DNA of 5,991 bases from Promethearchaeota archaeon (GTDB lineage: Archaea > Asgardarchaeota > Lokiarchaeia > Sigynarchaeales > SOKP01): positions 1 through 5,991 of the forward strand of contig JAGXNZ010000080.1 in assembly GCA_019894655.1 (NCBI GenBank), given 5' to 3'. Below, piece by piece: positions 1-5,991 of the stretch (positions are counted from its first letter, which is position 1; every line of letters starts with the position of its first letter). The notes under the pieces were generated by a model. It searched no databases. It had not been told where the DNA came from and saw only the letters and a list, made by a program, of their open reading frames with translations. A program made the translations under genes and the position numbers.

Positions 1-113
1 ACATCTTTTAAAGCAGAGAATTTCGTATTATTTAAATATGGCTTCACACATTCAGGACATACATAATAATAGGTAATATCATGTTTTGTGCATTTTTTAA
101 TTTTAATTTTCCC
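1..113 (-). CDS. Partial zinc-motif open frame at the left edge
   Basis: This frame reads leftwards off the window and is open from just after a TGA at 114-116. The visible peptide has CTKH, then seven residues, then CPEC, a C-x2-H-x7-C-x2-C pattern like the first half of a B-box or a small zinc ribbon. After it comes KPYLNN. There is no in-frame ATG, GTG or TTG between the upstream stop and the zinc motif, only ATT codons. A purine-rich GATGAGGG stretch just upstream resembles a Shine-Dalgarno site. It may therefore start at an unusual codon, or be a remnant whose 5' end is lost. It lies downstream of the Cas12-like gene on the same strand but is separated from it by poly-T terminator-like tracts. 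I do not recognise the gene. Confidence 0.35.
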
Positions 114-149
114 TCATCTTTCTTTACAAATCAATATAATCGAAATATC

Positions 150-173
150 AAAAAAAATAATAAAAAAAAAAAA
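150..173 (-). terminator. Poly-T terminator after the Cas12-like gene
   Basis: Read on the minus strand there is a run of twelve T (162-173) and then one of eight T (150-157), starting about 12 bases after the stop codon of the Cas12-like gene. Archaeal RNA polymerase typically stops at such U-tracts. The 7-bp stem at 184-205 sits directly before the first tract, so the arrangement also resembles an intrinsic terminator. Confidence 0.6.
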
Positions 174-180
174 TAATGCG

Positions 181-195
181 CTACTTTACCTATTA
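181..195. repeat. 15-bp direct repeat, 3'-side copy at the Cas12-like gene
   Basis: CTACTTTACCTATTA here matches CTATTTTACCTATTA at 3064-3078 with one mismatch, in the same orientation. This copy contains the stop codon of the Cas12-like gene. The pair encloses this gene and nothing else. It may be a target-site duplication, a recombination site or a functional signal. Confidence 0.6.
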
Positions 196-205
196 GTCGG
201 TAAAG
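184..205 (-). other. Small hairpin overlapping the stop codon of the Cas12-like gene
   Basis: CTTTACC (184-190) and GGTAAAG (199-205) are perfect inverted copies around an 8-base loop. The stem covers the last codons and the TAA stop. With the T-tract that follows it may be the gene's terminator. It could also be part of a structured 3' RNA: guide RNAs of TnpB relatives are commonly encoded at this place. The sequence alone cannot separate these roles. Confidence 0.4.
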
Positions 206-3062
206 AAACATTTAATTCAACTACTTTTTGAGCATTTATTTGAGACGCATTTTGATGTCTGTTGGTATTTTGTCTGTATTTAGTACAATTAGAGTCAGAA
301 CAATAAGAAGTTAATTTGCCAACTTTTTTCATTGATTTTTTACCACAGCAACCGCAAATACTGCTAGTATAAGGCGACGGCTCAAAAATTTTAAAATTTC
401 CTTTTCCGTAAATATCTTCCAACCATTCGTTAAACAACCCTTTTAAACCATCTGCTCTGGGTAAATAAGTGACAATTTGAGCTAATTTCCCACGCAAACT
501 TTTGGTTGTTATTTTTGAAATATCGTCCCATCCAAAATTTCTCGCACCGATTTTTCTCCCAACATACGCAAAAAGCATAACAAATTTAATTCCGAAGTTT
601 TTATATATGCGTTGTGCTTTTTTTTGAAGAAGCTGGATTCTAAGGATATTTCTAATAATTATAACGGAAGGTGGGGGGTTCTCTTTTTTATAGTTTTTAC
701 TCTTTGGTACAAAGTTGGCACTTTTTACTCGTTCAAACAAACTCTCGGTGTAAATAATTTTCATCCTAATATTATTCTCATTACATTCGTTTTTCTCGGC
801 TCTTAACAATCTTTCTGCTGTATTTTTAACTGTTAATGGTATTTTTAAAAAGCTATATTTCTCAAAAATCTCTTTTTGATAATTAGCTATACGATTTCGG
901 TATTTCTCAAGTTTTTTTTTTATTTCTACAAAACCAAGTTGTCGTGCAAGAGAAGTTATATCTAACTGCTGTTTTGGTGTACCGACTGACAAAGCATATT
1001 CTCCTAATTCGTTAAAATCAGAGCCTAAAGTTGTAGATTTTATATTGGTTAATGGATTTCTTCTCGATTTGTCAAGGAGTTTAAAATATTTGGTAGGATG
1101 TTTAAAAGCATCTCTGGATTTAGAGCCAAGAACAACATGAAGAGGGACTTTATAATAGGGGGTTTTAGGAACTCCAATTGTCATTGATACAATATCTGCA
1201 CCGTTGTTTAAACACTCAATTATTTTTTTAGTCGGACAAAAAAGCAATCTGCTAAAAGTTCGTGTACGATTTTCCGATGTAATTAGACCACTTTTACTGA
1301 TAAACTCTTTTTTATACAACGGAAAGTCCAAATAAATATCTGTTTCTTTTGCTCGTATTTTATCAGAAACAACTTCAAAATTCTTAATAGGAACTTGACT
1401 CCCGTTCTGTTTAAATATTATAGGAGAATTGTATACATTTACAAATGAAATTTTATTGTTTGTACGATTGGGAGAGTGAAACGGAAAGGTCACGCATTTA
1501 CTCGGATCAAACCCATTCAATTTTTTAACAATGCCAGAATTACCGAAATAATTATATTTTCTGGAATATGCGAATGCAATTATCCCACGCAAAGCTGTGA
1601 ACAATTTATTATATTTTATCGAATTACTCTCCAAAATTTTCGCAAAGGCTTTTGTAAATTGCTGTCCTGCGAAATAATGCTCAAAAATATGTGTATATTT
1701 TTTTTTAATTTTTTTATTTTCTATTAAATCATCTCGTAAATATTCTATTTTATTTTTAAAAGTTTCTGTATTTTTACGGTTTTCATTTTCTAATCGATTT
1801 AAACTCTCATTAACATGATCTAAAAAAGTAGAAATAGCATTTTCTAAATCGTTATAAGTAATTTTAACTGAATGTTTGAATAATTCATTTTTATTAAACT
1901 TCAAAAGATATTCTTGGAAATTTTTAGTTCTAATAATATCCAAACCTTTTTTTGCCTCAAGACTATTTAAAATGAAGTCAAAATCATAATCTGTGTTATT
2001 TAATAAATGGAGCATTTTATAGCGTTCTAGAGTTGAAATAACTTTATGTAAATTAGTATCTGGTTTAAATTTTCTTAAATAATCTCCAAAAGTGTGATAA
2101 ACTCTATTAAATTTGTCAAGCTGTAAATTTTTAGGAAAAGATTTTTCTAATTTGCGTCTCCAACCCACTAAAGTGTTTCTAACCCAAACTGTACTTAGTC
2201 CTCTCCAACGACTAGAAATAACAGTCCTTAAAAACCCACTCACTTGTCCGAATGTCAAAAAAGTGGCAATAGGCTCTCTGAGTTCGGAATCATCTAAATA
2301 GTTAAAAAACTTCTTAACTTTCCCTATAGAATCACGATAAGCCAATAGTAAAGGTCTAATGTGTTTATCAAATGTTAAGCGTAGAAATTTCCCTTTATCT
2401 TCATTGTTGTTATATGATCTATATGCAATAATAAATTGTTTCATATATCTCCCTGATTCATCGCTAAAAAACCAATATTTCTTTCCACTACCGTTTAGAT
2501 ATTCGGTTAATTTTAACCCAATACCAGAACGAGCCCCGTAAATCTCTTTGATAAACCTAAAAATATCCACAGCTTGACGATTAAAATGGGTATTTAAAGT
2601 TAAAACAGAATTCTTAACTTCCATCCGCCTTGTGTTTAGCTTCTCTTTACAATTCTCTATATAGCAATCTACCATCTCTTTTTTCTGAATTAGAGAATCT
2701 TTGGCTAATGTTTTATAAAACTCATAAATTTTATAATAGATTTTCTTTAAATCAATTTTTGCGTTTCTAATATTAATATGTCTAGCTAAGTCTTCAAAAG
2801 AATGAGAACTTTTTCTTAACAGATAAACGATAACTTCATTGTGACGCACATAATCGGTTAAATCATCGGTAAATTCGGACTTCATTGAGGCGTCATAAGT
2901 TCTAAGTATTTCTATGTCTTTTCTTGCTAAAAAAATATCTTTTTTTATTTCTTTTTTAGGAAGGTCAATTCGAAAAGTTGATCTGTTATTATTGTCGTCA
3001 ATAGCACAATGAAAACTTATATCATCGTCAATAGCACAATGATTAGGTTTTTTTGTGTCCAT
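186..3062 (-). CDS. Cas12/TnpB-like protein, predicted nuclease-dead RuvC
   Basis: A 958-residue protein of the Cas12/TnpB superfamily of RNA-guided nucleases, in the Cas12 size range rather than that of a 400-residue TnpB. The N-terminal half is Lys/Glu/Asn-rich and mostly helical, as expected for REC lobes, with a likely coiled coil near residues 402-452. A more beta-like stretch follows around 500-620. RuvC-I aligns at IVSMTIGV with Thr628 where Asp is expected. RuvC-II aligns at FVMLFAYV with Ala832 in place of Glu. A TSSICGCCG zinc finger follows (C903, C906, C921, C926). RuvC-III is NRHQNAS, His936 replacing the Asp of DRDxNAA. Family members with an intact triad cut DNA; with all three residues lost this one probably binds a guided target without cutting, like Cas12k or the TldR repressors (inference). 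The ATG at 3062 follows AATAGGT, a weak ribosome site. The first residues contain a tandem HCAIDD repeat. No array, adaptation gene or transposon partner is nearby. The family is fairly sure; the subtype is not. Confidence 0.8.
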   Translation of the reverse strand: MDTKKPNHCAIDDDISFHCAIDDNNNRSTFRIDLPKKEIKKDIFLARKDIEILRTYDASMKSEFTDDLTDYVRHNEVIVYLLRKSSHSFEDLARHINIRNAKIDLKKIYYKIYEFYKTLAKDSLIQKKEMVDCYIENCKEKLNTRRMEVKNSVLTLNTHFNRQAVDIFRFIKEIYGARSGIGLKLTEYLNGSGKKYWFFSDESGRYMKQFIIAYRSYNNNEDKGKFLRLTFDKHIRPLLLAYRDSIGKVKKFFNYLDDSELREPIATFLTFGQVSGFLRTVISSRWRGLSTVWVRNTLVGWRRKLEKSFPKNLQLDKFNRVYHTFGDYLRKFKPDTNLHKVISTLERYKMLHLLNNTDYDFDFILNSLEAKKGLDIIRTKNFQEYLLKFNKNELFKHSVKITYNDLENAISTFLDHVNESLNRLENENRKNTETFKNKIEYLRDDLIENKKIKKKYTHIFEHYFAGQQFTKAFAKILESNSIKYNKLFTALRGIIAFAYSRKYNYFGNSGIVKKLNGFDPSKCVTFPFHSPNRTNNKISFVNVYNSPIIFKQNGSQVPIKNFEVVSDKIRAKETDIYLDFPLYKKEFISKSGLITSENRTRTFSRLLFCPTKKIIECLNNGADIVSMTIGVPKTPYYKVPLHVVLGSKSRDAFKHPTKYFKLLDKSRRNPLTNIKSTTLGSDFNELGEYALSVGTPKQQLDITSLARQLGFVEIKKKLEKYRNRIANYQKEIFEKYSFLKIPLTVKNTAERLLRAEKNECNENNIRMKIIYTESLFERVKSANFVPKSKNYKKENPPPSVIIIRNILRIQLLQKKAQRIYKNFGIKFVMLFAYVGRKIGARNFGWDDISKITTKSLRGKLAQIVTYLPRADGLKGLFNEWLEDIYGKGNFKIFEPSPYTSSICGCCGKKSMKKVGKLTSYCSDSNCTKYRQNTNRHQNASQINAQKVVELNVSLPTNR
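2995..3042 (-). repeat. Two 18-bp direct repeats, 30-bp period, inside the Cas12-like gene start
   Basis: The 18-bp word TCGTCAATAGCACAATGA occurs at 2995-3012 and 3025-3042. The 30-bp period keeps the reading frame and gives two copies of HCAIDD in residues 8-22. The 12 bases between the copies differ from those after the second copy, so it is not a simple recent duplication of the whole unit. Confidence 0.8.
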
Positions 3063-3063
3063 T

Positions 3064-3078
3064 CTATTTTACCTATTA
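3064..3078. repeat. 15-bp direct repeat, 5'-side copy at the Cas12-like gene
   Basis: This is the partner of the copy at 181-195 and differs from it at one base. It ends 2 bp before the ATG of the Cas12-like gene. On the coding strand it reads TAATAGGTAAAATAG, so it also supplies the only ribosome-site-like bases (AGGT). Confidence 0.6.
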
Positions 3079-3112
3079 TGTATAGTATATTTATATATAT
3101 AGTATAGTATAA
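3079..3112 (-). promoter_or_regulatory. Very AT-rich promoter region of the Cas12-like gene
   Basis: The stretch is almost pure A/T, with repeated ATACTATAC words and a central TATATATA tract roughly 30-45 bases before the ATG, a fitting place for an archaeal TATA box. The repeated words could also bind a regulator. It begins exactly where HsdR similarity in the neighbouring fragment stops, so it may have arrived together with the Cas12-like gene. Confidence 0.45.
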
Positions 3113-3517
3113 TTCTTGTGCAATTTTTTTCAGGGTTTCATCACCCATGAAATCCACGGCACTTTTATTAGTAGTGAGAGCATCATAAAAAGCAATCTCA
3201 TCGTCGTTCATCCCTAAATCTTCTCCTCTATTCTGAGCTTTTTGAATCTCTCTTGCTAATTCTAGTAATTCCTCAAGTATTTCTGCTGCCTCAATAGTTC
3301 GATTTTCATACTTAATTATTGCTTTCTTTAACAATTCAGCAAAAGACCTTGATTGTACTAGATTTTTTTTAGCACGAGACTTTATTTGATCATTGAGAAG
3401 TTTATTTAATAACTCCACGGCTAAATTTTTATGTTCAAGCCCCTCAACTTCTTTGAGAAAGTGTTCAGAAAGTATTGAGATCAGAATTATTGGACCGGTA
3501 ATTAGTTTTCCAATCAT
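3110..3517 (-). pseudogene. hsdR: C-terminal fragment of type I restriction subunit R
   Basis: From about position 3475 leftwards the translation reads LSEHFLKEVEG, KNLAVELLNKLLNDQIK, AEILEELLELAREI and DDEIAFYDAL, then GDETLKKIAQEL. This is the pattern of the C-terminal helical domain of HsdR, the motor and nuclease subunit of type I restriction-modification. Full HsdR proteins are near 1000 residues; only about 120 remain. The nuclease and helicase domains are absent upstream. The expected ending after the AQEL motif, which includes a conserved R-x-N-x-T-x-D-W segment, is replaced by AT-rich sequence encoding YYTIYIN. The frame runs on to 3017 and overlaps the start of the Cas12-like gene. 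An ATG at 3517 opens the frame, but its first 13 or so residues do not look like HsdR. It is most likely a decayed remnant; expression as a small protein cannot be excluded. No HsdM or HsdS is present. Confidence 0.7.
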
Positions 3518-3574
3518 ATAATACTTTAAAAGTAGTCTTACTCATGGTTTTCATTATTTTTATATCATTAATAA

Positions 3575-3742
3575 CTAAATCTTTAATATGTTGGTAAAAC
3601 CACTTAATATAAAGGTTGGATAGTAATCGTCCATATACGGTATAATTTTATTGAGATCATCATCGTTGTTTTGTTTGGTGGATTGGGATGCTTCCTTTTC
3701 AAGGTATGTAATGGAATTTGACTCACAAAAAATTAGAAAATC
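3575..3742 (-). pseudogene. Unrecognised 55-codon gene remnant
   Basis: The frame is open between a TAA at 3743-3745 and a TAG at 3575-3577. It has a protein-like composition: CESNSITYLEKEASQ, then NNDDDLNKIIPYMDDYYP and TFILSGFTNIL. No usual start codon precedes the first half; the only in-frame ATG is in PYMDDYY. It lies upstream of the HsdR fragment on the same strand. I do not recognise the family. Chance openness of an AT-rich frame is possible, though the mix of residues is less Lys/Asn/Ile-biased than noise here. The rest of 3518-3846 shows nothing else I can support. Confidence 0.3.
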
Positions 3743-3846
3743 TTAAAAACCAGTTTGAGAAATTCTAATTTATTTTCATATATTCGTTATTATAGATTCA
3801 GAAGAATGTGAATTTACTGTAGATTAATTATGTTAGATTTTTTAAA

Positions 3847-3981
3847 CTAACTTTGTTTCTTTACAAATTTAGGGATCTGAGTATTTTTCTCAAAATATTT
3901 TAAGTAAGTAACAGGATTCTTTTTCGCCACCCATAGCTCAAAGGTGCCACTCAGCTCTCTATTTCTAATAGGTCTTGCGTT
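3847..3981 (-). pseudogene. Frameshifted C-terminal tail of the PD-(D/E)XK-like gene
   Basis: The frame one base over from the nuclease-like gene continues without a stop through 44 residues, including RPIRNRELSGTFELWVAKK and NPVTYLKYFEKN, to a TAG at 3847-3849. It joins the upstream gene at an A6 run on the coding strand (3980-3985). Removing one A fuses the two into a protein of about 221 residues. The balanced composition (WV, P, G) argues for real coding sequence. It may be a true frameshift mutation, a homopolymer sequencing error or, less likely, a +1 frameshift site. Alternatively it is a piece of an unrelated gene. Confidence 0.45.
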
Positions 3982-4513
3982 TTTTCTCCTCTGCTTGATA
4001 CTTTTGAATTAGATTTTGTAACTCCTCATCAACTACAACTTTATCATCCTGATTATGTGCATCTAATTTTTCACCTATTATAACTTCATCATATAGAATT
4101 GGTTCTCTAAAATAAATCTGGTCTTTATCTACATTAGAATCTGGGTTAATGACAGATATAGCATCAAATTTCATTGAATCTTTATTAGTATTTAACCATT
4201 CTAGAGCATCTAAATGGATCTTATGGAATCTTTCAGAAATCCAGATTATCTTAGAAGCATTACTACCCATCGCATAAGATATAATTTGTCCTAAGTGCTT
4301 GAAATCTGAAACACCAAATTGATTTTCAATAGCAACTATATTTCCACCCTCTTCTTGGGCCATAATATCTAACTTTTTGCCTTCAATATCTTTTTCTGTA
4401 GATAATAATATAAGATCAGTATGAATAACTTGAGTTAATTTACACAAATTCTTGCTTAACCAAGGAGTAAAGTTAAGTGCTTCATTTTTAAATATCTCAC
4501 GAATAGATCTCAT
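3965..4513 (-). CDS. PD-(D/E)XK nuclease-like protein
   Basis: A 182-residue protein resembling the restriction-endonuclease-like N-terminal part of proteins often annotated with DUF4268. It opens with REIFKNEALNFTPWLSKN, then has KKLDIMAQEEGGNIVAIENQF. This gives Glu11, Asp49 and Glu63-x-Gln65, the D...ExQ variant of the PD-(D/E)XK active site usual in this family, followed by LGQIISYA and KIIWISERF. Such proteins are common as single genes in archaea and bacteria and are presumed DNA nucleases; their substrate is not clear to me. The C-terminus is charged (AEEKKRKTY) and ends abruptly after an A6 run, where a one-base change would add about 40 residues. The ATG at 4513 lacks a clear Shine-Dalgarno site. 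A TATATT about 28 bases upstream would fit a nearly leaderless transcript. It stands alone, divergent from the BrxL fragment. Confidence 0.65.
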   Translation of the reverse strand: MRSIREIFKNEALNFTPWLSKNLCKLTQVIHTDLILLSTEKDIEGKKLDIMAQEEGGNIVAIENQFGVSDFKHLGQIISYAMGSNASKIIWISERFHKIHLDALEWLNTNKDSMKFDAISVINPDSNVDKDQIYFREPILYDEVIIGEKLDAHNQDDKVVVDEELQNLIQKYQAEEKKRKTY

Positions 4514-4606
4514 ATGAATATTATGGAAAAAAGAGAATATATGATTTTGTCTTATAATTGTAATCTAATCGTCTAAAGATTTTAATTTATTAATACACTC
4601 ATCTAA

Positions 4607-4810
4607 GGTTTATTAAAATTACTTTATCCCGACAAGAATTTTAATCTTGAAGATCTAGAAGAATGTGTAAAGCTAGCACTAGAATTCAGGCGCAGAGTAA
4701 AGGAGCAGCTTAAAAAGATGGGTTCGGTTGAGTTCCGTAAAACAAATTTTTCATACAAAAAAATAATTGATAATCAAGAGATTTATGTAAATACACCCGA
4801 AATCGCCTAA
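4607..4810 (+). pseudogene. brxL: C-terminal fragment of the BREX Lon-like protein BrxL
   Basis: The frame is open from just after a TAA at 4604-4606 to a TAA at 4808-4810. It reads GLLKLLYPDKNF, LEDLEECVKLALEF and RRRVKEQLKKMGSVEF, then NFSYKKI. This matches my recall of the conserved C-terminus of BrxL, with its RRRVKEQLKKxG and NFSY signatures. BrxL is the Lon-protease-related AAA+ protein of BREX phage-defence systems. The intact protein is near 670-700 residues; only 66 remain, without ATPase or protease-like domains and without a start. No other BREX gene is in the window. The fragment ends exactly where the duplicated GTPase-flanking sequence begins (4811), so this is a rearrangement joint. 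It is on the opposite strand to all its neighbours. Confidence 0.65.
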
Positions 4811-4887
4811 TGATTCCGCATAGTCATCCTCATAGAACTCAAATACGAATTCTTCTTCTTTACTATCCTTTTCTGAGGTCAATATTG
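4811..4887 (-). pseudogene. Acidic FEFY fragment, copy downstream of the GTPase
   Basis: On the minus strand, after a TAG stop, a frame reads TSEKDSKEEEFVFEFY and EDDYAESLGD and then crosses into the antisense of the BrxL fragment, where similarity to the other copy is lost. At 4811-4872 it matches 5671-5732 at most positions, and both copies encode VFEFY-x-(D/E)(D/E)-Y-A-x-x-L. A TTG in front of TSEKD is the only possible start. It looks like a broken piece of a duplicated small acidic protein or tail. The rest of the gap up to 4995 shows nothing more. Confidence 0.45.
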
Positions 4888-4995
4888 GTTCCTAAAATTC
4901 TTAATTTCCACTGATATATACTTATATTCTAATTATTACTTAATAAAATTATAGTAAAACATCGAGAGGGGAAAATGGATTAAAAACATCTCTGA

Positions 4996-5523
4996 TTAAA
5001 TAATATTATCCCTTTGGAGCATCAATCTCGTTAAAGTTTTAAAAACTTCCTCTACATTTTCACCAGTTTTGGAGCTACATTCAATAAAGGCATCAATATC
5101 TCTTGATTTAGAAATATTTATACCTTCTTTAGCCGTAATTTCTCTTTTATCAGTGAGGTCGCCTTTACAACCCACAGCAACTATAGGAATTAAAGAGCTA
5201 GTTTCTTTTTTCACCATACTTAGCCAATCATCAATATGGGCTAAAGAAAAATAATTAGTGATATCATACATAAATAATCCCCCACTTGCCCCTTTCACAT
5301 AAGTAGGTAATAAAAATCTAAAGCGTTCTCCACCACCATAATGCCAGATCTGTAATTTTACTTTTTTTTCATCGACTATAAGGTCTTTTTTTTCGAAATC
5401 AACTCCTATTGTCATAGAACTGTCGGAATCAAATATTTGTTCTGTTTTGGTAAGATTAAGTAAAGTAGTTTTTCCAACTCCAACATCTCCAAACACAATT
5501 ATTTTATAGGTAGCGTCATACAT
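4996..5523 (-). CDS. Ras-superfamily small GTPase, Asgard type, altered G3
   Basis: A 175-residue single-domain GTPase of the Ras/Rab/Arf superfamily, the usual length. G1 is GDVGVGKTT (12-20), the nucleotide-binding P-loop. G2 has Thr38 in MTIGVDF. G3 is WHYGGGERF (60-68). G4 is GCKGDL (118-123) with Cys in place of the usual Asn. G5 is CSSKTG (149-154). The LLPTYVKGASGGLFMYDIT stretch and the Gly-rich G3 resemble the many Ras-like GTPases of Asgard archaea, where WDFGGE-like forms are common. Here the G3 Asp (Ras D57) is His61 and the catalytic Gln (Ras Q61) is Gly65, so magnesium coordination and hydrolysis may be weak (inference). There is no C-terminal CaaX box or other visible lipid signal. 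The ATG at 5523 puts the P-loop at the normal distance from the N-terminus. No GAP, GEF, roadblock or longin gene is visible beside it. Confidence 0.9.
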   Translation of the reverse strand: MYDATYKIIVFGDVGVGKTTLLNLTKTEQIFDSDSSMTIGVDFEKKDLIVDEKKVKLQIWHYGGGERFRFLLPTYVKGASGGLFMYDITNYFSLAHIDDWLSMVKKETSSLIPIVAVGCKGDLTDKREITAKEGINISKSRDIDAFIECSSKTGENVEEVFKTLTRLMLQRDNII

Positions 5524-5574
5524 CGTCTTCTGGGGAGCTTCTCTTCCATAAAAATACTGGGCGTTTCTATTATT

Positions 5575-5742
5575 TTATTTTTTTTTCGCCTTTATTATGT
5601 AATTACATAAAACACAATAATAAAAGATTTTACATAATTGTTCTTCCACAGGAGATATCTCTTCTTCTAATAATTTGGCATACTCCTCACCATAGAACTC
5701 AAATACGATTTTTTCTTCTTTATCATCCTTTTTATACTTCTT
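5575..5742 (-). pseudogene. Acidic FEFY fragment, copy upstream of the GTPase
   Basis: The frame is open from just after a TAA (5743-5745) to a TAA at 5575-5577. It reads KKDDKEEKIVFEFYGEEYAK, LLEEEISPVEEQLCK, then a Cys/Tyr-rich end. No ATG or TTG lies before the conserved core; a GTG occurs only at SPVEE. It lies about 50 bases upstream of the GTPase on the same strand and shares its core with the fragment at 4811-4887. It may be the end of a lost gene or a short acidic protein with an unusual start. Its function is unknown. Confidence 0.4.
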
Positions 5743-5770
5743 TTAATTTTAAATTTTTAAAATATAAAAG

Positions 5771-5800
5771 TTTTCCCATATGGAAACATTTATATATTTA
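5771..5800 (+). promoter_or_regulatory. BRE/TATA promoter of the helix-turn-helix gene
   Basis: GGAAAC at 5782-5787 followed by TTTATATATTTA at 5789-5800 is a good archaeal BRE plus TATA box. It would start transcription near 5820-5825 and leave a leader of about 25 bases before the ATG at 5847. An imperfect palindrome centred on CATATG (5773-5786) overlaps the BRE and could be an operator, perhaps for the regulator itself. Confidence 0.5.
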
Positions 5801-5846
5801 TTGAAATATATTATAATGAGAAAAATAAACATAATAATATTTAACC

Positions 5847-5991
5847 ATGCCAAATTCAAACGAAAATACAAGTCGAGATTTACCAATAAGTTTACAAGGA
5901 ATTGAGACAATATTGTTTTTTTTAAATGAGAAAGACAAAAAAGCATCAAGTATCCGAAATATAAGCGAACAAACGGGGCTTTCTATGAGAG
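5847..5991 (+). CDS. Probable helix-turn-helix regulator, 5' part only
   Basis: ATG at 5847 opens a frame of 48 residues that runs off the window. After a polar start (PNSNENTSRD) it reads LPISLQGIETILFFLNEK, then SIRNISEQTGLSMR. The segment from IETILFFL to GLSMR has the helix, turn and recognition-helix layout of a winged-helix domain of the MarR/TrmB/IclR kind. The likely role is a DNA-binding transcription regulator. It has its own BRE/TATA promoter and points away from the GTPase region. No Shine-Dalgarno site is clear. The specific family cannot be named from this much. Confidence 0.6.
   Translation, partial: MPNSNENTSRDLPISLQGIETILFFLNEKDKKASSIRNISEQTGLSMR

Follow-up and report, generated by a model that had tools for sequence, protein, structure and literature searches.

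A divergent TnpB-lineage protein with a D-D-H RuvC site, probably of a mostly Asgard-archaeal IS607-type clade

The 5,991-nucleotide stretch of DNA analysed here (the window) encodes a large protein whose nuclease site raises the question of whether its catalytic residues have been lost or replaced by an altered, maintained site. The RuvC site of TnpB and Cas12 nucleases is typically D-E-D, and that of Fanzors is rearranged; OMEGA effectors, including TnpB, form the lineage from which Cas12 arose, and TnpBs of mobile elements usually act by cutting. The sequence-only reading of this locus described an intact Cas12-like frame with all three RuvC acidic residues replaced, at positions 628, 832 and 936, and suggested a dead nuclease selected for guided binding. 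The present analysis indicates, with a probability of roughly 0.7, that the protein belongs, as a divergent member, to a large IS607-type TnpB clade, found mostly in Asgard archaea, with a D-(E/D)-H RuvC site. The gene and its relevant residues are located as follows:

186..3062, minus strand: intact TnpB/Cas12-lineage protein gene, 958 codons (fold matches to Cas12f/TnpB; profile match to AsCas12f)
1014..1031, minus strand: RuvC-I strand, residues 678-683, with Asp682 (codon 1017-1019) (conservation, structure model, hhalign)
525..527, minus strand: RuvC-II acidic residue Asp846 at the canonical Glu position (conservation, AsCas12f profile alignment, hhalign)
255..257, minus strand: His936 at the canonical RuvC-III Asp position (conservation, AsCas12f profile alignment, hhalign)
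285..356, minus strand: zinc-ribbon cysteines C903, C906, C921 and C926 (alignment)
1179..1181, minus strand: Thr628 codon, earlier assigned to RuvC-I; variable, non-catalytic (conservation, structure model)
567..569, minus strand: Ala832 codon, earlier assigned to RuvC-II; within a long helix, non-catalytic (conservation, structure model)

The intact 958-residue frame and the placement in the Cas12/TnpB lineage were both confirmed, the latter by fold and profile matches, and so was a C-terminal region with zinc finger and RuvC. A split RuvC domain and a C-terminal zinc ribbon homologous to those of TnpB are present (hhalign, fold matches), the AsCas12f profile matched with an E-value of 5.3e-7, and a 77-row family profile (77 of 182 homologs, with fragments and similar rows dropped) aligned by hhalign with 16 other Asgard TnpBs at a probability of 98.0 (E 2.8e-13). 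The VIA-align fold matches are among Foldseek's own candidates, and families beyond that list may match too. Searches with the window protein alone yielded nothing but sub-threshold noise in Pfam and no match in PADLOC, NCBIfam or the PDB sequences, while a PDB search with the first 12-row profile returned chance matches only. The PF07282 profile (cut-off 26.3 bits) scored 26.1-30.8 bits on the four small-subfamily relatives scanned, 25.3 bits on relative P0009 and 17.1 bits on P0006, and gave no match to P0012, P0004 or the window protein. Four close relatives share 76-88% identity with the protein and are of near-equal length. Its relatives are found mainly in Asgard archaea; none was found in viral contigs, phages or plasmids at the sensitivity used.

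Profile-profile alignment, the predicted structure and conservation agree that the RuvC triad is Asp682, Asp846 and His936. In the hhalign alignment with the other Asgard TnpBs, (i) Asp682 (LGSDFNELG) pairs with their RuvC-I Asp, (ii) Asp846 (FGWDDI) pairs with the RuvC-II Glu in VVIEDL, a pairing that depends on the ten Glu-bearing members of the comparison set, and (iii) His936 (NRHQNA) pairs with the RuvC-III Asp in DRDLNA. The RuvC-I Asp was assigned from hhalign because the AsCas12f alignments, at their RuvC-I end, are shifted relative to this catalytic residue. In the structure model (mean pLDDT 75.7; means of 90, 86 and 87 in ten-residue blocks around 682, 846 and 936), Asp682 lies within strand 678-683, Asp846 just after strand 842-844, and helix 935-953 holds His936 in its first turn. 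A first model, built from 12 sequences, was poor (pLDDT 55.1) and was set aside. Thr628 belongs to strand 623-629, which precedes RuvC, and Ala832 is part of helix 798-838; among relatives, column 628 holds T, R, Q or other residues and column 832 A, L or others, and conservation, the model and hhalign together rule out both as catalytic residues.

The D-E-D hallmark of IS607-family TnpBs is thus absent, the protein reading D682-D846-H936. The earlier assignment of His936 stands, and so does the replacement of the RuvC-III Asp; the other two positions are acidic, with only one triad residue exchanged for a non-acidic one and a conservative Glu to Asp change at 846. The inference of a dead nuclease falls, since it rested on the loss of all three acidic residues, and acidic residues elsewhere in the site were the very result named as contradicting it.

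The altered triad is conserved. Among at least 182 homologs (12, plus 120 of 131 found and 50 of 58 new), Asp occupies position 682 in 179 of 179 rows with a residue there, and His occupies position 936 in 167 of 167. Position 846 is Asp in all 56 rows of the window's and large groups and Glu in 115 of 116 small-group rows, the exception (P0115) being a fragment that ends there. A 37-row count comprised 12 proteins and 25 of 33 extracted ORFs, the 8 under 300 aa having been dropped. The RuvC-I motif is DFN, DLN or DIN in nearly all family rows shown. Other Asgard TnpBs have Asp at RuvC-III in 30 of the 30 best-scoring PF07282 loci, which were chosen by a profile score that may itself favour Asp, and in all 16 of the comparison TnpBs (10 canonical and 6 with a relocated Glu), which derive from 24 ORFs of at least 340 aa at those 30 loci. 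In a tree of 57 of 61 intended rows (the 4 without a found motif were left out), a single Asp to His change suffices at RuvC-III, and the window's subfamily sits on a long branch. Most simply, Asp gave way to His a single time, at the root of the clade, and the His was kept thereafter.

The D-(E/D)-H triad is therefore a conserved altered site and not a product of decay. A simple decayed nuclease, which the sequence-only reading had kept as its alternative, is unsupported because the triad is invariant across the family. In that explanation, the gene would be a TnpB remnant without selection amid a graveyard of broken defence genes, as its fragmentary neighbours (the C-terminal part of hsdR and an incomplete match to PDC-S11) and the lack of a recognisable RNA element at the gene might suggest; the intact frame, the four relatives of near-equal length and the triad and zinc-ribbon cysteines retained in five of five (the window protein and these relatives) make it very unlikely.

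The loci of relatives look like those of IS607-type transposon TnpBs. An IS607 TnpA gene or its remains occur at three of them, above the cut-off in L045 and as fragments in L041 and L104. A hairpin-pseudoknot RNA is encoded at the 3' end of relatives' genes and its copies diverge after a boundary: identity across 28 copies is 89% before the boundary and 28% after it, as expected of an omegaRNA with its guide. These copies were hand-chosen from the model-match listing and earlier loci, and while the upstream likeness is due to selection, the drop is informative. The pattern used to select the 12 sequences of the RNA alignment holds the loop box and its pairing partner constant, so the number of never-varying pseudoknot pairs (5 of 7) is inflated. 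Across the eight sources searched, the element had no Rfam match. One genome holds at least 20 matches to it, and 15 of the 28 inspected copies have no TnpB remnant beside them, two of the 15 being too near a contig end to tell. A search for more copies of a putative small-subfamily guide brought up only a resemblance to tRNA-Cys.

The window extends 2.9 kb upstream and 185 bp downstream of its TnpB-like gene. These surroundings comprise:

184..205, minus strand: 7-bp hairpin CTTTACC-GACTAATA-GGTAAAG across the stop codon (best match there of RNA model R1, E 9.9)
150..173, minus strand: runs of 12 T and 8 T immediately 3' of the gene, terminator-like for archaea (sequence reading)
59..79, no strand: right copy of a TIR-like inverted match (weak)
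3066..3088, no strand: left copy of this match, no more than about 20 bp from the end of hsdR homology
3017..3517, minus strand: C-terminal fragment of HsdR (type I restriction), truncated at both ends (PF11867, E 4.8e-51, profile positions 149-280 of 329)

No recognisable omegaRNA was found in the window; at the gene end, RNA model R1 scored no hit with an E-value of 1 or below. The stop-codon hairpin lacks the conserved box of the relatives' RNA and is a candidate remnant or analogue of their 3'-end hairpin, unless it belongs to a terminator. In archaea, transcription terminators consist of T runs. Pfam scanning of four window ORFs gave no IS607 serine transposase TnpA; in the family, TnpA sequence occurs at a few loci. 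The HsdR fragment lies directly upstream of the TnpB-like gene, and an insertion into hsdR is unproved because no hsdR sequence was seen downstream (three minus-strand frames of 1-186 read).

The TIR-like match invites the explanation that the window's subfamily was captured by a different, TIR-bearing element whose terminal repeat contributes to the scaffold RNA, an arrangement described for Fanzor1. Ten nucleotides of the stop-codon hairpin are able to pair with the right repeat; however, the match is weak, post hoc and AT-rich (36 of 2000 shuffles were equally good), T runs separate hairpin and repeat, and the case rests on a single copy, which renders it improbable.

The absence of CRISPR or Tn7-like partners, stated in the sequence-only reading, was borne out within the window. 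No cas or Tn7-like gene was found (4 ORFs with Pfam; 3 with PADLOC and NCBIfam), and no CRISPR-like array, the repeat families having two copies each (20 listed of 22 direct-repeat families); an array further off is possible. Cas12k of CAST systems has Tn7-like tnsB, tnsC and tniQ nearby, whereas none of these was detected among the four ORFs scanned with Pfam. A true type V effector of a new Cas12 subtype, with its array beyond the window, would agree with the Cas12-like size and fold, but is highly improbable given the lack of an array in the window or at loci L001-L003 (L003 has only spacer-less tandem 24-nt copies), the gene-end RNA with unique flanks in relatives and the IS607 TnpA or its fragments at three of their loci.

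We infer the following scheme for how proteins of the IS607-type clade bind RNA, use guides, hold metal and act on DNA. The 3' end of relatives' genes encodes a scaffold RNA, whose hairpin loop pairs with a strand some 30-60 nt downstream; the sequence directly after it, that is the insertion flank, should serve as guide; the protein with its omegaRNA would bind DNA that lies next to a TAM and matches the guide, with Mg held at the DNA backbone by the D-(E/D)-H site. Cutting or nicking by such proteins is slightly favoured, tight binding without cutting being nearly as plausible. The window copy's own RNA may have diverged or be supplied in trans, or the protein may be domesticated. A more speculative, rather unlikely extension is that a mostly Asgard clade of very large TnpBs with the His site acts in trans with multiple guides, drawing on numerous scattered omegaRNA loci that each carry a separate guide, the window's subfamily being a domesticated offshoot that has lost its own RNA and receives guides in trans.

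A stand-alone RNA-guided silencer or regulator that never cuts, similar to Cas12k, Cas12m or TldR, is a tentative alternative; it overlaps the binding branch of the scheme above, and the confidences do not sum to one. In this case, guide-RNA binding would block transcription while the altered RuvC pocket grips the displaced strand. The His at a catalytic position, the lack of mobility genes in view beside the window copy and the long branch of its subfamily are consistent with this possibility. By analogy with Cas12m2, which coordinates one Mg and silences without cutting dsDNA (excerpt of PMC10442227), guided binding without cutting is possible; Cas12m variants with D-E-D, H-D-D and N-D-D triads all bind without cutting (excerpt of PMC11013384). 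Against it, two acidic residues are retained and invariant, and relatives sit in repeated, mobile-looking elements. Moreover, a His in an RNase H-fold site need not mean inactivity, because Argonautes slice with a D-E-D-H tetrad (excerpt of PMC10772731). The description as stand-alone fits the window as far as it reaches; several relatives lie in IS607-like elements with omegaRNA-like RNA.

The IS607-type clade differs in several respects from known systems. IS607 TnpBs of the ISFba1 and ISXfa1 type are shorter (384 residues in the ISFba1 chain versus 958) and carry D194/E290/D371 (PMC11061315) where the window protein has D-D-H; the window lacks a recognised RNA or TnpA, and the family's RNA had no Rfam match in the sources searched. 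Cas12m2 (type V-M) likewise has a non-canonical triad with His, and Asp at RuvC-II (H-D-D; PMC10442227, in part), but its His lies at RuvC-I instead of RuvC-III and it has a CRISPR array. Many Cas12m members are H-D-D, with D-E-D and N-D-D members also described (PMC11013384, in part), so the triad residue alone cannot decide Cas12m membership. The PIWI site of Argonautes (DEDH) is also of RNase H fold with a catalytic His (PMC10772731, in part), although its guide system is unrelated and the likeness is an analogy only. TldRs, in which a dedicated guide RNA targets a promoter, are also TnpB-derived and parallel a possibly RNA-guided protein with no transposase in the window; they have lost the RuvC acidic residues, whereas the family described here conserves two of them along with a fixed His.

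A mostly Asgard clade with a fixed His and the other two residues acidic offers a natural test of RuvC cutting with His; in the other outcome, guided binding without cutting would have arisen by a single step at the root of a transposon family. With the relatives' RNA scaffold and boundary now defined, reconstitution of the complex is possible, and cutting versus binding-only by the His-site proteins can be tested.

Fanzors and pro-Fanzor TnpBs likewise have an IS607-type origin and an altered RuvC arrangement. In Fanzors, RuvC-I reads DPG and the Glu has moved to a place ahead of the zinc finger (PMC10711439); the window protein, in contrast, has DFN and keeps its acidic residue at the canonical RuvC-II place, and no conserved Glu shortly before the zinc finger was seen in the family alignments. 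Among the 16 comparison TnpBs, six (L112, L114, L124, L130, L133 and L136) have Gly in the canonical RuvC-II Glu column, and all of these but L114 also show by eye a relocated Glu, seven positions ahead of the zinc finger's first Cys. The relocated Glu resembles the description of Fanzor-type sites. Five of the six read as D-G-D in the tree-row motifs, a reading that is real and not a misalignment.

The gene under study is intact, as the sequence-only reading had stated: its frame of 958 codons occupies positions 186-3062 on the minus strand. On its own, the encoded protein gave no match in the profile libraries and none among PDB sequences. A protein search returned four relatives (P0002-P0005) with 76-88% identity to it and seven more with 23-28%, and two further searches (120 listed of 131 from one, 50 new of 58 from the other) led to a set of 182 homologs, grouped into W (the window protein and its four close relatives, n=5), a large group (n=57) and a small group (n=120, proteins of about 650 aa). 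W carries an insertion between RuvC-I and RuvC-II (window residues ~740-800), partly of low confidence in the structure model, which is absent from the seven other relatives in the first alignment. Near the start of the gene (2990-3042), a 23-nt sequence occurs twice, almost unchanged and 30 nt apart, and gives the protein a repeated N-terminal peptide, HCAIDD; the word HCAI is doubled in three of the five W proteins, including the window protein. N-terminal extensions of ~250-330 aa are found on some large-group proteins (P0145, P0146, P0161, P0162, P0168, P0182); two of seven proteins scanned (P0168, P0182) match the carbohydrate-binding module CBM96, which is either an odd fusion or a gene-calling effect.

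The RuvC triad of the window protein is D-D-H (Asp682, Asp846, His936) and not T-A-H (Thr628, Ala832, His936), because of column conservation and of the alignments with Asgard TnpBs and AsCas12f. Indeed, (i) the invariant columns of the first alignment include D682 (LGSDFNELG), D846 (GWDDI) and H936 (NRHQNA); (ii) in the 182-protein alignment, counting at each column the rows with a residue there, column 682 is Asp in 179/179 rows, column 936 is His in 167/167, and column 846 differs by group, with Asp throughout W and the large group (56/56) and Glu in the small group (115/116, the lone exception being a fragment ending there); (iii) D682, D846 and H936 line up with the RuvC-I Asp, RuvC-II Glu and RuvC-III Asp, respectively, when the family is compared profile against profile with 16 further Asgard TnpBs (E 2.8e-13, probability 98.0); and (iv) AsCas12f, matched in a profile search of PDB sequences (E 5.3e-7), aligns the Glu of QMEDL with D846 and the Asp of NADYNAA with H936, which we take to be its catalytic E324 and D401. 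The sequence-only claim that all three acidic residues are replaced is thereby upheld at RuvC-III, where both alignments place His936, but not at the other two sites, which are acidic. Column 628 is variable (Q in 113 rows, R in 56, T in 3, few others) and column 832 holds A in 120 rows, L in 51 and few others; neither is the catalytic position that had been proposed.

The RuvC-II column of the 16 comparison TnpBs is Glu in 10 and Gly in 6, the latter having a Glu shortly upstream of the zinc finger instead. These six ordinary-sized proteins (L112, L114, L124, L130, L133, L136) have a site resembling the rearranged Fanzor site, and in five of them RuvC-I, where read, is DLG or DFG, not DPG.

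The RuvC-III residue was Asp in all 30 control loci; 183 of the 222 Asgard genomes scanned had a PF07282 match, and the controls are the best 30 by that score, a choice that could be biased towards Asp. A tree was built from 57 RuvC domains after removal of the three triad columns and was rooted on 12 control TnpBs. With a bootstrap not yet fully settled, it places the 45 His-bearing rows on one side of a single branch (support 100/98); W is recovered as a single clade (100/100), which sits at the end of a long branch (1.84) and groups with the large group (99/99). One Asp/His change suffices, its direction depending on rooting, and the histidine is predicted to have one origin.

We would put the probability that the D-D-H protein cuts or nicks DNA slightly above one half. 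Cutting is favoured by the invariance of two acidic triad residues in the family, by the appearance of the relatives as spreading elements and by the slicing activity of D-E-D-H Argonautes (PMC10772731). Binding without cutting is favoured by Cas12m2, which coordinates one Mg, does not cut dsDNA and, when changed to D-E-D, did not regain cutting (data not shown in the source; PMC10442227), and by Cas12m proteins with several triads, including D-E-D, which bind without cutting (PMC11013384). The triad of Cas12m2 is H-D-D, whereas that of the window protein is D-D-H.

Large-group genes carry a hairpin, CCCGT-TTCCTCTAACG-ACGGG, at the stop codon or just after, whose loop can pair with a downstream GTTAGAG (pseudoknot). 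In 12 aligned RNA copies, 98.6% of cells were paired versus 86.7% in shuffles, sliding the partner lowered pairing to at most 44.4%, and both-sided changes affected three pairs of the stem and one of the pseudoknot. The covariation score was 0.299 versus 0.090 (equalled in 0/500 shuffles), while two of five measures did not exceed shuffles (double-change pairs, 168/500; further pair types, 311/500). The stem is stronger evidence than the loop pairing, since the loop was in part prescribed by the pattern used to pick the copies. The C-termini PFPLTTG, PVSSNDG and PLPLSTG are readable as the same hairpin in different frames; such coding, reasoned back from the peptide for proteins without DNA, would point to selection on RNA. 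The small group shows the same layout with other covarying letters at 13/19 loci (loop AACGCACGT with ACGTGCGTT; AACACACGT with ACGTGTGTT; CGCATAC with GTATGCG), the strands being spaced ~52-62 nt, in a scan that also returned some chance matches elsewhere. A tRNA-Cys gene adjoins six of six small-subfamily elements (L021-L025, L028), and the putative L022 guide, GCATAGCCGCTTTG, is similar to the antisense strand of a stretch of that tRNA (GCATAACGGCTTTG).

No Rfam family matched the element in the eight sources scanned. Its covariance model, R1, found it in 20/227 genomes, with at least 20 matches in one genome, and 15 of 28 copies inspected had no protein remnant, two of the 15 being too close to a contig end to tell. 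Over 86 within-genome copy pairs, identity fell from 0.89 in the element's final 20 nt to 0.28 in the 20 nt beyond it; this repeated scaffold giving way to unique flank looks like what is expected of an omegaRNA with a flank-derived guide. Short solo copies (L088, L095, L102, L103, L105, L106) share a left-end motif with GACTAGTC, which gives them the look of non-autonomous (MITE-like) transposons.

The family most likely belongs with the IS607-like elements, because an IS607 TnpA gene or fragments occur at three loci, in a check for TnpA that covered a minority of the loci: an ORF 0.76 kb upstream of the relative's gene at L013/L045 (NCBIfam IS607 transposase, 125 versus a 110-bit cut-off), and sub-cut-off fragments with the same best match at L041 (40.8 bits, in frame with a TnpB N-terminus) and L104 (62.3 bits, with an RNA copy downstream). 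IS607 reRNAs are described, in PMC10711439 and PMC11061315, as having pseudoknots and reaching beyond the transposon end.

Of the 227 genomes in the phylum to which G002 belongs (the genome of a Sigynarchaeota locus), 42 contained relatives in a search with the 12-row profile; W had no close-range match among these 227. Named records, a minority of the proteins, are mostly Asgard (Borrarchaeota, Sigynarchaeota, Heimdallarchaeota, Thorarchaeota, Promethearchaeota, Helarchaeota), with one Planctomycetota (P0173), and two peptide patterns searched across 84,980 species returned three loci, every one Asgard. An Asgard origin of the window itself is suggested by these relatives and by its Ras-like GTPase gene (4996-5523). 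Among the open-licence papers listed on Asgard/IS607/TnpB, none describes the D-(E/D)-H clade, judged by title and start of abstract; the clade may already be covered by Altae-Tran 2023, a large survey of TnpBs.

Around the gene, the window contains:

59-79 and 3066-3088, flanking the gene: TIR-like inverted match (weak; post hoc, 36/2000 shuffles as good)
3017-3517: C-terminal fragment of HsdR (type I restriction; PF11867, profile 149-280 of 329)
3965-4513: partial PDC-S11 match (PADLOC)
4996-5523: Ras-like GTPase gene (window ORF profile scan)

R1 had no noteworthy match in the window, its best E being 0.58 away from the gene end and 9.9 at the gene end. A 7-bp hairpin spans the stop codon, with T12 and T8 runs next downstream, and 10 nt of it are able to pair with a segment ~110 nt downstream; the left TIR-like copy (3066-3088) lies at or near the end of the hsdR homology. 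The hairpin, the pairing and the TIR-like match are leads only. The HsdR fragment and partial PDC-S11 suggest a worn defence region with remnants of defence genes. Furthermore, a 66-nt direct repeat (83% identical; 4807-4872 and 5667-5732, 860 nt apart) brackets the Ras-like gene.
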